Assembly (NCBI GenBank): GCA_016868665.1
Contig: VGGK01000008.1
Coordinates: 1-64,000 of the forward strand
Direction of reading: 5' to 3'
Source: Chlorobiota bacterium
GTDB lineage: Bacteria; Bacteroidota; Chlorobiia; Chlorobiales; Chlorobiaceae
DNA length: 64,000 nucleotides
Under the pieces are notes generated by a model. The model did no database searches. It saw only the letters and a list, made by a program, of their open reading frames with translations, and was not told the DNA's origin. A program made the position numbers and the translations under genes. Shown one piece after another: positions 1-64,000 of this stretch. Position 1 is the first letter of the stretch. Each line of letters starts with the position of its first letter.

Positions 1-25
1 TTCAACAATCAAGCGTATTACCACT

Positions 26-1810
26 ATGGATGTACAGATGTGGACGTATACCATTGTAGGCGCTACCTTTCTGCTCTACATCGCTATCGCGATCTGGGCG
101 AAAGCCGGCTCTACGAAGGAATTCTACGTTGCAGGAGCAGGCGTTCCGCCTCTCATGAACGGCATGGCCACCGCTGCGGACTGGATGTCGGCAGCCTCCT
201 TCATTTCGATGGCCGGCCTTATCTCTTTTATGGGTTACGACGGCTCGGTCTACCTGATGGGCTGGACCGGCGGCTACGTGCTGCTCGCGCTGCTGCTGGC
301 CCCCTACCTCAGAAAATTCGGCAAGTTCACCGTTCCCGATTTCGTGGGTGACCGCTACTACTCCAACGTTGCCCGTACGGTAGCTGTCATCTGCGCCATC
401 TTCGTATCCTTCACCTACGTGGCAGGCCAGATGCGCGGCGTCGGCGTGGTCTTTTCCCGCTTCCTTGAAGTCGATATCAACACCGGCATCATTATCGGCA
501 TGTGTATCGTCTTCTTCTACGCTGTGCTCGGCGGCATGAAAGGCATCACCTACACCCAGGTTGCCCAGTACTGCGTGCTGATCTTCGCCTACATGGTTCC
601 CGCCATCTTTCTATCGATCATGATTGCAGGTAACCCCATCCCGCAGCTCGGCATGGGCGCGACCGGCGCTGACGGCGTCTACCTGCTCGACAAGCTCGAC
701 GGCCTGCATGCCGAACTCGGGTTCGCGGCATACACAAGCGGCAGCAAGCCCATGATCGACGTATTCGCCATCACGCTCGCCCTCATGGTCGGTACTGCCG
801 GTCTTCCGCACGTCATCGTGCGCTTCTTCACCGTGCCGAAAGTACGCGACGCCCGAATCTCCGCAGGATGGGCGCTGATCTTCATCGCCCTGCTCTACAC
901 CACGGCGCCTGCCATCGCAACCTTCGCCCGCCTGAACCTCATCGACACGGTCAGCAACCAGAGCTATGCCGAAATGCCCGAATGGTTCAAGAAATGGGAA
1001 AAAACCGGCCTGCTTGCCTGGATGGATAAAAACGACGACGGCAAAATCCAGTACCTCGGCAAAGCGGCCAACGGCGGCGATGCGTTCGAAGGAGGCAAAC
1101 CGGCCTTCACCAAACAAACCGGCGAATACGGACAGCAGCTCATGTCGAACAAGCCCACCGACAACGCCAACGAGCTCTTTATCGACAACGATATCATGGT
1201 GCTGGCAAACCCCGAAATCGGCAACCTTCCCAACTGGGTGATCGCGCTCGTTGCTGCCGGCGGTCTTGCCGCAGCGCTTTCGACCGCTGCCGGACTGCTG
1301 CTCGTCATCTCGACCTCGGTCGCGCATGACCTTATCAAAAAGCAGTTCAATCCCAACATCAGCGAAAAGAGCGAACTGCTTTACGCCCGTATAGCCGTGG
1401 CTGTCGCCATCGTGATAGCAGGCTACTTCGGCATCAATCCTCCGGGATTCGTGGCACAGGTGGTGGCGTTCGCCTTCGGCCTTGCGGCGGCATCGTTCTT
1501 CCCGGTGATCATCCTCGGCATCTTCTCGAAGCGGATGAACAAGGAAGGCGCCATCAGCGGCATGCTTGCAGGCCTGATCTTCACGGCGGCCTACATCGTC
1601 TACTTCAAGTTCGTCAGCCCGGATATGAACAAACCGGAGTTCTGGTGGTTCGGCATTTCGCCTGAAGGCATCGGCACGGTCGGCATGCTGCTCAACATTG
1701 CCGTCAGCATGATTGTATCCCGCATCACCCCGGAACCTCCACAGGAGATCCAGGAACTGGTCGACAGCCTCCGCTACCCGAAAGGAGCCGGCGAAGCTGT
1801 GGATCACTGA
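26..1810 (+). CDS. Sodium:solute symporter (SSS family, ActP-like, long subfamily)
   Basis: A 594-residue inner-membrane symporter with many hydrophobic segments. It probably couples Na+ entry to uptake of an organic anion such as acetate; the substrate is inferred from family only. Residues about 30-60 (ending EFYVAGAGVPPLMNG) and the following MATAADWMSAASF stretch are typical of SSS transporters. It is longer than classical ActP because of a hydrophilic insertion at about residues 315-390. Within that insertion residues 334-345 (D-K-N-D-D-G-K-I-Q-Y-L-G) resemble an EF-hand calcium loop. I used the ATG at 26; a second in-frame ATG lies at 38. The gene starts almost at the window edge, so a small partner subunit (DUF4212), often encoded just upstream in this subfamily, could lie outside. 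A strong terminator follows. Confidence 0.9.
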   Translation: MDVQMWTYTIVGATFLLYIAIAIWAKAGSTKEFYVAGAGVPPLMNGMATAADWMSAASFISMAGLISFMGYDGSVYLMGWTGGYVLLALLLAPYLRKFGKFTVPDFVGDRYYSNVARTVAVICAIFVSFTYVAGQMRGVGVVFSRFLEVDINTGIIIGMCIVFFYAVLGGMKGITYTQVAQYCVLIFAYMVPAIFLSIMIAGNPIPQLGMGATGADGVYLLDKLDGLHAELGFAAYTSGSKPMIDVFAITLALMVGTAGLPHVIVRFFTVPKVRDARISAGWALIFIALLYTTAPAIATFARLNLIDTVSNQSYAEMPEWFKKWEKTGLLAWMDKNDDGKIQYLGKAANGGDAFEGGKPAFTKQTGEYGQQLMSNKPTDNANELFIDNDIMVLANPEIGNLPNWVIALVAAGGLAAALSTAAGLLLVISTSVAHDLIKKQFNPNISEKSELLYARIAVAVAIVIAGYFGINPPGFVAQVVAFAFGLAAASFFPVIILGIFSKRMNKEGAISGMLAGLIFTAAYIVYFKFVSPDMNKPEFWWFGISPEGIGTVGMLLNIAVSMIVSRITPEPPQEIQELVDSLRYPKGAGEAVDH

Positions 1811-1830
1811 GATCGAACGTTCTTTCACTC

Positions 1831-1864
1831 AAAAGGCGCGGAACCATCCGCGCCTTTTTTTTTG
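1831..1864 (+). terminator. Rho-independent terminator after the symporter gene
   Basis: AAAGGCGCGGA pairs with TCCGCGCCTTT around an ACCA loop, followed by a run of T. It starts about 20 bp after the symporter stop and ends just upstream of uvrC, separating the two transcription units. Confidence 0.9.
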
Positions 1865-1909
1865 TTACCTTCTGCATTGTCAACAATTGAACGTAACGCG
1901 ACATTCCCG

Positions 1910-3793
1910 ATGACCGATTGCAACAGCACGGAAACCGGCGACGCATCCGCCGGTTCGCTGCATGAAAAACTCTCGGCACTGCCGACAGCTCCTGGCGTCT
2001 ACCAGTTCAGAAACAGAGCCGGCAAGGTCATCTATGTCGGCAAGGCAAAAAACCTGAGGAGCCGCGTGCGTTCCTATTTTCGCGATCCCAGGCAGCTCTT
2101 CGGAAAAACCCTGGTACTTGTCGGACACATCGCGGACCTGGAGGTTATCATCACCTCGTCGGAGGTTGAGGCGCTGATTCTCGAAAACAACCTCATCAAG
2201 GAACTCAAGCCTCGTTATAACGTGAACCTGAAGGACGACAAAACCTATCCCTACCTTGTCGTCACCAACGAACCGTTCCCCAGAATCTTCATAACCAGGC
2301 AACTCAAACGCGACGGTTCGACCTGGTTCGGACCTTATACCGAGGCCGGCCAGCTCCGATCCATTCTTGAACTCGCGGAATCGATCTTCCCGATCAGAAG
2401 CTGCAGGCTGAAGCTGACCGAAGAGAATATCCGCGCCGGAAAATTCAGGGTCTGCCTCGACTACCACATCCGCAAGTGCAAGGGCCCCTGCGAAGGACAT
2501 CAGTCCGAAGAGGAGTACGGCGAGATGATCGGCGAAATCCTGAAACTGCTCAAAGGCAGAACTTCGGGACTCATCCGGTCGCTGACGGAAAAGATGCATG
2601 CCCATGCCGCCGCCCTGCAGTTCGAAGCCGCTGCGGAAATCCGTATACAGCTCGACAGCCTGAAGCGATACGGCGAGCGACAGAAAGTCGTCAGCCTGGA
2701 CGGCGCCGACCGCGACGTTCTGGCCGTCGCATCGGGCCAGGATGACGCCTGCGCGGTAGTGTTTACCATCCGCGAAGGCAAGCTGCTCGGCTCCCGGCGC
2801 GTTTACATGAACAATACCGCCGGAGAGAGTGAATCAACCCTGCTCGCGAAAGCGGCGGAAAACTGGTATCTCGGCGCCATGGACGCCATGCCGGACGAAA
2901 TCCTGCTCCAGCACAGCCTGTCCGAAGACGAGGAGATGACCCTGAAAGCGCTGGTCGACGAAAAAAAACAGAAGGAATCCGGAAGAAAATCCTCCGTGCG
3001 GATCGTCATACCGCAGATTGGCGAAAAAGCCCATCTGCTCGACATGTGCGGAAACAATGCCCGGCATCACCTCGAAGAGTACCTGATACAGAAACAGAAA
3101 CGAGGCGAAGCGGCACGCGAAACCCCCGGCCTCCGCGAACTCATGAAGCTGCTCCATCTGCCGAAACTGCCGGAACGCATCGAATGTTTCGATAATTCGC
3201 ACTTCCAGGGAACGGATTATGTCAGCTCCATGGTCTGTTTCATGCAGGGCAGACCGAAAAAATCGGATTACCGGAAATTCAGGCTGAAAAGTTTCGAAGG
3301 CTCCGACGATTACGCGGCCATGGAGGAGGTTATCACCCGCCGTTACACCGGTTCGCTTGCCGGCGAACTGCCAATGCCGGACCTCATTGTGGTTGACGGT
3401 GGAAAAGGCCAGGTCAATGCCGCATATGCCGTACTTTCGGCTACCGGCATTGACATACAGGTCATCGGACTCGCAAAACGGCTCGAAGAGATATTTCTGC
3501 CGCATACCGCAGATCCCTTCAACCTGCCGAAAACCTCCCCGGCGCTCAGGCTCCTGCAACAGCTGCGTGACGAAGCGCACCGTTTTGCCCTCACCTATCA
3601 CCGGAAGCTGCGCTCGGAGCGGACCCTGCAGACGGAACTGACCTCGATTCCCGGCATCGGCCGCAAAACGGCAATGAAACTGCTCGAACATTTCGGTTCC
3701 GTCGAACGTATAGCCACCGCAGGCATCGACGATCTCAGGGCTGCTGCCGGCAGTGCCCTTGCCGCCAAAATCCATGCGTATTATCACCCGTAA
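1910..3793 (+). CDS. uvrC: UvrABC system protein C
   Basis: Excinuclease subunit that makes both incisions around bulky DNA lesions after UvrA/UvrB loading. The 627-residue product has the UvrC layout: an N-terminal GIY-YIG nuclease (GVYQFRN...VIYVGKAKNLRSRV, about residues 30-60), a UVR region near residue 220 that would contact UvrB, a C-terminal RNase H-like nuclease beginning around IECFDNSHFQG with VVDGGKGQ, and terminal helix-hairpin-helix repeats (IPGIGRKTAMKLLEHFG). The frame is open further upstream, but those residues overlap the preceding terminator, so the ATG at 1910 is preferred. Single-gene unit with a 111-bp gap to the next gene. Confidence 0.95.
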   Translation: MTDCNSTETGDASAGSLHEKLSALPTAPGVYQFRNRAGKVIYVGKAKNLRSRVRSYFRDPRQLFGKTLVLVGHIADLEVIITSSEVEALILENNLIKELKPRYNVNLKDDKTYPYLVVTNEPFPRIFITRQLKRDGSTWFGPYTEAGQLRSILELAESIFPIRSCRLKLTEENIRAGKFRVCLDYHIRKCKGPCEGHQSEEEYGEMIGEILKLLKGRTSGLIRSLTEKMHAHAAALQFEAAAEIRIQLDSLKRYGERQKVVSLDGADRDVLAVASGQDDACAVVFTIREGKLLGSRRVYMNNTAGESESTLLAKAAENWYLGAMDAMPDEILLQHSLSEDEEMTLKALVDEKKQKESGRKSSVRIVIPQIGEKAHLLDMCGNNARHHLEEYLIQKQKRGEAARETPGLRELMKLLHLPKLPERIECFDNSHFQGTDYVSSMVCFMQGRPKKSDYRKFRLKSFEGSDDYAAMEEVITRRYTGSLAGELPMPDLIVVDGGKGQVNAAYAVLSATGIDIQVIGLAKRLEEIFLPHTADPFNLPKTSPALRLLQQLRDEAHRFALTYHRKLRSERTLQTELTSIPGIGRKTAMKLLEHFGSVERIATAGIDDLRAAAGSALAAKIHAYYHP

Positions 3794-3904
3794 GGCTGCA
3801 ACAGGGCGAACCGTGACGCGCCGCGGGATGTTGTTGTTACGAAAAATCTGTTATATTTGTTGAATATTATACCTGATGAACACAGAACCTCTTTCTGACT
3901 GCCA

Positions 3905-5302
3905 ATGAATCTGCCCGATTTTTTCGACGATAACCGTCACGACGCATCCGGGTTGTCACGCAAAGAGCCGCCCGATCTTGACGATATCGAAAACAGATAC
4001 GACGCCGAAGAACTTATCGAGCTGATAATGCAGCTCAACGAAGACGGTTTTGTAATCGAAGCCCTTGCCGTTGCCCGTCGCGTTGAAACCATCGCTCCCT
4101 ATAATGCCGAAACATGGTTCCACCTCGGCAACTGCCTGACCCTCAACGGAGAGTTCGAGGCTGCACTCGACGCTTTCGAAGAAGCGGTACTGCTCAGTCC
4201 CGCGGACGGCGAAATGCAATTGAATCTTGCCCTTGCGCGCTTCAATACCGGTCGCTTCGACGAAGCGCTGGAACTGTTCGATGACCTGTTCGTGGACTCG
4301 TCCATCGAACGCGAGTTCCACTACTACCGCGGCATTATCCTGCAGCGCAAGGAACTCTACCCCGATGCGGAATCGGATTTCGAAAGATGCCTCGAAATCG
4401 ACCCTGCGTTTTCTGATGCCTGGTACGAGCTCGCCTATTGCAGGGATGTGCAGGGAAAGCTCGACGAAAGCGTGCTCTGTTACGACAGAACGCTCGACAT
4501 GGATCCCTACAACATAAATGCGTGGTACAATCGGGGACTTGTGCTCAGCAAGCTGAAACGGTACGATGAGGCCCTCGACTCTTACGACATGGCGCTTGCC
4601 ATCGCCGACGATTTCAGTTCGGCCTGGTACAATCGCGCCAACGTGCTCGCAATCACCGGCAGAATCGGGGAAGCCGCCGAAAGCTATCTGAAAACGCTCG
4701 AATACGAGCCTGACGACCTCAATGCGCTCTACAACATAGGCATTGCCTACGAGGAACTCGAGGAGTACGAAGAGGCGACGGGCTTCTATCTTCGCTGCAT
4801 AGAAATAAACCGCGATTTTTCCGATGCCTGGTTCGCCCTCTCATGCTGTTACGACGCGCTCGAACAGTACGAAAATGCCGCAGCAGCCATAGACGAGGCG
4901 CTGAGGATCCTCCCCGACAGCATCGAATTTCTCCTGCTGAAAGCGGAGATAGCCTACAATCTTTACCAGCTTGACCAATCGCTCGATACATACAGGGAAA
5001 TCATCCTTCTCGAACCCGACAATCCGCAGATATGGCTCGACTACGCCATGGTGCTGCGCGAAAACGGTTTGTTCGGGGAATCCATCGAAGCGCTGCAACA
5101 GTCGCTGAAACTGCAGCCGCTATCGGCCGACGCCCATTTTGAAATCGCTGCGGCTTATTTTGCTATGGGCGACAAGCTCAGCACGCTCAAGGCCCTCAGC
5201 AAGGCCTTCAAGATTGACCCCGATAAAAAACAGCTGTTCCAGAGCACCTTTCCGGAGCTCTACCAGCAGGATGCGGTCAGAAAAATACTCGGAATATCCT
5301 GA
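3905..5302 (+). CDS. Tetratricopeptide-repeat protein
   Basis: A soluble, acidic 465-residue protein made almost entirely of TPR units. Successive 34-residue blocks with the W..LG/Y...A...P pattern run from about residue 60 to 450 (for example [19 protein letters not shown] and [19 protein letters not shown]). No signal peptide or membrane segment is visible, so it is probably a cytoplasmic scaffold. TPR proteins of this length and composition are common in Chlorobi and Bacteroidetes; no specific partner can be named. An AT-rich stretch with -10-like hexamers (around 3831-3870) precedes it. aroE starts 26 bp downstream, so the two may be co-transcribed. Confidence 0.85.
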
Positions 5303-5328
5303 ACCCTCATTCCCGGAACGACTGCCGC

Positions 5329-6216
5329 ATGAACGCATCAAGGCACATTCTCGGCCTTATCGGAAAAAACGTGGAGTATTCGTGGTCGCCGTTCATTCAC
5401 AATACCGCATGCTCGATTCTCGGCCTTCCTTACGTCTATACCATTTTCAACATCGGGAGCCCCGAACTGCTCGCCGACGCGTTGCGCGGCGCCCGGGCTC
5501 TCGGCATATCGGGGTTTAACGTCACCATCCCCTACAAAAAAGATGTGGTTCCCCTGCTCGACGAGCTCGCGCCCGAAGCCTCCTGCATACAGGCCGTCAA
5601 TACCATCGTGAACCGTGACGGCAAACTTGCAGGCTACAACACCGACATCGAAGGGTTCGCAACTCCGCTGCTGCCCTATCGGGATCGCCTTGCGGGAAAA
5701 CCCGTTGCCGTTTTCGGTTCCGGAGGCGCTTCGCTTGCCGCCATAGAGGCGTTCAGGCTCTATTTCCGGCCATCGGCCATCTATCTCTTCGTCAGGGATC
5801 TCTTCAAAGGTCTGTTCATGCTCGAACACTACCCCTTTAAAGAGCGGATCGCCGTCTCTCTTCTCGACGATCTCCGGCAAGGGAAAAACAATACGCATGA
5901 ATACTTCAGGAACTGCGAAGCAGTGGTCAATGCGACCCCTCTGGGAACGAAGGGACGATCCGATGACGGCATGCAAAGCATCGTTCCTGCCGGAAGCAAC
6001 CTGCTTCACAGCGGCCAGATCGTTTACGACATGGTCTACAATCCGATACGCACGCCGCTGCTTCTTGCGGCCGAACAGGCCGGAGCGGTCACGGTTTCGG
6101 GAATCGAAATGCTTATCGGTCAGGCGGCCGGATCGTTTTCGCTCTGGACCGGCAGCGACATGCCTGTCGACCGGGTGCGCGCCGAACTGCTCCGTCACAT
6201 CGAAACCTCTCCGTAA
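5329..6216 (+). CDS. aroE: Shikimate dehydrogenase
   Basis: NADP-dependent reduction of 3-dehydroshikimate to shikimate in aromatic amino acid (and here quinone/chlorophyll precursor) supply. The 295-residue product has the substrate-binding N-terminus ([24 protein letters not shown] with the catalytic Lys), NTDIEGF, then a nucleotide-binding region ([16 protein letters not shown]) and the C-terminal [18 protein letters not shown]. It is slightly longer than the roughly 270-residue E. coli enzyme because of an insertion near residues 165-205 in the cofactor domain. ATG at 5329. Confidence 0.93.
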
Positions 6217-6289
6217 CCCTGCCGGCGCTCCACGAACCCTACGATTCGGCTCTATCATCTCTTCCAACACTGCATAACCCGGCCTCTCC

Positions 6290-6796
6290 ATGAAATGGTT
6301 TTTCACTCTTGCTTCGGCAGTCGTTCTTCTTGATCAGATCACAAAAAAACTTGCCGTCATGTTCCTCAGGGAGCGCGGCTCGATCATCCTCATCCCCGAC
6401 TGGCTGAAACTCACCTATGCCGAAAACAGGGGCATCGCTTTTGGCCTGGAATTCGCGCCACAACTGGTCATGATTCTTATCGTCAGCGCCATATCGCTCC
6501 TCGTGGTGCTCTATGTGCTGCGATCATCCAACCGCTCCACGCTCTTTCTGCTCCCCTTCTCCCTGATTTTCGCCGGCGGCATCGGCAACCTCATCGACCG
6601 CATCACGGTTGGATGGGTCATCGACTTCATCCATCTCGATCTCTATCAGGGGTTCGTCATGGGTTCGTGGGTTTCGCTCTGGCCGATTTTCAACGTCGCA
6701 GACTCTGCCATCACCATAGGCGCCTGCATACTCGTGTTCATGCACAACCGGATCTTTCCGGAACCCGAACCTTCTGCCGACAGCAATGTACGTTGA
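6290..6796 (+). CDS. lspA: Lipoprotein signal peptidase
   Basis: Aspartic peptidase of the inner membrane that removes signal peptides from prolipoproteins such as the two lipocalins encoded at 45.9-46.9 kb. The 168-residue protein has four hydrophobic segments and the family signatures [25 protein letters not shown] and [11 protein letters not shown]; the Asp residues of the latter two form the catalytic dyad. It overlaps the downstream tatD-family gene by 11 bp, suggesting co-translation. Confidence 0.94.
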
Positions 6797-7568
6797 TGTC
6801 CACTGCCACCTGTCGTTCCCGGATTATGACGACGACCGGGAGGAGATCGTCCGCGAAATGACCGATGCTGGCGTCAGGCTGCTCGTCGATCCGGGTATCG
6901 ATGTCGAAACCAGCCGAAAGTCCGTCGAACTGGCCGCCGCATACCCGATGATCTACGCCAACGTCGGCCTGCACCCGCATGAAACATCCGCAGAACTTTC
7001 GACGGACACCTACGACGATCTCGCACGGCTCGCCACGGCGCCGAAAGTTGTGGCCATCGGCGAAATCGGCCTCGATTACCACTATCCGGACTGCCATCCA
7101 CACAGGCAGCAGGATGCGTTCCGCATCCTGCTGAGAATGGCCCGTACCCTCGACCTGCCCGTGGTGATCCACTGCCGTGACGCGTGGGACGACCTCTTCA
7201 CTGTGCTCCGGGAAGAAAACCATTCGGCACTGCGGGGGATAATGCACTGCTTCTCCGGCGATGCCGATACTGCACGGCGCTGCACGGCGCTCGGTTTCAT
7301 GCTCTCGATTCCGGGCACCGTCACCTACAAGCGTTCCCTGCTGCCCGAAATAATCAGAAGCATCCCCATCGAGCACCTTCTCACAGAAACCGACTCGCCA
7401 TACCTCAGTCCGGTGCCGTACCGCGGCAAACGCAACCGCCCGGCTCACGTTCGTCTGGTAACGGAAGCCATCGCATCGATTAAAAACATGACCATCGGGG
7501 AGACTGCGCACGCGATCGCCGAAAATGCCGCAGGAATATTCGGCAATTGCCGACTGACAGACGCATGA
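6786..7568 (+). CDS. TatD-family metal-dependent DNase
   Basis: A 260-residue TIM-barrel hydrolase of the amidohydrolase superfamily; TatD-type enzymes are metal-dependent 3'-5' exonucleases. Metal ligands are visible in order: DVHCHL (HxH) at the N-terminus, [22 protein letters not shown] and TDSPYLSP. The ATG at 6786 lies inside the 3' end of lspA. This is an ordinary housekeeping gene; the exact YcfH/TatD paralogue cannot be decided. Confidence 0.9.
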
Positions 7569-7725
7569 GTGGCGTACCCGGTATTTTGAAATTCCTGTAA
7601 ACTTCTTTAGGTTGAAAGCCATGGTCTCTGTATTTTCCCCTGCAGTTGACCACAGTCGCCTCACTATTCATCATCAAACCATACCGGACCGAGAAAAACC
7701 GGAACACAACAGAATCTCCTGACGC

Positions 7726-8406
7726 ATGACACAGATACAGACCGAACCTTCAAACAGGGAAACGGCAAAAACCAGGGCAGCCGACAATCTTCTTTATATC
7801 GCCATCAAGTACAGGAACGCACTGATCGGTGTCGTTATCCTTCTTGTCGCCATCGGCGGCGGAACGGCATTCTGGCTGAACCACCAGAAAAACGCCGAAA
7901 CGGAAGCGTCTATGCACCTCTCGAAAATAGCGCCCCTGCTCGACAGAAACGATTTCCGCAAGGCCATCGACGGATCGGCGGGCAACCGGGGGCTTAAAAG
8001 CATTTCGGCAGACTACGGAAGTACCCCGAGCGGCAGGATGGCCTCGCTGCTGCTGGCAAATGCATATTACTCCATCGGCCGGTACGATTCGGCGCTGGCC
8101 GTCTATAAAAAGACGTCTCTGAAGGACAGGGATCTCGCAGCTGCTGTTCTGGCAGGAACCGGAGCCAGCCAGTCCGAACAGAAAAAGTACGGCGAAGCGG
8201 CGGCATCGTACGAGGCTGCATCGGAAAAAGCCGAAAACAAGACCCTCAAGGCGCACTATCTGGCAAACGCCGCAGACAATCACCTTGATGCCGGAAACCC
8301 GGAAAAAGCATCGGAACTCTATAAAAAAACGGTTGCCGACTATCCGGGATCTACCGGAGCCGCTCTGGCCCAGAGATCGCTCTGGCAGATGTCCGGAAAC
8401 AGGTAG
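7726..8406 (+). CDS. Membrane-anchored TPR protein (YfgM-like architecture)
   Basis: A 226-residue protein with a cytoplasmic basic N-terminus, one membrane segment at about residues 34-54 (ALIGVVILLVAIGGGTAFWL) and TPR-like repeats in the exported part (residues about 100-220, e.g. ANAYYSIGRYDSALAVYKK). The layout resembles YfgM, the SecYEG-associated partner of the periplasmic isomerase PpiD. A peptidyl-prolyl isomerase gene follows 34 bp downstream, but that one lacks a signal peptide, so the functional parallel is only suggestive. Confidence 0.75.
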   Translation: MTQIQTEPSNRETAKTRAADNLLYIAIKYRNALIGVVILLVAIGGGTAFWLNHQKNAETEASMHLSKIAPLLDRNDFRKAIDGSAGNRGLKSISADYGSTPSGRMASLLLANAYYSIGRYDSALAVYKKTSLKDRDLAAAVLAGTGASQSEQKKYGEAAASYEAASEKAENKTLKAHYLANAADNHLDAGNPEKASELYKKTVADYPGSTGAALAQRSLWQMSGNR

Positions 8407-8440
8407 TCGCAACCGAACGCAACAATAAATCATCTACGCC

Positions 8441-8932
8441 ATGCCGGAATCATTCATCATCGAAACCTCGCTGGGCAATATCACCGTCAGCCTCTATGAC
8501 GACACGCCACAGCACCGTGACAATTTCAGAAAGCTCGTCGACGAGAACTACTACGACGGCATCCGCTTTCACCGCATCATCCGGGACTTCATGATCCAGA
8601 CCGGCGATCCGCTCTCGCGCCACGACGACAAACGCATGCTGCACGGAACCGGCGGCCCCTCGTACCGCATCCCGGCCGAGATCCGCCATCCGAACAAAAA
8701 AGGCACCCTTGCCGCAGCCCGCGACAACAATCCCGAAAAAGCATCTTCGGGAAGCCAGTTCTACATCAACCATGTCGATAACCCCTATCTCGACGGAGAG
8801 TATACGGTATTCGGCATCGTGGAATCCGGTATGGATGTGGTCGATACCATCGCGGCGGTCGAAACCGACTTCAACGACAATCCGCTGAACCCGGTGACAA
8901 TCAGAACCATCGCGCCTTCACCGCAGCAATAA
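8441..8932 (+). CDS. Cyclophilin-type peptidyl-prolyl cis-trans isomerase
   Basis: A 163-residue cyclophilin that accelerates proline isomerisation during folding. The core motifs are present: NFRKLVDENYYDGIRFHRIIRDFMIQTGDP, a GPSY segment, ASSGSQFYIN and FGIVESGMDVV. There is no signal peptide, so it should act in the cytoplasm. It sits between the YfgM-like TPR gene and a YggS gene with short gaps of 34 and 13 bp and is probably part of one transcription unit. Confidence 0.92.
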   Translation: MPESFIIETSLGNITVSLYDDTPQHRDNFRKLVDENYYDGIRFHRIIRDFMIQTGDPLSRHDDKRMLHGTGGPSYRIPAEIRHPNKKGTLAAARDNNPEKASSGSQFYINHVDNPYLDGEYTVFGIVESGMDVVDTIAAVETDFNDNPLNPVTIRTIAPSPQQ

Positions 8933-8945
8933 GCCAGAAAGGCCA

Positions 8946-9635
8946 ATGGAATCCATCGCCGGAAATCTTGCAGCTATCAGGCAGCGCATCGATGCTGCCT
9001 GCGTGAAAACCGGAAGAGATCCGGCAGCGGTCCGTCTTGTCGCGGTATCGAAAACCAAGCCCGCTACCATGATAAGGGAGGCTTTCGAGGCCGGACAGCT
9101 GGATTTCGGAGAGAGCTACGTCCAGGAATTCCTTGAAAAGGAAAACGACCCCCGGCTGAAGAACCTTCCGCTCCGCTGGCACTTCATCGGGCACCTGCAG
9201 TCGAACAAGGTGCGCCAGATTATCGGCAAGGTTGCGCTTATCCACGGCATCGACAGGCTCTCTACCGCCGAAGAGCTCTCCAGGCGCGCGGTTCAGCACG
9301 ACATCTGCGTCGATTACCTGATCGAAGTGAACACATCGGGCGAAGCCTCGAAATACGGCGTCAAACCCGAGGATCTGGCAAAAAACGCACAATCGTTCTT
9401 CAGTCTGCCGAACATTGTCCTTCGCGGTCTCATGACCATCGCATCCCCGGATCCCGCGCTTGCACGACAGGAGTTCAGAGTGCTCAAAAACCTCCTCGAT
9501 TCGCTCAGGGCAACAGCAAACGACCCGTCGCAACTTACCGAACTCTCCATGGGCATGAGCCAGGATTTCGAGGAAGCCGTAGCGGAAGGAGCAACGCTTA
9601 TCCGCGTGGGAACCGCAATTTTCGGCTGGCGGTAA
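8946..9635 (+). CDS. YggS-family PLP-binding homeostasis protein
   Basis: A 229-residue fold-III PLP-binding protein (YggS/PROSC family) that buffers pyridoxal phosphate and affects amino/keto acid balance; it has no firmly assigned enzymatic reaction. Visible signatures are VAVSKTKP with the PLP lysine, FGESYVQEF, WHFIGHLQSNKVR, GLMTIA and the C-terminal LSMGMSQDFEEAVAEGATLIRVGTAIFG (phosphate-binding region). A PLP-dependent aminotransferase gene follows 37 bp downstream, which fits its role. Confidence 0.92.
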   Translation: MESIAGNLAAIRQRIDAACVKTGRDPAAVRLVAVSKTKPATMIREAFEAGQLDFGESYVQEFLEKENDPRLKNLPLRWHFIGHLQSNKVRQIIGKVALIHGIDRLSTAEELSRRAVQHDICVDYLIEVNTSGEASKYGVKPEDLAKNAQSFFSLPNIVLRGLMTIASPDPALARQEFRVLKNLLDSLRATANDPSQLTELSMGMSQDFEEAVAEGATLIRVGTAIFGWR

Positions 9636-9672
9636 CCGCCGCGCCGATACCGTAAGCCTGCGGCAGCGAACC

Positions 9673-10893
9673 ATGACGACACCAAGAAGCACTTCGCGAT
9701 TCGATGCTGCAAGGCGGCTTCGGAACTACTCCTACGCCATTCTCAATATCTCCGAGCTTGCCCGTCGCTGCGAAGCATCGGGCAGACCGGTAACACACCT
9801 GAACATCGGCGATCCCGCCCTTTACGGCTTCCATCCGCCCGAAGAGCTGACAAGGGCCTGCATAGCGGCATTCGAAAAAAACGCGCACAGCTATACGGCC
9901 TCATGCGGCATACTCCCTGCCCGCGAAGCGATAGCGCGGGAAGCGGCCTCCCGCAGCATGAAAACCGCGCCGGACGACGTCATCGTCACCGCCGGGGCGA
10001 CAGAAGCCGCCGATCTCCTCTGCACCGCGATGCTGAACCCCGGGGACGAAGTGCTCTGCCCCTCGCCGGGCTATCCTCTCTACGCCGCGCTCATCGGCCG
10101 GCAGGAGGCGACCTGCGTTTCCTACAGGCTCGACCCCGCCAACCGCTGGCTTCCCGACCCGCAGGAGATAGAGCGCCTGATAACCCGGAGAACCCGGCTG
10201 CTCGTCGTCATCAATCCGAACAACCCCACCGGCTCGCTTTGTCCGCCCGACCTGCTCGCCGCCATTGCCGATATCGCCGAACGTCACAATATAGTCTGTC
10301 TTGCCGACGAGGTATACCGCAAGCTCGTCTACAGCCAGACGCACCACCCTCTCGCATCCTTTGCCGGAAACGATCTTTGCGTCGTCACGCTCGAAAGCCT
10401 CTCGAAAAACTACATGGCTGCAGGATGGAGAACCGGATGGATGACCATCACAAACAGCCGCCTTGTTCCGGATATCCGCGCCGCTCTGCAGAAACTCGCC
10501 GATGCCCGGGTCTGCGCGCCTGCAGCCCCGCAATACGCCATTCCTGCCGCGCTCTCGCTCGGAAATGATTATCTTGCGCCGGTAATGGAAAAACTCAGGG
10601 AACGGCGCGATCTTACCGTACGCATGGTCAACGCCATCGAAGGGCTCTCCTGCAGCACTCCGGAAGCCGCATTTTACGTGATGGCTAAAGCCGACCCCGC
10701 CGTGCATCGTTTTGCTTCCGACGAAGAATTTATTGTTGAACTGCTCAGGAAAAAGCAGATATTGTGTGTTCACGGTTCGGGATTCGGTACCGACCCCTCT
10801 GAAGGATATTTCAGGATCGTCTACCTGCCCGACACCGCGACCCTCGAACGGGTCTATGCCGACCTTTCCGATTTTTTGCAGCACTGCCGGTAA
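9673..10893 (+). CDS. Class I/II PLP-dependent aminotransferase (AlaA/AspC-like)
   Basis: A 406-residue fold-I aminotransferase. Conserved elements: LNIGDPALYGFHPP near the N-terminus, NPNNPTGSL, ADEVYRKLVY and the PLP lysine in SLSKNYMAAGWRTGWM. The overall pattern resembles glutamate-pyruvate (AlaA) or branched/aromatic aminotransferases; the donor and acceptor cannot be read from sequence. It follows the PLP-homeostasis gene yggS in the same direction. Confidence 0.88.
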   Translation: MTTPRSTSRFDAARRLRNYSYAILNISELARRCEASGRPVTHLNIGDPALYGFHPPEELTRACIAAFEKNAHSYTASCGILPAREAIAREAASRSMKTAPDDVIVTAGATEAADLLCTAMLNPGDEVLCPSPGYPLYAALIGRQEATCVSYRLDPANRWLPDPQEIERLITRRTRLLVVINPNNPTGSLCPPDLLAAIADIAERHNIVCLADEVYRKLVYSQTHHPLASFAGNDLCVVTLESLSKNYMAAGWRTGWMTITNSRLVPDIRAALQKLADARVCAPAAPQYAIPAALSLGNDYLAPVMEKLRERRDLTVRMVNAIEGLSCSTPEAAFYVMAKADPAVHRFASDEEFIVELLRKKQILCVHGSGFGTDPSEGYFRIVYLPDTATLERVYADLSDFLQHCR

Positions 10894-10940
10894 GTGTTCC
10901 GGCGTTTTTTTCTTCAACACCATAAAACAACTACCCGATC

Positions 10941-11762
10941 ATGATCGCACAGCAGGAAAAAATTCAGGAAGCCGTATCGTTTATCCGAAAAAAAATCCAG
11001 GGAGAATATCCGGTAGGCATCGTTCTGGGCACCGGTCTGGGAGCGCTTGCAAAAGAGATCGACGTAGAACTTGCGCTCGACTACGGAGACATTCCGAACT
11101 TCCCCATCTCGACGGTTGAAACCCATCAGGGCAAACTCATCTTCGGAACTCTCGCCGGAAAAAAAGTGGTCGCCATGCAGGGACGATTCCATTTCTACGA
11201 AGGCTACTCGATGCAGCAGATCGTCTTTCCTGTCAGGGTCATGAAACACCTCGGCGTGAAAACCCTCGGCATCACGAACGCATGCGGCGGCCTCAACCCC
11301 GGATTCGGCAAAGGCGACATCATGCTGATCGACGACCATATCAACATGCTCGGCGGCAACCCGCTTATCGGCCCCAACGATCCGGAAGTAGGCTCCAGAT
11401 TCCCCGACATGTGCGAACCATACTCGAAACGCATTCTCTCAATAGCCGAACAGGCGGCGCTCGACCTGAAAATCAAGGTACAGCGCGGCGTTTACGTGGC
11501 GCTTTCGGGACCCTGCCTCGAAACCCGCGCGGAGTACCGCATGCTCCGCATTCTCGGAGCGGACGTTGTCGGCATGTCAACCGTTCCCGAAGTCATCGCC
11601 GCCGTCCATCAGGGCACCGAAGTGTTCGGCATGTCCATCATCACCGACGAGTGCTTCCCCGACAGCCTGCAGGCAGTCAGCATCGAAGAGATCATCGAGG
11701 TATCGAACCAGGCCGAACCTAAAATGACCGCCATCTTCAAAGCCGTCGTCGCAAACCTCTGA
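10941..11762 (+). CDS. Purine nucleoside phosphorylase (trimeric PNP/MTAP family)
   Basis: Phosphorolysis of purine nucleosides to free base and (deoxy)ribose-1-phosphate. The 273-residue protein carries GTGLGALAKEI, the phosphate site ETHQGK, GRFHFYEGY, TNACGGLN and GADVVGMSTVPEVIAA. Two specificity positions give a mixed picture: Glu194 (in CLETRAE) matches the Glu of 6-oxopurine PNPs, while Asp236 (in SIITDEC) is where human PNP has Asn243 and MTA phosphorylase has Asp. It may therefore accept 6-aminopurines or methylthioadenosine. A terminator follows, then the restriction island; mtnA is the next ordinary gene beyond it. Confidence 0.9.
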   Translation: MIAQQEKIQEAVSFIRKKIQGEYPVGIVLGTGLGALAKEIDVELALDYGDIPNFPISTVETHQGKLIFGTLAGKKVVAMQGRFHFYEGYSMQQIVFPVRVMKHLGVKTLGITNACGGLNPGFGKGDIMLIDDHINMLGGNPLIGPNDPEVGSRFPDMCEPYSKRILSIAEQAALDLKIKVQRGVYVALSGPCLETRAEYRMLRILGADVVGMSTVPEVIAAVHQGTEVFGMSIITDECFPDSLQAVSIEEIIEVSNQAEPKMTAIFKAVVANL

Positions 11763-11815
11763 GCCGTCAGACCCGTCGCAAACGCTTCCGGAATACCTGA
11801 TTATTCCGGTCGTCT

Positions 11816-11849
11816 AAAAGGCTTCGGATTATCACCGAAGCCTTTTTTG
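11816..11849 (+). terminator. Rho-independent terminator after PNP
   Basis: GGCTTCGG pairs with CCGAAGCC around a 7-nt loop, flanked by A and T runs, so it could work in both directions. It marks the left boundary of the accessory island. Confidence 0.9.
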
Positions 11850-12050
11850 TGTTGTAACGAAACTTGCAGAACAATCACACAACCATAACCCTGCAAATTG
11901 AAATCCGGAGTTTCAGATTGCATGATTAATCAGCAAATCCAAACAGGCAAACACTGAGAATATTGCCCATTCATGTTTTAGTGGTATCTCTGCACCTGAT
12001 TTTTTCCCTGACTTGAATTCTATCAACAGTACCGTACTGTCGCTTCTGAA
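11850..12050. other. AT-rich intergenic stretch at left edge of island
   Basis: About 200 bp, clearly more AT-rich than the flanking housekeeping genes. I see no open frame, RNA gene or repeat in it. It probably belongs to the upstream region imported with the restriction operon. Confidence 0.4.
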
Positions 12051-12078
12051 TTGACCAGTTAAAATATTGCCTTATATT
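12051..12078 (+). promoter_or_regulatory. Candidate promoter of the hsd operon
   Basis: TTGACC, a 16-bp spacer and TATATT, lying 44 bp upstream of the hsdR start in an AT-rich region. This is a consensus-like match judged by eye only. Confidence 0.4.
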
Positions 12079-12121
12079 ACTTTTATTACAAGGCACACAT
12101 AAAAACCGCTGTTATCCCGGC

Positions 12122-14932
12122 ATGAACAGAACCGAGGCTCAAACCCGTTCCGATCTTATTGACAGGTTGCTTACGCAGTCCGGATGGAATGTGAAAGACC
12201 CCGTGCAGGTCGTCGAAGAGTTCGACATTCTGACATCGGTTCCGGACAGGGTTGCAGAGCCTCGAACGCCGTATGAAGGGCACCAGTTCAGCGACTATGT
12301 GCTGTTGGGAAAAAACGGCAAGCCGCTTGCCGTAGTCGAGGCCAAGAAAACCAGCAAAGACGCTGCTCTTGGCCGTGAGCAGGCGAAGCAATATTGCCAG
12401 AATATCCAGAAGCAACTTGGCGGTGAACTTCCATTCTGTTTTTATACCAACGGCCTCGAAACTTTTTTCTGGGATCTGGACAACTACCCTCCGCGCAAGG
12501 TCGTTGGGTTTCCGACCCGCGATGATCTCGAACGATTTCAATACATCCGGCGTAACCGCAAGCCCCTGACGCAGGAGCTGATCAACACCTCCATCGCCGA
12601 CCGGGATTACCAGATACGAGCTATTCGCGCCGTGCTGGAGGGAATCGAGCAGAAAAAGCGGGAGTTCCTGCTTGTCATGGCCACCGGCACCGGCAAGACC
12701 CGTACCTGTATTGCTCTGGTTGATGCGCTCATGAGAGCAGGTCATGCCGAAAAGGTGCTGTTTCTGGTTGACCGGATTGCCTTGCGTGAACAGGCGCTTG
12801 CCGCTTTTAAGGAGCATCTGCCTAACGAACCGCGCTGGCCGAACGTCGCCGAAAAGCTCATTGCCAAAGATCGCCGCATCTACGTCTCGACCTATCCCTC
12901 GATGCTCAACATCATCCGCGATGAAACGCAAAACCTGTCGCCGCACTTCTTCGATCTGATCGTGGTCGATGAAAGCCACCGCTCCATCTACAATACCTAC
13001 CGGGAGGTGCTGGACTATTTCAAGACCATCACCGTTGGCCTGACCGCAACGCCAACGGACATCATCGACCATAACACCTTTCGGCTCTTCAATTGCGAAG
13101 ACGGCCTGCCCTCTTTTGCCTACACCTTCGAGGAGGCGGTCAACCATGTGCCGCCCTATCTGAGCGATTTTCAGGTGATGAAAATCCAGACACGCTTCCA
13201 GATCGAGGGAATCAGCAAGCGAACGATCACTCTTGAAGATCAGAAAAAGTTGCTGCTGGAAGGCAAGGAGATCGAGGAGATCAACTTCGAGGGTTCTCAG
13301 CTTGAAAAGCAGGTCGTCAATAAAGGCACCAACACCCTCATCGTCCGGGAGTTTATGGAGGAGTGCATCAAGGACGGCAATGGTGTGTTGCCTGGCAAAA
13401 CCATCTTCTTCTGCTCCACCATCAGCCACGCCCGGCGCATCGAGGAGATTTTTGACAAACTCTACCCGCAGTACAAGGGCGAGCTGGCCAAAGTGCTTGT
13501 TTCCGACGATTCCCGCGTGTACGGCAAAGGCGGACTGCTTGACCAGTTCAAAACGTGCGACATGCCGCGCATCGCCATCAGCGTCGATATGCTCGACACC
13601 GGCATCGACGTGCTCGAAATCGTCAACCTCGTCTTTGCCAAACCGGTCTATTCCTACACCAAATTCTGGCAGATGATCGGCCGCGGCACCCGTTTGCTGG
13701 ATTTGCGAAATACAAAACCATGGTGTACGGAAAAAGATGTTTTTCTGATTCTGGACTGCTGGGACAACTTCGAATATTTCAAGCTGCAACCCAAAGGCAA
13801 GGAGCTGAAGCCGCAGCTCCCCTTGCCGGTTCGGCTGGCCGGATTGCGGATCGACAAAATCGAGAAGGCGATAGACCTCGGACAAACGCAGGTTGCCGAA
13901 CGTGAAGCTGCAAAGCTTTGCCAGCAGATCGACCAACTTCCGCAAAGCTCCGTTGTCATCAAGGAGGCCGCCGCAAAGCTGGACCAGCTCAAGGAGCCCA
14001 ACTTCTGGATCACCCTGCACCACCAGCGCTTGGAATTCCTGCGCAACGAAATAAAGCCGCTCTTCCGCACTGTTTCCGATGCCGATTTCAAAGCGATGCG
14101 CTTTGAGCGCGACCTGCTCGAATTCTCGCTGGCAAAATTGAGCGAGGAGTTGGAGAAATCTGAAACGCTTCGGGAGGGTATTGTGGAACAGATCAGCGAG
14201 CTGCCGCTTTCGATCAGCTTCGTTAAAGCTGAAGAGAATCTGATCCGCGCCGCCCAGACCAGCCACTTCTGGGCCAAAAACAGTGCCATTGAGCTTGAAG
14301 ATGCGCTCGACGAGTTGAACGCACATCTTGGCCCATTGATGAAATTCCGTGAGCAGGAAGGCGTTTCCGGCCCGGTGCATCTCGACCTCACCGATATGCT
14401 GCACAACAAAGAGCGCGTCGAGTTCGGCCCGCAGCACGAATCGGTCAGCATCAGCCGTTACCGCGAAATGGTCGAGACTATGATTGCCGAACTGACCAGG
14501 CACAATCCCATTTTACAGAAAATCAGAAGTGGCGAAGAGGTCACGCAGGACGAAGCCAACGACCTTGCCGAGATGCTTCTTGCCGAGCATCCGCACATAA
14601 CCGAAGAGTTGTTGCGCAAGGTTTACCAGAACCGCAAGGCACACTTCATCCAGTTCATTCGCCACATTCTCGGCATCGAAACGCTGAAAAGCTTTCCGGA
14701 TACGGTCAGCGAGGTTTTCGACCAGTTCATCCGGCAGCACAGCAATTTGACCATGCGCCAGCTCGATTTTCTGAACCTGCTTAAAGGGTTTATCATCGAA
14801 CGAGAAAAGGTCGAAAAGAGAGACCTTATCAATGCACCGTTCACGATTATTCATCCTCAAGGGATTCGCGGAGTCTTCAGCCCTTCGGAGATCAATGAAA
14901 TATTGCAGCTCACCGAACAACTGGCGGCCTGA
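12122..14932 (+). CDS. hsdR: Type I restriction enzyme R subunit
   Basis: DNA translocase and endonuclease of the type I complex: it moves DNA through the bound HsdM2S complex and cuts at collision sites. The 936-residue protein has an N-terminal PD-(D/E)xK nuclease (Asp58 ... Glu73-Ala-Lys75 in AVVEAKK), a superfamily-2 motor with Walker A MATGTGKT (186-193), DESH box (283-286), GLTATPTDI and QMIGRGTR, and a C-terminal region of the EcoEI type (GVSGPVHLDLTDM, then NEILQLTEQLAA at the end). No frameshift or lost motif is seen, so it should be active. hsdM follows only after a 485-bp inserted cassette. Confidence 0.95.
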   Translation: MNRTEAQTRSDLIDRLLTQSGWNVKDPVQVVEEFDILTSVPDRVAEPRTPYEGHQFSDYVLLGKNGKPLAVVEAKKTSKDAALGREQAKQYCQNIQKQLGGELPFCFYTNGLETFFWDLDNYPPRKVVGFPTRDDLERFQYIRRNRKPLTQELINTSIADRDYQIRAIRAVLEGIEQKKREFLLVMATGTGKTRTCIALVDALMRAGHAEKVLFLVDRIALREQALAAFKEHLPNEPRWPNVAEKLIAKDRRIYVSTYPSMLNIIRDETQNLSPHFFDLIVVDESHRSIYNTYREVLDYFKTITVGLTATPTDIIDHNTFRLFNCEDGLPSFAYTFEEAVNHVPPYLSDFQVMKIQTRFQIEGISKRTITLEDQKKLLLEGKEIEEINFEGSQLEKQVVNKGTNTLIVREFMEECIKDGNGVLPGKTIFFCSTISHARRIEEIFDKLYPQYKGELAKVLVSDDSRVYGKGGLLDQFKTCDMPRIAISVDMLDTGIDVLEIVNLVFAKPVYSYTKFWQMIGRGTRLLDLRNTKPWCTEKDVFLILDCWDNFEYFKLQPKGKELKPQLPLPVRLAGLRIDKIEKAIDLGQTQVAEREAAKLCQQIDQLPQSSVVIKEAAAKLDQLKEPNFWITLHHQRLEFLRNEIKPLFRTVSDADFKAMRFERDLLEFSLAKLSEELEKSETLREGIVEQISELPLSISFVKAEENLIRAAQTSHFWAKNSAIELEDALDELNAHLGPLMKFREQEGVSGPVHLDLTDMLHNKERVEFGPQHESVSISRYREMVETMIAELTRHNPILQKIRSGEEVTQDEANDLAEMLLAEHPHITEELLRKVYQNRKAHFIQFIRHILGIETLKSFPDTVSEVFDQFIRQHSNLTMRQLDFLNLLKGFIIEREKVEKRDLINAPFTIIHPQGIRGVFSPSEINEILQLTEQLAA

Positions 14933-14940
14933 CGAATATA

Positions 14941-14968
14941 AACCACGGAAAACACGGATGACACGGAA
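14941..14968 (+). repeat. Left 28-bp terminal inverted repeat of the GxxExxY cassette
   Basis: Starts AACCACGGAAAACACGGATG and ends directly before the ATG of the enclosed gene, so any ribosome-binding site must lie within the repeat. Confidence 0.85.
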
Positions 14969-15346
14969 ATGAGTCAGTTGCTTTTTGAGGAAGAGACCTT
15001 TGCCATACGTGGTGCTGTGTTTGAAGTGTATCGCGAGATGGGCTCCGGATTTCTTGAGCAGGTCTATCAGGAATGCCTTGAAAATGAATTTTCCTCAAGG
15101 GGCATTCTGTTTGTATCACAACCGGAATTGTTGTTGAGCTACAAGGGCGAACCATTAAAACAAACTTACAGGCCCGATTTCATCTGTTATGAACAGATCG
15201 TCTTAGAGTTAAAAGCCGTCAAGAGCATCGCGCCGGAACACAGGGCGCAGGTGCTGAATTATCTGAAAGCGACGAATCTGAGGCTTGGCCTGCTGATCAA
15301 CTACGGCAGTCATCCGAAGGCACAGATAGAGAGATTTATTATTTGA
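14969..15346 (+). CDS. GxxExxY family protein (predicted PD-(D/E)xK nuclease fold)
   Basis: A 125-residue protein with the family-naming motif Gly27-F-L-Glu30-Q-V-Tyr33, preceded by GAVFEVYREMGSG, and a nuclease-like core Asp70 ... Glu80-Leu-Lys82 (RPDF...LELKAV). The family belongs to the PD-(D/E)xK superfamily by fold prediction, but its biological role is not established. It is not an Hsd subunit. The ATG at 14969 directly abuts a 28-bp inverted repeat, and the stop is followed by another copy of the repeat, so the gene appears to be a passenger of a small cassette rather than a regular operon member. Confidence 0.85.
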   Translation: MSQLLFEEETFAIRGAVFEVYREMGSGFLEQVYQECLENEFSSRGILFVSQPELLLSYKGEPLKQTYRPDFICYEQIVLELKAVKSIAPEHRAQVLNYLKATNLRLGLLINYGSHPKAQIERFII

Positions 15347-15364
15347 ACCACGGAACACACGGAA
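15346..15364 (+). repeat. Internal direct copy of the cassette repeat
   Basis: AACCACGGAACACACGGAA begins on the last base of the gene's stop codon, in the same orientation as the left terminal repeat. Confidence 0.8.
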
Positions 15365-15397
15365 AGCAAAGAAAAAAGGAAGATAGCCATTCAATTA

Positions 15398-15425
15398 TTC
15401 CGTGTCATCCGTGCCTTCCGTGGTT
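15398..15425 (-). repeat. Right 28-bp terminal inverted repeat of the GxxExxY cassette
   Basis: The reverse complement differs from the left repeat at only two positions. Together with the internal copy at 15346-15364 it can also form a hairpin in the hsdR-hsdM transcript. Confidence 0.85.
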
Positions 15426-15442
15426 AACACAGAAAAATAGCC

Positions 15443-17134
15443 ATGCTCCAAAACAACCCTGAACTCAAAAGCAAAATCGACCAGCTCTGGAACAAGTTCT
15501 GGGCTGGCGGCATCTCAAACCCGCTTTCAGCAATCGAGCAGATCACCTATCTGCTTTTCATGAAACGGCTTGACGAGATCGATCAGAAAAAGCAGTCTGA
15601 TGCCGAGTGGACAGGGGAAACATATATTTCCAGGTTCGAGGGCATCTGGGTTCCGCCGGAACACCGGAAGACCGTTGATGAAGCCGATGACATCGAAGAA
15701 AGAATCAAGCTCAAACACCAACTCGGTATCAACAAAAACAGCTTGCGCTGGAGTGAGTTCAAGCGGATGCAGGCTGATGAGATGCTCACGCACGTCGAAA
15801 GCAAGGTGTTCCGTTTCCTGAAGGATATGAACGGCTCCGAGTCCAACTTTACCCACCACATGAAGAACGCGGTGTTTATCATTCCAAAAGCAAGTCTGCT
15901 GGTGGAGGCGGTGAAAACGATCGACGAGATTTTCGAGATCATGGAGAGGGACTCGCAGGAAAAGGGGCAGGCGTTTCAGGACATTCAGGGCGACGTGTAT
16001 GAAATGCTGCTCTCCGAGATTGCGACCGCTGGCAAGAACGGCCAGTTTCGCACACCACGACACATCATCAAGCTGATGGCCGAACTGGTACAGCCGCAAC
16101 TCGGGCACCGCATCGCTGATCCGGCTTGCGGCACCTCCGGGTTCTTGCTGGGAGCGTATCAGTACATCGTGACCGAGCTGGCTAAAAAGGCCGGGGCAAA
16201 AGAGTTGCCAGCCGATGAAGATGGCTTTTTCCGCACATCGGTAGCAGCGACGCTGACCCAAAAGGCGCAGGCGATTTTGCAGAACTCGCTGTTCGGCTAC
16301 GACATCGACAGCACGATGGTGCGGCTTGGGCTGATGAACCTGATGATGCACGGCATCGACGAACCGCGTATTGACTACAAAGATACCCTGAGCAAGAGCT
16401 ACAACGAAGAGGCCGAGTATGACATCGTGATGGCCAACCCTCCCTTTACCGGAAGTATCGACAAAGGCGACATCAACGAAAATCTTTCTCTTTCGACGAC
16501 CAAAACTGAATTGCTGTTTGTCGAGAACATTTACCGCCTGCTCAAAAAAGGTGGCACGGCATGCGTTATCGTGCCGCAAGGGGTGCTCTTCGGCTCCGGC
16601 AAGGCCTTCAGGAGTCTACGCGAGATGCTGGTGGATCGCTGCGATCTGAAAGCGGTCATCACCATGCCGAGCGGCGTGTTCAAACCCTACGCCGGAGTGA
16701 GCACGGCCATTCTGCTTTTCACCAAAGTCTATGGCCCGATGGAGAAGGTGACCAATCCAGCCACCGGGCAGGTCTGGTTTTACGAGATGCGCTCAGATGG
16801 TTACTCGCTCGACGACAAGCGCGCCAAACTGGCGGGTTTCGGTGACTTGCGGGAGATTGTCACCAAATTCCGTGCTCGAAATCCTGAGGTGGATACTGAT
16901 TGTACACAGCAATGCTTTTTCGTGCCGCGCGAAGAAATTGCCGATGAAGGCTATGATCTATCGCTTTCGCGTTACAAGGAGGATGTGTTTAAAGAGGTCG
17001 TCTATGACAAACCCGCCGATATTCTGAACAGGCTGATCGAGGCTGAAGTCGGTGAGATTGACGAAACCGATCTTGCCAACGTGCAAAGCGGAATTGTGCG
17101 CGAACTGCTGGAGTTGAGGGGGATGATCGGATGA
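15443..17134 (+). CDS. hsdM: Type I restriction-modification DNA methyltransferase (M subunit)
   Basis: Adenine-N6 methyltransferase subunit that protects host sites and forms the M2S core. The 563-residue protein has an N-terminal helical HsdM_N domain (about 1-150), the SAM-binding motif I at 226-234 (DPACGTSGF) and catalytic motif IV Asn332-Pro-Pro-Phe335 in a typical gamma-class order. It overlaps hsdS by 4 bp (ATGA), ensuring coupled synthesis. It begins 17 bp after the right repeat of the GxxExxY cassette, so its translation signals are close to the insertion. Confidence 0.95.
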   Translation: MLQNNPELKSKIDQLWNKFWAGGISNPLSAIEQITYLLFMKRLDEIDQKKQSDAEWTGETYISRFEGIWVPPEHRKTVDEADDIEERIKLKHQLGINKNSLRWSEFKRMQADEMLTHVESKVFRFLKDMNGSESNFTHHMKNAVFIIPKASLLVEAVKTIDEIFEIMERDSQEKGQAFQDIQGDVYEMLLSEIATAGKNGQFRTPRHIIKLMAELVQPQLGHRIADPACGTSGFLLGAYQYIVTELAKKAGAKELPADEDGFFRTSVAATLTQKAQAILQNSLFGYDIDSTMVRLGLMNLMMHGIDEPRIDYKDTLSKSYNEEAEYDIVMANPPFTGSIDKGDINENLSLSTTKTELLFVENIYRLLKKGGTACVIVPQGVLFGSGKAFRSLREMLVDRCDLKAVITMPSGVFKPYAGVSTAILLFTKVYGPMEKVTNPATGQVWFYEMRSDGYSLDDKRAKLAGFGDLREIVTKFRARNPEVDTDCTQQCFFVPREEIADEGYDLSLSRYKEDVFKEVVYDKPADILNRLIEAEVGEIDETDLANVQSGIVRELLELRGMIG

Positions 17135-18402
17135 AGTACGAGCCTTTACTTAAAGCAGCACCTTTTTCCGGTTCGCGTGTCAAGCCGTTTGAAGGTTCAA
17201 AGCGTTACTTAAGCACCGGTGACCTGCAGGAAGCGACAACTTCATTTGTTGAGATCAGTTATGCGGATAAACCATCTCGGGCCGACATTTCAGTTCGTGT
17301 TGGGGATGTATTGTTTGCCCGCATGAAAGGCACGAAAAAAGTTCTCGAAATTAATCCGTCGCTTGCTGACATCATTGTCTCCACCGGTTTCGCCGTACTT
17401 CGGCCAATGGAGCAGTGCAACGGAAAATATTTGTCTATCTATTTAAAGTCAGACGATTTTGAAAGACAAAAAGAAAAATACTGCTCAGGTGCAATACAAC
17501 CAGCGATAACAAATGCAGGGATTAAAAATATAACAATACCATTCCCTAAGCTCGACGACCAAAAGCGCATTGCCCATCTGCTTGGTAAAGTCGAGGGACT
17601 GATCGCCCGGCGCAAACAACACCTGCAACAACTCGACGACCTGCTCAAAAGCGTCTTTCTGGAGATATTCGGCGACCCGGTACGGAATGAGAAGGGTTGG
17701 AATAAACCGGAATTGAAGCATTTTGGCAAGATATCGACAGGAAATACCCCTCCAAGAAAAGACCCTTCCAACTATTCGAGTCAACACATTGAATGGATAA
17801 AGACCGACAATATTTCGGCTGACACTGTCTTCATAAGTCCCGCCGTCGAATATCTTTCAGATGTTGGCGTGACAAAGTCACGAACAGTAACAAAAGGTGC
17901 GCTTTTGGTGGCTTGCATAGCAGGAAGTGTTGAGTCAATTGGTCGAGCTGCACTTACAGACAGAACGGTTGCGTTCAACCAGCAAATCAATGCTATTCAG
18001 CCGAAAAAAGAAGTTAACCCTTTTTACTTGTATGTCTTGTTCAAGATTTCGAGAGCATACATCCAAAACCATGCTACAAAGGGAATGAAGAAAATCTTGA
18101 CCAAAGGTGACTTTGAAAAAATCACGATGATCAAGCCCCCCATCGACCTTCAAAACCAATTCGCCGCCATTGTCGAAAAGGTCGAAAGCATCAAATCCCG
18201 CTACCAGCAAAGCCTCGCCGAGCTTGAAACGCTCTACGGCGCGTTGAGCCAGAAAGCCTTCAAAGGCGAACTCGACCTGTCGCGTGTGCCGCTGCAAGAG
18301 GAAGTCACAGATGAAACACAGAGCTATCCGCTCGAACAAAACTGGAATTCCTCCGGCGATCAGGAACAACTCCTGATGGTTGCCGAGACGTCAGAAAACT
18401 GA
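17131..18402 (+). CDS. hsdS: Type I restriction-modification specificity (S) subunit
   Basis: DNA-recognition subunit with two target-recognition domains (about residues 1-140 and 190-340), each followed by a coiled-coil spacer (KRIAHLLGKVEGLIARRKQHLQQ; NQFAAIVEKVESIKSRYQQSL). The 423-residue protein is full length. Both recognition domains, particularly 17.7-18.1 kb, look distinctly more AT-rich than hsdM, as usual for exchanged TRDs. The recognition sequence cannot be predicted by eye. The stop lies 16 bp before the DUF3800 gene. Confidence 0.93.
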   Translation: MKYEPLLKAAPFSGSRVKPFEGSKRYLSTGDLQEATTSFVEISYADKPSRADISVRVGDVLFARMKGTKKVLEINPSLADIIVSTGFAVLRPMEQCNGKYLSIYLKSDDFERQKEKYCSGAIQPAITNAGIKNITIPFPKLDDQKRIAHLLGKVEGLIARRKQHLQQLDDLLKSVFLEIFGDPVRNEKGWNKPELKHFGKISTGNTPPRKDPSNYSSQHIEWIKTDNISADTVFISPAVEYLSDVGVTKSRTVTKGALLVACIAGSVESIGRAALTDRTVAFNQQINAIQPKKEVNPFYLYVLFKISRAYIQNHATKGMKKILTKGDFEKITMIKPPIDLQNQFAAIVEKVESIKSRYQQSLAELETLYGALSQKAFKGELDLSRVPLQEEVTDETQSYPLEQNWNSSGDQEQLLMVAETSEN

Positions 18403-18418
18403 TCATGGAGCTAAGGCT

Positions 18419-19132
18419 ATGAGTGAAATCTTTAATGTGTATTGCGATGAGTCCTGTCATCTTGAAAATGATCGACAGAAAGCCATGGTGCTTGGCGCGG
18501 TCTGGTGCCCTTTGGACAAAAGTCGTGAGATAGCTGTCCGTTTGCGTGAGCTAAAGCAGAAACACGGACTGTCTGCACATTTAGAAGTTAAGTGGGTAAA
18601 GGTGTCACCAGCCAAGAAAGCATTCTATCTTGATCTTGTCGATTATTTCTTCGATGATGATGACCTTCATTTCAGAGCCTTGATTGTTCCCGACAAGTCG
18701 CTACTTCACCACGATGCGTTTCCCGGTCAGGATCATGATGGATGGTACTACAAGATGTACTTCGATATGCTGAAGGTCATTTTCAGGCCAGACGCCCGCT
18801 ATCGCATCTATCTCGACATTAAGGACACCCGAGGTGCGCAAAAGGTGGCTGATCTGCATGAAGTATTGTGTAACGACCGCTACGATTTTTCTCGCAAGGT
18901 AATTGAACGGTTGCAACTGGTTCACTCGCACGAAATCGAACAGTTACAGTTGGCTGATTTGCTGATCGGCGCAGTGGGCTACCTGAACAGAGAATTACAT
19001 GGTAATGCTGGAAAAATGGCTATCATCGAGCGGATGCAGCGCCGATCCGGTTATGACCTGACCCGGACGACACTGCTGCGGGAAGAAAAAATGAACATTT
19101 TCCGCTGGCATGCATCGGAGGTGCAGGGATGA
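18419..19132 (+). CDS. DUF3800 protein (RNase H-like fold, unknown function)
   Basis: A 237-residue protein with the DUF3800 hallmark near the N-terminus (VYCDESCH, Asp10-Glu11-Ser12), a central LDIKDTRG acidic segment and the C-terminal LQLADLLIGAVGYLNRE. DUF3800 is thought to adopt an RNase H-like nuclease fold and is frequent in defence islands, but its activity is not established. The ATG at 18419 is chosen because GGAG lies 9 bp upstream; an earlier TTG overlaps hsdS. It overlaps the next gene by 4 bp (ATGA), so the two are translated together. The codon use and position suggest it travels with the hsd operon. Confidence 0.85.
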   Translation: MSEIFNVYCDESCHLENDRQKAMVLGAVWCPLDKSREIAVRLRELKQKHGLSAHLEVKWVKVSPAKKAFYLDLVDYFFDDDDLHFRALIVPDKSLLHHDAFPGQDHDGWYYKMYFDMLKVIFRPDARYRIYLDIKDTRGAQKVADLHEVLCNDRYDFSRKVIERLQLVHSHEIEQLQLADLLIGAVGYLNRELHGNAGKMAIIERMQRRSGYDLTRTTLLREEKMNIFRWHASEVQG

Positions 19133-19629
19133 GTGATGTTCCGGAATGGCTTCCTTCGTTGGTCTATTTCACTGATTATGATGGTGATTGGAACAGGTAT
19201 CTGGACGCCCTGTACGCTTTTTTCAAGCAGGATTTTATTGACAGTAAGCCGTTGTTTCAGGGCAGACGGCTTGGCTTGAAGAGGCATCCGATGACCCACG
19301 GGAAGGAAGCGACGTTCTGGCACATGATTTCAGAAGGGAAGAACGAAGATGATCGGCTTCCCGATTTCAGAAGGTGCGAACGTATTCGTTGGCCAAAGCC
19401 GGTGATTGAACACGATACTGATCCGTCCATCAAGGTTTGGCGCAATCAACGAGGGCGCGAGGAACGGATTTGCCTGTGGCTGATCCCAGAGGATTATCTT
19501 GTTGTGCTTGCTGAACGAGGTGAATACATCCTGCCCTGGACGGCCTATCTGGTTGAACAGCCGCATCAGCAAAGGAAGCTGCAAAGAGAATACGAAGCAT
19601 ATCAACGGCAACAGAGCAGAAAAAGCTGA
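19129..19629 (+). CDS. Unrecognised protein coupled to DUF3800
   Basis: A 166-residue soluble protein that I cannot assign to a family. It is rich in charged and aromatic residues (LVYFTDYDGDWNRYLDALYAFF at the start; RRLGLKRHPMTHGKEATFWHM; ERICLWLIPEDYLVVLAERG) and ends in a Gln/Arg-rich helix. No membrane segment or signal peptide is visible. The 4-bp overlap with the DUF3800 gene suggests that the two form a functional pair (enzyme and accessory or antidote). A different frame remains open and protein-like just past its stop, so the C-terminus may have been shortened by a frameshift. Confidence 0.7.
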   Translation: MSDVPEWLPSLVYFTDYDGDWNRYLDALYAFFKQDFIDSKPLFQGRRLGLKRHPMTHGKEATFWHMISEGKNEDDRLPDFRRCERIRWPKPVIEHDTDPSIKVWRNQRGREERICLWLIPEDYLVVLAERGEYILPWTAYLVEQPHQQRKLQREYEAYQRQQSRKS

Positions 19630-19810
19630 AGCCGCCCCAAAAGGACGGCCTCGTTACTCCTTCCACACATGGTGGATGAGCTATGAAGAATATAAAGATT
19701 TAAACGCCAAAAGCCAATCGTCAATTCCCCATGACTTCGAGAATCTCCCGCCGCTCCGTCGTGGAATGAGTTTGAATTTCGGTATAGAATGGGAAAGATT
19801 GTGGCAACGA
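19630..19810 (+). pseudogene. Possible displaced C-terminal extension or gene remnant
   Basis: Immediately after the 166-residue gene, another frame (+1 shift) encodes a protein-like stretch (RPRYSFHTWWMSYEEYKDLN, then LPPLRRGMSLNFGIEWERLW) up to a terminator. The composition looks coding rather than random. It may be the original C-terminus separated by an indel near 19620, a separate short gene starting at the ATG at 19676, or debris. No family recognised. Confidence 0.3.
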
Positions 19811-19811
19811 A

Positions 19812-19836
19812 CCGGGAATCACTCCCGGCTTTTTTT
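19812..19836 (+). terminator. Rho-independent terminator closing the hsd/DUF3800 operon
   Basis: CCGGGA pairs with TCCCGG around ATCAC, followed by C and seven T. It marks the end of the restriction island's transcription unit. Confidence 0.75.
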
Positions 19837-19925
19837 ATCCCGCCTGAAACCGTATGTTTCGGTTTACATTTTTCCGCTGTTAAGAGAGGTTTTTTTACTC
19901 TGTTTTGTGATCCGTTTTACCTTAA

Positions 19926-20070
19926 GGGCATCCCTATAACGTGTGATGAGCGCACAAAGAGCAAGACGGACGGAGCGGAGAATCCGGAGTGTACACGTAG
20001 TACATGAGGATTTCGAGCACCGACCAACCCGAGCAATCTGAGCGCGCAATAACGTTATAGAGGTACCCTC
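19926..20070 (+). repeat. Structured dispersed repeat, copy 1 (upstream of mtnA)
   Basis: A 145-bp element with terminal arms GGGCATCCCTATAACGT (19926-19942) and, inverted, GGGTACCTCTATAACGT (from 20052-20068), matching at 14 of 17 positions. The interior (about 19961-20028) is nearly identical to copy 2 at 58929-59072, with the shared words GACGGAGCGGAGAA, CCGGAGTGTACAC and GTACATGAGGATTTCGAGCA. The arms differ from those of copy 2 but remain complementary within the copy. It ends 36 bp before the mtnA start. Confidence 0.8.
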
Positions 20071-20105
20071 AACAACCTGAAAACCCTATAATTACAGGCA
20101 CTCTT

Positions 20106-21170
20106 ATGATAGACGCCATTTCCTTTTCGAACGGTACGTTCCGCTACCTCGACCAGCGCTACCTGCCTCTGCAGGAGCTCCATGTCGAAACACGTGATTA
20201 CCGGGAGGCCATCGAAGCCATCAAGACCCTCGCCGTCAGGGGCGCTCCGCTCATCGGCGCATCGGCCGGCTATACCGTCGTGCTCGGCCTCAACGCCTAT
20301 CAGGGCGACAAGGCCGGTTTCCCGGCATATTTCGAAAACCTGATCGCCGAGGTCAACGCATCGCGCCCGACCGCGGTGAACCTCTTCTTTGCAACAAGGA
20401 AAATGCAGGCCGTCTATGACGCAAACTTCGAGGCCGATTCCCTCGAAGCGCTCTTTGTAAAAATGACCGGGGAGGCGCACAAGATCTACAACGACGAGGT
20501 CGATAACTGCGACCGGATAGCTCGCCACGGCGTCGAGCAGCTGAAGCGGGATATGGCCGATGTGCTGAAAACACGCAAACTCAACGTGCTGACCCACTGC
20601 AACACCGGCACACTGGCCTGCTGCGGCATCGGTACAGCGCTTGGCGTGATCCGCCTCGCATACCAGGAAGGACTTATCGAACGGGTGATCTCATCGGAAA
20701 GCCGCCCGCTTCTGCAGGGGCTGCGCCTGACCGCATGGGAACTCGAGCACGACGGCATTCCGTTCGCTTCTATTTCGGACTCCTCTTCGGCAATCCTCAT
20801 GCAGCGCGGTATGATCGATTTCGCCGTGGTCGGCGCCGACCGCATCACGGCTAACGGCGATACGGCAAACAAGATCGGCACCTTTGCCCATGCCATCAGC
20901 GCAAACCACCACGGGATCCCCTTCTACATCGCCGCTCCGGTCTCGACCATCGACATCACCATGTCCGAAGGGTCGCAGATACCGATCGAGGAGCGCAATG
21001 CCGACGAACTGCGCACCATTTTCGGCACGCAGGTAGCCACGCCGACCACGCCGGTGGTCAACTACGCTTTTGACGTTACGCCCGGCACCCTCATCCGCGG
21101 CATCATAACGGAGAAAAAAGCTGTCGTCGGCGACTACGTCAGCGGCCTCGGTGCGCTGTTTTCCAACTGA
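20106..21170 (+). CDS. mtnA: S-methyl-5-thioribose-1-phosphate isomerase
   Basis: Isomerises methylthioribose-1-phosphate to methylthioribulose-1-phosphate in methionine salvage. The 354-residue protein belongs to the eIF2B-alpha/MtnA fold: RGAPLIGASAGY near residue 45, THCNTGTLACCGIGTALG with the catalytic Cys around residue 164, and GADRITANGDTANKIGTF with the catalytic Asp around residue 245. eIF2B-like paralogues acting on ribose-1,5-bisphosphate are the main alternative. Its 5' region contains the structured repeat, which may influence expression. A strong terminator follows. Confidence 0.93.
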   Translation: MIDAISFSNGTFRYLDQRYLPLQELHVETRDYREAIEAIKTLAVRGAPLIGASAGYTVVLGLNAYQGDKAGFPAYFENLIAEVNASRPTAVNLFFATRKMQAVYDANFEADSLEALFVKMTGEAHKIYNDEVDNCDRIARHGVEQLKRDMADVLKTRKLNVLTHCNTGTLACCGIGTALGVIRLAYQEGLIERVISSESRPLLQGLRLTAWELEHDGIPFASISDSSSAILMQRGMIDFAVVGADRITANGDTANKIGTFAHAISANHHGIPFYIAAPVSTIDITMSEGSQIPIEERNADELRTIFGTQVATPTTPVVNYAFDVTPGTLIRGIITEKKAVVGDYVSGLGALFSN

Positions 21171-21198
21171 TCCCTCCACCTGCGGACGAAACAATCGT

Positions 21199-21239
21199 AA
21201 AAAAAAGACCGGAATATCAGACAGTTCCGGTCTTTTTTT
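21199..21239. terminator. Bidirectional-looking terminator after mtnA
   Basis: AAAGACCGGAA pairs with TTCCGGTCTTT, with a run of A before and T after. It separates mtnA from the cbb3 oxidase cluster. Confidence 0.9.
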
Positions 21240-21264
21240 GCCATTCCAGGAAATAAATCCTTTT

Positions 21265-21293
21265 TTGTTAGTACATTTATCTGAACATACGCT
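21265..21293 (+). promoter_or_regulatory. Candidate promoter of the ccoNOQP operon
   Basis: TTGTTA, 17-bp spacer, TACGCT, about 100 bp upstream of ccoN. No convincing FNR-type TTGAT-N4-ATCAA box is seen nearby, so oxygen control, if any, is not visible. Confidence 0.3.
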
Positions 21294-21394
21294 GAATGGC
21301 ACGCAGCGTTCCTGATGGTCATACCCGCTGTTTCAACGCTTTCGGGATCGTTGTCATGCGCTTTTTTCCAGAACAACTATCCGGAGAACGCCTC

Positions 21395-22789
21395 ATGAGC
21401 GAAACAGGATACGATTACAGGGTTGTGCGCGGTTTTGCATTCTCAGCCCTGTTCTGGCTGGTTATCGGTCTTGTCGTCGGGTTGTGGATTGCTTTCGAAA
21501 TGTTCAATCCAGCCCTTAACCTCACCCCATGGCTGAGTTTCGGGCGCCTCAGGGTGGTTCACACCAACGGACTCGGCGTCGGATTCGGGCTGTCCGGCAT
21601 TTTCGCCACGGCCTACTATATGCTGCAGCGCCTGACACGTACGCCATTGCCCTTTCCCGGACTCGCCAGGGCACACCTGTGGGTCTTCAACGCGGCCATC
21701 GCCGCCGCCGCCGTGTCTCTCATGGCGGGCATGAGCACCACCAGGGAATACGCCGAACTTGAGTGGCCGCTTGACGTCGGCGTGGTGATCATGTGGGTGA
21801 TGTTCGCCATCAACGTTTTCGCGATTCTCATCAGGCGGCAGGAAAAACAGATGTACATCTCGCTCTGGTACCTGGTCTCCATGACCGTCACCATCGCGGT
21901 GCTCTATATCGTCAACAACCTCGCAATTCCGCTCAACTTATTCAAATCCTACAGCATCTACGCCGGCGCCAACGATGCGAACGTGGAGTGGTGGTACGGC
22001 CACAACATCGTAGGCTTCATCTTCACCGTGCCTGTGCTGGCGATGTTCTACTACTTCCTGCCGAAAGCCACCGGACTGCCGATCTACAGCCACAGGCTCT
22101 CGATTGTCTCGTTCTGGGCGCTGATCTTCGCCTACCTCTGGACGGGAGCTCACCATCTCATGCTGACTCCGCTTCCCGAGTGGATCCAGACGGTGGCCAT
22201 CGCCTTCAGCATCTTCCTCATCGCCCCGTCGTGGGGTTCGGTAGTCAACGGCTATTACACGCTGCAGGGCAACTGGGATCAGATGCGCACCAACTACCTG
22301 ACCAAGTTCTTCATCCTCGGCATCACCTTCTACGGACTCCAGACCCTTCAGGGACCGTTGCAGGGTCTCCGGACGCTCAACGCCTTCTTCCACTACACCG
22401 ACTGGGTGGTTGGCCATGTGCACATGGGCACGATGGGCTGGGTGACGATGATCATCTCCGCGTCGTTCTACTACATGATTCCGAGGATCACGGGCCGGGA
22501 ACTGTTCAGCATCAAGCTGGCCAACATCCATTTCTGGCTCATTCTCGTCGGCCAGTTCGCCTGGACGGTCACGATGTGGATCGGCGGCATCCAGCAGGGC
22601 GCGATGTGGAAAGCCACCAATCCCGACGGGTCGCTGACCTACAGCTTCCTCGACGGACTGACCTCCCTCTATCCCTACTACCAGATGCGCTTCGTCGCAG
22701 GCATCGTCTATTTCATCGGCATCCTCATCTTCGCCTGGAATATCATCCAGACCGTCAGGCAGGAGCCATCGACCGCCGCAGAAGCCTAA
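21395..22789 (+). CDS. ccoN: cbb3-type cytochrome c oxidase subunit I
   Basis: Catalytic subunit of the high-affinity C-family haem-copper oxidase: it reduces O2 at the haem b3-CuB site and pumps protons. The 464-residue product has about twelve membrane helices with the haem and copper histidines in expected settings (VVHTNGLGVGFGLSG, WWYGHNIVGFIFT, WTGAHHLMLTPLPEW, VVGHVHMGTMGWV). The ATG at 21395 is preferred over upstream starts because GGAG precedes it by 9 bp and the product begins at the family's usual position. First gene of a complete cco cluster. Confidence 0.95.
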   Translation: MSETGYDYRVVRGFAFSALFWLVIGLVVGLWIAFEMFNPALNLTPWLSFGRLRVVHTNGLGVGFGLSGIFATAYYMLQRLTRTPLPFPGLARAHLWVFNAAIAAAAVSLMAGMSTTREYAELEWPLDVGVVIMWVMFAINVFAILIRRQEKQMYISLWYLVSMTVTIAVLYIVNNLAIPLNLFKSYSIYAGANDANVEWWYGHNIVGFIFTVPVLAMFYYFLPKATGLPIYSHRLSIVSFWALIFAYLWTGAHHLMLTPLPEWIQTVAIAFSIFLIAPSWGSVVNGYYTLQGNWDQMRTNYLTKFFILGITFYGLQTLQGPLQGLRTLNAFFHYTDWVVGHVHMGTMGWVTMIISASFYYMIPRITGRELFSIKLANIHFWLILVGQFAWTVTMWIGGIQQGAMWKATNPDGSLTYSFLDGLTSLYPYYQMRFVAGIVYFIGILIFAWNIIQTVRQEPSTAAEA

Positions 22790-22819
22790 CCACCTAACCT
22801 GAAAAAAGGAGCTTGCATC

Positions 22820-23491
22820 ATGGGGATCTATTCAAAACCGGTCGTCTTCGCGGTCATCGCGACGCTGGTCATCCTTGTCGGTACGGTGGTCACGGTGTTC
22901 GTGCCGATGTTCATGCCTTCAACCCAGCCGGTGAGCGCGTATGTCAAACCCTACACGGCCATCGAGCAGGAGGGAAGGGACATCTATATCCGTGAAGGAT
23001 GCCACAACTGTCACACGCAGACCGTGCGCCCGCTCAGAACCGAAGTGCTTCGTTACGGCGAGTACTCCAAGGCAGAGGAGTTTGCCTGGGATCGGCCCTT
23101 CCTTTGGGGATCGCGCAGAACTGGCCCCGACCTGAACCGCGTCGGCGGCAAGTACCCCGATTCGTGGCACTACAAGCACATGCACAGCCCGCAGTCGATG
23201 TTCGCCCTCTCCAACATGCCACCATACGGCTGGCTTGCCGCGAACAGACTCGACACCTCCGAGTCGTTCAGAAAGACGCAGATTCTGGGTTACGGCTATT
23301 CCGAGGACGAGGTTCAGCAGCAGATCGCCGAATACAGAACAAAAGTCACCTCGCCCGATTACGACTCGAAAGCCACGCGTGACGAGGTCACTCCCGAAAA
23401 GCTCCGGGGCGAGCTGACCGAGATGGACGCCATCATCGCCTACATGCAGAAGCTCGGGCGTGACGTCAAGACAATGGAGAGTCAGCAATGA
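22820..23491 (+). CDS. ccoO: cbb3 oxidase monohaem cytochrome c subunit II
   Basis: Membrane-anchored cytochrome c that passes electrons to CcoN. The 223-residue protein has an N-terminal anchor (about residues 8-30), the haem c site Cys61-H-N-Cys64-His65 and the distal ligand Met133 in NMPPYGW. The ribosome-binding site AAAAAGGAG lies just upstream. It overlaps ccoQ by 4 bp. Confidence 0.95.
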   Translation: MGIYSKPVVFAVIATLVILVGTVVTVFVPMFMPSTQPVSAYVKPYTAIEQEGRDIYIREGCHNCHTQTVRPLRTEVLRYGEYSKAEEFAWDRPFLWGSRRTGPDLNRVGGKYPDSWHYKHMHSPQSMFALSNMPPYGWLAANRLDTSESFRKTQILGYGYSEDEVQQQIAEYRTKVTSPDYDSKATRDEVTPEKLRGELTEMDAIIAYMQKLGRDVKTMESQQ

Positions 23492-23649
23492 ACTTTTCGC
23501 AAATAGCCTATGTCGCGTTCACCATTGTGCTTGCGCTTGTGATGGCGGGCATCATGATCTACTACTTCAACCCGAAACGCAAAACGAAGGTCGAGGAACC
23601 CAAATACCGGATGCTCGAAGAAGACGAAAAATATGAGCATCATGACTGA
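23488..23649 (+). CDS. ccoQ: cbb3 oxidase small subunit CcoQ
   Basis: A 53-residue protein found by reading the gap between ccoO and ccoP: a single membrane helix (about 7-27, ending MIYYFNP) and a charged tail ending EEDEKYEHHD. Its position, size and ATGA overlap with ccoO identify it as CcoQ/FixQ, which stabilises assembly of CcoP with the core complex. The tail word PKYRMLEEDE is nearly repeated in CcoS (PKYRMLDDDD). Confidence 0.85.
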   Translation: MNFSQIAYVAFTIVLALVMAGIMIYYFNPKRKTKVEEPKYRMLEEDEKYEHHD

Positions 23650-23688
23650 TTATCAACCGTTCAAGAAACCTGTTACGAGGAGGTTCAT

Positions 23689-24150
23689 ATGAGTGATTCC
23701 GGAATTCCGCATGAGGGTCATAACAAGATCCCCAAGGGATGGATGGCTTTCTTTATCGGAGTAATCATCTTTCTCGTCGTGTATATCGTGCGCTTCACGC
23801 CCGCCATTTCAGGATGGTCTTTCTACAAGAGCTACGAAGAGGAGATGAAAGCCGGAGAAAAAGCGGCTGCATCCGCGCCCGCTGATCCCGGCATGTATAT
23901 CGGCAATGCGGACGCCATCGCCGCGGGCAAGACCGAATATGAGACGAGCTGCGCAGCCTGCCACAAGGCTGACGCCAGCGGCGGTATCGGCCCGAACCTG
24001 AAGGTGGCGCTGAAGTATGGCTCGACTCCCGCCGATCTTTTCGAATCGATCGCCAATGGCCGCCCCAACGGCATGCCTCCCTTCGGACAGCAGCTCGGGA
24101 ACGACAAGATCTACAAGATAGTCGCCTTTATCGAAAGCCTGAAGAAATAG
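23689..24150 (+). CDS. ccoP: cbb3 oxidase subunit III, single-haem form
   Basis: Electron-entry cytochrome c of the oxidase. The 153-residue protein has the CcoP N-terminal domain with one helix (about 17-40, GWMAFFIGVIIFLVVYIVRF), a short linker and one cytochrome c domain with Cys88-A-A-Cys91-His92 and distal Met129 (NGMPPFG). Classical CcoP has about 300 residues and two CxxCH motifs; only one is present here, without sign of truncation, since the domain is complete and the stop is followed by a hairpin. GAGG precedes the ATG. Confidence 0.93.
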   Translation: MSDSGIPHEGHNKIPKGWMAFFIGVIIFLVVYIVRFTPAISGWSFYKSYEEEMKAGEKAAASAPADPGMYIGNADAIAAGKTEYETSCAACHKADASGGIGPNLKVALKYGSTPADLFESIANGRPNGMPPFGQQLGNDKIYKIVAFIESLKK

Positions 24151-24163
24151 GCCCGAAAACCAC

Positions 24164-24188
24164 AGCCCCGGAAACCTGTTCCGGGGCT
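24164..24188 (+). promoter_or_regulatory. Perfect hairpin between ccoP and ccoG, no T run
   Basis: AGCCCCGGAA pairs with TTCCGGGGCT around ACCTG. Without a T run it is an unlikely strong terminator; it probably protects the ccoNOQP message or separates expression of structural and assembly genes. Confidence 0.6.
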
Positions 24189-24197
24189 GATCACTTT

Positions 24198-25337
24198 ATG
24201 CTTTCAACCACACTGTTCAGTACCATGCAGATTGTCTGGAAACGTTACCGGAGAACCGTCGAAATGCTTCAGGCGCTTCTCCTTACCGGCCTGCCTTTCC
24301 TGAAAATCAACGGGCAGAGCGCATTCAGGTTCGACATAGGGGAGCTGAATCTCTACTTTTTCGGCTCCGTCATCAGAATCGGCGACTTCTACCTCATCCT
24401 TGCAGCTACCCTTTTTCTGTTACTGTTCATCTCCGCGGTCACCGTGATCCTCGGCCGGGTCTGGTGCGGCTGGCTCTGCCCGCAGACCGTACTGCTCGAC
24501 CTCACCGAAAACCTGGCATCGCTTTTCGGCAGACAGCACCGCAAAACAGTGCAGAAACTCGTCCTGCTGCCGGTATCGGCGCTGGTGTCGATCACCATGA
24601 TCTGGTACTTCGTGCCTCCGGCGGAGGCCATTCATGGACTTTTTACTTCTCCACTGATCGCCGGATTCTTCATCGTGCTCTGGGTGCTGGTCTGGCTTGA
24701 ACTGGCCCTCCTCGGACGGAAATTCTGCACCACGATCTGCCCCTATGCCATGATGCAGAACACCCTCTTCGACAAGGATACGCTCGTCATCGAGTACGAC
24801 CGGTCGCGTGACTCGACCTGCATGAAATGCGATGACTGCGTGCGCGTCTGCCCGGTCGGCATTGACATCAAGGAGGGGCTGAGCACCAGTTGCATCGCCT
24901 GCGCGGAGTGTATCGACGCATGCTGGCTGAAGAGCAGCAAACGCAACCTGCCCCCCTTCCCGAACTACAAGGGCAAAATCATGCGTCCGAAAACTTTCTG
25001 GCTCGCCGGCATTACCGCTGCCTCGGCCCTGATGGTCGTGCTTCTGTTCGCCATGCGCCCGCCTGTCGAATTCACCCTCAGCCGGATGCAGGAGCCGCTG
25101 CCTTCCGGCCTGAACCGCTATGCCTGGACCATATACAACAACACAGGCCACACACTTGAACTGAACATCGAAGCTGATGGTGACCTCACCCTGATCGGTG
25201 AGCGAACCGTTTCGGTCAAACCATTCGGGGTGGCAAGAAACAAGCTGCTCGTCAGGGCAACCGGAAAACGCGACAAGGTCAGATTGACGCTCACCGGTAC
25301 CGGCATTTCAGTCAGCAGGGAGGCCGGATTCCTGTGA
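24198..25337 (+). CDS. ccoG: CcoG/FixG/RdxA-type iron-sulfur protein for cbb3 assembly
   Basis: Membrane protein with two [4Fe-4S] centres, implicated in Cu(II) reduction for cbb3 assembly. The 379-residue product has several membrane segments, the motif CGWLCPQTVLLDL, and two ferredoxin clusters: Cys208-x2-Cys211-x2-Cys214-x3-Cys218-Pro and Cys232-x2-Cys235-x2-Cys238-x3-Cys242. The C-terminal Ig-like FixG domain follows the last helix (about 275-295). It is shorter than the usual 450-480 residues, mainly at the N-terminus. It overlaps ccoH by 4 bp. Confidence 0.92.
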   Translation: MLSTTLFSTMQIVWKRYRRTVEMLQALLLTGLPFLKINGQSAFRFDIGELNLYFFGSVIRIGDFYLILAATLFLLLFISAVTVILGRVWCGWLCPQTVLLDLTENLASLFGRQHRKTVQKLVLLPVSALVSITMIWYFVPPAEAIHGLFTSPLIAGFFIVLWVLVWLELALLGRKFCTTICPYAMMQNTLFDKDTLVIEYDRSRDSTCMKCDDCVRVCPVGIDIKEGLSTSCIACAECIDACWLKSSKRNLPPFPNYKGKIMRPKTFWLAGITAASALMVVLLFAMRPPVEFTLSRMQEPLPSGLNRYAWTIYNNTGHTLELNIEADGDLTLIGERTVSVKPFGVARNKLLVRATGKRDKVRLTLTGTGISVSREAGFL

Positions 25338-25771
25338 AAGCATTCATCATTGCACTGTACGCCATTTTCCTGATGGCCATGATCAGCGGTCTCGTGGTGG
25401 CTTACCGCAGCTCCGAGGGTCTCGTTGAAACTGATTACTACCTGAAACAGAACAGCTGGTTCCAGGCGAAAACGGAGGAGCGGCGTCTCGGACTCGACAT
25501 CGAAAGACCGGCATCTCTCCGGAAGGGCGAGAATGACCTGACCTTCGTGCTCACCGGGCATGGCGAACCCCTGCGCAATGCCGGAGTGAAGCTGTTTATG
25601 GGCAACGTCTCCACCAGCGATCTGGATGTCACCTGCGCGATGCGCGAAACCTCTCCAGGCACCTACCAGGCGCGGATCACCGTACCATCAAAGGGCAAAT
25701 GGCTGGTCAGAATCGACATCTCCATCAACAAACTCAAAACCAGCAGATCATGGTTCTACGACATCAATTGA
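25334..25771 (+). CDS. ccoH: FixH/CcoH-family protein
   Basis: A 145-residue single-span protein (helix about 3-24) with an exported beta-rich domain, typical of FixH, needed for cbb3 assembly. Signatures include VETDYYLKQNSWF near the N-terminus and the C-terminal RVDISINK-type strand. It starts at a GTG overlapping the ccoG stop and ends in a TTGA overlap with the next gene, so translation runs through. Confidence 0.88.
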   Translation: MKAFIIALYAIFLMAMISGLVVAYRSSEGLVETDYYLKQNSWFQAKTEERRLGLDIERPASLRKGENDLTFVLTGHGEPLRNAGVKLFMGNVSTSDLDVTCAMRETSPGTYQARITVPSKGKWLVRIDISINKLKTSRSWFYDIN

Positions 25772-26181
25772 AAAGAGCAGTAATGGCCCTCCTCGTGGCG
25801 ATGACGCTCGGCGCAGCTCCTGCACAGGCAGATTATGCCGCCGACAGCAACGCTATCCACAACGGCCCCTGCACGAAAGAGGCCGAAAGCCGGAAAGTGA
25901 CGCTCGACATCACCCCCCGACCGGTCAGGCACATGCAGGAGCTGACCTTCAGGGTGACAATGGCCCCGGCGGAACAAATTCCTTCAACCCTGATTCTCGA
26001 CCTCTCGATGCCCGGCATGGTGATGGGCAAGAACCAGGTCACCCTGAAAAAAAGGCCGGACGGCGTATGGGAAGGGAAAGGCATCATCGTCAGGTGCATG
26101 AGCGGCCGCACCCTCTGGAAGGCCACGCTCCTCTCGTCAGAACTTGGCAATCCTGCCTTCTCCTTCAATGTCCGTGACTGA
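25768..26181 (+). CDS. Exported YtkA-like/FixH-like protein
   Basis: A 137-residue protein beginning with a classic signal peptide (MKRAVMALLVAMTLGAAPAQA, then DYAADS), if started at the TTG at 25768, which overlaps the ccoH stop; an ATG at 25783 is the alternative. The mature part is a beta-sandwich-like domain (LTFRVTMAPAEQI...LDLSMPGMVMG) resembling YtkA/FixH domains. Its Met-rich SMPGMVMG segment could bind copper, fitting a role in delivering copper for cbb3 assembly, but this is inference. It overlaps ccoI by 14 bp. Confidence 0.7.
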   Translation: MKRAVMALLVAMTLGAAPAQADYAADSNAIHNGPCTKEAESRKVTLDITPRPVRHMQELTFRVTMAPAEQIPSTLILDLSMPGMVMGKNQVTLKKRPDGVWEGKGIIVRCMSGRTLWKATLLSSELGNPAFSFNVRD

Positions 26182-28594
26182 GGCAAAGGGAAACAAGTTG
26201 ATCCGCTGCGATCACTGTATGCTGGAGATGGAAGCATCTTCGGCGGTGACGGCGGTGATCGGCAACGAGACCCGCCACTTCTGCTGCCATGGATGCCTCG
26301 GGGTGTATGAGCTGATCCACAGCGAGTCGCTCGACGCCTTCTACCGGCAGCGCTGTGACTGGCAGCCGGGCCGTCCGGCTTTCGCTGCCGTGGATCCGAA
26401 GGATTTCACGGGCGACATTGTCACCGAAGGATCGAAGAACCGGATCGAACTGCAGCTGTCCGGCATCCGCTGCGCCTCATGCGTCTGGCTCGTGGAAAAG
26501 GTGCTCGGGCGGCTCGATGGTATCGTATCGGCAAGGGTCAATTACGCCACCCACCGCGCGACCGTCGAGTGGCGAAGCGAAGCGGTCACTCTCGACGCGA
26601 TTCTCACAACCCTCTCGGGCATCGGGTATCTGCCGAAACCTGTCCGGTACGGCATGCAGATCGAGATTATTTCGGCTGAAAAGCGTGACCTCCTGTTGCG
26701 GTTCGGCACGGCGGGCTTCTTTTCGATGCAGCTCATGCTCATCATCGCCGCACTCTACGCGGGGTTTTTCCAGGGTATCGAAACGGAGTACCGCCTCCCC
26801 TTCCAGCTCATCTCCTGGGCGCTTGCCACGCCGGTGGTATTCTACTCCGGCTATCCTTTCATCTCCAATGCGTTGCGCTCGATACGCAACCGGGCGCTGA
26901 ACATGGATGTGCTGGTTGCTCTCGGTTCGCTTGCTGCATATGTTTACAGCATCGCCATGATCTTCACCGGCGGCGAGGTCTTCTTTGACACCGCGGCCAT
27001 GATTGTCACCTTTATCCTGCTCGGGCGATTTCTCGAAGCAGGCTCGCGTCTGAAGGCGGGCGGAGCGCTGGCGGCTCTCGCCGACCTGCAACCCCGCGAG
27101 GCGCTGCTTGTCGGCATGGACGGCGTAACATCCCTCGCTCCGCTCGAACGGATCGGCGAGGGAGCACTGATCGAGGTGCTGCCCGGCGACCGCGTACCCC
27201 TCGACGGTATCGTAACTGCAGGAGATGCAGAGGTAGATGAGTCAATGCTTACCGGAGAGTCGGCTCCGGTTCTGAAAAGCACCGGAAGCACGGTCCATGC
27301 GGGCACCTGCCCCATCACCGGACGGCTGCGCGTCAAGGTTTCCGGCAACGCGAAGCAAACCCTGCTGGCGAGTATCATCCGGACTGTCGAGGAGGCACAG
27401 GCGCGCAAGGCCCCGATCCAGGGGATAGCCGACCGGATCGCAGGATGGTTCGTACCAGCCATCATCCTGCTGGCGGCAGGCACCTTCGCCTTGTGGCACC
27501 TGGCAGGAGCACCGCCGGTCAAGGCACTCATGAACGCCGTCTCGGTGCTGGTGATCGCCTGCCCCTGCGCCCTCGGCCTTGCAACGCCTCTGGCCATCCT
27601 CGTCGGCACCACGGCGGTGAGCCGCAAGGGCATCCTCGTCAAGGGGGGCGACATTTTCGAATCGGTTTCAAGAACCACCACCGTCGTGCTCGACAAGACC
27701 GGCACAATCACACGGGGTACACCCGCACTGACCGACCACTTCGACTATGGTGTTTCCGGGAGCTTCATGCAGTGCTGCGCCTCGCTCGAAGCCCTGTCGA
27801 GGCATCCCGCAGGACGGGCCATCACTGCCGGATGGCAGGGTGAAATCCTGCCGGTTGAAGAGTTCCGTGCGGTGACAGGCATGGGCGTATCGGGCGTGAT
27901 CAACGGCGAAGCGTGGCTTGCAGGATCGCGTGCCCTGCTCGAAAAGGAAGGCGTCAGGATCACCGACGACTGCCTCGAAACTGCTGCGCGACTTGAAGCT
28001 TCGGGAAAAACAACCGTTTTCGTCGCCTGCAACGGCAAGCTGGCCGGACTCTTCGGGCTGATCGACGATCTGCGGGATGACGCCGGGCGGATGATCGACA
28101 CGCTCCGGTCACAGGGACTCCGGCTGATGATCCTCACCGGCGACAATGCGGGCGTTGCACGTTATATTGCCGGTAAGTGCGGCATCACGGACGTGCGCTC
28201 CGGACTCGACCCCGTCGGCAAGGCAGAAGCAGTCAGAAAGCTGAAAAGCGATGGCCAGACCGTGCTGATGACCGGGGACGGCATCAACGACGCTCCGGCG
28301 CTGACCGAGGCCGACACCGGCGTCACCTTCGGCACGGCCACGGGCATCGCCATCGAAAGCGCCGATGTCACCATCATGAACGACGACCTCGAATTGCTCG
28401 GCACGCTCTTCGCCCATTCGCGCAAATGCTTTGCCGTGATCCGGCAGAACCTCGCCTGGGCGTTCGGCTACAACCTGGTCGCCGTGCCGCTGGCCGTCAC
28501 CGGCATGCTGCACCCGATCATCTCGGCCCTGCTCATGGCGATCAGTTCCCTCGTGGTGGTAAGCAACTCGCTCAGGCTCAGAAAAACCGGATGA
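26168..28594 (+). CDS. ccoI: Copper-exporting P1B-type ATPase for cbb3 oxidase assembly
   Basis: Pumps Cu+ to the periplasmic side for CuB insertion. The 808-residue protein has an N-terminal Cys-rich metal-binding segment (CDHCMLEM ... HFCCHGC), an HMA domain (GIRCASCVWLVEKVL), eight helices with the transport motif Cys465-Pro-Cys467, the actuator motif LTGES, the phosphorylation site Asp509-KTGT and the hinge GDGINDAP. All P-type ATPase residues are present. The ATG at 26168 is used; an upstream TTG in frame would add eight residues. Confidence 0.94.
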   Translation: MSVTEAKGNKLIRCDHCMLEMEASSAVTAVIGNETRHFCCHGCLGVYELIHSESLDAFYRQRCDWQPGRPAFAAVDPKDFTGDIVTEGSKNRIELQLSGIRCASCVWLVEKVLGRLDGIVSARVNYATHRATVEWRSEAVTLDAILTTLSGIGYLPKPVRYGMQIEIISAEKRDLLLRFGTAGFFSMQLMLIIAALYAGFFQGIETEYRLPFQLISWALATPVVFYSGYPFISNALRSIRNRALNMDVLVALGSLAAYVYSIAMIFTGGEVFFDTAAMIVTFILLGRFLEAGSRLKAGGALAALADLQPREALLVGMDGVTSLAPLERIGEGALIEVLPGDRVPLDGIVTAGDAEVDESMLTGESAPVLKSTGSTVHAGTCPITGRLRVKVSGNAKQTLLASIIRTVEEAQARKAPIQGIADRIAGWFVPAIILLAAGTFALWHLAGAPPVKALMNAVSVLVIACPCALGLATPLAILVGTTAVSRKGILVKGGDIFESVSRTTTVVLDKTGTITRGTPALTDHFDYGVSGSFMQCCASLEALSRHPAGRAITAGWQGEILPVEEFRAVTGMGVSGVINGEAWLAGSRALLEKEGVRITDDCLETAARLEASGKTTVFVACNGKLAGLFGLIDDLRDDAGRMIDTLRSQGLRLMILTGDNAGVARYIAGKCGITDVRSGLDPVGKAEAVRKLKSDGQTVLMTGDGINDAPALTEADTGVTFGTATGIAIESADVTIMNDDLELLGTLFAHSRKCFAVIRQNLAWAFGYNLVAVPLAVTGMLHPIISALLMAISSLVVVSNSLRLRKTG

Positions 28595-28601
28595 TCAACG
28601 C

Positions 28602-28793
28602 ATGGCAAGCACCTTTTTTCTCATAGCGATCGGCTTTGTCATCGGCCTCGGCGGATGGGCGCTTTTTCTCTGGGCAGTGCGCAGCGGCCAGTTCGACGAC
28701 GCCGAAGCTCCGAAATACCGCATGCTTGACGACGATGACGAACAGTTTCATTCGCTTCCAGCAGACAAAACACGAAAATCATCCAGGCGATGA
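28602..28793 (+). CDS. ccoS: cbb3 oxidase assembly protein CcoS
   Basis: A 63-residue single-helix protein with the CcoS signature: hydrophobic segment about 5-25 (GWALFLWAVRSGQFDD), then EAPKYRMLDDDDEQF. CcoS is required for haem b and CuB insertion into CcoN. It follows ccoI by 7 bp and overlaps the next gene by 4 bp. Confidence 0.92.
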   Translation: MASTFFLIAIGFVIGLGGWALFLWAVRSGQFDDAEAPKYRMLDDDDEQFHSLPADKTRKSSRR

Positions 28794-29473
28794 ACACCAT
28801 CACCAATACCGCGATCACCATGTTCATCACCGGGCTCACCGGGGGATTCGGACACTGCATAGGCATGTGCGGCCCTGTCGTTGCCGCCTACTCGCTGGGT
28901 GAGACCCGCAAGGGGATGCTCCATCATCTGCTGTACAACGCGGGTAGAGTCACAACCTATACCCTGCTCGGAGCCGCTGTCGGCCTGTCGGGGTCGTTTC
29001 TCGTCCTGACTGCATCGATCGAACGGTTCCAGACCGTTATCATGGTGCTGGCAGGCGTCTCGATCATCCTGATGGGACTTGCCACGCTCGATCTACTGCC
29101 TGCGGGAAAAACCATCAACAGCTGCTCCTGGATCATGCCCCGCATCAATAAGCTGATGAACCTTTTCAGGGGATCACGCTCCACAGGGGCCTATTACCCC
29201 ATGGGAGTGCTGCTCGGCTTCCTGCCCTGCGGCCTTACCTATACGGCGCTGCTGACGGCTGCACGTATGGCCATGGAAGCAGAGAATCACGCTGCCGGAC
29301 TGCTCGAGGGCGGCCTCATCATGCTCTGCTTCGGTCTCGGTACCGTTCCGTCTCTTCTCGTCGTGGGCAAGGCTGTCCACCTTTTCAGTGACAAGTCCCG
29401 TAAAACCCTCTACCGCATTGCCGGAGCAATCATGATCCTCACCGGTATCTACTTCACCCTGTCGGCATTCTGA
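28790..29473 (+). CDS. SafE/DsbD-like six-helix membrane protein of the cco cluster
   Basis: A 227-residue membrane protein of the TauE/SafE or DsbD_2 (UreH-like) group that commonly ends cco clusters. Signatures are TGLTGGFGHCIGMCGPVVAAYSLG (first helix with two Cys) and LGFLPCGLTYTALLTAA (Pro-Cys-Gly in a later helix), like the Cys pairs of CcdA/DsbD proteins. A copper or thiol-transfer role in oxidase assembly is plausible. It overlaps ccoS by 4 bp and is the last gene of the cluster; about 180 bp without a gene follow. Confidence 0.82.
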   Translation: MNTITNTAITMFITGLTGGFGHCIGMCGPVVAAYSLGETRKGMLHHLLYNAGRVTTYTLLGAAVGLSGSFLVLTASIERFQTVIMVLAGVSIILMGLATLDLLPAGKTINSCSWIMPRINKLMNLFRGSRSTGAYYPMGVLLGFLPCGLTYTALLTAARMAMEAENHAAGLLEGGLIMLCFGLGTVPSLLVVGKAVHLFSDKSRKTLYRIAGAIMILTGIYFTLSAF

Positions 29474-29657
29474 GCATCACCCGCCTTCACGAGATCAGGA
29501 AAGCGATGTTACCATTACGGAAAAACATCGCGGTCATCAGGATCGCTTTATGCATGGGCGCTTTTTTACAGGATAGTCAACGAAAACCAATGGCAATTAT
29601 TTGCTATTATCAGGTGTAACCTGAATCGCTTGACGATCATAATTCCAACCGTCCGTT

Positions 29658-30329
29658 ATGCGCATTCACGATCTCGATCCCGAAAACCGGCCAAGAGAAC
29701 GCTTTCTCGTTCACGGCGCATCGTCGCTCAGCCCTGCGGAGCTTCTTGCCCTGATCCTGCGATCCGGCACGAAGAACCTCAACATCATCGATACCTGCAA
29801 CGAACTGATAGCGATGTACAGCCTTGAACAGCTTGCCGACCTGCCCCTCTCCGAACTGCAGAAAATAAAAGGCATCGGTCAGGCAAAAGCCATGCAGATC
29901 GCCGCTATTTTCGAACTCAACAAACGGATCCACTTCCGCCGCAACGAACTGAAAAAAATACAGTCGGCAGCCGATGTATTCGAATACATGACAGGAAGAA
30001 TACCCGACGAAACAAAAGAACACCTGTTCGTGCTGCATCTGAATACGAAAAACCGGGTGATCCGCCATGAAAATGTCTCGGTCGGAACCCTCAATGCTTC
30101 GCTGATCCATCCCAGAGAAGTCTTCAAATCGGCAATAAGAGAAAGCGCTCATTCGATTATTCTCGTGCACAACCATCCGTCGGGAGATGTGGAGCCAAGC
30201 AATGCCGACCGGCAGGTTACCGGCATTCTCAAACAGGCGGGATCGATCCTGCAGATCGAACTGCTTGACCATGTAATTGTGGGAAAGGAGAAGTGGTTCA
30301 GCTTCCGCGAGCATTCGCTGCTGACATGA
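29658..30329 (+). CDS. radC: RadC family JAB/MPN-domain protein
   Basis: A 223-residue protein with an N-terminal helix-hairpin-helix ([15 protein letters not shown]) and a C-terminal JAB1/MPN metalloprotease-like domain with the zinc motif [14 protein letters not shown]. RadC was named from a repair phenotype that was later reassigned, so its true function is uncertain. Stand-alone gene. Confidence 0.9.
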
Positions 30330-30508
30330 CCGGAGTGACGAACCGTTATGCGCCGGAGAGTTCTTTCAGGGTTTGCGCCCGGAAAGCCTGCGGCAAAGCC
30401 CTGTGTTTCCTGCCGGAAAAACAGAACGACTGAGTTGCTGCTGCTGTATGTATGACGGTCATGCCGGCGAGGGATTTCGCTGCACGATCAGCCGGATAAC
30501 ATGCCATG

Positions 30509-30766
30509 TCAACCGGCGGCAGTCTGCCCGGCAGGCGGAACCCCGGGCTCGGGCGCCGGGGAGAGTTCCCTGACGTTTTTGGCCTGATACCCTTTCTGGG
30601 TTTTTTCGAGATCGAATTCCACCTCGGCATCCTGGTTAAGCACCTTGAAAGTCTGTTCCGAAACGATGGCGGAAAAATGCACAAACACATCCTCCCCTCC
30701 GTCAGGGTTCAGAATAAATCCGTAGCCTTTTTTGCCATCAAACCATTTAACCTTACTTCTTTCCAT
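30509..30766 (-). CDS. Cold-shock domain protein
   Basis: An 85-residue single-strand nucleic-acid-binding protein with the CSD core: KVKWFDGKKGYGFI (RNP1) and DVFVHFSAI (RNP2), plus a Pro/Gly-rich tail. It acts as an RNA chaperone or cold/stress regulator. It is divergent from the SDR gene across a 205-bp, very AT-rich intergenic region (30767-30971), which could hold a long 5' UTR as in other csp genes. Confidence 0.92.
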   Translation of the reverse strand: MERSKVKWFDGKKGYGFILNPDGGEDVFVHFSAIVSEQTFKVLNQDAEVEFDLEKTQKGYQAKNVRELSPAPEPGVPPAGQTAAG

Positions 30767-30971
30767 GATAAATGCGGGGCTTTATCATTAACCTGACAGC
30801 TTCTGCTGCTTATTTATATAAAATAATATAAATATTTCCCACTCCGTTTATGCTCATTTATTTCACTTTTCCACCAACAATCCCGCCTTAAATACACTGA
30901 TTGCTTTTAAAAAAAAGGCTGAAACAGTAATCGAAGCAATCGAATACTCATAATTAATCCGGATAATTTTT

Positions 30972-31703
30972 ATGAAACATTCCATTCTTATCACCGGAGC
31001 CGGCAAGGGAATCGGAAAAGCTATCGCTCTGGAATTTGCACGAACGTCAAAGAATAACCCGGACTTCAACCCGGTGTTACTGCTGGTTTCGAGAACCGCA
31101 GGCGATCTTGAAAAAACCGCAGACGCATGCAGGATAGAGGGGGCACTGGTCGAAACGTATACTGCCGATATTGCCGACTTCGCGCAGACAGCAGCGCTGG
31201 CCGAAACGATTATCAGCCAACACGGCACGATCGACTGTCTTGTCAACAATGCAGGGGTAGGCAGGTTCAAGCCCTTTGGCGAGTTGAGCGAAGATGATTT
31301 CGACTACACGGTGGCAACCAATATGAAAGGCACTTTTTTCCTGACCCAGAAGCTCTTTGCAGCCATGGAGCGCGCGCGCAAAGGGCACATTTTCTTTATC
31401 ACCTCGGTCGCAGCGGAAAAAGCCTTCAAAAGTTCCTCCATTTACTGCATGACGAAATTCGCACAGAAAGGACTTGTCGAGACGCTCCGGCTGTATGCAA
31501 GAGAGTGCAACGTACGTATTACCGATGTCATGCCCGGCGCGGTCTGGACGCCGATGTGGGGAGATGTGCCGGAGGAGATGAAATCGGCCATGATGATGCC
31601 TGAAGATATTGCCGTACCGGTTGTGCAGGCATACCTGCTGCCTGGAAGAACCTCGCTGGAAGAACTGGTATTCAGGCCGGTTGGAGGAGACATCAATGAA
31701 TGA
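30972..31703 (+). CDS. Sepiapterin reductase-like short-chain dehydrogenase
   Basis: A 243-residue NADPH-dependent SDR with the nucleotide site TGAGKGIGKA, NNAG, and the catalytic Ser ... Tyr-x3-Lys (FITSVAAE ... SIYCMTK). It closely resembles what I recall of the Chlorobaculum tepidum sepiapterin reductase, which makes the tetrahydrobiopterin of green sulfur bacteria (IALEFAR, HIFFITSVAA, NVRITDV.PGAV.TPMWG, MMMPEDIA). The substrate assignment comes from that resemblance. The YqeY gene follows 87 bp downstream. Confidence 0.82.
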   Translation: MKHSILITGAGKGIGKAIALEFARTSKNNPDFNPVLLLVSRTAGDLEKTADACRIEGALVETYTADIADFAQTAALAETIISQHGTIDCLVNNAGVGRFKPFGELSEDDFDYTVATNMKGTFFLTQKLFAAMERARKGHIFFITSVAAEKAFKSSSIYCMTKFAQKGLVETLRLYARECNVRITDVMPGAVWTPMWGDVPEEMKSAMMMPEDIAVPVVQAYLLPGRTSLEELVFRPVGGDINE

Positions 31704-31790
31704 TCATTCAAAGCTCTTGTGGGAAAGCATGGTTTTTTCCTGTATTTTCAGATTCTTCTTTATCAACCTGCCTGTAAATCGGAACAAGTC

Positions 31791-32249
31791 ATGAGCCTGA
31801 AGGAAAAAATAGATGCGGATCTGAAAGAGTCCCTGAAAAGCGGTAAAAAAGAGCGCCTGAACGCAATCCGTTCCATTCGCGCGGCACTCCTCGAAAAAGA
31901 GGTATCCATCCGGGTAGGAGGCGTAGCGACGCTCTCCGAAGAACAGGAAACCGAAGTGCTGGTCAGTCTTGCAAAAAAACGGCGCGACGCCATCGAGCAG
32001 TTCACTGCGGGCAACCGGCCCGATCTTGCCGAAAACGAGCAGTCCGAGCTTGCCGTGATCGAAGAGTACCTGCCTGAACCGGTTTCCGAAGAGGAGATCG
32101 TCGCAGCCATAGAGGAGATCATCGCGAAAACCGGCGCATCGTCCATGAAAGAGATGGGTCGGGTTATGGGCGAAGCCATGAAACAGCTGAAAGGAAAAGC
32201 CGATGGCGGAAAAGTGCAGCAGATCGTCAAATCGCTGCTTTCAGCATAA
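31791..32249 (+). CDS. GatB/YqeY domain protein
   Basis: A 152-residue soluble helical protein of the YqeY family, related to the C-terminal tRNA-binding domain of GatB. Signatures: DLKESLKSGKKERLNAIRSIRAAL, RRDAIEQFTAGNRPDLAENEQSE and MGRVMGEAMKQLKGKADG. The role is unknown, probably linked to tRNA or aminoacyl-tRNA metabolism; serS follows 24 bp downstream. The ATG at 31791 gives the standard start; the longer frame upstream is not conserved-looking. Confidence 0.9.
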   Translation: MSLKEKIDADLKESLKSGKKERLNAIRSIRAALLEKEVSIRVGGVATLSEEQETEVLVSLAKKRRDAIEQFTAGNRPDLAENEQSELAVIEEYLPEPVSEEEIVAAIEEIIAKTGASSMKEMGRVMGEAMKQLKGKADGGKVQQIVKSLLSA

Positions 32250-32273
32250 CCATTTGCCACACCGACCACACAC

Positions 32274-33557
32274 ATGCTTGATATCAACTACATCCGGCAG
32301 AACCATGAATCGGTGACTGCCATGCTGCGTGCCCGGCAGCTTGAAGGCGAAACGGCGCGCGTTGAGGAACTGCTTGAACTCGACCTGCGCCGGCGCGAAC
32401 TTGTGCAGCAGGCCGACGATATGAAAGCTCTGCGTAACAGGGTATCGAGGGACGTTGCCGAAATGAAGAAATCCGGAAACGGCCCTGCCGACGAACTGAT
32501 ATCGAAAATGAAAGCCGTAGCCGACGACATCGCGGCATGCGACGCCTCGCTGAAAGCCATCGAAAGCGACATGGAAAGCATCCTGCTCGCACTGCCCAAC
32601 CGGCTCCACGAGTCCGTGCCGGAAGGAAAGAGCGCGGCAGGCAATGTTGTCTGCAAGGCTCCGGTCGAGTTTGACTACGATCTCCATTTACCGCTGAAAA
32701 ACCATCTCGAACTCGGCAGGACGCTCGGCATTCTCGATTTCGAGCGGGGCGCGAAAGTGGGCGGAGCCGGTTTTCCCGTTTATACAGGAAAAGGGGCAAG
32801 GCTTGAACGTGCCCTCATCAATTTCATGCTCGACACCCACACCGGAAACCACGGATACACGGAAATCTTTCCTCCGTTCCTCGTGAACCGCGAATCGCTC
32901 AGGGGTACTGGCCAGTGGCCGAAGTTTGCCGATCAGGTCTACACCATCGAGGAAGACGGCCTCTACGCCATCCCGACGGCAGAAGTGCCGGTCACGAACC
33001 TGCACCGCGGCGAAATGCTCGAAGCAGAATCGCTGCCGATTGCCTATGCGGCTTATTCGGCATGCTTCCGGCGAGAAGCCGGCAGTTACGGCAAGGATAC
33101 ACGGGGATTCCTGAGGGTACATCAGTTCAACAAGGTCGAGATGGTACGGTTCACCCGACCGGAAGATTCGTACGAGGCGCTCGAAGCCATTGTCGGTCAT
33201 GCCGAGGCTATCCTGGCGGCATTGAGGATTCCCTACCGCGTGCTCCTGCTCTGCAGCGGCGACATCAGCGCCAACGCGGCAAAATGCTACGATATCGAAG
33301 TCTGGTCGCCCGCCGAGGGCAAATATCTGGAGGCATCGAGCTGTTCGAATTTCGAGGACTATCAGGCACGGCGCATGAACATCCGCTTCCGTCCCGACGG
33401 AAAGTCGAAACCGGAATTCGTGCATACGCTCAACGGTTCGGGCCTGGCCACGTCGCGCCTCATGGTCTCGCTGCTGGAGCACAACCAGACTCCTGAAGGC
33501 GCGGTCGTCGTACCGGAAGTTCTGCGCCCCTACACGGGCTTCGACCTGATCGACTGA
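32274..33557 (+). CDS. serS: Seryl-tRNA synthetase
   Basis: Class II aminoacyl-tRNA synthetase charging tRNA-Ser. The 427-residue protein has the N-terminal coiled-coil arm (about 25-105), motif 2 ([21 protein letters not shown]), serine-site residues around TAEVPVTN, and motif 3 ([19 protein letters not shown]). Its stop is directly followed by the reverse-strand metX stop, with no base between the genes. Confidence 0.97.
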
Positions 33558-35938
<2,381 letters not shown>

Positions 35939-36044
35939 TTAATGATTGCCGCTATCCTGAGAGCAGGAAAAACCGGGAGCCGGACAGGCAGGGAACAGCA
36001 GAATTCTGAAGAGAGGTATGAACATGCAGAATGGCAGACATACC

Positions 36045-36148
36045 ATCATCTCTCCCGGTCTGTTCTCCGGGATGGAATTGGCACCAATCACTGTGCATGA
36101 CGGTTGCCAAGGCTTCTCAGGGCCAGTCCCTCCACCTTTCTCGATGAT
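36045..36148 (-). promoter_or_regulatory. SAM-I riboswitch (S-box) of metYX
   Basis: On the minus strand the conserved SAM-I core is plain: GAGAAAGGTGGAGGGACTGG, CCCTGAGAAGCC, GGCAACC, GGTGCCAATTCC and the closing GAGAGATGAT. P1 pairs ATCATC with GATGAT. Binding of S-adenosylmethionine should shut down metYX. Downstream, GGTATG/CATACC with flanking GAGAG/CTCTC could form a competing hairpin that captures the 3' strand of P1; a CTCCCGGTTTTT segment follows nearer metY. Confidence 0.93.
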
Positions 36149-36191
36149 AGCGCTAAATGCTGAAAAGAACATTTTTTCTTTATATCCCGGC

Positions 36192-36220
36192 AATCTACGA
36201 CAGCAATCGCTATTTTACAA
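36192..36220 (-). promoter_or_regulatory. Candidate promoter of the SAM riboswitch-metYX transcript
   Basis: On the minus strand: TTGTAA, 17-bp spacer, TAGATT, placing the transcription start about 35 bp before the aptamer. Judged by eye. Confidence 0.45.
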
Positions 36221-36302
36221 GTGCGCCGACATTTATTGCAGTAAGCTTCTGAACCGTAATAATCGTAACGCTCAACGTGTAACACATTGAATCAATGACA
36301 GA

Positions 36303-37634
36303 ATGACAGCAAGAGAACTCGCACTGAACGCCCTGCAGCAGGTTGACGCCGGAAAAAAATCGGGGAATGTCCTGCACGATCTCCTCGGCAACGCATCGCT
36401 CGAACGTCATGACAGAGCGCTGGTTACGGAACTGGTCAACGGCGTGTTCCGCCGACGTCTTACCCTCGATGCCGTAATCGCCGCATGCTATCATCACCGT
36501 TACGAAAAAACCGCTCCGGTGATGAAAAACATACTGCGTATGGGTGCATACCAGCTGCTCTGGCTCGACCGGATTCCGAAATGGGCTGCGGTAAGCGAAT
36601 CGGTGGCGCTCGCGCGGAAGTACAAAGGCGAACGCATGTCCCGGCTCGTCAACGCGCTGCTGCGCAAGATCGATCCGGGCTCTGCCCTGCAGGTGGCTGT
36701 GCAGAAGGAAACGAGCGAAATCCGGCGGCTTGCCGTAGCAACCTCGCATCCCGAATGGCTGATCGAACGGTGGATCGACCGATATGGAACAGATCAGACC
36801 GGGGCAATGCTCGACTATAATAACCGGACACCGCTGACAGGGTTCAGAATCAACACCCTGAAAACAACGCCTGACGATTTCGCGTCAGCGCACGACCCCC
36901 AAAAGCATATCCGCAAGGCGGCCGGTCTTGATGATTTTTTCCTTTCAGAAGAGTTCACCCTCTTCGAAACCTTCGTCAGGCAGGGCCTCCTGACCGTTCA
37001 GAATCCCACCCAAGGCCTCTGCTGCCGTCTCTGCAACCCGAATCGAGGTGCCCTCGTCCTCGACCTTTGCGCCGCTCCGGGAGGTAAAGCCACCTATCTC
37101 GGCGAGCTCATGCAGAACGCCGGAAGCATCACCGCAGTCGATCTTTACGGCGCCAAGCTGGAAAAACTGACCCGACATGCCGCCGAACTCGGCATCTCCA
37201 TCATCACGACCGTCGCAGCCGATGCGCGCACATTCCAGCCCGGAGCAAAACCTGACATCATCCTGCTCGACGCTCCGTGCAGTGGCAGCGGGGTGCTTGC
37301 CAGAAGGGCGGAACTTCGCTGGAAGATATCGCCGTCCATGCTTGCCGAACTCGTATCGCTGCAGGCCGAAATTCTCGATCATGCCGCATCGCTGCTCGGA
37401 GCGGACGGGATCCTGGTCTACGCTACCTGTTCCATAGAACCGGAAGAAAACGAACGCCAGATAGACGCATTTCTCGGGAGGCATCCTGAATTCACAAGGG
37501 ATCCTCTTGCCGGAATAGTTCCCGAACCATTCGACGCAAGCGCCTCAGAAAACGGAAGTATCCTCATGCTTCCCGGTCAGGAGACCGGGTTCGACGGAGG
37601 TTTTGCCCAGCGCCTGAAAAAAAACGCCGACTGA
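36303..37634 (+). CDS. rsmB: 16S rRNA m5C methyltransferase, RsmB/Sun family
   Basis: SAM-dependent methylation of 16S rRNA cytosine (C967 in E. coli). The 443-residue protein has the N-terminal NusB-like RNA-binding domain (ARELALNALQQVDAG, about 1-130) and a Rossmann methyltransferase domain with SAM motif LDLCAAPGGKATYL, DAPCSGSG and the catalytic YATCSIEPEENE. It is divergent from the riboswitch-controlled metYX unit, and the recombinase gene follows 2 bp downstream. Confidence 0.9.
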   Translation: MTARELALNALQQVDAGKKSGNVLHDLLGNASLERHDRALVTELVNGVFRRRLTLDAVIAACYHHRYEKTAPVMKNILRMGAYQLLWLDRIPKWAAVSESVALARKYKGERMSRLVNALLRKIDPGSALQVAVQKETSEIRRLAVATSHPEWLIERWIDRYGTDQTGAMLDYNNRTPLTGFRINTLKTTPDDFASAHDPQKHIRKAAGLDDFFLSEEFTLFETFVRQGLLTVQNPTQGLCCRLCNPNRGALVLDLCAAPGGKATYLGELMQNAGSITAVDLYGAKLEKLTRHAAELGISIITTVAADARTFQPGAKPDIILLDAPCSGSGVLARRAELRWKISPSMLAELVSLQAEILDHAASLLGADGILVYATCSIEPEENERQIDAFLGRHPEFTRDPLAGIVPEPFDASASENGSILMLPGQETGFDGGFAQRLKKNAD

Positions 37635-37636
37635 CC

Positions 37637-38551
37637 ATGCCGGAACTCAAAGAACCCTTTCACACGCTGCTCGAAAGTTTTCTCAACCATCTCTCCGTCG
37701 AAAGGAACTTCTCCCCGAATACAAGAGACGCTTACCGGAACGATCTCTGCAGGTATTTTCAATTCATGCAGGAACAGAAAAGAACGATCGATGCCATCGA
37801 AACGCGCGATATCCGGCGATTCATAGCGGAGCTGCACGAAACAGGGCTGGCTGCCAGTACGCTCGGAAGGAACATCTCCGCCATCCGAACGCTGCACAGA
37901 TTCCTCCTCGGTGAACAAAGCACGCAAACCAATCCTGCCGAAACGGTCCTGCAGCCGAAACAGGCAAAAAACCTGCCGGATGTGCTGAGCGTCGATGAGG
38001 TATTGAAGCTTCTCGATGCTCCGCTTATAAAAGAGCCGCAAGGAAAATTCATGCTGCGGGACAAAGCCATTCTTGAATTTCTCTACGCATCGGGCGTCAG
38101 GGTCAGCGAACTTACCGAACTGCAGCAGCAGAACCTCTACTTCGAAGCGGGTTTCGTCAGGATTTTCGGAAAAGGATCGAAAGAAAGGCTTGTTCCGGTT
38201 GGGCGGTCGGCCATGGAGTGGATAACGCGCTACCGCAACGAACTGCGTATCGGACTGTCGGGCAAAAATTCCCACGACGCGCTCTTTCTCAATGCAAGGG
38301 GAAAAAAACTGTCAAGAATGGCGGTTTACAACATGGTCAGGGAGTATGCAGCGATTGCAGGCATCCGAAAGGATATCAGCCCCCACACGCTGAGGCACTC
38401 CTTTGCCACCCATCTGCTCGAGGGAGGAGCGGACCTGCGCGCCGTTCAGGAGATGCTCGGCCACACCTCCATTCTCGCAACCCAGATCTACACCCATATC
38501 GATCGATCGTTCATCCGTGAGGTGCATAAGACCTTTCATCCGAGAGGATGA
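37637..38551 (+). CDS. Site-specific tyrosine recombinase, XerC/XerD type
   Basis: Chromosome dimer resolution recombinase. The 304-residue protein has an N-terminal SAM-like DNA-binding domain and the catalytic set: Arg in ASGVRVSELTEL, HTLRHSFATHLLEGG, LGHTSILATQIYTHI with nucleophile Tyr. XerC or XerD cannot be decided. It sits in an operon-like arrangement with the rRNA methyltransferase rather than beside an integrated element, supporting a housekeeping role. Confidence 0.9.
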   Translation: MPELKEPFHTLLESFLNHLSVERNFSPNTRDAYRNDLCRYFQFMQEQKRTIDAIETRDIRRFIAELHETGLAASTLGRNISAIRTLHRFLLGEQSTQTNPAETVLQPKQAKNLPDVLSVDEVLKLLDAPLIKEPQGKFMLRDKAILEFLYASGVRVSELTELQQQNLYFEAGFVRIFGKGSKERLVPVGRSAMEWITRYRNELRIGLSGKNSHDALFLNARGKKLSRMAVYNMVREYAAIAGIRKDISPHTLRHSFATHLLEGGADLRAVQEMLGHTSILATQIYTHIDRSFIREVHKTFHPRG

Positions 38552-38566
38552 ATCATTCCGGGAGGG

Positions 38567-39082
38567 TCACTTTCCGGCAAGCCATTCTCCCGCTTTTCTG
38601 TTTCCAAGCTCGGCTGCGCGTCTCATATCGGCAATCGCGCCGTTGCGGTCGTTCATTTCTTCCCTTGCCAGACCTCTCGCATACCATGCCTTGTCGTAAC
38701 CGGAACGGATTTCAATTGCCCGGTCAAGATCGGCAAGAGCCAGCCGGTAATCCTTAAGGGCCGCATAAGCCTTTCCCCTGTGGTAGAACGCCCGGGCGCA
38801 ATCCTTCCGAAGCTCGATGGCCCGGCTGTAATCGGCTATCGCCTCCCGGTATTTCTTCTGCTCGAAGTAAGCCTTGCCCCGGGCATACCAGGCTTTCTGG
38901 TAGTTGACGTCCGCAGCCAGCGCAAGATCGAACTCGGCGACTGCCTCGCTGAAACGGGCCAGCTCGTAATACGCTTCGCCTTTCTTTACATGGCTCTTCG
39001 GCGACTCTGCCTGCAGGGTGCATGGCATGAAAAACGAAAAGAGAAGCAGAACTGCGATGATTTGAGCAGCAAGACTTTTCAT
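38567..39082 (-). CDS. Secreted TPR protein
   Basis: A 171-residue exported protein with a signal peptide (residues 1-25, ending CTLQAES) and about three TPR units (KGEAYYELARFSEAVAEFDL; KAWYARGKAYFEQKKYREAI; RAFYHRGKAYAALKDYRLAL). Likely periplasmic. It overlaps the DUF2721 gene by 4 bp, so it shares that transcript. Convergent with the recombinase gene, 15 bp apart. Confidence 0.85.
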   Translation of the reverse strand: MKSLAAQIIAVLLLFSFFMPCTLQAESPKSHVKKGEAYYELARFSEAVAEFDLALAADVNYQKAWYARGKAYFEQKKYREAIADYSRAIELRKDCARAFYHRGKAYAALKDYRLALADLDRAIEIRSGYDKAWYARGLAREEMNDRNGAIADMRRAAELGNRKAGEWLAGK

Positions 39083-39573
39083 TGGATGGGCATTCTGGTT
39101 TCCATTATCACCCGCTTCCTGTTATGGCTTTCCCGCTCTATTTTCAAGGCCGCAAGAGTCAGGTTCACGTCGAAAAGGAAAAACACAAGCGAACATGAAA
39201 GAGAAAACATGCTTGCAATAAACACAACCGATATGGCTATGGGAATATCCAGACCTGCCAGTACGGAGAAAAAAAGGAGCATGATCAGCATCGATGCGCC
39301 CAGGCAGGTGAAACTCGCAAGCAGGATAGCCATCCTGATGAAACGCGCCCGTTTCCACAGAATATCGACTTCCCGGTTTATTCTGAGAATATAGGACTCC
39401 GGCTGGGCCTCCAGGTTGTCGAGCAGGGCTCTCGACCGGTCTATGATGCGTCCCAGCCGGTTTGTCATGGTGAGGAGCAGCAAGCCGATCCCTGAAACAA
39501 GGATCATCGGCCCTATAGCCGTCTGCAGAACAGGCACAAGTTCCCGTACCGTGGTAATGGTCATAACGTTCAT
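39079..39573 (-). CDS. DUF2721 membrane protein
   Basis: A 164-residue protein with three hydrophobic helices (about 18-36, 80-105, 110-135) and the DUF2721 features IGPMILVSGIGLLLLTMTNRLGRIIDR. The function of this family is unknown. An ATG three codons inside is an alternative start. Translationally coupled to the downstream TPR gene. Confidence 0.82.
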   Translation of the reverse strand: MNVMTITTVRELVPVLQTAIGPMILVSGIGLLLLTMTNRLGRIIDRSRALLDNLEAQPESYILRINREVDILWKRARFIRMAILLASFTCLGASMLIMLLFFSVLAGLDIPIAISVVFIASMFSLSCSLVFFLFDVNLTLAALKIERESHNRKRVIMETRMPIQ

Positions 39574-39650
39574 TCTTCCTGAAAAATCCTTTCTTGCTGT
39601 AACATAGCAAATACATCCCCCCCTGATATAACATCTCCTGAAACAAAAAC

Positions 39651-41042
39651 CTACAAAAGGTTCAACAAATCTCCGGCTTCCGGAACAACCGCATGGAGAT
39701 GCAGCTGCTCCTCGACAATGTTCCGGAACGACTCTTTCGCCCCCGCATCACCATGAACCACATACACATCCGGCTTGTTTGAAAAACCCTGCAGCCATCG
39801 CAGCAGATCGCTCCGGTCGCCATGAGCCGAAAGGCCTCCGACGGTATGGATGCCGGCTTCCACCTTGTAGGTCCTTCCGTGAATGGAGACCTCCGGTTCA
39901 CCGTTGACAATCAGCCGGCCCAGCGTTCCGGGAGCCTGGTATCCGGTAATGATCACCCGGCACTCGGGCCGCCAGATATTGTGCTTGAGATGGTGGAGGA
40001 TCCGGCCTCCGTTGCACATGCCGCTTCCGGCTATGATGATGGCGCCCTGCCGGATGTCGTTGATTTTTCGGGAAGCCTCGACGCGATCGGTAAAATGCAG
40101 GTTCCGGAGCGGGGGCAGAAGAGCGGGGTTGTTCCTGAGTTTGAGCGCATCCTCGTCGAGCAGGGCCGGATAATCCCAGTATATCCTTCCGGCATCGATA
40201 GCCATGGGGCTGTCGAGATAGACCTGCCACTTTTCAAGTTCCCACTGATCGTAGAAGGTGGCGAACAGATAGAGCAGTTCCTGGCTTCGCCCGATCGAAA
40301 ACGCGGGAATGAGGATATTGCCGCACTCCCTGCAGGCCGTCCTGAAAATATCTCCAAGTTCGGCAATAGTCTCCATGAACTGACGATGCAGCCAGTCGCC
40401 GTAAGTGCTCTCCACCAGCACGGCATCGGCATGCGAAGGCGTTTCAGGATCATGCAGCAGCGGCCCCCCGTACTGGCCGAGATCTCCGCTGAAAACAAGG
40501 GTGCGTTCCTCTTCGCCTTCCCTGATTCGGAGTTCCACAACCGCCGAACCCAGAATATGGCCGGCATCATAAAAACGAAGCCTTACGCCCGGTACGATCT
40601 CCTTTTCCTCACGGTACTCCATCCCCCTCATCCGGCCGACGGCTTTAAGGGCATCCTCTCTGGTGTACAGCGGCTCCGCATTCCGATCCCGGCGGCTTGC
40701 AGGATGACGCCGCCGGTGATCGGCATCGCGCTCGGCAAGCGAAGCCGAATCGAGAAGCAGCACTCTCGACAGGTCAATGGTCGCATGCTGCGTGAATACA
40801 GGACCCCTGTACCCCCGTTTAACAAGCAGCGGAAGCCGTCCTGAATGATCGATATGACCATGACTGAGCACAACCGCGTCGATGGCTGCGGGATCGAAAG
40901 GAAATGGATCGCGGTTCAGCGATTCCTCTTCGGGAGAACCCTGTATCAGGCCGCAATCGAGCAGCAGGGTGTATTCGCCTGTCCTGAGGATGTGGCAGGT
41001 GCCAGTAACCCGCGCCGTAGCGCCGTAAAACTGAAGCTCCAT
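39651..41042 (-). CDS. Beta-CASP metallo-beta-lactamase RNA hydrolase
   Basis: A 463-residue zinc hydrolase of the CPSF73/YSH1-like bacterial group, probably an RNA endonuclease. Metal site: HGHIDHSGRLP, then H residues in DAGHILGSA and FSGDLGQYG; the beta-CASP insertion contains PAFSIGRSQELLY and GSGMCNGGRILHHL, and the RMMBL end has GGLSAHGDRSDLL. It lacks the extra N-terminal KH domains of archaeal homologues. Confidence 0.9.
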   Translation of the reverse strand: MELQFYGATARVTGTCHILRTGEYTLLLDCGLIQGSPEEESLNRDPFPFDPAAIDAVVLSHGHIDHSGRLPLLVKRGYRGPVFTQHATIDLSRVLLLDSASLAERDADHRRRHPASRRDRNAEPLYTREDALKAVGRMRGMEYREEKEIVPGVRLRFYDAGHILGSAVVELRIREGEEERTLVFSGDLGQYGGPLLHDPETPSHADAVLVESTYGDWLHRQFMETIAELGDIFRTACRECGNILIPAFSIGRSQELLYLFATFYDQWELEKWQVYLDSPMAIDAGRIYWDYPALLDEDALKLRNNPALLPPLRNLHFTDRVEASRKINDIRQGAIIIAGSGMCNGGRILHHLKHNIWRPECRVIITGYQAPGTLGRLIVNGEPEVSIHGRTYKVEAGIHTVGGLSAHGDRSDLLRWLQGFSNKPDVYVVHGDAGAKESFRNIVEEQLHLHAVVPEAGDLLNLL

Positions 41043-41344
41043 AAAACCTTCTCCAGAGAATTATTCCGGCCTCTCAGATCGTTTTTTAAAGATACGCATC
41101 AGCATTAGCAAAAAACGACAGAATAACACCCCCTAAAAAGAGGGATTATAAAAACCTAACGTAAATTTCACAATTCGCTGTCCAAACCAGTCACGGACGG
41201 GTAAAAGGAACTCCGATTTTCCGTCCCCGCTCCATAACGTTGCATACAAGCTTTTTATTTTTTACAATTGTGCTCTTCATTCTGTTACACGACAAACGGA
41301 AACAGACAATAAAGCGTTGTTGCCCGAAACATGCTCAATGAACC
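41043..41344. other. 302-bp divergent intergenic region (MBL hydrolase / cydDC)
   Basis: AT-rich with several T runs. It should hold promoters for both divergent units, but no single -35/-10 pair stands out; the strongest AT block is around 41250-41275, upstream of cydD. No small open frame or RNA gene could be supported. Confidence 0.4.
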
Positions 41345-43084
41345 ATGAACGTTGACCGGCGCCTGACAGCTCTCGCAAAAACCCGCAAAGTGCCGTTTAT
41401 CGTTTCGCTGGTTTCCGGAACGATTGCCGCGCTGACGCTTGTCTGGCAGACAGCCCTGCTCAGCAGGATCATCGACGGCGCATTCCTCGGCAAGCAGACG
41501 CTCGGGGACCTCTCGCCGCTGCTCTGGCTCTTCGCACTTGCGAGCATCCTGCGAATGCTGCTGTCCTGGTTTTCAGTTTACCAGGCAAAACGAGGTGCTA
41601 TCCTGCTCAAACAGGATCTTTTCAGCCGGCTGACGTCTGCAACCGGCAAGCTCGGGCCTCAGTTTTCCCGATCGCTGCAGAGCGGCAGCCTCTCTGCAAC
41701 GCTGACCAAAGGTATCGAAGCGCTCGACGCCTATTTCAGCCAGTATCTGCCGCAACTCTGGTTTGCGATTGCCGTCCCGCTGATAATCCTTATCGCAGTC
41801 GTGACCTCCGATCCGCTTTCCGCCCTTATCCTGCTTCTCAGCGCCCCGCTCATCCCCCTCTTCATGATGCTTATCGGCAAATCCGCCGGAGCCATGACCG
41901 ACCGGCAGTGGCAAACCATGAGCCGGATGAGCGGCTACTTTCTCGACAGGCTGCAGGGGCTCACCACGCTCAAGCTCTTCGCACGCAGCCGGGAACAGCG
42001 ACAGGGTATCGAAAGTACCGGAGAGTCGTTCCGCCATGCAACCATGCAGGTTCTGAAAATAGCGTTCCTCTCTTCACTGACACTCGAACTGACAGGCACC
42101 ATCGGCACGGCAATCATCGCCGTAGGTGTGGGCATACGCCTGCTGGGCGACCACATCGCTTTTTTACCGGCGCTGTTCGTACTGATGCTCACTCCCGACT
42201 TCTATCTCCCACTCCGCCAGCTCGGTCTGAGGTTCCATGCCGGCAAGGAAGGAATCAGCGCTTCGAAGGATATTTTCTTCCTGCTGGACAAGGCGGAAGA
42301 AACACCGAATCCCGGGCACGGGATGCTACCTGAAAATCTGCTGAAAGAGCAGCCGATAAAATTCAATAATATCTCCTACACCTATCCAGGCGCCGTCGCC
42401 CCCGCCATCGAAGGCCTCACCTGTTCGTTTCCGCCCGGCAAGACCACGGCCATAACCGGCCCGAGCGGCTCCGGTAAAAGCACCCTCGTCAGCCTGCTTC
42501 TGCGTTTCGTGAAACCGGAAAAAGGCTCGATAACGATAAACGACACATCTATCGACAGCCTTTCCGAGGAAGCCTGGCTGAGCCGGATCGCATGGGTTCC
42601 GCAGCACCCTTTTCTTTTCAACGCATCCATCAGGGAAAACCTGCTGCTCGCACGGAAGAACGCCGACGACGCAGAATTGCGCGACGCACTCGCACACGCC
42701 GGACTCGACGAGCTGCTGAAAAACATGCCGGAAGAACTGGATACGATAATCGGCGAACAGGGTGCACGACTGAGCGGCGGCGAAGCCCAGAGGCTTGCCC
42801 TTGCACGTGCGTTCCTCAGAAATGCGCCGGTGCTGATACTCGACGAACCGACATCGAACACCGATCCCCTGCTGGAAAGATCGCTGCGCACTGCCATGCA
42901 TCGACTTATGGCAGGAAGAACCGTCATCATCATCGCGCACCGCCAGGAAACCATCCGGAATGCCGACAGCATCATCGTGCTGCGCAACGGAACGATAGCC
43001 CAATCAGGCACCCATGCAGAACTTATTGCGGCAGGAGGCTACTACAGCTCCGTGAGCCCTGCCGCTCCGGAGGAGGACGCATGA
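41345..43084 (+). CDS. cydD: Thiol reductant ABC exporter subunit CydD
   Basis: Half of the heterodimeric CydDC exporter (cysteine/glutathione or haem-linked), required for periplasmic redox balance and assembly of cytochrome bd and c-type cytochromes. The 579-residue protein has six helices (about 20-330) and an ATPase domain with GPSGSGKST, LSGGEAQRLALAR and LILDEPTSNTD. It overlaps cydC by 4 bp. cydAB is not in this window, but cbb3 cytochromes (ccoO/ccoP) are encoded 12-20 kb away. Confidence 0.92.
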   Translation: MNVDRRLTALAKTRKVPFIVSLVSGTIAALTLVWQTALLSRIIDGAFLGKQTLGDLSPLLWLFALASILRMLLSWFSVYQAKRGAILLKQDLFSRLTSATGKLGPQFSRSLQSGSLSATLTKGIEALDAYFSQYLPQLWFAIAVPLIILIAVVTSDPLSALILLLSAPLIPLFMMLIGKSAGAMTDRQWQTMSRMSGYFLDRLQGLTTLKLFARSREQRQGIESTGESFRHATMQVLKIAFLSSLTLELTGTIGTAIIAVGVGIRLLGDHIAFLPALFVLMLTPDFYLPLRQLGLRFHAGKEGISASKDIFFLLDKAEETPNPGHGMLPENLLKEQPIKFNNISYTYPGAVAPAIEGLTCSFPPGKTTAITGPSGSGKSTLVSLLLRFVKPEKGSITINDTSIDSLSEEAWLSRIAWVPQHPFLFNASIRENLLLARKNADDAELRDALAHAGLDELLKNMPEELDTIIGEQGARLSGGEAQRLALARAFLRNAPVLILDEPTSNTDPLLERSLRTAMHRLMAGRTVIIIAHRQETIRNADSIIVLRNGTIAQSGTHAELIAAGGYYSSVSPAAPEEDA

Positions 43085-44805
43085 AAACATTCCTTCGTCT
43101 CGTCGGCCTTGTCAGGCCTTTTTTCTGGTGGATGCTGCTTGCCGCCATTGCCGGTTTCGCGGCAACCGGCAGCGGCATTGGCCTGCTCATGACCTCAGCC
43201 TACATCATCGCCAAAGCCGCTCTGCAGCCGCCGATGTCCGATATCCAGCTCGGCATGGCAGGCGTCAGATTCTTCGGCATAGCACGCGGAGCGTTCAGGT
43301 ATGCTGAACGGCTCATCTCCCACGACGCCACGTTCCGCATCCTCGCGCGGCTGCGTCTCTGGTTCTACGACGCCCTTGAACCGCTCGCCCCGGCCCGACT
43401 TCTTGCATTCAGAAGCGGCGATCTTCTGCAGCGGATCGTCGACGACATCCAGAGTCTCGAGAACATATACGCGAGGGTGCTCGCGCCCCCGGTAACGGCT
43501 CTGCTGACCGCCCTGCTCATCTGGTTCCTTATCGGCATCTGGTCACCTGAAGCCGCTCTGGTAACCCTCGGCTTCCAGCTTGCGGCCGGTTTCGGCCTGC
43601 CGCTGCTTGCCGCCGGGCTCGGCAGGGGCCTTGGCGGACGCATTACGGAGCTTCGGGCCCGACAGCAGACAGAGACGGTGGATTTCACCCAGGGACTCGG
43701 CGAACTTCGGGTTTACGGTCAGCTCGATGCCTGCCTTGAACGCATGAAGGCCAACGAGGCTGAAATCCTCCGGCTGCAGAAAAAAAACGCGTGGATCGAA
43801 AGCATGCAGGAATCGCTCGTCGGCATATGCATGAACAGCGCCCTGATCGGGGTACTGCTTGTACTGCTCCCCTCGGTGCCGTCCGGACATCTCAGCGGCA
43901 TTACCCTTTCGGTGATCATGCTCGCAGTCATGGCATCTTTCGAGTCCTTTGCGCCACTGCCTGCCGCAGCAGGCCATATCGAAGCCGACATCCATGCCGG
44001 AAAGCGGCTTTTCGAAATCATCGACGCAAAACCCGAAGTCGCAGTCCCCCCAGAGCCGCAGCCATTCCCGGCGCACCCCGACATCCGGATGCGCAACCTG
44101 ACCTTCAGTTACCCCGGAAGCCCCGATAAAACGCTTGATGGCGTAACAATCGACATACCTGAAGGTCTTCACGTCGCCATCGTTGGGCCAAGCGGAGCGG
44201 GTAAATCCACAATTGCCGCGCTCCTCGTGCGATTCTGGAACACAGCGCCCGGCGAGCTCGTCATCGGAGGTACCGACATCGGCGCTTTCGACCCTGAAGA
44301 ACTGCGACGCAACCTCTCGCTCGTCTCGCAGCGAACCTACCTCTTCGGAGAGACCATACGGGATAATCTGCTCCTCGCAAAACCGGAGGCCAGCGACACC
44401 GAACTTGCCGAAGCTCTCGAATCGGCCGGCATAGGCCACTTCGCAGGCCGGCTTGAAGACTGGGCAGGCCAGCACGGCATGCAGATCAGCGGCGGAGAAA
44501 GGCAGCGCATAGCCATCGCACGCATGATCCTGCAGGATGCTCCGGTCGTCATTCTCGACGAAGCCACCGCAAGTCTCGACATGCCAACCGATCGGGCAGT
44601 CACAAAAACCATCGATGCCCTGACTGCAGAAAAAACCCTGCTCACCATAACCCATCGTCTTTACAGTATGGCACGGTTCGATGCGATCTATGTGCTCGAC
44701 AGGGGAAAGGTCGTCGAAAAGGGTACGCATTCGGAACTCCTGCAGCGAAACGGTCTCTACAAGGCCATGTGGGATCTGCAGCACGAAAACGCACCTGCCT
44801 TGTAA
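43081..44805 (+). CDS. cydC: Thiol reductant ABC exporter subunit CydC
   Basis: Partner of CydD. The 574-residue protein starts MKTFLRLVGLVRPFFWWM with six helices (to about 310) and an ATPase domain with GPSGAGKST, ISGGERQRIAIAR and VILDEATASLD. The frame is open far upstream into cydD, but the ATGA overlap start at 43081 (preceded by GGAGGA) gives the correct protein. The next gene is on the opposite strand, 9 bp away. Confidence 0.92.
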   Translation: MKTFLRLVGLVRPFFWWMLLAAIAGFAATGSGIGLLMTSAYIIAKAALQPPMSDIQLGMAGVRFFGIARGAFRYAERLISHDATFRILARLRLWFYDALEPLAPARLLAFRSGDLLQRIVDDIQSLENIYARVLAPPVTALLTALLIWFLIGIWSPEAALVTLGFQLAAGFGLPLLAAGLGRGLGGRITELRARQQTETVDFTQGLGELRVYGQLDACLERMKANEAEILRLQKKNAWIESMQESLVGICMNSALIGVLLVLLPSVPSGHLSGITLSVIMLAVMASFESFAPLPAAAGHIEADIHAGKRLFEIIDAKPEVAVPPEPQPFPAHPDIRMRNLTFSYPGSPDKTLDGVTIDIPEGLHVAIVGPSGAGKSTIAALLVRFWNTAPGELVIGGTDIGAFDPEELRRNLSLVSQRTYLFGETIRDNLLLAKPEASDTELAEALESAGIGHFAGRLEDWAGQHGMQISGGERQRIAIARMILQDAPVVILDEATASLDMPTDRAVTKTIDALTAEKTLLTITHRLYSMARFDAIYVLDRGKVVEKGTHSELLQRNGLYKAMWDLQHENAPAL

Positions 44806-44814
44806 AAAACAAAG

Positions 44815-45234
44815 TCAGGAGTCGCCTTCTCTGCCATGACGAGCCTTCGGAGGAAAACGCAGCCATGCCCACGCCACAAGCAGTCCGAACAGGGTGTATG
44901 CCAGCGTGAAGGCCCACTCAGGTGCATCGTAGTACAGCACGCTCTGAAGCCAGTGCTCGATGAAGCTTGTCTGATACTCTCGCTGCCCTGCCTCACGACG
45001 AAGTGCTGATTCCAGCTCGGTCAGGGCGCAGTACTGCCCCAGCCATGCCTGCAGAGCAACGACTCCAATAAGAGCAAGATGAACAAAACGCCACCAGAGA
45101 CTGTTAACCCACGTCCAGCCGAACCTGTTGCCAATCAGGATAACCGGAAAACCCAGAACGACGAACAGAACGATTCCGAAGTGAACAACCAGAACCGTGT
45201 CTGCAAGCATTTTGTAAGGCAGCAGCGAATCCAT
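44815..45234 (-). CDS. DUF2784 membrane protein
   Basis: A 139-residue protein with three to four hydrophobic helices and the family pattern ADTVLVVHFGIVLFVVLGFP near the N-terminus, WWRFVHL, and the tail LAYTLFGLLVAWAWLRFPP. The function is unknown. It shares direction with the flavin reductase-like gene 12 bp upstream. Confidence 0.8.
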   Translation of the reverse strand: MDSLLPYKMLADTVLVVHFGIVLFVVLGFPVILIGNRFGWTWVNSLWWRFVHLALIGVVALQAWLGQYCALTELESALRREAGQREYQTSFIEHWLQSVLYYDAPEWAFTLAYTLFGLLVAWAWLRFPPKARHGREGDS

Positions 45235-45246
45235 GATTTAAACCGC

Positions 45247-45819
45247 CTAAGACACCAGCGCCTTGCCGACGGAGAAGGCATCGCCGAGACGAGGGCCTAC
45301 GCCGTGATACCCTCTCCGGGCGGTATCGTAGACGAGAGGCCGGATTTTCATGATGTCGAGGCGGCCGTCCTGGCCGAACACAACGGCATCGGCCTTGACG
45401 TCGATGATTTCTCCGATGAACTGGGTATGCAGACCGATTTCGATAACATGCAGCAGCCTGCATTCGAGTACTACCGGAAACTCCTCCGCATATGGCGCGT
45501 CGACAAGATCGCTTTTCACATGAGTCAGTCCTGCAACGGCGAACTTGTCGGCGTCACGCCCGGAAGCGATCCCCACGTAGTCGGCCTGGACCATCAGCCC
45601 TTCAGATGCGATGCCGACCGTAAACGCCTTGCGTTCGACGATACAGCCATAAGAGTATGTGGCTTTTCGCAATGAAACCGCCACACAGGGCGGCTGCGAG
45701 CAGCAGATACCGCCCCATGCGGCGTTCATGAGGTTGGGTTTGCCTGCCTGGTCATAGGTTCCGACCATCAGCACCGGTGTGGGAAAAAGTTGTGTTTTTG
45801 CTCCGACAGATTGTTTCAT
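45247..45819 (-). CDS. Flavin reductase-like domain protein
   Basis: A 190-residue FMN-binding split-barrel protein. Signatures: PTPVLMVGTYDQAGKPNLMNAAWGG and CVAVSLRKATYSYGCI, then LVYDTARRGYHGVG near the end. Family members bind FMN and reduce flavin or act in small redox reactions; the substrate is unknown. First gene of a two-gene unit with DUF2784. Confidence 0.85.
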   Translation of the reverse strand: MKQSVGAKTQLFPTPVLMVGTYDQAGKPNLMNAAWGGICCSQPPCVAVSLRKATYSYGCIVERKAFTVGIASEGLMVQADYVGIASGRDADKFAVAGLTHVKSDLVDAPYAEEFPVVLECRLLHVIEIGLHTQFIGEIIDVKADAVVFGQDGRLDIMKIRPLVYDTARRGYHGVGPRLGDAFSVGKALVS

Positions 45820-45867
45820 GTGACTGTTATCCGGAAATGATTACACCTATACGTAACTGATCCTGTT

Positions 45868-46389
45868 TTATAACTGCCCCTGCTGACTGAAATACCGCAG
45901 TTTCCCGGTTTCGAACCCGAGTGAATCGGCTTTGGCGACAAGCTGCTGCAGGAGTGCAGGCTCCATTTCCGGCTTTCGGGCAAGAATCCAGAACAGGGAT
46001 TTTTTATGTCCGCAGACAATAGCCCAGGAGTAGTTCACCCGGTCAAGAGCCACGACGTTGTAGCTTGCATAGAATGGCCCGAAAAAAGAGACCTTGAGAG
46101 CGCCTTCCGTAACGTCCCCCACAAATACAGCTTTGCCTTCGATGGACTTCCACTCCCCTTTTTCAGCATCGTAACCGCGGTTCATGACCTTTACTTTTCC
46201 GTCTTCGCGAAGCGAGTACTCTGCGGAAACCTGCCCGAGATTTTTCTCGAACCGGTTGTCGAGCCGGGCGATCTCGTACCATGTGCCGAGATACCGTTCA
46301 AGACGGAAACCGTCGACCACGGTAAGTCCTTCCGGTACGCCGGTACAGCCGGAAAGAAGCATCAAGAAAAGCAATAACAGTTTTTTCAT
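45868..46389 (-). CDS. Lipocalin lipoprotein (Blc-like), copy 2
   Basis: A 173-residue outer-membrane-type lipoprotein: signal peptide with lipobox (LFLMLLSGC, Cys15) and the lipocalin fold marked by RYLGTWYEIARLDNRFEKN, AEYSLREDGKVKVMNRGY and the closing YSWAIVCGHKKSLFWILARKP. Bacterial Blc binds fatty acids or lysophospholipids. It lies 14 bp after a paralogue at 46404-46943, with clear similarity along the whole length, so the pair arose by tandem duplication. Confidence 0.9.
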   Translation of the reverse strand: MKKLLLLFLMLLSGCTGVPEGLTVVDGFRLERYLGTWYEIARLDNRFEKNLGQVSAEYSLREDGKVKVMNRGYDAEKGEWKSIEGKAVFVGDVTEGALKVSFFGPFYASYNVVALDRVNYSWAIVCGHKKSLFWILARKPEMEPALLQQLVAKADSLGFETGKLRYFSQQGQL

Positions 46390-46403
46390 AATAATAACGC
46401 AGT

Positions 46404-46943
46404 TTAGTTGCCACCATCCTTCGGCTTTCCGCTGTATCCGGAATATCGTAATTTCGTTGTGTCGAAACCGAGCGAATCGGCTTTTGCCGCCAGACGCTTC
46501 ATAAGCGCCTTGTCAATTACCGGTTCCCGGGACAGAATCCAGAACATGGATCTGTCGCGACCGCAGGCAATTGCCCACGAGTAGTGTTCTTTATCGAGTG
46601 CAATAATATTATACTCGGAATAAAACGAACCGAAAAACGAAACCTTAAGCGCGCCCATGGTTTTGTCGCCGGACAGATGCGCTTTTCCCCGCCTGAAACG
46701 CCAGCGTTCGAGCTCCACATCATACCCCTTGTTCATGATCGAGATCCGCCCGGAATCGTCGACCGAATATTCTGCGGAAACCCGGTCAAGATTCTTTTCG
46801 AACGAATTGTCGGAACGGGCTATTTCATGCCATGTTCCGAGAAACCGATCGAGCCGGAAACCATCGACGACACGAACACTATCAGGAACTTCGGCGCAAC
46901 CGGCGATCAGCAGAACAATAAAAACGAGATACTTCTTCAACAT
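46404..46943 (-). CDS. Lipocalin lipoprotein (Blc-like), copy 1
   Basis: A 179-residue paralogue of the downstream gene: lipobox VLLIAGC (Cys16), RFLGTWHEIARSDNSFEKN, AEYSVDDSGRISIMNKGYD and YSWAIACGRDRSMFWILSREP. The Tyr of the GTWYE motif is His here, a difference in the ligand pocket entrance that might change specificity. First gene of the pair; a short GATCAGG tandem repeat lies just upstream. Confidence 0.9.
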   Translation of the reverse strand: MLKKYLVFIVLLIAGCAEVPDSVRVVDGFRLDRFLGTWHEIARSDNSFEKNLDRVSAEYSVDDSGRISIMNKGYDVELERWRFRRGKAHLSGDKTMGALKVSFFGSFYSEYNIIALDKEHYSWAIACGRDRSMFWILSREPVIDKALMKRLAAKADSLGFDTTKLRYSGYSGKPKDGGN

Positions 46944-46952
46944 GGAGAATGG

Positions 46953-46980
46953 ACAGGGATCAGGGATCAGGGATCAGGGT
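46953..46980. repeat. Short tandem repeat (GATCAGG-type, 7-bp unit)
   Basis: Three to four copies of a 7-bp GATCAGG unit directly upstream of the first lipocalin start (46943, minus strand), so within its leader. Variation in copy number could arise by slippage. Confidence 0.7.
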
Positions 46981-47135
46981 GAAAATACATTTATTTTACA
47001 AAATAAACCCAAAAGCATTTGATTTATTTCTCTTTTTCTCGACTTCGGCATCCTTTTCCGGCTGACGCTTCAACGGGAACACTCCGGGAACACCTTGCCG
47101 AATAGCCGGATGGCCTGATAGCAGGATCGTTTGCT

Positions 47136-47999
47136 TCAATCAAACACTACCGTCTTTTTTCCGTTAACCAGTATTCTCTGCTCGCTGTGCAGGCGCAGTG
47201 CCCTGGCCAGGACGAGCCGTTCGAGATCGCGACCTTTTCTTATCAAGTCGTCGAGAGTGTCCTTGTGGGTGATCCTGACGATATCCTGCTCGATGATCGG
47301 CCCCTGATCGAGATCTTCGGTTACGTAGTGGCTGGTCGCTCCGATAATTTTCACTCCGCGTTCGTTGGCCTGTCGATAAGGGCTGCTGCCGACAAAAGCC
47401 GGCAGGAAAGAGTGATGGATGTTGATGACCCTTGAGTGATACCGATTGACGAACTGCGGCGAAAGCACCTGCATGTACCGGGCGAGTACCACGGCATCGA
47501 CATCGTGCTGCTGCAGAAGATCGATCTCCTCTCTTTCGACCTCCTCCTTTGTCGCAGCAGTTACGGGAAACACATGGAAAGGAATGCCGTAACGTGCGGC
47601 CAGGGGTTCGAGATCGGGGTGATTGGAGACGATGAGAGGAATATCGATAGCAAATTCGCCGATGCTGTGCCGCCAGAGCAGATCCTGCAGGCAGTGGTCG
47701 TATTTGGATACAAAAATCGCGACTCGCATCTTCCGGTCGCCAAGGCTGATATTCCAGGAGGCGCCGAACTCTTTTGCAAGCGGGGCGAAAGCGTCGTGCA
47801 GTTCGCATGCCGGTATGGAAAAGTTCGAGGTGCTCCATGAAACACGGATGAAGAACATCTTTTCGGATGTATCGACATGCTCGTCAAGATCGAGAATGTT
47901 GCCTCCTCGTTCATAGATGAAATGGGATATTCGGGAAACAAGTCCTGACCGGTCAGGACAGGAGAGGAGCATGATGGCGCGCGGGTCGGCAGAAGACAT
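47136..47999 (-). CDS. purU: Formyltetrahydrofolate deformylase
   Basis: Hydrolyses 10-formyl-THF to formate and THF, balancing one-carbon pools. The 287-residue protein has an N-terminal ACT domain (IMLLSCPDRSGLVSRISHFI, about 8-85) and a formyltransferase-like domain with MRVAIFVSKYDHCLQDLL, VLARYMQVLS and the catalytic region NIHHSFLPAF ... GATSHYVTEDLDQGPII. Stand-alone, with about 190 AT-rich bp between it and the lipocalin genes. Confidence 0.94.
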   Translation of the reverse strand: MSSADPRAIMLLSCPDRSGLVSRISHFIYERGGNILDLDEHVDTSEKMFFIRVSWSTSNFSIPACELHDAFAPLAKEFGASWNISLGDRKMRVAIFVSKYDHCLQDLLWRHSIGEFAIDIPLIVSNHPDLEPLAARYGIPFHVFPVTAATKEEVEREEIDLLQQHDVDAVVLARYMQVLSPQFVNRYHSRVINIHHSFLPAFVGSSPYRQANERGVKIIGATSHYVTEDLDQGPIIEQDIVRITHKDTLDDLIRKGRDLERLVLARALRLHSEQRILVNGKKTVVFD

Positions 48000-48166
48000 C
48001 TAAAACTGACTGAAAGATTTGCTGAAGCTGGCCGTCGGCCCACAATGGACGACGGGTTATGAGGCATTACAAATTTAATGTATTTTCACGAACGTCGGTT
48101 GAACCCGAATAATTTCAAAAATCTGAAAAACCCGCCCGACCGCCGACTACCTGCGGAAAAACCATC

Positions 48167-48793
48167 ATGACTGAACGACACTACTGGATCATAGCTGTTT
48201 CTGCAGTCTGCATTGCCGGAGTCCTGAGCTTCTTTTTTCTCGACCTGCCGGCCGCAATCTTTTTCCGGGATCTCAGGGATACCGGATTCTACGGGTTTTT
48301 CAGGTTCGTCACCCGTCAGGGCGAGTCGCAGTGGTATCTTATAGCCGGACTTGCGGCATTCATACTGTTTCGAAGAAAAAAACCTTCTGCTGCCTCATCG
48401 GGGCTGCTGCTTTTCTCTTCAGTGGCGTTTTCCGGCCTTGCCGCTGACCTTGCCAAGGTAGTTGCCGGTCGGGCCAGGCCAAAGCTGTTCTTCCGGGAAT
48501 CGCTGTACGGTTTCGATTTCCTGCAATTCGAGCATGCGTGGATTTCGTTTCCATCGGGCCATTCGGCGACGGTGTTCAGCGTTGCCGCAACACTCGCAAT
48601 ACTCTATCCGCGTTATCGCCTGCTCTTTTTTCTCTGGGCGGCACTGATCGCCTTCAGCCGTATCGCAACGACCCAGCACTATATCAGCGACGTCCTGGCC
48701 GGGTCGCTGCTCGGAGCAGCATCGACGGCGTTCCTCTATCACCGTTATTTCAAAAAGCCTTGCCATGCGATTATCCCTTCCGCAATCCCGTGA
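48167..48793 (+). CDS. PAP2-family lipid phosphatase
   Basis: A 208-residue membrane phosphatase with the three catalytic motifs KVVAGRARP, FPSGHSA and SRIATTQHYISD. It probably dephosphorylates undecaprenyl diphosphate or lipid A. It overlaps the next gene by 29 bp and opens a four-gene envelope-modification run (phosphatase, GT39, GT2, flippase-like). Confidence 0.9.
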   Translation: MTERHYWIIAVSAVCIAGVLSFFFLDLPAAIFFRDLRDTGFYGFFRFVTRQGESQWYLIAGLAAFILFRRKKPSAASSGLLLFSSVAFSGLAADLAKVVAGRARPKLFFRESLYGFDFLQFEHAWISFPSGHSATVFSVAATLAILYPRYRLLFFLWAALIAFSRIATTQHYISDVLAGSLLGAASTAFLYHRYFKKPCHAIIPSAIP

Positions 48794-50327
48794 GCTGGCA
48801 CCGGCACTGGTCCTGGCGCTGCTCGTCGGCATCAGCTTTTTTGCAGGACTCGGTTCGGGGCCGCTTTTCGACGTCGATGAAGGTGCTTTCAGCGAAGCCA
48901 CCCGCGAGATGCTTGCGAGCGGCAACTACCTGACCACCTATCTGAACGGCTTGCCGCGATTCGACAAACCGATCCTTATCTACTGGCTGCAGGCGCTCAG
49001 CGTAAAAACGTTCGGCATGAACGAATTCGCGTTCCGCTTCCCGTCGGCGGCGGCTTCCGGTGTCTGGGCCGGAGCAATTTACCTGTTTACCCGGCGGGAA
49101 CTGGGCACCGGCACCGCCCTGCTCGCATCGGTATTCATGGTACTCTCTCTGCAGATCACCATCATCGCCAAAGCGGCCATTGCCGACGGCCTGCTGAACT
49201 GCTGCCTTGCCCTCACCATGTTTGCGGTTTACAGACATTTCGAAACAGGCTCTGCCGCGTCCCGATATCTGGCATTTGCCGCTGCCGGACTTGGCGTGCT
49301 TACGAAAGGACCGGTGGCCGTCGTGATTCCCGGCGCGGTTTCCCTGCTCTTTTTCCTGCAGCAGGGGATGCTGAGGCAATGGCTGAAAACCGTGCTGAAC
49401 CTGCCGGCGATTCTGCTTTTCCTTGCCATCGTTATGCCCTGGTACACACTCGAATACCTCGACCAGGGCATGGCTTTCATCGAAGGATTCATCTTCAGAC
49501 ATAACGTGAACCGGTTCAGTTCGTCGCTTGAAGGACACTCGGGCTCGATACTGTACTACGTACCGGTCGTGCTTGCCGGACTCATGCCCTTTACCGGCAT
49601 GTTTTTTACCGCGTTGCTGAACCTGAAAAAGCTGCTCGATGAACCGCTTAACCGCTACCTTGGCCTCTGGTTCGTTTTCGTCTTCGTCTTTTTCTCGCTC
49701 TCGGGCACCAAGCTGCCGCACTACATGATTTACGGCTACACGCCGCTGTTCATCCTGATGGCGCGAGCGTCGCAATACGCCAGACATATCCGCCTGCATG
49801 CGCTCTGGCCTGCGACGTTTCTGCTTCTCTTCGCCGCACTGCCGGTACTGATTCCCGTGATCGCGCCGACAATCGACGATCTCTACATACAGGCGGTGCT
49901 GCGGAGCGCAACAGAGCTGACCGGGATAACCCACATGCTGCTGCTTGCCTCGGCTGCGCTCGCAACGGCTGCCGTAACGTTCGTTCCCGGCCTCTCCACC
50001 GCCCTGCGCGCGGCTATGACCGGAATCATCTTCTGTCTTTGCGTTAATTTCCATCTCATGCCGGTTGCCGCCCGACTGCTGCAGGAACCTGTTCGCGATG
50101 CTGCTCTGCTCTCGAAAGCGAGAGGATACAAAGTTGTGATGTGGAAAGTCTACTACCCCTCTTTTTTGCTATATTCACAATCTTTCGCTGAAAGACGCGC
50201 GCCGCTTCCGGGCGAGATCGTGCTGACCACAGTAAAATATCTTGAACGGCTCGACAATCCCGACATTCTTTTCAGCAGGCATGGCATCGTCCTTTTGAAA
50301 AACAACGACCTGAAACCCCGTCGATGA
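48765..50327 (+). CDS. GT39/ArnT-like membrane glycosyltransferase
   Basis: A 520-residue polytopic transferase of the PMT/ArnT superfamily that uses a polyprenyl-phosphate sugar donor to modify lipid A, protein or glycan outside the membrane. The N-terminal periplasmic loop has the acidic motif PLFDVDEGAFSEATREML and FDKPILIYWLQA; about eleven helices follow. The acceptor is unknown. It overlaps PAP2 by 29 bp and the GT2 gene by 4 bp. Confidence 0.88.
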   Translation: MRLSLPQSRELAPALVLALLVGISFFAGLGSGPLFDVDEGAFSEATREMLASGNYLTTYLNGLPRFDKPILIYWLQALSVKTFGMNEFAFRFPSAAASGVWAGAIYLFTRRELGTGTALLASVFMVLSLQITIIAKAAIADGLLNCCLALTMFAVYRHFETGSAASRYLAFAAAGLGVLTKGPVAVVIPGAVSLLFFLQQGMLRQWLKTVLNLPAILLFLAIVMPWYTLEYLDQGMAFIEGFIFRHNVNRFSSSLEGHSGSILYYVPVVLAGLMPFTGMFFTALLNLKKLLDEPLNRYLGLWFVFVFVFFSLSGTKLPHYMIYGYTPLFILMARASQYARHIRLHALWPATFLLLFAALPVLIPVIAPTIDDLYIQAVLRSATELTGITHMLLLASAALATAAVTFVPGLSTALRAAMTGIIFCLCVNFHLMPVAARLLQEPVRDAALLSKARGYKVVMWKVYYPSFLLYSQSFAERRAPLPGEIVLTTVKYLERLDNPDILFSRHGIVLLKNNDLKPRR

Positions 50328-51256
50328 AACTCTCAGTGGTCATCCCGCTCATGAACGAAGCGGAGAACATCCGTCCGCTTTTCGAAGCGCTCGATGCGGC
50401 ACTCGGAACCATCGATCACGAAATCATTCTCGTAGACGACGGCTCGACCGACGGGACGGCAGCAGCCATACAGGAAGCTGCGCCCCCGAACGCCCGACTC
50501 GTGATACTTAACAAGAACTACGGACAGACGACGGCAATGGCTGCCGGCATCGACCATGCCATGGGCGAATTGATCGCAACGATGGACGGCGACCTGCAGA
50601 ACGACCCCGGCGATATTCCCATGATGATCAGACACCTTGAGGCGCACGGACTCGATGTCGTGGCAGGACGAAGGGCATCGAGAAAGGACGGCATGGTACT
50701 CCGCAAGATTCCCAGTGCTCTTGCAAATGCCATGATCCGGAACCTCACCGACGTGCATATCCGCGATTACGGCTGCACGCTGAAGGTGTTCAGAAAGGAT
50801 GTCGCCAAGAATCTCGGCCTTTACGGCGAACTGCACCGGTTCATTCCCGTGCTGGTTCAGCTCTACGGAGCAAGAATGGAGGAGGTCGATGTCCGCCATC
50901 ATCCGCGGAAATACGGCCGTTCGAAGTACGGCATAGGCAGAACCTTCAAGGTGCTGAGCGACCTGCTCTTCATGGTGTTCTTCCAGAAATGGGGCCAGAA
51001 ACCAATGCACCTGTTCGGGACGCTCGGTTTCTTTTCGTTTTTTCTCGGCATTGCCATCAATCTCTATCTGCTGGCGCTGAAACTGCTGGGAGAAGAGATC
51101 GGCGGACGACCGCTGCTCTCGCTGGGCGTAATACTCACCTTCATCGGCATCCAGCTCATCACTACAGGCTTTGTGGCCGAATTCATCATGCGTACCTATT
51201 ACGAATCGCAGAACAAGAAACCTTACATTATCCGGAAAATCGTTGGCAAACCATAA
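50324..51256 (+). CDS. GT2 polyprenyl-phosphate glycosyltransferase (ArnC/DPM-like)
   Basis: A 310-residue transferase that loads a sugar onto undecaprenyl phosphate on the cytoplasmic side. GT-A motifs: SVVIPLMNEAENI, VDDGSTDGT, TMDGDLQNDP and the C-terminal two-helix anchor (about 235-300). It should supply the donor for the GT39 enzyme encoded upstream, with which it overlaps by 4 bp. Confidence 0.9.
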   Translation: MKLSVVIPLMNEAENIRPLFEALDAALGTIDHEIILVDDGSTDGTAAAIQEAAPPNARLVILNKNYGQTTAMAAGIDHAMGELIATMDGDLQNDPGDIPMMIRHLEAHGLDVVAGRRASRKDGMVLRKIPSALANAMIRNLTDVHIRDYGCTLKVFRKDVAKNLGLYGELHRFIPVLVQLYGARMEEVDVRHHPRKYGRSKYGIGRTFKVLSDLLFMVFFQKWGQKPMHLFGTLGFFSFFLGIAINLYLLALKLLGEEIGGRPLLSLGVILTFIGIQLITTGFVAEFIMRTYYESQNKKPYIIRKIVGKP

Positions 51257-52139
51257 GCAACAGCTCTCGAAGCTTCTGAAAACCCTGGCACAGCTCATCA
51301 TCACCGTGCTGGCGCTCTATCTTGTATTGACGAAAATCGACCTGACGAAGCTCTTCGGAATCATCCGCAATGCAAACCCCTGGTACCTCCTGCTCTCGTT
51401 CCTGTTCTTCAACATCTCGAAAATCGTCAACGCCCTCAGGCTGAACCGGTTTTTCAGGGATATCGGCATCGAGCTTTCGACGATGTACAACATGAAGCTC
51501 TACTACCTCGGCATGTTCTACAACCTCTTTCTGCCGGGTGGGGTCGGAGGGGACGGCTACAAGATCTACATCCTGCAGAAGAACCACGGTATCAGAATGA
51601 TCAATGTTTTCAATGCCGTGTTCTGGGACCGACTATGCGGCATCATAGCGCTTGCCGTCCTCTCACTCGCATTGCTCCTGCCAAGTACCTTCGCTCAGAA
51701 GCTGCCGCAGTTCATCCCCCACGCATGGGCGATTATGGTGTCGCTCTACCCGCTTTCGTTCCTGCTCAACAAACTCTTCTACAAGCAGTTCCTCCGGAGC
51801 TTCGCCATAACCGCATGGGAGTCCATGCTGATACAGGTTACCCAGGTCATCTCGGCATTTTTCATCCTCAAGGCTATCTCTCCGGCATACCATGCCATTG
51901 ACTACCTCGCTATTTTTCTGATCTCCTCCATCGCAACTGTACTGCCGATCACTGTCGGAGGCGCCGGTGCGAGGGAGGTGACTTTTTATTTCCTGCTCGA
52001 ATACCTCTCGCTCGATACCAGCACGGGCGTAGCACTTTCACTGATCTTTTTCGGTATCTCGGCAATTTCAGCCCTTGCCGGCATCCTTGGCCGTACGCGT
52101 CACGAAACAAGTACCGGAAGCCTGCCGCAATCCCCCTGA
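51243..52139 (+). CDS. Lysylphosphatidylglycerol synthase TM-region/flippase-like protein
   Basis: A 298-residue, about eight-helix membrane protein of the UPF0104/AglD-like group (YYLGMFYNLFLPGGVGGDGYKIY, LPITVGGAGAREVTFYFLL). Such proteins flip or position lipids or lipid-linked sugars. The start is uncertain: a TTG at 51243 gives a normal N-terminus (ANHKQQLSKLL) and a 14-bp overlap with the GT2 gene, while the frame is open further upstream to 51171. Confidence 0.8.
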   Translation: MANHKQQLSKLLKTLAQLIITVLALYLVLTKIDLTKLFGIIRNANPWYLLLSFLFFNISKIVNALRLNRFFRDIGIELSTMYNMKLYYLGMFYNLFLPGGVGGDGYKIYILQKNHGIRMINVFNAVFWDRLCGIIALAVLSLALLLPSTFAQKLPQFIPHAWAIMVSLYPLSFLLNKLFYKQFLRSFAITAWESMLIQVTQVISAFFILKAISPAYHAIDYLAIFLISSIATVLPITVGGAGAREVTFYFLLEYLSLDTSTGVALSLIFFGISAISALAGILGRTRHETSTGSLPQSP

Positions 52140-52144
52140 GCCGT

Positions 52145-52471
52145 TCAGCCGGATGGTGATGTCGTCGACGAAATCCAGGCAAGGTACCCCGAAAGACCTC
52201 CGGTTATGGGAATCCTTATGATCTCGGGAACGTCGTAAGGATGGTACTCGCTGATATATGATTCGAGCGCGCCGTATCGGGTGACTGTGGTTTTGATGAG
52301 AAGCAGCGTTTCAGCCTCCCGCTGCACTTCGCCTTCCCAGAGAAAAAAGCTGCGGACGGCAGTCATCTGGACGCAGGCCGCGAGATGGTTGCCAAGAATG
52401 CCTTCGGCAAGTTCCTCGGCTTCGTCCCTGCCGGGAACGGTGGTAATCGCCATGCAATATTCTTCGTTCAT
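52145..52471 (-). CDS. cutA: CutA-like divalent-cation tolerance protein
   Basis: A 108-residue small trimeric protein with the CutA pattern: AITTVPGRDEAEELAEGIL, LAACVQM, FFLWEGEV and YHPYDVPEIIRIPI. Named for copper tolerance, but its actual function is unresolved. It is convergent with the flippase-like gene (5 bp between stops) and lies 32 bp downstream of the peptidase gene. Confidence 0.92.
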   Translation of the reverse strand: MNEEYCMAITTVPGRDEAEELAEGILGNHLAACVQMTAVRSFFLWEGEVQREAETLLLIKTTVTRYGALESYISEYHPYDVPEIIRIPITGGLSGYLAWISSTTSPSG

Positions 52472-52503
52472 CGGCTTGCCTGTTTCGATGCTGCAATTCG
52501 TTG

Positions 52504-53598
52504 CTATAATTCAACAAGCTGTTTCGTAAACCGCTGGAAGGGGTGCGCTCCGTCACTGCGGAGCACTACGGTATCTTCGATGCGTACGCCGAAACGGCCT
52601 GGAAGGTAGATGCCCGGTTCGACGGTAAAGACCATGTTTTCCTCCAGTATGCGGTCGTTTTTGGAACTGATGCGCGGCTCCTCATGCACGTCGATGCCAA
52701 CGCCGTGGCCGAGACTGTGTCCGAAAGCCTCCCCGTAACCGTTGCCTGCAATAAACGCACGGACGGTACTGTCAAGTTCCGAGGCTTTCATTCCGCACCT
52801 CGCGCAGTCGAGACCGAGCTGCTGTGCATCCCGGACGATTCGGTAAACCTCCCTTGCCTCGTCGGAAACCCTGCCGAGCGACACCGTACGCGTCTGGTCG
52901 GAAGCGTACCCTTCGACAACGCAGCCCATATCGATGACGATCAGCTCGCCGACTTGAAAATGCGCTGCTGATGGTTTTGCGTGCGGCATGGCCCCTCTCG
53001 GTCCGGACGCGACGATCGGATCGAAAGAGTCCTTTTCAGCGCCGAGCTTCCTGTGCAGGTATGATATTTCTGCAGCAATATCGAGCTCTGTTGCCTCAGG
53101 CCGGATCATGGGCAGAACCATATCAAGCACCTGCTCGCTGATAGCCGCAGCCCTCTGGAGGTGCGTCAGTTCGATGACGTTCTTGAGCATCCGAAGGTCG
53201 TCGAAAAACGACTCGACAGGAACCGCCATTGAAATTCCCTGAAGCTTCTCGCACAACCGGCGGGCTTCGTTCCATGTCATGCTGTCGGACTGTATACCGA
53301 CAGCGCTGCCGAGAGGGTAACTGCCGGAAACCAGTTCAGCGGCAAAACCGTCCTGCGTGATGACGGTTTCGGCAACGCGAACCTCAGCCGCAGCCTGCTC
53401 GCGGTAGCGGAAATCGGTGAAAAGAATACACCGGCCTGTGCCGATGAGCAACCGTCCGCTCGAACCGCTGAACCCGGTCAGCCAACGGATAACGGAGAGA
53501 TCCGAGACGATCAGGGCATCGAGCCGGCGACGGGCCATGCCGTCGCGAACATGTTCGATGGCATGCGTACGAAGGGAATCGTGTAATGCGAGATCCAT
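52504..53598 (-). CDS. M24-family Xaa-Pro aminopeptidase
   Basis: A 364-residue dimetal peptidase with a creatinase N-terminal domain and a pita-bread catalytic domain. Metal ligands are visible in IDMGCVVEGYASDQTRT (Asp, Asp), GHSLGHGVGIDVHEEPRI (His), TVEPGIYLP (Glu) and RIEDTVV (Glu). The ATG at 53598 (MDLALHDSLR) is preferred; the longer frame to 53652 adds an unlikely hydrophobic tail. Confidence 0.9.
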   Translation of the reverse strand: MDLALHDSLRTHAIEHVRDGMARRRLDALIVSDLSVIRWLTGFSGSSGRLLIGTGRCILFTDFRYREQAAAEVRVAETVITQDGFAAELVSGSYPLGSAVGIQSDSMTWNEARRLCEKLQGISMAVPVESFFDDLRMLKNVIELTHLQRAAAISEQVLDMVLPMIRPEATELDIAAEISYLHRKLGAEKDSFDPIVASGPRGAMPHAKPSAAHFQVGELIVIDMGCVVEGYASDQTRTVSLGRVSDEAREVYRIVRDAQQLGLDCARCGMKASELDSTVRAFIAGNGYGEAFGHSLGHGVGIDVHEEPRISSKNDRILEENMVFTVEPGIYLPGRFGVRIEDTVVLRSDGAHPFQRFTKQLVEL

Positions 53599-53646
53599 AC
53601 TGCGGCCCGAGTGCGTGAAAAATACCCGTAAGAAAAGCATGAGCGC

Positions 53647-53674
53647 TTGCAATGCGCCATATTCTTATTATAAT
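53647..53674 (+). promoter_or_regulatory. Candidate promoter of trpD
   Basis: TTGCAA, 16-bp spacer and a perfect TATAAT, 48 bp upstream of the trpD start in an AT-rich region between divergent genes. Confidence 0.6.
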
Positions 53675-53721
53675 TTACATTTATTGCTTTCTTGATTCTC
53701 TCTCCGCCAACCATTTTTTTC

Positions 53722-54777
53722 ATGGCTCACAAAAATTTTCTTCATAAGCTGCTCGTCGGTGAACATTTCTCGCAGGAGGAGATGACGCAGTGCATGAACG
53801 CCATCATGAGCGGTTTTTTTCCCGACACGGTGGTTGCTGCCCTGCTTGCCCTGCTGCAGCGAAAAGGCATTACTTCGCCTGAGCTCACGGGCGCCTACTT
53901 CAGCCTCATCGCAAAAACGAACATTATCGACCTGCACGACAATGCGGTCGATACCTGCGGTACAGGCGGCGATCATGCAGGAACATTCAATATTTCCACG
54001 ATCGGCTCCATTATCGCAAACAGCGTCGGCGTCCCGATCGCCAAGCATGGAAACCGTTCGGTCACGAGCAGTTGCGGCAGCGCCGACGTGCTCGAGGAAC
54101 TCGGTTTTTCCATAGACCTTCCCGCAGAAGCCACCGGAGAACTGTTCTCGCATACCGGTTTCGCATTTCTGTTCGCGCCGATCTATCATCCGTCGATGAA
54201 GCAGGTCGCCCAGGTGCGCAGGGACCTCGGAATCAGAACGATATTCAACATGCTCGGCCCCCTCGTCAATCCGGCCCGCTCGAAGCGTCAACTGGTCGGG
54301 GTCTTCAGCAGTGAGCTGATGGAACTCTATACGGAAGTGCTGCTTCAGACAGGAGCCCAGCATGCCATGATCGTCCACTCCATGACGGAGGAAGGCGTCG
54401 CACTTGACGAACCAAGCCTCAACGGCCCGACATACATCGTTGAAATCCAGAACGGCTATGTCTGCCGCCATACTGTCCAACCTGAAGATTTCGGCCTCGA
54501 CAGACATCCGCTTTCGGCTATACAGGGCGGCGACCGCAAAAAAAACGCTGCGATCATCCGTTCGATTCTCGACGGAAGCGCATCGGCTTCGCAGATGGAT
54601 GCTGCACTCTATACTGCGGCAATGGCATGTTATGTTTCCGGAAAAGCAAGTTGCATCGATGAAGGAATGAGCATGTCGAAAGATGCCCTTGAAAGCGGAG
54701 AAACAGAAAAAAAATTCGGGCGGATTCTCGCTCTGAATGCCGAACTTTCAGCAAGATACCGTGAGTCGGTCAACTAA
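53722..54777 (+). CDS. trpD: Anthranilate phosphoribosyltransferase
   Basis: Second step of tryptophan synthesis: anthranilate plus PRPP. The 351-residue protein has the PRPP motif [38 protein letters not shown] and [22 protein letters not shown]...[13 protein letters not shown]. The ATG at 53722 is used; an upstream TTG in frame is not needed. The gene is not in a trp operon here; the next gene is a (bacterio)chlorophyll synthase. Confidence 0.95.
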
Positions 54778-54856
54778 GTCCTTATATTTTTACCAAAAAA
54801 CTTGTATTATTGTTGCTTTTACCGCGGCAGCCGAAGTGCGTTTTTAATTGTCGATC

Positions 54857-55849
54857 ATGAACGGAAACAACATCCTGCGTCCGGAAATCAACGAAAGCAT
54901 CAGCGATAAACTGAGTCTGTCGGGCGTGAGCGCTTCCAGACAGAAAGCCATTCAGCAGGCTCTGGAAAACGTGAACAAGCCGGGTTTCAGAATAGAGCCT
55001 TCGGCAATTCTGCCGCTCATGAAACCGGTCACCTGGTTCCCTCCGATGTGGGCATTCGCCTGCGGCGTGGTTTCGACCGGCGAGGACATCCTGTCGAACT
55101 GGTCTATCCTTCTGCGCGGAGTCATTCTTGCCGGACCGCTCATGTGCGCAATGTCGCAGACCATGAACGACTATTTCGACCGTGAGGTCGATGCCATCAA
55201 CGAACCCGACCGCCCGATACCCGCAGGAAAAATATCGAAATCCGCAAGCTGGCTCATCACGTTCGGCCTCATCATCACCGGATTTCTGGTAGCCCTGTCG
55301 ATTCATCCCTATGTGGTGGCCATCGCATTCGTGGGAGTACTGATGTCCCATGCTTACTCCGGGCCGCCTGTCCGGGCGAAACGCAACGGCTGGTTCGGCA
55401 ATCTTATCGTGGGACTCGCCTATGAGGGCGTCGCATGGCTGACAGGCAGTTTTGCCATTACCCAGGGTATACCGTCCGGAGAAACCATCGCGCTTGCACT
55501 TATATTTTCGCTTGGTGCACACGGCATCATGACGCTCAACGATTTCAAATCGGTAGTCGGTGACAACATCCGCAAGGTAGCCTCCATTCCGGTACAGCTC
55601 GGCGAAAAGAAAGCCGCCGTTCTCGCTTCTGTTATCATGGACCTCGCCCAGATCGCCGCCATAGCCATCCTCGTGGCCAAAGGTTCATGGATAAGCACCG
55701 GACTCGCTATGGCGCTGCTTGTGGCGCAGCTGCCCATGCAGAAGATACTGATTGCCAATCCACGAGAGAAGGCCGTCTGGTACAATGCTTTCGGCACCCT
55801 GCTCTATGTGCTCTCCATGATGGTATGTGCCGTCGGCATCCGTCCGTGA
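54857..55849 (+). CDS. bchG: Bacteriochlorophyll/chlorophyll synthase (BchG/ChlG family)
   Basis: Membrane prenyltransferase that esterifies (bacterio)chlorophyllide with a geranylgeranyl or phytyl tail, the last step of pigment synthesis. The 330-residue UbiA-family protein has the first Asp-rich motif Asn104-x3-Asp108-x3-Asp112 ([19 protein letters not shown]) and the second around [10 protein letters not shown], with about eight helices. Length and N-terminal extension are typical of green sulfur bacteria. Whether it is the BChl a (bchG) or Chl a (chlG) enzyme cannot be settled by eye; BChl c synthase BchK is more divergent. The ATG at 54857 is used; a TTG lies three codons upstream. Confidence 0.85.
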
Positions 55850-55944
55850 ACGTACCGAATCCTTTGAGAAAACAAGAGATTTCAGGTTTTCAAAACTATT
55901 GTTATATTCTGTTTCGTTTTTTTAACACCAATAGATTGTGCATC

Positions 55945-56163
55945 ATGTCCAAAGTCTGCATCCTGACCGGCAAAAGACCCAAATACGGCAATACGGTTTC
56001 GCATGCCAATAACCACCGCCGCACCCGATTCGAGCCGAACCTGCATACAAAGAGAATATGGATTGAAGAAGAAAAACGCTGGGTCAAGGTGAAGCTTTCC
56101 GCAAAAGCCATGAAAATCATCTCCAGAACCGGCACCGCCGAACTCGCCGCTCTCCTGAAATAA
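55945..56163 (+). CDS. rpmB: 50S ribosomal protein L28
   Basis: A 72-residue basic ribosomal protein with the L28 pattern [20 protein letters not shown] and [14 protein letters not shown]. It carries a single Cys (Cys4) rather than the four of zinc-binding C+ forms. The ATG at 55945 is chosen from the family start; a longer frame upstream is spurious. A terminator follows 39 bp after the stop. Confidence 0.95.
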
Positions 56164-56202
56164 CCATACTTCCTCTCGGAAGCGGGACAGGAGGTTTTTC
56201 AC

Positions 56203-56236
56203 AGGCTCGATCCGTAACAGGGTTGAGCCTTTTTTA
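56203..56236 (+). terminator. Rho-independent terminator between rpmB and rnhA
   Basis: GGCTCGATCC pairs (with two G.T wobbles) with GGGTTGAGCC around GTAACA, followed by six T, and ends just before the rnhA start. Confidence 0.8.
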
Positions 56237-56241
56237 CATCT

Positions 56242-56682
56242 ATGAAAAAAAGAATAACCATTTACACCGACGGAGCCTGCAGCGGCAATCCGGGTGAAGG
56301 CGGCTGGGCCGCTCTCTTGATGTACGGAGACCGGTGCCGCGAACTTTCCGGTTACGATCCGGCAACCACCAACAACCGCATGGAGCTTACCGGGGCCATT
56401 GAAGGCCTCGAAGCACTCAAAGAACCCTGCATCGTAGATATCTACAGCGATTCGGCCTATCTGGTCAATGCAATGAACCAGGGATGGCTGAAACGGTGGA
56501 CGACCAATAACTGGACAACCGCAGCCAAAAAGAGCGTCGAAAATATCGATCTCTGGAAAAAAATCCTGAAGATGGTTACATTGCACGAAGTTACCTTTCA
56601 TAAAGTCAAAGGCCACAGCGACAACAGGTTCAATAACCGATGCGACGAACTGGCCCGACTGGCGATTAAAAACAAATCCTGA
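56242..56682 (+). CDS. rnhA: Ribonuclease HI
   Basis: Cleaves RNA in RNA-DNA hybrids. The 146-residue protein has the catalytic DEDD set: Asp in YTDGACSGNPGEGGW, Glu in RMELTGAIEGLEAL, Asp in YSDSAYLVNAMNQGW and Asp in NRCDELARLA, plus the basic handle WKKILKMV and VKGHSDNRFNN. Confidence 0.95.
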   Translation: MKKRITIYTDGACSGNPGEGGWAALLMYGDRCRELSGYDPATTNNRMELTGAIEGLEALKEPCIVDIYSDSAYLVNAMNQGWLKRWTTNNWTTAAKKSVENIDLWKKILKMVTLHEVTFHKVKGHSDNRFNNRCDELARLAIKNKS

Positions 56683-56695
56683 TATCCGGAGATTC

Positions 56696-57757
56696 ATGCA
56701 GAAACCCATGCAAGGCGATCCCGGAGATGCCACACCTTCCGGCCAGGCATCTCCGGCAAAACGCTCCCTGAAAAAAGGCCCGGGACTGCTCATATCGATC
56801 AGCCTCATCAGCATGATCTGCTTTCTTGGCATCGTGATCTGGGTGAACTGGGAAAAACCCCGCATGCAGTCCGAAACGCTCAGTGCAGAACTTGCCAGTC
56901 TCATAGACCGTATGCCCGGAAAATCGGATGCCCTGATCTACATCGGCATGAAAGAGATCCGGAACAGCGCGTTCTGGCAGGAAATCATGCCCGACTCCCT
57001 GAAACAGGCTCCGATAATCAGCATGGGGAAAACGCTTGACAGCCTCGGCAGGAGCAGGAACATCGTCATGTCGGAAGATATCGACACGCTTTTCATCAGT
57101 TTCCGGCAGAGCGGTTTCAAACAGAATGATTTCATTGGAGTCGTTTCAGGCAGGTTAACCGAAAAACTCCCCGAGGCCTTTCTTAAAGCCGGAAGCATTG
57201 AAACCATATCGGCAGGCAACAGAATCCTGTACCGCATCGATGAGCATTTCTGGCTTTCCCCATTTGGACCGGAACGGATTGCAGTAGCGAGCAGCGGAGA
57301 GATGCTTGCAGGGTTTCTGGAACCATCCGGAAGCTTTTTCGAGCGGGATTCGCTCTCGACGGCCCTGATCGGCAAGGCCGTCTACAAATCGCAGCTCTGG
57401 TTTACCCTTCCTTCGGCTGAATGGACGAGCGGCGCGCTCAGGAGCCTGACATCTGCCAACAGCGACATGAACGCCGTGGGCAACCTGAGCCGCATACGGC
57501 ACCTTACCCTGTCTGCCAGGTTTGACGAAGGTATCGATGCGCAATCCGAATGGGTCTACAAAACGCGGAGAGCCGCATTTTTTGCCTCGACCTTTCTCTG
57601 GGGAGCCGTAAAACTGAGCGGCCTGTCGGAATCGGGAACCACTCCCCAGACCAGAGAGCTGCTCGACAGGGTAGATATCCGGCAGAATCTCGAATCGGTC
57701 ATCATCACCGCCGACTTTCCGGAACAGATATTCAGGAAAACAGCACATCAGCCATAG
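56696..57757 (+). CDS. Unrecognised membrane-anchored protein
   Basis: A 353-residue protein that I cannot assign. It has a Pro/Gly-rich cytoplasmic N-terminus, one membrane helix (about 30-52, LLISISLISMICFLGIVIWV) and a large exported domain with repeated beta-strand-like stretches and few Cys. The domain has a weak resemblance to DUF3352-type bacterial surface proteins (ALIYIGMKEI, IAVASSGEMLAGFLE, LWFTLPS). It is 13 bp downstream of rnhA and convergent with tilS, with 31 bp between stops. Confidence 0.6.
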   Translation: MQKPMQGDPGDATPSGQASPAKRSLKKGPGLLISISLISMICFLGIVIWVNWEKPRMQSETLSAELASLIDRMPGKSDALIYIGMKEIRNSAFWQEIMPDSLKQAPIISMGKTLDSLGRSRNIVMSEDIDTLFISFRQSGFKQNDFIGVVSGRLTEKLPEAFLKAGSIETISAGNRILYRIDEHFWLSPFGPERIAVASSGEMLAGFLEPSGSFFERDSLSTALIGKAVYKSQLWFTLPSAEWTSGALRSLTSANSDMNAVGNLSRIRHLTLSARFDEGIDAQSEWVYKTRRAAFFASTFLWGAVKLSGLSESGTTPQTRELLDRVDIRQNLESVIITADFPEQIFRKTAHQP

Positions 57758-57788
57758 CGTTCCGGACAGCCGGGTCCAATGACTGCCG

Positions 57789-58769
57789 CTACGTTCGGGT
57801 TTGCCGGAAATGAAGCTGACCGTCGCGCCATTCGACGACAAGCCTCCTGCTGACCACGATCCTTCGTCCGGGCTGCGTCCCGAGAAGCCTGACAAGCCGC
57901 TGCAGCATAGCGGCATCCGTAGCTTCGCCGTATTCCTGCAGCGCCCTCCTGAAAAGCTCCTTCTGCTCGAATATGCTCAATTTCCGCAGTTCCCCTGCAT
58001 CAAGCCTTCCTTCACGAAGAGACAGGCCGGGAGAAGCATCGCACAACCGTTCGAAATATCCTTCGAGAAACTCTTCGAGCTCTCCTGCCTGTTCGGAAAG
58101 CCGTTGCAGTGAAGGAAGCAATTTATGACGAAACCGCTCCTCGATGAGAGGAATCACCCTGTTACGGATAAAATTCCGGTCGTAATCGGTTTCGAAATTG
58201 CTCGCATCGCTGCGATAAGCAATCCTCTTTTCATGGAGGTAAGCGAGGATATCGGCTTTCCGGAAAAGCAGCAGCGGCCGGATAACCCTGCCGTTCATCG
58301 CCCGGATACCCTTGAGACCGAGAAGCGACGTGCCGCGGAACAGATTGAACAGCATGGTTTCGGCATTGTCGCTAACATGATGTCCGGTTACGATTTTCGT
58401 CATCCCATGCTCCGCGAGCAGCTGCGCGAACCAGTCGTATCGCAGCTTTCGCGCACACTCTTCGATCGAGAGCTTCAGCAGCGCCGAAAGATCGGCGGTA
58501 TCGAATCCTTTATGAAAACACTCGATACCCATTTCGGCGCACCGGCTGACGACAAACTGTTCATCATTATCGCTCTCCCGGCCGCGAAGTCGGAAATTGC
58601 AGTGAGCCGCGCTGACACGGCATGAGACAACCGGCGCGACAGCGTGCAACAGATGCAGCAGCGCAATGGAATCAGGGCCGCCCGATACCGCAACAAGCAC
58701 ATGATCGCCGTCGGTCACGAGGCGATGTTCGCGAAGCTGCTGGAGAAACTGCTTTTCAAGAGAATTCAC
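57789..58769 (-). CDS. tilS: tRNA(Ile)-lysidine synthase
   Basis: Modifies C34 of tRNA-Ile(CAU) to lysidine so it reads AUA. The 326-residue protein has the PP-loop SGGPDSIALLHLL, HCNFRLRGRESDNDEQFV, RKLRYDWFAQL and TGHHVSDNAETMLFNLFRG. The frame is open upstream to 58937, but that part overlaps the structured repeat (58929-59072), so I take the GTG at 58769 (NSLEKQFLQQL) as start; the exact start is uncertain. Confidence 0.88.
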   Translation of the reverse strand: MNSLEKQFLQQLREHRLVTDGDHVLVAVSGGPDSIALLHLLHAVAPVVSCRVSAAHCNFRLRGRESDNDEQFVVSRCAEMGIECFHKGFDTADLSALLKLSIEECARKLRYDWFAQLLAEHGMTKIVTGHHVSDNAETMLFNLFRGTSLLGLKGIRAMNGRVIRPLLLFRKADILAYLHEKRIAYRSDASNFETDYDRNFIRNRVIPLIEERFRHKLLPSLQRLSEQAGELEEFLEGYFERLCDASPGLSLREGRLDAGELRKLSIFEQKELFRRALQEYGEATDAAMLQRLVRLLGTQPGRRIVVSRRLVVEWRDGQLHFRQTRT

Positions 58770-58928
58770 CGGCGTCGATGGATTTTCATGGTTGGCAATA
58801 GCAAGACTAAAATGTATTATTTTCCTCGTTATTGCTATAAGGGCATCTGTGATTATTGCCGCAAGAGGCCGGTTTACAAAGCGGGACACCGCAGCAGATC
58901 GGGATCGGGTTTCGCAGACAATAACTAC

Positions 58929-59072
58929 AGGGCACATCTATTTATTGTCGTGAGAAGCACGAGTGCAAGGCGGACGGAGCGGAGAAACCGGAGTGTACAC
59001 AGAGTACATGAGGATTTCGAGCACCGCCCAACACAGCAATAGGGATTCGGAACAAATAAATAGAGGTGCCCT
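58929..59072 (+). repeat. Structured dispersed repeat, copy 2 (upstream of psd)
   Basis: A 144-bp element with terminal arms AGGGCACATCTATTTATT (58929-58946) and, inverted, AGGGCACCTCTATTTATT (from 59055-59072), matching at 17 of 18 positions. The interior is nearly identical to copy 1 (19926-20070) and in the same orientation relative to the downstream gene. Its arms differ from copy 1 in the TATTTATT/TATAACGT part but stay paired. It ends 31 bp before psd. Confidence 0.8.
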
Positions 59073-59102
59073 ACAGGTACCCGTAACTGCTTATCGTTCG
59101 AC

Positions 59103-59741
59103 ATGCTTACTCGCTGGGGATATCCGACCATACTGAAAACTCTTCTTGCAGTGCTGCTCGTTTCACTGCCGACAGCCCTTTTTGCAACTTCCTTTCTGCC
59201 CGGAACGCTGCTGTGCTCATTTCTGCTGCTCTCGTTCAGCGTGTATTTTTTCCGCGATCCCGAACGACAGCCGCCGCTGGAATCCGGAACAATAACAGCA
59301 CCTGCAGACGGCAGGGTTCTGCTGGTACAACCGGCGGACAACGATTTCACCGGCCCTTCATCAACGCTCGTAAGCATATTCATGTCGCCATTCGATGTGC
59401 ATGTCAACAGGATACCGCTCGACGGCACAATCACGCGCCTGCATTATCATCCGGGAACGTTCATGATGGCATTCAACCATCGCAGTCCGGAGAGCAATGA
59501 AAAAATGGAGATCGGTATAACCGGAACGAAAACAAAACTGCTTTTCAGTCAGGTTTCGGGTTTTCTTGCCAGAAGGATCGTCTGCGAACTTCGTGAAGGC
59601 GATGCAGTAAGGCAGGGGCATCGGTTCGGTATGATCAGGTTCGGTTCGCGCGTAGATATCGTCCTTCCCGCCCATACAACGGTATCCGTACGGCCAGGAG
59701 AGCGGACAAGGGCCGGAGAAACCGTTATAGCCCGGTACTGA
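59103..59741 (+). CDS. psd: Phosphatidylserine decarboxylase
   Basis: Converts phosphatidylserine to phosphatidylethanolamine on the inner membrane. The 212-residue compact (archaeal-like) Psd starts with hydrophobic helices and contains PADGRVLLVQ, HVNRIPLDG (catalytic His) and the autocleavage site FGS with Ser182, which becomes the pyruvoyl group. The structured repeat occupies its 5' region. Confidence 0.93.
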   Translation: MLTRWGYPTILKTLLAVLLVSLPTALFATSFLPGTLLCSFLLLSFSVYFFRDPERQPPLESGTITAPADGRVLLVQPADNDFTGPSSTLVSIFMSPFDVHVNRIPLDGTITRLHYHPGTFMMAFNHRSPESNEKMEIGITGTKTKLLFSQVSGFLARRIVCELREGDAVRQGHRFGMIRFGSRVDIVLPAHTTVSVRPGERTRAGETVIARY

Positions 59742-59833
59742 TGGACAACGCGCTATAGCTATAGAGCATTCCTGCCGTTCATGATCTCCTGCAGAACGAC
59801 GCCGCAACCAGCCGTGTTTACGTCCGAAAAATT

Positions 59834-59862
59834 TTGGTTTCGGCTATCGTATTGATTATATA
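59834..59862 (+). promoter_or_regulatory. Candidate promoter of tatA
   Basis: TTGGTT, 17-bp spacer, TATATA, about 50 bp upstream of the tatA ATG, which has a strong GGGAG ribosome-binding site. Confidence 0.5.
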
Positions 59863-59912
59863 AGTAGCAAGGAATATACTTTCAACACCACAATTTCACG
59901 GGAGAAGTAATC

Positions 59913-60125
59913 ATGTTCGGATTAGGCGGTCAGGAACTCATTCTTATTCTCTTGATCATTTTACTTCTGTTCGGAGCAAAGAAACTCCCCGAACTTGCCA
60001 AAGGACTTGGAAGAGGCATGAAGGAATTCAAAAAAGCCCAGACTGAAATCGAAGACGAGTTCAACAAGGCCATTGACGATACCCCGAAAAAAAGCCCGGA
60101 GAATTCAAGTAGCTCAAAATCCTGA
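59913..60125 (+). CDS. tatA: Twin-arginine translocase subunit TatA/TatE
   Basis: A 70-residue pore-forming subunit of the Tat pathway: an N-terminal helix ([19 protein letters not shown]), the hinge [21 protein letters not shown] and a charged, Ser-rich tail. Single gene with its own promoter candidate and terminator; tatC is not nearby. Confidence 0.95.
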
Positions 60126-60146
60126 CCTCATACCTGCTTTTTGTTG

Positions 60147-60176
60147 GGAAAGCCCTGAACAAGGGCTTTCCTTTCG
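60147..60176 (+). terminator. Rho-independent terminator after tatA
   Basis: GGAAAGCCC pairs with GGGCTTTCC around TGAACAA, followed by a short T run (TTTCG). The short T run makes it a weaker example. Confidence 0.75.
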
Positions 60177-60246
60177 TGCTCGTTCCTTCTGTTTAATCGT
60201 TATCTTGCCTGCAGTCATTTAAACCGCCGCCAAAGACTTCCGGTCT

Positions 60247-61953
60247 ATGCTCAGCAGACTGTACATCAGAAATCTTGCCCTGATACGGGAGCTCACCGTT
60301 TCTTTCACCAGGGGACTGACCATCGTTACCGGTGAAACCGGTGCAGGCAAATCCATGCTGATCGGCGCACTGAACCTCGTGCTTGGCGACCGGGCAAGCA
60401 GTGATCTCGTCCGTTCGGGTGAAAACAAGGCAGTCATCGAAGCAGTCATAACAGGGCCTCTGCCGAAACAGCTCGACCATCTTCTTGACGAGGCCGGAGT
60501 CGAACGATTTACGGAAACCATCCTTCGCAGGGAACTCTCCGTTTCCGGGCAATCCCGCTGCTTCATCAATGATACTCCCTGCACGGCCGGAGTGCTGAAA
60601 CAGGCAGGAGAACTGCTCATCGACCTGCACGGCCAGCACGACCATCAGCTGCTGCTCAACGCGGCATCGCATGAGGGCATGCTTGACGCCTATGCCGAAA
60701 CCGCTGCTGAAACGCTGGCATACAGGAAAATCCTCGACGGTCTCTCGAAGCTCTATCGTGAAAGGAACCTGCTTGCCGAACGTGCGCGCGAAGCCCGCGA
60801 GAAAAAGGAGATGAGGGAGTTCCAGTACAACGAGCTTGACACTCTCGAATTGAGGATGGGCGAAGAGGAGGAACTGCAGAGGGAGAGCTCTCTGCTCGAA
60901 AATGCAGAAACGCTGCACACCCTGGGTTCAGAACTGGGCGGAATCCTTTATGAAGCCGAACATTCGGCTTATGCTTCCCTGGCGGCGGTGCGCCACATCC
61001 TTGAAAAACTTTCGGCGATTGACAGCCGTTTCGATAACTGGCTCGAAGAGGCCCGATCGGCTGAAAGCATGGTTGAAGACCTCCACCGTTTCGTGAACCG
61101 CTATACCGACTCCATCGAATTTCACAACGACCGGCTCGATATGCTCAGAAGCCGCCAGCATCAGCTCCAGCGGGCACAAAAAAAATACGGAAAAAACATA
61201 ACCGATCTGATTGCCCTGCGCGATGAACTGGCAGCAGAGCTTCTCCTTGAAGAGACGCTTGCAGAAGAATCGGCACGGATCGAATCCGCGATAGAACTGC
61301 AACAGGAGCAACTTTCTGTCGCCGCTGCTGTACTGTCGGAAAAACGCCGGAAAGCCGCTCTGCAGCTCGATCTGATTCTGGAACAGGAGCTTATCCGGCT
61401 CGGCATTGCGGGCGCAGGATTCCAGACATCTTTTACAGTCCGGGAAGACTTGCAGGGAGATATAACTCTTGGAAAGACCCGCTTCCGGGCATTGGCGAAC
61501 GGACATGAAAAAACAGAGTTCCTCTTCTCGGCCAACGCCGGCGAAGCACTCAAGCCGTTAGCCAAAGCGGCATCCGGAGGGGAAATTTCCCGCGTAATGC
61601 TGGCGCTGAAAACCGCGCTGGCAGAATCTGCGGCCCTTCCGATCCTCGTATTCGACGAAATCGACACCGGCATCAGCGGCACGACAGCCATGGCCGTCGC
61701 TTCGAGCCTGAAAAAACTCTCGCGCCTGCACCAGATTATCGCGATCACCCATCTTCCCCAGATAGCCGCCATGGCCGATCTCCATCTCCGGGTCACAAAA
61801 GCCGCCGATGAGGGAAGAACCTCTGCCGAAGTAACCCCTCTCGATGAAGAAGCGCACCTCAGGGCCGTAGCCGCCCTGATCAGCGGGGAAAATATTTCTG
61901 AATCATCGCTGAAACTCGCAACCGAACTGACCGAAAGAGCAAAATCAGTTTAG
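60247..61953 (+). CDS. recN: DNA repair protein RecN
   Basis: SMC-like ATPase acting in double-strand break repair. The 568-residue protein has Walker A GETGAGKSM near the N-terminus, a coiled coil through about 170-370 and the C-terminal ABC half with SGGEISRVMLALK (signature) and ILVFDEIDTGISG (Walker B). Full length. Confidence 0.95.
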   Translation: MLSRLYIRNLALIRELTVSFTRGLTIVTGETGAGKSMLIGALNLVLGDRASSDLVRSGENKAVIEAVITGPLPKQLDHLLDEAGVERFTETILRRELSVSGQSRCFINDTPCTAGVLKQAGELLIDLHGQHDHQLLLNAASHEGMLDAYAETAAETLAYRKILDGLSKLYRERNLLAERAREAREKKEMREFQYNELDTLELRMGEEEELQRESSLLENAETLHTLGSELGGILYEAEHSAYASLAAVRHILEKLSAIDSRFDNWLEEARSAESMVEDLHRFVNRYTDSIEFHNDRLDMLRSRQHQLQRAQKKYGKNITDLIALRDELAAELLLEETLAEESARIESAIELQQEQLSVAAAVLSEKRRKAALQLDLILEQELIRLGIAGAGFQTSFTVREDLQGDITLGKTRFRALANGHEKTEFLFSANAGEALKPLAKAASGGEISRVMLALKTALAESAALPILVFDEIDTGISGTTAMAVASSLKKLSRLHQIIAITHLPQIAAMADLHLRVTKAADEGRTSAEVTPLDEEAHLRAVAALISGENISESSLKLATELTERAKSV

Positions 61954-62022
61954 AAAAGCGGGAAGTTTGCCTTATTATGCATTCCATATACGATCACAGC
62001 TATTAACAAGGTTTTTATCAGT

Positions 62023-62913
62023 ATGTCCACACGACTTATTTCAGGCTCCGCCGTCGCCCTCGTCACTCCGTTCAGGCAGGACAGGTCCCTGGATACCGAT
62101 GCATTGAAAAGACTGGTTCGGTTTCACAGGGAAGCCGGAACCGATATCGTCATTCCCTGCGGCACGACCGGCGAATCGCCGACACTCTCCGAAGAGGAAC
62201 AGGTAACCATAATAAGCACCGTCAGGGAAGAGGCCGGCGATAGCCTGATGGTTGCAGCCGGTGCCGGAACGAACGCCACCGAGCATGCCGTCCGGCTTGC
62301 AATGAACGCCGAGAAAGCCGGAGCTTCAGCAATACTGTCGGTAGCGCCATACTATAACAAGCCTTCCCAGGAGGGATATTTCCAGCATTACAGGTGCATC
62401 GCCGAAGCAGTCTCAATACCGGTAATCATATACAATGTTCCCGGCAGGACAGGAAGTAATGTCGCTGCATCGACCATTCTCAGGCTCGCGCGTCATTTCG
62501 GCAACATAGCTGCCGTCAAGGAGGCATCGGACAACATGGCCCAGATATCCGAACTGATCGAAGAGAGACCGTCCCACTTTTCGGTGCTGACCGGAGAGGA
62601 CATGCTGATTCTGCCATTCATGGCCATGGGGGGGGATGGAGTGATTTCTGTCGCTGCAAACCAGGTTCCAGCAGCTGTCAAACAGCTTGTCGATGCTGTG
62701 CGAAACGGCAATCTCGATGAAGCGCGCGCCGTCAACAGCCGCTACCGCCGGCTTTTCAGGCTGAATTTCATCGAAAGCAATCCCGTGCCGGTCAAGTATG
62801 CCCTTGCGGAAATGGGAATGATCGAGGAGAGCTACCGCCTGCCTCTGGTACCGCTTGCCGACGAGAACAGACGCATCCTGCGCGAAGAGCTGCAGAATCT
62901 CGGGCTGGTCTGA
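62023..62913 (+). CDS. dapA: 4-hydroxy-tetrahydrodipicolinate synthase
   Basis: Condenses aspartate semialdehyde and pyruvate in lysine/diaminopimelate synthesis. The 296-residue aldolase has [38 protein letters not shown] and the Schiff-base lysine in AAVKEAS. The pair TTGCCT, 16 bp, TACGAT (61967-61994) upstream is a weak promoter candidate. A long palindrome separates it from gcvPA. Confidence 0.96.
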
Positions 62914-62945
62914 CAAATCCTCATCCGCTGCATCTGCAGAAAGAA

Positions 62946-63005
62946 ATCCCGATAAAACAGAAAGGGCCGCCTTTAACGGGATGGGCCTTTCTGTTTTATC
63001 GGGAT
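62946..63005. terminator. Long palindromic bidirectional terminator between dapA and gcvPA
   Basis: A perfect 20-bp inverted repeat (62946-62965 with 62986-63005) around a 20-bp centre that holds a further GC-rich region. Its A/T tracts occur on both sides, so it can stop transcription from both convergent genes. Confidence 0.85.
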
Positions 63006-63036
63006 ATTCCTGATGCCTGATCACTGCGACTGCCGT

Positions 63037-64000
63037 TCAGAGCTCCCCGAGAAGAGCAACGAACTGATCGAGTTCCGCTCTTGTACGTTTTTCGGTGACT
63101 GCCACGAGCAGACCGCTTTCGCCGACAGCCGAAAGGTCGTAACCGGCGAAAATCCCCTTGTCGAGCATTGCTCCCACCACTTCCGAAGCGGGAAGCGGCG
63201 TCTCGACGACGAATTCGCGGAAGAAAGGCGCTGTGAACTTAAGCGCATAACCGGGAAGAGCAGCAATTCTGTCGGCAAGATAATGCGCCTTTACGGCGCT
63301 CTGGCCGGCAACTTCGCGAATTCCCTGTTTGCCGAGCAGAGAGAGATACACTGCCGCCTGGAGTGCGCAGAGCGCCTGGTTGGTGCAGATATTCGAAGTG
63401 GCTTTTTCACGCCGTATATGCTGTTCGCGAGTCTGCAGCGTCAGAATGAACCCGTCATTGCCGTCACGATCCCTGGTCATGCCGACAAGTCGACCGGGAA
63501 TCTTGCGTACATGCGCCTGGCGAACAGTGAAAATGCCAAGATAGGGACCTCCGAAATTCTGGCGGCTGCCGAGCGGCTGCCCTTCGCCGACAGCAATATC
63601 GGCGCCGTAGTTACCCGGAGCTTCGAGCATACCGAGAGAAACCGGATCGGCTGAGACGATGAAAAGTGCGCCGCACTCGCCTGCAGCAGCACCTGCAGCT
63701 TCCACATTTTCAAGACACCCGTAGAAATTAGGCTGCTGGACAACGACGGCTGCCGTGCGTTCGCCGACGAGCATACGGAGTCCGTCAACGCTGCCGGTGC
63801 CGTTATCGAGCGAGTTCTGTACTATTGCTCCGTGGCCTGATGCCTCGAGGTAGGTTTTCAGAACACTCTCCGTGAAAGGATTCAGCCTGCCTGCAATCAC
63901 AACATGTTCCCGTCCGGTAATGTTCATGGCCATCAGCACGGCTTCGGCAAGAGCAGTGGCGCCATCGTACATCGAAGCGTTGGCAACGTCCATGCCGTAA
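63037..64000 (-). CDS. gcvPA: Glycine dehydrogenase (decarboxylating) subunit 1, 5'-truncated
   Basis: N-terminal-half subunit of the split P protein of the glycine cleavage system, which with GcvPB decarboxylates glycine. About 320 residues of the C-terminal part are present: [51 protein letters not shown] and [13 protein letters not shown]. The reading frame continues past the window edge; full proteins have about 440 residues. The PLP lysine is in the partner subunit. Confidence 0.93.

Follow-up and report, generated by a model that had tools for sequence, protein, structure and literature searches.

Background

ERIC-like small palindromic repeats have been known for decades, and we know of no transposase for them. 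Several described systems come close to the repeats studied here. ERIC is 127 nt long with TA at its termini (PMC2229807), YPAL/RU-2 has duplications of 3–26 bp (PMC2229807), and R0 and R2 of P. fluorescens resemble MITEs and have the same inverted repeats as a resident insertion sequence (PMC2718517). Among RNAs, sX9 belongs to the most prevalent annotated sRNAs (PMC9029176), and sX9 genes show altered expression in X. campestris (PMC10924375).

The window, i.e., the whole stretch of 64,000 nt that was analysed, carries two copies of a repeat for which, at a probability of roughly 80%, the best explanation is a 142-nt non-autonomous miniature transposon (MITE) of Chlorobiaceae that is mobilised by IS5-family transposases and keeps an old fold with swapped ends.

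Delimitation and gene context of the two copies

Exact copy boundaries were set by inverted repeats and target duplications. Copy 1 (19926..20068, + strand, 143 nt) has the ends GGGCATCCCTATAACGTG and CGTTATAGAGGTACCC, and copy 2 (58930..59071, + strand, 142 nt) has ends of the TATTTATT type (GGGCACATCTATTTATTGTC and ACAAATAAATAGAGGTGCCC). Both repeats of the initial annotation were recovered, with limits slightly inside the coordinates given there and with an interior of about 71 bp that is 92% identical between them. Copy 2 has a perfect 4-bp target duplication on its two sides (TACA at 58926..58929 and 59072..59075), and copy 1 a decayed one (TTAA at 19922..19925, with TCAA at 20069..20072 as its partner). 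A core shared with other phyla, AGACGGACGGAGCGGAGAATCCGGAGTGTACACGTAGTACATGAGGATTTCGAGCACCGACCAACCC, spans 19964..20031 of copy 1 on the + strand (limits approximate). When the first and last 17 bases of each copy were compared, 14/17 positions formed Watson–Crick pairs and one a G.T pair in copy 1, and 16/17 were paired in copy 2, in agreement with the within-copy complementarity of the arms noted initially. Both copies folded far better than shuffled sequences, on the + strand (z −5.3 for copy 1 and −5.9 for copy 2) as well as on the other strand (z −5.7 and −6.1).

Downstream of copy 1, outside the element, lies mtnA (S-methyl-5-thioribose-1-phosphate isomerase, TIGR00512; 20106..21170, + strand), whose ATG is 37 nt from the end of the copy; copy 2 sits in the divergent tilS/psd gap and ends 31 nt before the ATG of psd (phosphatidylserine decarboxylase, NF003682; 59103..59741, + strand, likewise outside the element). 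This shared orientation at 31–37 nt before a start codon had led to the proposal of RNA leaders, and cis-acting, riboswitch-like control of mtnA and psd would also agree with the covariation across the whole element described below. The placement holds for both window copies and was not confirmed as a general rule, as orientation elsewhere is random: the gene contexts of 66 Chlorobi copies (++ 18, −− 21, +− 15, −+ 12) showed no bias, and relative to the upstream gene 33 copies had the same and 33 the opposite direction. A general leader role is ruled out by this unbiased orientation. Further points against leaders are the target duplications, the unrelatedness of the neighbouring genes, and the result of Rfam at the gathering threshold, which gave nothing at the element in the window. 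Related genomes also have psd without the element in front of it: the orthologous tilS/psd gap in G064, G003, and G015 was free of it, with flanks too diverged for a clean empty site. Leader control of the two genes is therefore highly unlikely, and the repeats are MITEs, not gene leaders.

Elsewhere in the window, an ordinary SAM (S-box) riboswitch was found at 36043-36150 (− strand, 90.3 bits), upstream of an apparent O-acetylhomoserine sulfhydrylase gene (34631-35935) and a MetX-like gene. Two 149-nt direct repeats, 71% identical and starting 551 nt apart, are located at 46213-46361 and 46764-46912.

Abundance and mobility in Chlorobiaceae

About 25–30 copies of the element are present in the genome of the window (28 matches at E<0.05, in both orientations; 2.38 Mb in 100 contigs) and hundreds across Chlorobiaceae, where 43 of the 61 sampled genomes had matches, some of them with over 80 candidates. 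This abundance is far beyond chance. No description of the element in Chlorobium was found in the literature.

For the analysis of target duplications, 84 Chlorobi sequences were extracted, and the 71 that were well delimited were used for counting. Identical flanking 4-mers occurred in 43/71 copies, compared to a mean of 3.15 and a maximum of 10 with shuffled flanks. Duplications of 3 or 5 bp were almost absent among the same copies; hence, the target duplication is exactly 4 bp. Target sites were AT-rich (ATAA, TTCA, TTAT, TGTA, and others). The element consequently shows the features of a MITE, being short (142 nt) and non-coding, with terminal inverted repeats, many copies, and a target duplication of fixed length (4 bp).

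Several variants were observed. In a longer subtype of ~170–175 nt (five copies in the genome of the window: L014, L016, L017, L020, and L023), the left side of the core has an additional stem of ~30 nt (AGCTCC...GGAGC). In L018, L023, and L183, among others, part of the right half-core is replaced by a small palindrome, TCCCGA....TCGGGA, which is perhaps another small nested repeat. One copy of ~210 bp (L187, G061:C79:39700-40400) has kept both ends and has its centre swapped for unrelated sequence. On another contig of the same genome (G061:C39, L186 around 364-406), a 43-bp palindrome consisting of the arms only (GGTCACCTCTATTTATT...AATAAATAGAGGTGACC) is flanked by AAAA on either side, as if the ends had moved alone or the core had been deleted.

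IS5-family insertion sequences in related genomes

Candidate parent insertion sequences were reached through a PF01609 search, which in G042 gave transposase genes followed by ...CTTTTTAGAGGTGCCC. In a protein search of 86 family genomes, relatives were found in 24, including the genome of the window, a draft assembly in which the insertion sequence survives only as a relic of ~540 bp (L238). Complete insertion sequences are 1278–1326 bp long, with GGGCACCTCTA-type ends and 4-bp duplications, e.g., TCAA (L226, 1313 bp), ATAA (L242, 1278 bp), TGTA (L223), TTAA (L243), TTAT (L222), TTTA (L224), and TAAA (L230). Their transposase belongs to the IS5 family, matching NF033581 at 270 and 276 bits (NCBIfam cut-off 140) in addition to PF01609. 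The ends of the MITE are thus also those of an element that encodes a transposase and generates 4-bp duplications as well, and one genome (G026) holds four intact copies of the insertion sequence alongside MITEs.

Over the left end, L226 and the MITE have the terminal 17 bases in common and nothing in the interior; hence, the MITE is no deletion derivative of the insertion sequence. The same left-end sequence is present at both ends of the MITE, and the left and right ends of the insertion sequences are less alike. Two inner end types, TATTTATT and AAAAAGT (in full, CTATTTATT and CTAAAAAGT), occur identically in insertion sequences and MITEs, with the AAAAAGT type in both kinds of element in G008, G014, and G026 and the TATTTATT type in both in G066. 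Since the parent insertion sequences also have the two types, these help to explain arms that differ between copies and match within a copy, and for the two window copies they account for some of the difference in the arms. Element lineages would accordingly carry the end type of different parent insertion sequences.

Insertion sequence and MITE were not always detected together. No relative was detected in the element-rich genomes G036, G045, and G057, perhaps due to assembly gaps, and G025, G033, G053, and G060 have the insertion sequence and no match to the element. Searches for pairs of exact ends yielded no ~1.3-kb pair in G045, G057, G026, G010, G008, and G014, nor, among the matches listed, in G061 and G062. 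A 740-bp end pair in G062 that was considered as a partner was actually formed by two decayed copies around a yqgF/ruvX-like gene.

On sequence comparison, the ~1.3-kb IS5-family insertion sequences of related genomes are likely the autonomous parent. A resident transposase of this kind would recognise the ends of the MITE and insert it with a 4-bp AT-rich duplication, and the shared ends and duplications point to such mobilisation in trans. The initial annotation had offered, besides the leader, an ssDNA hairpin recognised by a transposase; the transposase part is supported, in that the parent belongs to the DDE-type IS5 family and agrees with the element in its ends and 4-bp duplications; recognition of an ssDNA hairpin would be hypothetical. 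Movement of the hairpin by a REP-associated tyrosine (HUH) transposase, as in REP/REPIN-like repeats, would suit a palindromic, intergenic sequence of many copies that can possibly fold as a single strand. This has next to no probability, because insertion was accompanied by exact 4-bp target duplications and the ends are shared with DDE insertion sequences, both of which are foreign to HUH transposition.

Fold and covariation

Folding of 65 Chlorobi copies with RNAalifold gave a single long hairpin with internal loops, in which 96% of cells are paired and 22/36 pairs show double-sided changes. The covariation score was 0.334, compared to 0.148 when shuffled and at most 0.094 when slid. In Proteobacteria, 25/36 pairs covaried, with a score of 0.535 versus 0.156 shuffled. 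Counted on a tree, 36 replacements of one Watson–Crick pair by another had taken place. The variable pairs comprise the arms as well as internal stems (columns 27-38/115-126, 47/102, and 67/84). As the internal stems covary too, matching of the ends to a transposase cannot explain every variable pair. Selection for a folded structure, initially proposed from the arms of two copies, is therefore better founded than that proposal claimed, as covariation spans the whole element, including the deep core. Mismatched internal loops were likewise conserved across phyla. The arms, apart from their part in transposition, would form the foot of one hairpin that spans the full length of the element.

The signs of a simple MITE that had been named as evidence against a selected fold, i.e., random orientation and a transposase-bearing parent, were both found; paired arms and a covarying interior nevertheless persist. 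The element is thus a MITE that also conserves a fold.

Possible strand preference of the fold

The consensus fold reaches −29.3 kcal/mol on the core strand versus −15.4 kcal/mol on the other, and two pairs are nearly fixed as G.U on the core strand in both Chlorobi and Proteobacteria. Changes of pairs passed through G.T more often than through A.C in Chlorobi (65:21, p 2e-6) and in Proteobacteria (25:8, p 0.005; the alignment of this set relied on a model fitted to the plus strand). Among pairs that were predicted on each strand independently, the ratio was 37:13 (p 0.0009). The argument is statistical: single copies fold nearly equally well on either strand, with the plus strand lower in 45/65 and 21/28 copies, and copy 1 of the window folds better on the minus strand. 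Folding of one strand in single-stranded form is suggested by the conserved G.U pairs together with the greater frequency of G.T intermediates compared to A.C.

One arm of a palindrome can be copied from the other during replication. The element could accordingly be a plain MITE whose covariation is a by-product of such hairpin-templated repair (quasi-palindrome correction) or of end matching, as terminal arms must suit the transposase at both ends, and the fold itself would be unselected. Covariation was, however, found in internal stems far from the ends, mismatched internal loops that correction would erase are conserved across phyla, and the excess of G.T over A.C intermediates is predicted neither by double-stranded recognition nor by hairpin-templated repair. 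An unselected fold is therefore improbable. For the MITE with a conserved fold, the asymmetry between G.T and A.C suggests that the selected form is one specific single strand, ssDNA or RNA, that would act during multiplication of the element.

Homologues in other bacteria

When a covariance model was built solely from Chlorobi copies, it detected full-length homologues (E 1e-36 to 1e-12) in Enterobacterales, Methylococcaceae, and beta- and other Proteobacteria. These have kept the fold and a ~60-nt core at about the same length with different terminal repeats, and the homologues delimited by the Chlorobi model end at, or a few bases from, the inverted repeat of their own lineage. Matches to the core were present in 5395/5426 E. 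coli genomes (median of 3 places) and also in Aeromonas and Comamonas, and exact core patterns occurred in Yersinia, Pectobacterium, Erwinia, Kluyvera, Methylovulum, Herbaspirillum, and others. The data show homology of core and fold across phyla.

The proteobacterial end sequences are unrelated to the GGGCACC of Chlorobi. Copies in Methylococcaceae have GAACGTGTTTTAAAA ends, two of them with 3-bp duplications (TGA and TAA); those in Betaproteobacteria have CAGGCTGTTGAAAA ends with the duplications TTAG and CTAG; and those in Enterobacterales have GAGCCTATCCCA ends with duplications that, where visible, are mostly TTA or TAA. Duplications of 3 bp (TNA) and 4 bp (YTAR) are typical of subgroups of the IS5 family. 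Partner insertion sequences for the proteobacterial ends were not found by the PF01609 search in G088-G094, nor by a search of three Enterobacterales genomes for the end pattern. Places on plasmids that have enterobacterial ends were considered as insertion sequences, and those inspected were copies of the element. One of these plasmid copies, in Enterobacter (L215), has intact enterobacterial ends and lies next to an efflux operon, with a mercury regulator gene nearby; similar places were seen on Klebsiella and Citrobacter plasmids. Given element copies with intact ends on plasmids, the element is able to travel between species.

As a homologous core and hairpin occur with different ends in Proteobacteria, it seems that an old folded module received new ends that suit different transposases, with the ends presumably replaced in other lineages. 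A core conserved between phyla, combined with changing ends, points to a parasite of parasites that is able to switch its transposase. A wider reading is put forward tentatively as a possible, still doubtful extension: Chlorobiota and Proteobacteria would share one ancient superfamily, possibly including ERIC, with a strand-specific 142-nt fold, terminal repeats swapped according to the resident IS5-type transposase, and the fold, as ssDNA or RNA, as a working part of multiplication.

Comparison with known systems

sX9 (RF02228), the Xanthomonas sRNA, overlaps the left half of the core and the central hairpin, at 33.2 (L001), 29.6 (L010), and 40.9 bits (L061, Comamonas), i.e., below the Rfam gathering threshold of 44. 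Together with the prevalence of sX9 (PMC9029176) and its changed expression in X. campestris (PMC10924375), these matches would allow for a mobile element with an sX9-like, trans-acting sRNA transcript, whose fold is kept for its function as RNA and merely spread by transposition. We consider this unlikely, since the sX9 match lies on the strand opposite to the one favoured by wobble pairs and covers only about half of the element, and dozens of diverged copies per genome fit a mobile element better than an RNA gene. For the fold-conserving MITE, the overlap means that structure scans and sRNA annotations such as sX9 can pick up mobile elements.

YPAL/RU-2, the 168-bp Yersinia palindromic sequence, resembles the enterobacterial copies in being enterobacterial, palindromic, and target-duplicating. 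An identity of the two was suspected and rejected, as alignment to the printed sequence scored 20 versus 18.5 shuffled (PMC2759123).

With ERIC/IRU/RU-1, the element has in common the size class, the long hairpin, the intergenic position, and a description without known parent. Motifs follow in the same order (GCAAGGCGG...GGAG..TAC..GTA..TGA...CCAACGCAGC) on one strand only; the alignment score was 36 versus 18.4 (sd 3.2), with p about 4e-4 on one strand and 0.7 on the other. With the Chlorobi model, five of seven ERIC copies scored 11-20 bits and outranked every other place in 20 kb. Model scores for ERIC were 5-22 bits overall, and the element's own reverse complement reached 27.8 bits (combined model), so structure alone can give scores of this kind. 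Where ERIC has a TA target duplication and TATACCC ends, the element has 4-bp duplications and GGGCACC ends. ERIC may thus be a distant relative, and the weak similarity was treated as a lead.

By description, the element can be likened to R0 and R2 of P. fluorescens, in which the inverted repeats also match an insertion sequence. It is also close to IS5-family (NF033581) insertion sequences and their MITEs, with which it shares terminal inverted repeats and a 4-bp AT-rich target duplication; its ends are identical over 17 bp to one end of such an insertion sequence from the same bacterial family. For a small palindromic repeat of the ERIC-like kind, a concrete partner candidate whose ends and target duplications match is now available, which makes mobilisation of the repeat testable. 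Unlike other IS5-family MITEs, the element has as its interior an old conserved fold of other phyla and not the internally deleted remainder of an insertion sequence.
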